Shown one piece after another: positions 1 to 6,553 of a stretch of 6,553 nucleotides of DNA. Position 1 is the first letter of the stretch. Every line of letters begins with the position of its first letter. Source of the DNA: Candidatus Omnitrophota bacterium (lineage in GTDB: Bacteria; Omnitrophota; Koll11; Aquiviventales; Aquiviventaceae); assembly GCA_023247285.1 (NCBI GenBank), contig JAHFGU010000088.1, positions 1-6,553 on the forward strand, written 5' to 3'. The notes under the pieces are model-generated. The model did not search any database and was not told the DNA's origin. It saw only the letters and a list, made by a program, of their open reading frames with translations. Both the position numbers and the translations under genes were made by a program.

Positions 1-328
1 CTGGCCGGGTCCGTTGACGCTGGTGCTGCCGGCCGATGGCGGAGGCACGGTGGGGTTCCGCCTGCCGAGCCATCCGGTCGCGCTGGCGTTTCTGCGCGCC
101 TGCGGGGTGCCGGTGGCCGCGCCCAGCGCGAACCGGTCGGGCGCTCCGCCGCCGACGGACGCCGCCGAGGTCATGGCCGCGCTGGATGGGGATGTGGACT
201 GCGTGCTGGACGCCGGTCCGACGCAGCTGGGCCGCGAGTCCACCGTCGTGGAGATCGTAGGGGACCGGGTGGAGATCCGGCGCGAGGGCGCCCTCTCGCG
301 CGAGGCGATCTTCGCGTGTCTGACATGA
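1..328 (+). CDS. Sua5/YciO/YrdC family L-threonylcarbamoyladenylate synthase, 3' end (partial)
   Basis: This is the C-terminal part of a Sua5/TsaC protein; the gene starts before the window and is read in frame 2. The family makes L-threonylcarbamoyl-AMP from threonine, bicarbonate and ATP in the cytoplasm. This is the first step of the t6A37 modification of ANN-decoding tRNAs. The visible part begins with the family motif WPGPLTLVLPA, followed by the nucleotide-pocket motif APSANRSG and then LGRESTVVEI near the end, equivalent to the usual G-x-x-STVVD. The protein stops shortly after REGALS, so it is the short TsaC/YrdC-like form without the extra C-terminal Sua5 domain. Its TGA lies 6 bases before an 83-base inverted repeat that separates it from the phosphatase gene. 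The same neighbour pair (ywlC-ywlE) occurs in Bacillus. The family call is firm; the choice between the names sua5, tsaC and ywlC is not. Confidence 0.93.
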   Translation, partial: WPGPLTLVLPADGGGTVGFRLPSHPVALAFLRACGVPVAAPSANRSGAPPPTDAAEVMAALDGDVDCVLDAGPTQLGRESTVVEIVGDRVEIRREGALSREAIFACLT

Positions 329-333
329 CGCAG

Positions 334-416
334 TTGAGACAGGAGACGGGAGACGGGAGACGGGCGAACCGGGTGCAGGCTTTCACGTGTCCCATGTCTC
401 CTGTCTCTTGTCTCAA
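334..416. repeat. 83-base inverted repeat made of GAGACRG heptads
   Basis: The left arm holds four head-to-tail 7-mers: GAGACAG (336-342), then GAGACGG three times (343-363). The right arm holds the complementary 7-mers CATGTCT, CCTGTCT and CTTGTCT (393-413). Bases 334-355 pair with 395-416 over 22 consecutive positions. Three of these are G-U in RNA, so the hairpin is continuous as RNA but imperfect as DNA. It fills nearly all of the gap between the Sua5 stop (328) and the phosphatase ATG (420). It has no T-run, so it is not a normal intrinsic terminator. The arrangement recalls heptameric short tandem repeats known from cyanobacteria and other genomes. Its function is unknown; an mRNA-stabilising or processing hairpin is one inference. 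Confidence 0.85.
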
Positions 417-419
417 GCT

Positions 420-902
420 ATGAGCAGGAAGCGCATCCTCTTTGTCTGCACCGGGAATAGCTGCCGGAGCGTCATGGCCGAGCGCTTGTTGCGGCAGGCG
501 CTGCAGCGCGCCGAGGTGGAACAGGTGCAGGTCGAGTCCGCCGGCGTCTTCGCGATCCCCGGCATGGGACCGACGCGGGAGACGATGCGCGTGCTCCAGG
601 ATGCGGGCATCGATTGCGCCGATCACCGCGCCCGCGTGCTGACCGCGCAGATGGTGGAGGAAGCCGATCTCGTGTTCGTCATGGAGCCCTTTCAGCTCGA
701 GGAAGTGCTGCGTCGCGTCCCCACGGCCCGCGGCAAGGCGCATCTGCTGAAGCCCTACACCGTGGCGGAGGGCGAGCCGCTGCAGCACCCCGCTATCCCG
801 GATCCGATCGGCAAGCCGCTGGAGGTCTACGAAGTCTGCTTCGCGGAGATCCGCGAGGCGATCGAGCGGCTCTCGAAATCGCTCGGGGTGCGCAGCGCAT
901 GA
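420..902 (+). CDS. Low-molecular-weight protein phosphatase (protein-tyrosine or protein-arginine type)
   Basis: The 160-residue cytoplasmic phosphatase has the usual length for its family. The signature loop C-x5-R-S is CTGNSCRS, with nucleophile Cys10, Arg16 and Ser17. The general acid is Asp128 in IPDPIG. In the arginine phosphatase YwlE the residue four after the cysteine is Thr, and in classical tyrosine phosphatases it is Ile. Here it is Ser14, so substrate class is uncertain, but the small polar residue and the YwlE-like gene neighbourhood favour phosphoarginine. The residue after Arg-Ser is Val18, where Pro is usual. ATG 420 is chosen because MSRKRILFVCTGN is the normal N-terminus. 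An in-frame GTG at 387 would add 11 residues encoded by the inverted repeat. No Shine-Dalgarno site precedes ATG 420. The stop overlaps the rpiB start (ATGA), indicating translational coupling. Confidence 0.9.
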   Translation: MSRKRILFVCTGNSCRSVMAERLLRQALQRAEVEQVQVESAGVFAIPGMGPTRETMRVLQDAGIDCADHRARVLTAQMVEEADLVFVMEPFQLEEVLRRVPTARGKAHLLKPYTVAEGEPLQHPAIPDPIGKPLEVYEVCFAEIREAIERLSKSLGVRSA

Positions 903-1465
903 CACACAAGGCCGCGGTCCATCCCCCAGCTAGCGCGGTGCGCCGCGTGGCCGTCGGCGCCGACCATGGCGGGTTCGCGCTCAAGGCAGCGCTCATCCCG
1001 GCGCTCCAGCGCCGGGGCATCGAGGTCGCGGACCTGGGCACGCACTCGCCTGAGCCCTGCGATTATCCGCTGATCGGCGTCAAGGTCGCCCAGGCGGTCG
1101 CGGACGGCAAGTTCGACCGCGGCATCCTGCTCTGCAAATCCGGCATCGGCATCGCCATCGCCGCCAACAAAGTCCCCGGCGCGCGCGCCGCGGTCTGCGG
1201 CGACGCCTTCGACGCCGAACGCAGCCGCAGCCACAACGACGCCAACATCTTGGTGCTCGGCGCCGAGAAGCTCAGCCGTTCGTCGGCGGCGCGCCTGGTC
1301 GGCATCTGGCTCTCCACGCCATTCGAATCCGGCGGGCGCCACGAGCGCCGGGTGCGGCAGATCGCCGCCCTCGAGCGCCGGTGCCTGGCACTTCGCCGCT
1401 CAGCGTCCTCGCGTGCAGGCGAAGCGCCCGGCACGTTCTCGCGGCATCGCGCAGGGAGGCGCTGA
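899..1465 (+). CDS. rpiB: Ribose-5-phosphate isomerase B (RpiB/LacAB family)
   Basis: RpiB interconverts ribose 5-phosphate and ribulose 5-phosphate in the non-oxidative pentose phosphate pathway. Family motifs run in order: [13 protein letters not shown] (Asp22, His23), [13 protein letters not shown] (45-57), [17 protein letters not shown] (75-91, active-site Cys79), [20 protein letters not shown] (His112 in the HND motif) and GGRHERRV (145-152). The usual CGTGIG loop is CKSGIG here. The start is the ATG overlapping the phosphatase stop. At 188 residues it is longer than the usual length of about 150: about 15 residues precede the first strand, and about 28 follow the normal end near residue 160. 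That Arg/Ala/Ser-rich tail is encoded by an imperfect inverted repeat (1381-1434) and looks like non-homologous sequence. The stop shares one base with the glyA start (TGATG). Confidence 0.93.
1381..1434. repeat. Imperfect 17-bp inverted repeat in the rpiB 3' tail
   Basis: Bases 1381-1397 (GTGCCTGGCACTTCGCC) match the reverse complement of 1418-1434 at 15 of 17 positions, with a 20-base loop. The outer 11 bases of the left arm are themselves a small palindrome (GTGCC-T-GGCAC). The repeat encodes most of the non-conserved C-terminal extension of RpiB and lies just before the glyA ribosome-binding site. It may be a small inserted palindromic element that has been read into the coding frame; this is inference. 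Confidence 0.6.
1453..1458 (+). promoter_or_regulatory. glyA ribosome-binding site (AGGGAG)
   Basis: The run GCAGGGAGGC before the glyA ATG (1465) contains a strong Shine-Dalgarno match about 6 bases upstream of the start. It lies inside the end of rpiB. It fixes the glyA start at 1465 rather than at the in-frame codons upstream, which fall in the rpiB tail and would add 28 residues unrelated to the family. Confidence 0.7.
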
Positions 1466-2730
1466 TGGCCGGCCGGCTCCGCCAGACCGACCCGGAGATC
1501 GCGGACGCCATCACGCAGGAAACCCGTCGGCAGCACGAACATCTCGAGTTGATCGCCTCGGAGAATTTCACAAGCCTGGCGGTGCTCGAGGCGCAGGGCT
1601 CGGTGATGACGAACAAGTACGCCGAGGGCTACCCGGGCGCGCGCTGGTACGGCGGCTGCGAGTTCGTGGACGTCGCCGAGCATCTGGCGATCGAGCGCGC
1701 GAAGGCGCTCTTCGGCGCCGAGCACGCCAACGTCCAGCCGCACTCCGGCACGCAGGCCAACATCGTCGTGTTCTACGCGCTGCTGCAGCCCGGCGACACG
1801 ATCCTGGCCATGAGCCTGGCGCACGGCGGCCACCTCTCGCACGGCCATCCCAAGAACTTCTCGGGCCGGTTCTTCACGATCGTGCCCTACGGCGTCAACC
1901 GGCAGACCGAGCAGATCGATTATGACGAGGTGGAGGCGCTGGCCCGGCAGCACAAGCCGAAGCTGATCCTCGCGGGGTATTCGGCGTATCCGCGCCTGCT
2001 GGATTTCCCGCGCTTCCGGCGCATCGCGGAGGCGGTCGGCGCCGTCCTGCTGGTGGACATGGCGCACTTCGCCGGGCTCGTCGCCGGCGGCGCCTACCCC
2101 AACCCGGTGCCGCACGCGGACCTCGTGACCTCCACGACGCACAAGACCCTGCGCGGACCGCGGGGCGGCTTCATCCTCTGCCGCGCCGCGCACGCCAAGG
2201 CGATCGACTCGGCGCTGTTCCCTGGCAACCAGGGCGGGCCGCTGATGCACACGATCGCGGCGAAGGCCGTGTGTTTCAAGGAAGCGATGAGCCCGGCGTT
2301 CGCCGCGTATGCGAAGCAGGTCGTCGCCAACGCGCAGGCCCTGGCCGCAGCACTGGCCACGGCCGGCTACCGGATCGTCTCCGGCGGCACGGACAATCAC
2401 CTGATGCTCGTCGATCTCACGCCGAAGGGGCTGACCGGCAAAGAGGCGCAGGATACGCTGGACCAGGCGAAGATCACGGTGAACAAGAACGCGATCCCGT
2501 TCGACCCGCTGCCGCCGGGCAAGGCCAGCGGCATCCGGCTGGGCACGCCGGCCCTGACCACGCGCGGCATGCGCGAGCCTGAGATGGCGCGCGTGGCCGA
2601 GCTCCTCGACGAGGCGCTGGCGCGCCGCCAGGATCCGGCGGCGCTCGCCGCGGTCGCGCGCAAGGTGGGCGAGCTGGCCGACCGCTTTCCGCTCTATCCG
2701 GAGCTGCGCAGAACAGATGCTCAAGGCTGA
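1465..2730 (+). CDS. glyA: Serine hydroxymethyltransferase
   Basis: GlyA is a cytoplasmic PLP enzyme that converts serine and tetrahydrofolate to glycine and 5,10-methylene-THF, the main one-carbon source for purines, thymidylate and methionine. The 421-residue product has standard family length. Visible motifs are [12 protein letters not shown] near residues 26-37, [36 protein letters not shown] and the PLP-lysine motif [14 protein letters not shown] with Schiff-base Lys227. [13 protein letters not shown] and [14 protein letters not shown] follow in the C-terminal part. The start is set by the TGATG overlap with rpiB and a good Shine-Dalgarno site. Homologues usually end around FPLYPEL; here the last few codons and the TGA at 2728-2730 lie inside the left arm of a heptad inverted repeat, so the end of the gene seems to be supplied by that repeat. 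nrdR follows. Confidence 0.97.
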
Positions 2731-2801
2731 AGGCTGTAGGCTGAAGGCTGCCGGTAGCGCTCTTAGAGCGCAGGTCCAGCCTCGAGCCTTCAGCCTTGAG
2801 C
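2719..2801. repeat. 83-base inverted repeat made of AGGCTGA heptads
   Basis: The left arm has four consecutive 7-mers: AGGCTGA, AGGCTGT, AGGCTGA and AGGCTGC (2724-2751). The right arm carries the complementary series CAGCCTC, GAGCCTT, CAGCCTT and GAGCCTC (2777-2804). Bases 2719-2735 pair perfectly with 2785-2801 (17 bp). After a two-base mismatch, 2738-2743 pair with 2777-2782. A separate perfect 6-bp hairpin, GCGCTC-TTA-GAGCGC (2757-2771), sits at the tip. The glyA stop codon is within the left arm. There is no T-run. It has the same layout and span as the repeat at 334-416 but a different 7-mer. Confidence 0.87.
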
Positions 2802-2826
2802 CTCCAGCCCGCGAGCGCAGCGAGCG

Positions 2827-3288
2827 ATGAAATGTCCCTTTTGTGGGCACCAGGAAGACAAAGTGGTCGACTCCCGGGCCAGCTCGGACGGCCGCTCGAT
2901 CCGCCGCCGCCGCGAGTGCCTCTCCTGCGGCAAGCGCTTTACGACCTACGAGCAGGTGGAGGAGCAGCCGCTCATGGTCATCAAGAAGGATGGCCGGCGC
3001 GAGCCGTTTGACCGTCACAAGGTGCTCGCCGGCCTCGTCAAGGCGTGCGAAAAACGGCCCGTGAGCATGGACGACCTCGAGCGGCTCGTGGACGAGCTCG
3101 AGCGCGAGCTCTCCCAGCAGTTCGAGCGCGAGGTCCCCTCGCGGGAGATCGGCGAGCGGCTCATGCCGCGGCTGCACCGGCTCGACCCGGTGGCGTACGT
3201 GCGGTTCGCGTCGGTCTACCGCGAGTTCAAGGATGTCGAGCAGTTCATGCGGGAACTGAAAGATCTGCTGGCGGTGAAAGCCAAATGA
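2827..3288 (+). CDS. nrdR: Transcriptional repressor NrdR
   Basis: NrdR senses ATP/dATP levels and represses ribonucleotide reductase genes by binding NrdR boxes. The 153-residue product has the usual family length. An N-terminal zinc ribbon has the ligands Cys3, Cys6, Cys31 and Cys34 (CPFC and CLSC), with the conserved VVDSR and the basic patch SIRRRRE between the pairs. FTTYE follows, then an ATP-cone domain from about residue 49 to 139. This domain shows [16 protein letters not shown] and the end motif [18 protein letters not shown] 2827 gives the canonical MKCPFCG start. No clear Shine-Dalgarno site is present, because the preceding bases come from the heptad repeat and a GCGAGCG stretch. 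No NrdR box was seen in the window, so its targets lie elsewhere. Its stop overlaps the next gene by 4 bases (ATGA). Confidence 0.97.
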
Positions 3289-3659
3289 CCGACGTGCCGG
3301 CGACGCGCCGTATGCTCATCGTGGAAGATCAGCAGAAAATGCGGCAGCTGCTCACCAACTTTTTCACGGCCCGCGGCTTCGCCGTGACGGCGACGTTCAG
3401 CGGCGAAGAGGCGCTCGCGATGCTGGCCACGCAGCCCGTGGAGGTCGTGCTGCTCGACATCCTGCTGCCCGGCATGTCCGGCATGGAAGTGTTGCGCCGC
3501 ATGAAGCGGCAGCAGCCGAACGTCAAGGTCGTCATCGTCAGCGCCTTGGACCAAGATCATCTCCGCATGGAAGCCCGCCGCTACGGCGCCTGCGAATTCA
3601 TCACCAAGCCGTTCGAGCTGAATACCGCCACCTGGGCGGCCGTGTTCGCGCCGGTATAG
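3285..3659 (+). CDS. Single-domain (CheY-like) response regulator, copy 1
   Basis: The 124-residue protein is a stand-alone receiver domain that would be phosphorylated by a histidine kinase not present here. Receiver residues are all in place: acidic pair Glu14-Asp15 (LIVEDQ), phosphoacceptor Asp58 (LLDILLPG), switch Ser86 (VSAL) and Lys108 in TKPF. No DNA-binding or enzymatic output domain follows; the protein ends 14 residues after KPF with [14 protein letters not shown] 3285 overlaps the nrdR stop (ATGA), so it should be cotranscribed and translationally coupled with nrdR. An earlier in-frame extension into nrdR is not credible. It is about 67% identical (79 of 117 positions by eye) to the regulator at 3981-4337, so the two are recent duplicates or a conserved pair. 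Its partner and output are unknown. Confidence 0.92.
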
Positions 3660-3750
3660 GCGCTGCTCAGCCGTCCAGCCTCGCCAGATTATTCTCGGTT
3701 CCTTGCCAAGCGCTCCCCCCGTCAGGCACACTAGGGGCAGACAATTCGCG
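3660..3750 (+). other. Gap between response regulator 1 and the riboswitch
   Basis: This stretch has no credible gene. A weak promoter for the riboswitch may be here. One candidate is GACAAT (3740-3745), which would start transcription near 3751-3753 at the 5' strand of P1, but it has no good -35 partner. TTGCCA (3703-3708) could be a -35, but its best -10 at 18 bases is CACACT. No terminator follows the first regulator, so read-through from the upstream operon could also produce the riboswitch RNA. Confidence 0.3.
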
Positions 3751-3867
3751 TGTCCCTGGACGAACGGGCAAACCTACGGCGACGTAGGGACGCAACGCCA
3801 CGGGTCCACAAGATCTCCCGCCGGACGGCGGGAACGGATGGATGGCCGGGCTGCCGATACAGGCACG
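3751..3867 (+). ncRNA. Cyclic-di-GMP-I (GEMM-I) riboswitch aptamer
   Basis: The conserved GEMM-I core is present in order: GGGCAAACC (3766-3774), stem CCTACG/CGTAGG (3773-3778/3783-3788) capped by a GCGA GNRA tetraloop, then GGGACGCAA (3787-3795) and GCCACGGGTCC. The second long helix follows: GCCA 3797-3800 with TGGC 3843-3846, GTCC 3804-3807 with GGAT 3836-3839, and CCCGCC/GGCGGG 3817-3822/3827-3832. The 3' consensus GGCCGGGCTGCCG comes last. CCTG 3755-3758 pairs with CAGG 3860-3863 to close P1. By alignment to the Vibrio Vc2 aptamer recalled from memory, A47 is A3794 and G20 is G3767. A guanine at position 20 fits c-di-GMP rather than the cGAMP-type variant, which has A there. It lies upstream of the second response regulator. 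Confidence 0.88.
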
Positions 3868-3887
3868 ATCAGCAGCCCGGCCTTTTT
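3844..3887 (+). terminator. Intrinsic terminator forming the riboswitch expression platform
   Basis: GGCCGGGCTGC (3844-3854) pairs perfectly over 11 bp with GCAGCCCGGCC (3872-3882), followed by TTTTT (3883-3887). After one mismatch, GAT 3856-3858 also pairs with ATC 3868-3870. The left arm is the same sequence that forms the 3' side of the aptamer, so aptamer and terminator cannot fold together. Ligand binding should hold the left arm and allow read-through, predicting a c-di-GMP-activated (ON) switch for the gene at 3981. Confidence 0.88.
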
Positions 3888-3970
3888 CTATCCGATCATT
3901 GCCCGGTATGCCGGGGCTGCGAGAGGGGGTGGGGGGTGCTGGACGACGCCGTCGAAGCCTTGATCGCGGC

Positions 3971-3976
3971 GGGAGG
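3971..3976 (+). promoter_or_regulatory. Ribosome-binding site of response regulator 2 (GGGAGG)
   Basis: GGGAGG sits four bases before ATG 3981. It supports that start over an in-frame GTG at 3936, which would add 15 residues and is itself preceded by a purine-rich run at 3921-3935. Confidence 0.6.
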
Positions 3977-3980
3977 CGCC

Positions 3981-4337
3981 ATGCGTCGGATGTTGATCGT
4001 GGAAGACGAGCGCGACATCTGTGACATCTTGTCGGAGTTCTTCACCGCGCGCGGCTTCACCGTCACGTCGGCGTTCAGCGGGGAAGAGGCGCTCGAGCTG
4101 GTGGCCCGCGAATCCGTCGAAGTCATCCTGCTCGACATCCTGCTGCCCGGCCTCTCCGGCCTCGAGGTGCTCCGGCGCGCCAAGAAGCTCCGCCCGCACG
4201 TCAAGATCGTCATGGTGAGTGCCCTGGGCCACGACGACCTGCGCTGGCAGGCGCGGCGCTACGGCGCCTGCGAGTACATCACCAAGCCCTTCGACTTCAC
4301 CACCGCCACGTGGGCCGCGGTGCTCGCGCCGGTCTGA
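3981..4337 (+). CDS. Single-domain (CheY-like) response regulator, copy 2, under riboswitch control
   Basis: The 118-residue stand-alone receiver domain has acidic pair Glu8-Asp9 (LIVEDE), phosphoacceptor Asp52 (LLDILLPG), switch Ser80 and Lys102 in TKPF. There is no output domain. ATG 3981 is chosen because [10 protein letters not shown] lines up with [10 protein letters not shown] of copy 1 and a GGGAGG site precedes it. GTG 3936 is an alternative. It matches copy 1 at about 79 of 117 positions, including the shared tail TATWAAV-APV. The acidic-pair flank, helix 1 (DICDILSEFF against [10 protein letters not shown]) and the tip of helix 4 differ, which are regions that often set partner choice. 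A c-di-GMP-I riboswitch with a terminator lies directly upstream, so its level should follow c-di-GMP. Involvement in motility, adhesion or biofilm control is inferred only from that ligand. It is convergent with the chaperone gene, 7 bases apart. Confidence 0.93.
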   Translation: MRRMLIVEDERDICDILSEFFTARGFTVTSAFSGEEALELVARESVEVILLDILLPGLSGLEVLRRAKKLRPHVKIVMVSALGHDDLRWQARRYGACEYITKPFDFTTATWAAVLAPV

Positions 4338-4344
4338 GCCGGGC

Positions 4345-5931
4345 TCACCCGTTCGGCTTGCCCATGGCGCGTTCGACGTTCGCCCGCGCCCGCAGGTCCT
4401 CCAGCCAGCGCTGCAGCACTTCGGTTTCCTTCCGCGTGACGATGTTGGCCCGGTCGTTCTCGAGGGCGTGCGCGATCGCCGCCGCATCAGGGGCCACGCG
4501 CGCTTCCGGCAGGAGCAGGATGGCGCCGGACTGCGTCGGCATCGCCTCGGTCAGCGTGCCGAGCGGGACGGCGAACGCGGCACGGTTGGCCTCCGGCGCC
4601 TCGATGCCGAGCGGGTCCAAGCGTTGAGTCCTGGTGAAGTCTACGGGTGTGCCGGCGGCGCCTTCCACCAACAGCGTTTCGTCGAGCCGCCATCCCCCCA
4701 CGATCCGGTCCTGGATGCGGGTGCGGAATGCCCGGGCTGCGCTGAGGGCCGCCTCACGCATGCGCTCCAGGGTCAGCCGCTCGCGGACGATGCCGCGCAC
4801 TTGCTCGAGCGGCGGCACCTCCGCCGGCAGCCGCTGCGTCAGGCGGCCGAGATACACCCCCGTCCCGGTCTCCACTACGTCGCTGAGCCCGCCCACCCGC
4901 AGCTTCGACAGCGCGTCCAGGAGGGCCGGCTCGACCTGCCCATCGCGGGCGTCCGTGCGCATAGGGCCGGCCGCATGCGCGGCGAGGCCGCGCCCGACCA
5001 CGAGCTCCTCGAACCGCCAGCCCTGCGTGCGCGCGTCTTCCAGATCCATGGCGAAGGTGGCCAGCTGCCGCGCGGCGCGCTCGTCTACGAGGCGGCTGCG
5101 CACGTCCTCCTGGGCCTGCTCGAAGGGCTTCGGCGTCTTGTCCTCGCCGGCGAAGGCCTCTTGATGGGTGGCGTAGTACGCGCGCAGTTCCTCCTCAGTC
5201 GGCTGGATGCCGGCGGCGGCCTCCGCCTGAGTAAGGCCGACGTATTCGATCGCGATGCGCTCCGGAACGCGGACTGCGTCCTGGTGCGCGTCGTAGTAGG
5301 CGCGCACCGCCTCGTCGGTCACCGCCGCCGCCACCGCCTCACGGTGCGACGCCGCATCGAAGACAAACGCCCGGCCCTGGATGCGTTCCCGGTCCTCCAC
5401 GACGGCCGCGAGCACCTGGATTTCGCTGGGCGCGGCCGCGTCGCGGGTGCCGCGCAGCAGCTTATCGATCACAAGCTGGCTGCGAATCATCGATTCGAAC
5501 GCGCTTGGGGTGGAGCCCAGGAACTGGACATAGCGCGCATAGCGGTCGGCAACGAATCGTCCCTGGTCCTGGAACGCGGGGATCTCCCGGATGGTCCGAG
5601 CGACCTCGGCGTCCGGGACGTGGAGGCGCCGCCGCCGCGCTTCTTCCAGCAAGACCAGGCGGTCCCAGGCCTGCTGCTCGAGCCAGGGTTCCACGAAGGC
5701 GGCCGGCAGGCTGCGCGAGGTCTCATCCATCTGCATCCGCAGCCAGCGTCGCTGCGCATCGAACGTCTCCCACGGCACCGGCTTGCCGAACATCTTGCCG
5801 GCGATCCCGCCCGGCCCGGGAGGTGCTGTGCCGCCGGCGAAAAAGAAGAGGAAGGGCAGGAAGAGCACGGCAGCGACAATCAGGCTGGTGCGCCGGCGCG
5901 CCGCCGGGGATTTCATCAGGCGCTTGTACAT
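4345..5931 (-). CDS. PpiD/SurA-like membrane-anchored periplasmic chaperone lacking a clear PPIase domain
   Basis: The 528-residue protein begins with a short basic segment, then a single membrane helix (about residues 16-32, LIVAAVLFLPFLFFF), and the rest should be periplasmic. GKMFGKPVPWETF and the segment ending VPDAEVARTIREIPAFQDQGRFVADRYARYVQFLG (shown in part) match the SurA_N/PpiD chaperone domain, which binds unfolded outer-membrane or secreted proteins. Two YY-containing repeats follow (VRAYYDAHQDA and LRAYYATHQEAF), which in PpiD lead into parvulin domains. No parvulin signature such as RHIL or GGDLG is visible. A C-terminal LRVGGLSDVVETGTGVYLGR segment resembles the last part of a degenerate rotamase-like domain. 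E. coli PpiD, at about 620 residues, is longer. The start at 5931 has no clear Shine-Dalgarno site; Met6 (5916) is an alternative. The gene is on the opposite strand from its neighbours. Confidence 0.82.
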   Translation of the reverse strand: MYKRLMKSPAARRRTSLIVAAVLFLPFLFFFAGGTAPPGPGGIAGKMFGKPVPWETFDAQRRWLRMQMDETSRSLPAAFVEPWLEQQAWDRLVLLEEARRRRLHVPDAEVARTIREIPAFQDQGRFVADRYARYVQFLGSTPSAFESMIRSQLVIDKLLRGTRDAAAPSEIQVLAAVVEDRERIQGRAFVFDAASHREAVAAAVTDEAVRAYYDAHQDAVRVPERIAIEYVGLTQAEAAAGIQPTEEELRAYYATHQEAFAGEDKTPKPFEQAQEDVRSRLVDERAARQLATFAMDLEDARTQGWRFEELVVGRGLAAHAAGPMRTDARDGQVEPALLDALSKLRVGGLSDVVETGTGVYLGRLTQRLPAEVPPLEQVRGIVRERLTLERMREAALSAARAFRTRIQDRIVGGWRLDETLLVEGAAGTPVDFTRTQRLDPLGIEAPEANRAAFAVPLGTLTEAMPTQSGAILLLPEARVAPDAAAIAHALENDRANIVTRKETEVLQRWLEDLRARANVERAMGKPNG

Positions 5932-5946
5932 GCAGCTATTCTACCA

Positions 5947-6009
5947 AATTCGGGGACAGCCACCGCATTCTACCGGCAGGCGGCGGAATGCAGGGGCTGT
6001 CCCCGAATT
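5947..6009. repeat. 63-base REP-like palindrome in the divergent intergenic region
   Basis: AATTCGGGGACAGCC (5947-5961) pairs perfectly with GGCTGTCCCCGAATT (5995-6009). On the same axis GCATTC (5965-5970) pairs with GAATGC (5986-5991) and CCG (5973-5975) with CGG (5981-5983), leaving a 5-base loop. The GGGGACAG/CTGTCCCC arms resemble dispersed palindromes often found with REP-associated (Y1/TnpA_REP) transposases in several phyla, recalled from memory and not searched. No transposase gene is in this window. It lies between two divergent genes, so it might act on either 5' leader. Confidence 0.8.
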
Positions 6010-6015
6010 CTTTCC

Positions 6016-6045
6016 TTGCGGACTGCCAGATACTTTTTGTAAAAT
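6016..6045 (+). promoter_or_regulatory. Candidate sigma70-type promoter for hisG
   Basis: An AT-rich island (6031-6050) in otherwise GC-rich DNA contains TAAAAT (6040-6045) as a -10 candidate. TTGCGG (6016-6021) lies 18 bases upstream as a weak -35 with three of six matches. It sits after the palindrome and about 43 bases before the hisG ATG. This is a pattern match only. Confidence 0.35.
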
Positions 6046-6087
6046 TGTATCTCTCCCACGAAGGCACATCGCCGGAGCCCATCCACC

Positions 6088-6553
6088 ATGACGGCACAAC
6101 AGGCAGCACACACGCGACACCGCTCGCCCGCCCGTCGGCGCGCTCCCCGGCCGGGGGATGCCCGCCGTCCTGAGCCTGCGGCGGCCGACCGAGCCGCCAT
6201 CAGGGCGGCGAAGGAAGCGCTGCGCGATGAGGATCGCGCAGCCGGCGCGCCCCAGCTCAGGCTCGGGCTGCCCAAGGGCAGCCTGCAGGAGGCGACGGTG
6301 CGCCTGTTCGAGCGCGCCGGGTTCAAAGTCCTCATCAGCGAGCGGTCCTACTGGCCGACCATCGACGACGCGGAGCTGGCGCCCATGCTGCTGCGCGCGC
6401 AAGAGATGTCGCGCTACGTCGAGCAGGGCACTCTGGATTGCGGCATCACCGGCAACGACTGGGTGCTGGAGAACGGCTCGAGAGTGGAGCGCGTCGCGGA
6501 GCTCGTCTACGCCAAGCGGACCCGGCACCCGGTGCGGTGGGTGCTCGCCGTGC
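6088..6553 (+). CDS. hisG: ATP phosphoribosyltransferase, 5' part (partial)
   Basis: HisG catalyses the first committed step of histidine synthesis, joining ATP and PRPP to give phosphoribosyl-ATP. The frame stays open to the window end (155 codons). The HisG core starts near residue 57: [22 protein letters not shown] (shown in part; the usual form is IALPKGRL), then [24 protein letters not shown] and [15 protein letters not shown], matching the family's R-x-x-(D/E)-(I/M)-P/S-x-(Y)V-x-x-G-x-x-D-x-GI-x-G. ATG 6088 is the only in-frame ATG, GTG or TTG before the core, with GGAG (6074-6077) ten bases upstream. This gives about 55 extra N-terminal residues, rich in Arg, Ala and Pro and then a charged helix-like stretch, not normal for HisG. 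Long- or short-form HisG cannot be told because the C-terminus is missing. Confidence 0.88.

What the first reader, a model, noticed from the sequence alone, without database searches (positions are those of the whole stretch)
3751..3980. c-di-GMP-I riboswitch with built-in terminator drives a single-domain response regulator
The GEMM-I core motifs, GNRA loop and supporting helices are directly visible. The terminator left arm (3844-3854) is the aptamer 3' strand, giving a simple predicted ON switch. The controlled gene is a stand-alone receiver with no output domain, so a second messenger would set the amount of a two-component signalling protein, an unusual layering of two signalling systems.
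Basis: partly seen in the sequence, partly recalled or inferred. Interest (0 to 1): 0.78.

Follow-up and report, generated by a model that had tools for sequence, protein, structure and literature searches.

The report
c-di-GMP switch controlling a receiver protein
A messenger-sensing RNA switch sits in front of a gene for a small stand-alone signalling protein in an uncultured bacterium; the switch is a known type, but many related bacteria keep the same switch-and-gene pair, which suggests that one signalling system sets the dose of another.

Summary
Window 3757-3858 matches Rfam RF01051 (c-di-GMP-I) at 51.4 bits (cut-off 35, E 1.8e-9). A G+C-rich hairpin with a U run (3844-3887) uses the aptamer's P3 3' strand and C92-equivalent as its left arm, so the simplest reading is an ON switch. 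In one Omnitrophota order, 17 of 28 genomes hold the same receiver locus; in 12 of the 17 an aptamer above a Rfam cut-off precedes a receiver. The overlapping hairpin is found in 13 of 13 such leaders, window included; both mutually exclusive folds covary in 10 aligned leaders. The binding trio is canonical (G, A, C): RF03167 (-GGC variant) gave the better E-value, but the window misses its cut-off and its G. The window carries two receivers: RR1, overlapping nrdR, before the aptamer, and RR2 behind it. In three other genomes inspected, the same switch class adjoins a histidine kinase with two stand-alone receivers. It is a new member of a known kind with a conserved target; C. difficile cmrRST is a precedent. 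Ligand binding, switching direction and the receiver's role are inferred.

The parts
2827..3288 (+). nrdR, the gene upstream of the receivers in the syntenic loci
   Evidence: Zn_ribbon_NrdR and ATP-cone domains
3285..3659 (+). RR1: stand-alone receiver whose ATG overlaps the nrdR stop; upstream of the aptamer, so not controlled by it in cis
   Evidence: PF00072 only; sister of RR2, 68% identical
3703..3732 (+). Putative promoter TTGCCA-N18-CACACT in front of the aptamer
   Evidence: A TTGnCn / [CT]AnnnT pattern with a 16-19 nt spacer was found upstream in 10 of 13 leaders and in 3 of 4 loci without an aptamer above cut-off; inferred. The consensus scan reports no promoter here
3757..3858 (+). 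c-di-GMP-I (GEMM-I) aptamer
   Evidence: RF01051 51.4 bits, E 1.8e-9
3773..3788 (+). P2 hairpin with GCGA (GNRA) tetraloop
   Evidence: 6 of 6 pairs have changes on both sides in 10 aligned rows
3797..3851 (+). P3 helix (5' strand 3797-3807, 3' strand 3840-3851) with an extra hairpin at 3816-3833 in its loop
   Evidence: 93.6% of cells paired on 10 rows, counted with the pair 3796/3852, which is C-U in the window; fold of transcript prefixes
3767..3767 (+). G equivalent to G20 (ligand contact; Vc2 numbering recalled)
   Evidence: invariant column of A4
3794..3794 (+). A equivalent to A47 (ligand contact, recalled; a G in the RF03167 consensus)
   Evidence: invariant column of A4; consensus line
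3854..3854 (+). C equivalent to C92 (ligand contact, recalled), also the last base of the terminator left arm
   Evidence: invariant column of A4
3844..3887 (+). Intrinsic terminator: arms 3844-3854 and 3872-3882, U run 3883-3887; left arm shared with the aptamer P3 3' strand
   Evidence: covariation in 10 aligned rows
3971..3976 (+). GGGAGG, putative ribosome-binding site
   Evidence: seen directly in the sequence
3981..4337 (+). RR2: stand-alone receiver behind the riboswitch
   Evidence: PF00072 only, 118 aa; D, D, S/T, K set intact
4345..5931 (-). PpiD/SurA-like peptidyl-prolyl isomerase, convergent downstream neighbour (synteny marker)
   Evidence: Rotamase_2 and SurA_N domains

Best explanation
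The leader is a c-di-GMP-I riboswitch that works by transcription attenuation as an ON switch. RNA polymerase starts at a promoter of its own (3703-3732), or reads through from nrdR-RR1. The aptamer (P2, P3) folds first. c-di-GMP, held by G3767, A3794 and C3854, locks the P3 3' strand and C3854 in the aptamer, the hairpin 3844-3882 cannot form, and transcription continues into RR2. Without ligand the more stable hairpin forms and transcription stops near 3887. RR2 is a phosphorylatable Spo0F/CheY-like single-domain response regulator, so c-di-GMP would set the amount of a phosphotransfer protein, while the paralogue RR1 is made with nrdR regardless of the switch. Shown by computation: aptamer class, shared arm, covariation of both folds, conserved gene order. 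Inferred: ligand, direction, promoter, expression of RR1, phosphorylation of RR2 and its partners.
For: RF01051 above cut-off. Same place, same gene: in 12 of 17 syntenic loci of one Omnitrophota order an aptamer above a Rfam cut-off precedes a receiver. Hairpin with left arm inside the aptamer 3' end and at least 3 U in the next 10 bases in 13 of 13 leaders, stems of 7-12 pairs. Aptamer pairs 93.2% kept, 9 of 19 with changes on both sides; terminator pairs 90.0% kept, 5 of 11 with changes on both sides; slid versions 20-48% (10 of 13 leaders aligned). Binding trio invariant in the 10 aligned rows and, by eye, in the other three. Order of folding and energies. GGDEF domains above cut-off in 28 of 28 genomes of the order. 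RR2 active-site residues intact.
Against: No ligand or transcription data. In 5 of the 17 loci no aptamer reaches a cut-off: G005 has the receiver directly after nrdR, G016 and G007 show no aptamer, G013 looks degenerate, and G017 has a sub-threshold match (33.0 bits) that runs into the receiver's start. So the control is dispensable. In G001 the tail is weak (UGUUCGUUGG), and in G002 the U run was counted inside the stem. In single leaders shuffles often reach the observed stem: 17-37 of 200 for G001, G003, G012, G015 and G020, so the shared pattern and covariation carry the weight. In the predicted ligand-free fold of short transcripts P1b is absent and bases around G3767 pair with the upstream leader (its 5' end 3739 is assumed). 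P1 has non-standard pairs in the RF03167 alignment, and P3 has a C-U mismatch at 3796/3852. Three of 13 leaders do not fit the promoter pattern, and one search found no sigma-70 site.
Confidence: 0.85

Rival explanations
1. The aptamer belongs to the RF03167 (c-di-GMP-I-GGC) variant, or to the cGAMP-sensing GEMM-Ib group, and senses another ligand.
For: RF03167 was the match kept in the whole-window scan (E 7.3e-9), and relatives in G001, G010 and G015 pass its gathering score.
Against: The window is below the RF03167 cut-off (46.8 against 59) and above that of RF01051. The base that is G in the RF03167 consensus (after GACGC) is A here and in the 9 other aligned rows. The base at the G20 position is G, not the A of cGAMP-selective members (the A rule is recalled).
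Confidence: 0.07
2. OFF switch or translational control: ligand binding promotes termination, or hides the ribosome-binding site.
For: In G001 only 36 nt separate the aptamer from the start codon and the U tail is weak.
Against: The left arm of the hairpin lies in the aptamer 3' end in 13 of 13 leaders, so the two folds exclude each other. In the window the ribosome-binding site lies more than 80 nt downstream of the hairpin.
Confidence: 0.06
3. Decaying relic: the aptamer no longer responds, and the hairpin simply ends the nrdR-RR1 transcript.
For: Some relatives lack or have degraded the aptamer; the window has an imperfect P3 pair and a weak P1.
Against: Pocket bases, P1b, P2 and the shared arm are intact in the window. 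RR2 behind the aptamer is the slowly changing copy (branch 0.056 against 0.47 for RR1; relative-rate chi-square 7.2 or more with 5 of 7 outgroups, 1.5 and 3.5 with the other two).
Confidence: 0.07

Closest known systems
c-di-GMP-I (GEMM-I) riboswitch, Rfam RF01051
   Same: Aptamer core, GNRA loop, pocket bases; terminator overlapping the aptamer
   Different: Target is a single-domain receiver; extra hairpin in the P3 loop; weak P1
c-di-GMP-I-GGC, Rfam RF03167
   Same: Overall layout; the match kept in the whole-window scan
   Different: Below cut-off in the window; A instead of G at the position that is G in the consensus
cmrRST of Clostridioides difficile (passages of PMC12548384)
   Same: A c-di-GMP riboswitch positively controls genes of response regulators
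   Different: OmpR-family regulators, with an invertible element and autoactivation as further control; here a receiver without output domain
Spo0F and CheY single-domain response regulators
   Same: Spo0F is the best solved relative of the receiver family by profile (6ifh, E 4.6e-28); receiver domain only
   Different: No phosphorelay partner was identified here

Membership tests
RF01051 c-di-GMP-I | Covariance score at or above gathering score | tested here: met
   51.4 against 35 bits
RF01051 c-di-GMP-I | Pocket G20, A47, C92 (numbering recalled) | tested here: met
   G3767, A3794, C3854; invariant in A4
RF01051 c-di-GMP-I | P2 with GNRA loop, and P3 | tested here: met
RF01051 c-di-GMP-I | P1 helix closing the aptamer | tested here: inconclusive
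   non-standard pairs marked (RF03167 model); the RF01051 model shows no P1 pairs
RF01051 c-di-GMP-I | Binds c-di-GMP | not testable with these tools
   needs in-line probing
RF03167 c-di-GMP-I-GGC | Score at or above gathering score | tested here: not met
   46.8 against 59 bits
RF03167 c-di-GMP-I-GGC | G after the GACGC core (read from the consensus line; that the name refers to it is my inference) | tested here: not met
   A in the window and in the 9 other aligned rows
GEMM-Ib cGAMP riboswitch | A in place of G20 (recalled) | tested here: not met
   G3767
Single-domain response regulator | Receiver domain only, with acidic pair, D, S/T and K | tested here: met
   PF00072 only; residues
Single-domain response regulator | Phosphorylated by a histidine kinase | not testable with these tools
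   no partner identified

The most novel reading that the evidence does not exclude
In this Omnitrophota order c-di-GMP riboswitches govern the dose of phosphotransfer modules (kinases and output-less receivers). In the window a tandem duplication split the receiver into a copy made with nrdR (RR1) and a c-di-GMP-induced copy (RR2) that compete for the same phosphoryl groups, so that c-di-GMP tunes a phosphate sink or shuttle by RNA rather than by protein binding.
Probability: 0.28. Interest if true: 0.6.

Novelty: new member of a known kind. Interest (0 to 1): 0.42.

Why it matters
It places a stand-alone receiver, and in some genomes kinase-receiver gene clusters, next to c-di-GMP riboswitches in an uncultured lineage rich in this RNA (306 matches in 28 genomes, summed; some are below the cut-off, as one search shows for five of the genomes). 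It gives a natural comparison, since relatives with and without the aptamer keep the same gene at the same place, to ask what a second messenger gains by setting the amount of a phosphotransfer protein.

Tried and rejected
RF03167 membership was considered because that match was kept, and rejected on score and on the A47-position base. The promoter scan found no site at its threshold; the promoter claim rests on a recurring pattern, found in 10 of 13 leaders and not in G003, G018 and G020. The same scan did not list the window terminator, probably because it allows loops of 3-8 only. The label test on the receiver tree could not tell one gain of the aptamer with losses from several gains (8 changes, 357 of 500 shuffles as low; 13 of 20 inner branches open). 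A partner kinase was sought: G009, G024 and G028 have a kinase behind an aptamer but no receiver match at E <= 1e-25; G023 has one weak match outside the locus; G001 has both a kinase operon and the locus; no pairing could be shown. A phylum-wide search (384 genomes, drawn from a larger group) gave 9 genomes at E <= 1e-33, the nine already known from the order; at most 11 candidates per genome were scored, so misses are possible. The pocket-reading pattern misread G001, G003 and G018 and failed on G004; alignment A4 (10 rows) and reading by eye (G003, G010, G011) were used instead. The Pfam tally of downstream genes used 28 of 34 first-round ORFs and 80 of 99 second-round ORFs; ORFs were picked mechanically, so the tallies are rough. 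Of the 26 order loci L029-L054, 20 were given; L033 and L038 repeat L001 and L002, L049 and L053 overlap scanned stretches, L051 and L052 were not scanned.

Full report
What is there. The aptamer is real: RF01051 at 3757-3858, 51.4 bits, cut-off 35, E 1.8e-9 against Rfam on a 301-base stretch. In the whole-window scan the match kept was RF03167 (46.8 bits, E 7.3e-9, cut-off 59 not reached). The RF03167 consensus has a G directly after the GACGC core; the window and the 9 other aligned leaders have A there. By the Vc2 numbering, which I recall, the pocket is G20, A47, C92: the canonical c-di-GMP set, not the G20A of cGAMP-selective members.

Expression platform. Bases 3844-3854 pair perfectly with 3872-3882 (11 pairs, 17-nt loop), followed by UUUUU. 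The left arm holds the P3 3' strand from 3844 on and the C92-equivalent 3854. Folding of growing transcripts from 3739 (assumed start) gives P2 and P3 up to 3876, and the terminator from 3882; on 3739-3890 the terminator fold is -70.2 and the aptamer-constrained fold -52.7 kcal/mol. In those short transcripts P1b is not predicted and the 5' part pairs with the upstream leader, so the free RNA is not preformed in this model. A ligand would have to act kinetically (inference). For the window 0 of 200 shuffles reached the observed stem; for relatives 0 to 37 of 200 did.

Conservation. A scan with RR2 returned 16 loci, of which the two best are Omnitrophota contigs (L001, L002) with the order nrdR - aptamer - receiver - ppiD on the other strand. 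In their order 20 of 28 genomes have a receiver at E <= 1e-25. Seventeen of these lie next to ppiD, 16 of them also next to nrdR; in G013 the contig starts 370 bases upstream of the receiver. In 12 of the 17 an aptamer above a Rfam cut-off precedes a receiver. The five others: G017 has a sub-threshold match (33.0 bits) with an intact-looking 5' half and a GGGGTCAGACC-type palindrome in place of the 3' half; G013 looks degenerate; G016 and G007 show no aptamer between nrdR and receiver; G005 has the receiver directly after nrdR. In the 13 leaders (12 plus window) a hairpin whose left arm lies in the aptamer 3' end is followed by at least 3 U in 10 bases; it is weak in G001, and in G002 the U run was counted in the stem. 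On 10 aligned leaders both folds are kept and covary: aptamer 93.2% of cells paired, 9 of 19 pairs with changes on both sides; terminator 90.0%, 5 of 11; slid controls 20 to 48%. Three leaders (G003, G010, G011), with long inserts, were left out of that alignment.

Two receivers. RR1 (3285-3659) starts inside the nrdR stop codon; RR2 follows the aptamer. They are sisters (99/99 support), and RR1 has changed faster (branch 0.47 against 0.056; relative-rate chi-square 7.2-10.7 with five of seven outgroups, 1.5 and 3.5 with the other two). Multi-receiver loci recur: G015 has nrdR-RRa-aptamer-RRb-RRc, G012 has nrdR-RRa-RRb-aptamer-RRc, so the aptamer precedes different paralogues in the two. The 23 receivers of alignment A1 keep the acidic pair, D, S/T and K. 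The best solved relative by profile is Spo0F. In the protein collection the nearest relative of RR2 is 92% identical.

Regulon. All 28 genomes have RF01051 matches above cut-off, while 0 of 14 control genomes do. The counts in the table sum to 306 in about 40.6 Mb; some matches are below cut-off, and in eight genomes not all candidates were scored. All 28 have GGDEF domains. I looked downstream of 94 further aptamers from a capped list that favours high scores. Pfam on 28 and 80 of the picked ORFs shows exported subtilases, Ig-like proteins, type IV and Flp pilins, T2SSE-type ATPases, IS200-like transposases and two-component genes. Kinases follow aptamers in G001, G009, G023, G024 and G028; receivers lie downstream in G004 (second ORF) and G019 (about 4.4 kb on, after a 1294-aa ORF). 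In G001 and G023 the order is aptamer - kinase - receiver - receiver; in G024 receiver - receiver - aptamer - kinase. In G009 a divergent gene with two receiver stretches lies on the other side, and in G028 the contig ends in the kinase. The window's arrangement is thus one case of a wider link between c-di-GMP riboswitches and phosphotransfer proteins in this lineage, although these are a small part of the aptamers inspected.

What is known. c-di-GMP-I riboswitches control many gene types (passages of PMC7266159). In C. [quoted passage not shown] start of its abstract). G. sulfurreducens has 17 GEMM-I riboswitches, and many from Geobacter select cGAMP (passages of PMC6456294). Searches for papers with Omnitrophota plus cyclic di-GMP and Omnitrophica plus riboswitch found none in the held library; this says nothing about papers outside it. 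The original papers on the GEMM motif and on the variant families were not read; what I say of G20A and of the numbering is recalled.

Judgement. It is a new member of a known riboswitch class with a conserved, moderately unusual target. The window's own genome was not held, so its lineage is inferred from synteny and identity (NrdR 91-92%, GlyA 86% to L001 and L002).

Noticed in passing
L062, L108, L109, L128: c-di-GMP-I aptamers lie upstream of IS200-like Y1 transposases (PF01797; L062, L108 and L128 above cut-off, L109 at 22.8 against 23), perhaps REP-associated.
   Followed up: partly
L029 1310-1500 (G017) and L037 aptamer (G012): Palindromic repeats (GGGGTCAGACC and GGTGTCTGGCTCC types) sit in or have replaced parts of the aptamers, in G012 within the P3 loop.
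   Followed up: no
window 2716-2809, 5947-6009, 336-407: Long intergenic inverted repeats (arms 19-29 nt, 84-89% complementary), which also give sub-threshold microRNA-family matches in Rfam.
   Followed up: no
L122 and L146, first 25 bases of the aptamer: Two of 94 other aptamers read A at the G20 position by a simple pattern: possible altered ligand preference; the pattern misreads some rows.
   Followed up: no
L093, L121, L130: Aptamers in which the P1b pair next to the ligand site appears swapped (GCC...CGG instead of GGC...CGC, by eye).
   Followed up: no
L137 1-926 (G004:C15): A further aptamer followed by a small exported-looking ORF and another stand-alone receiver.
   Followed up: partly
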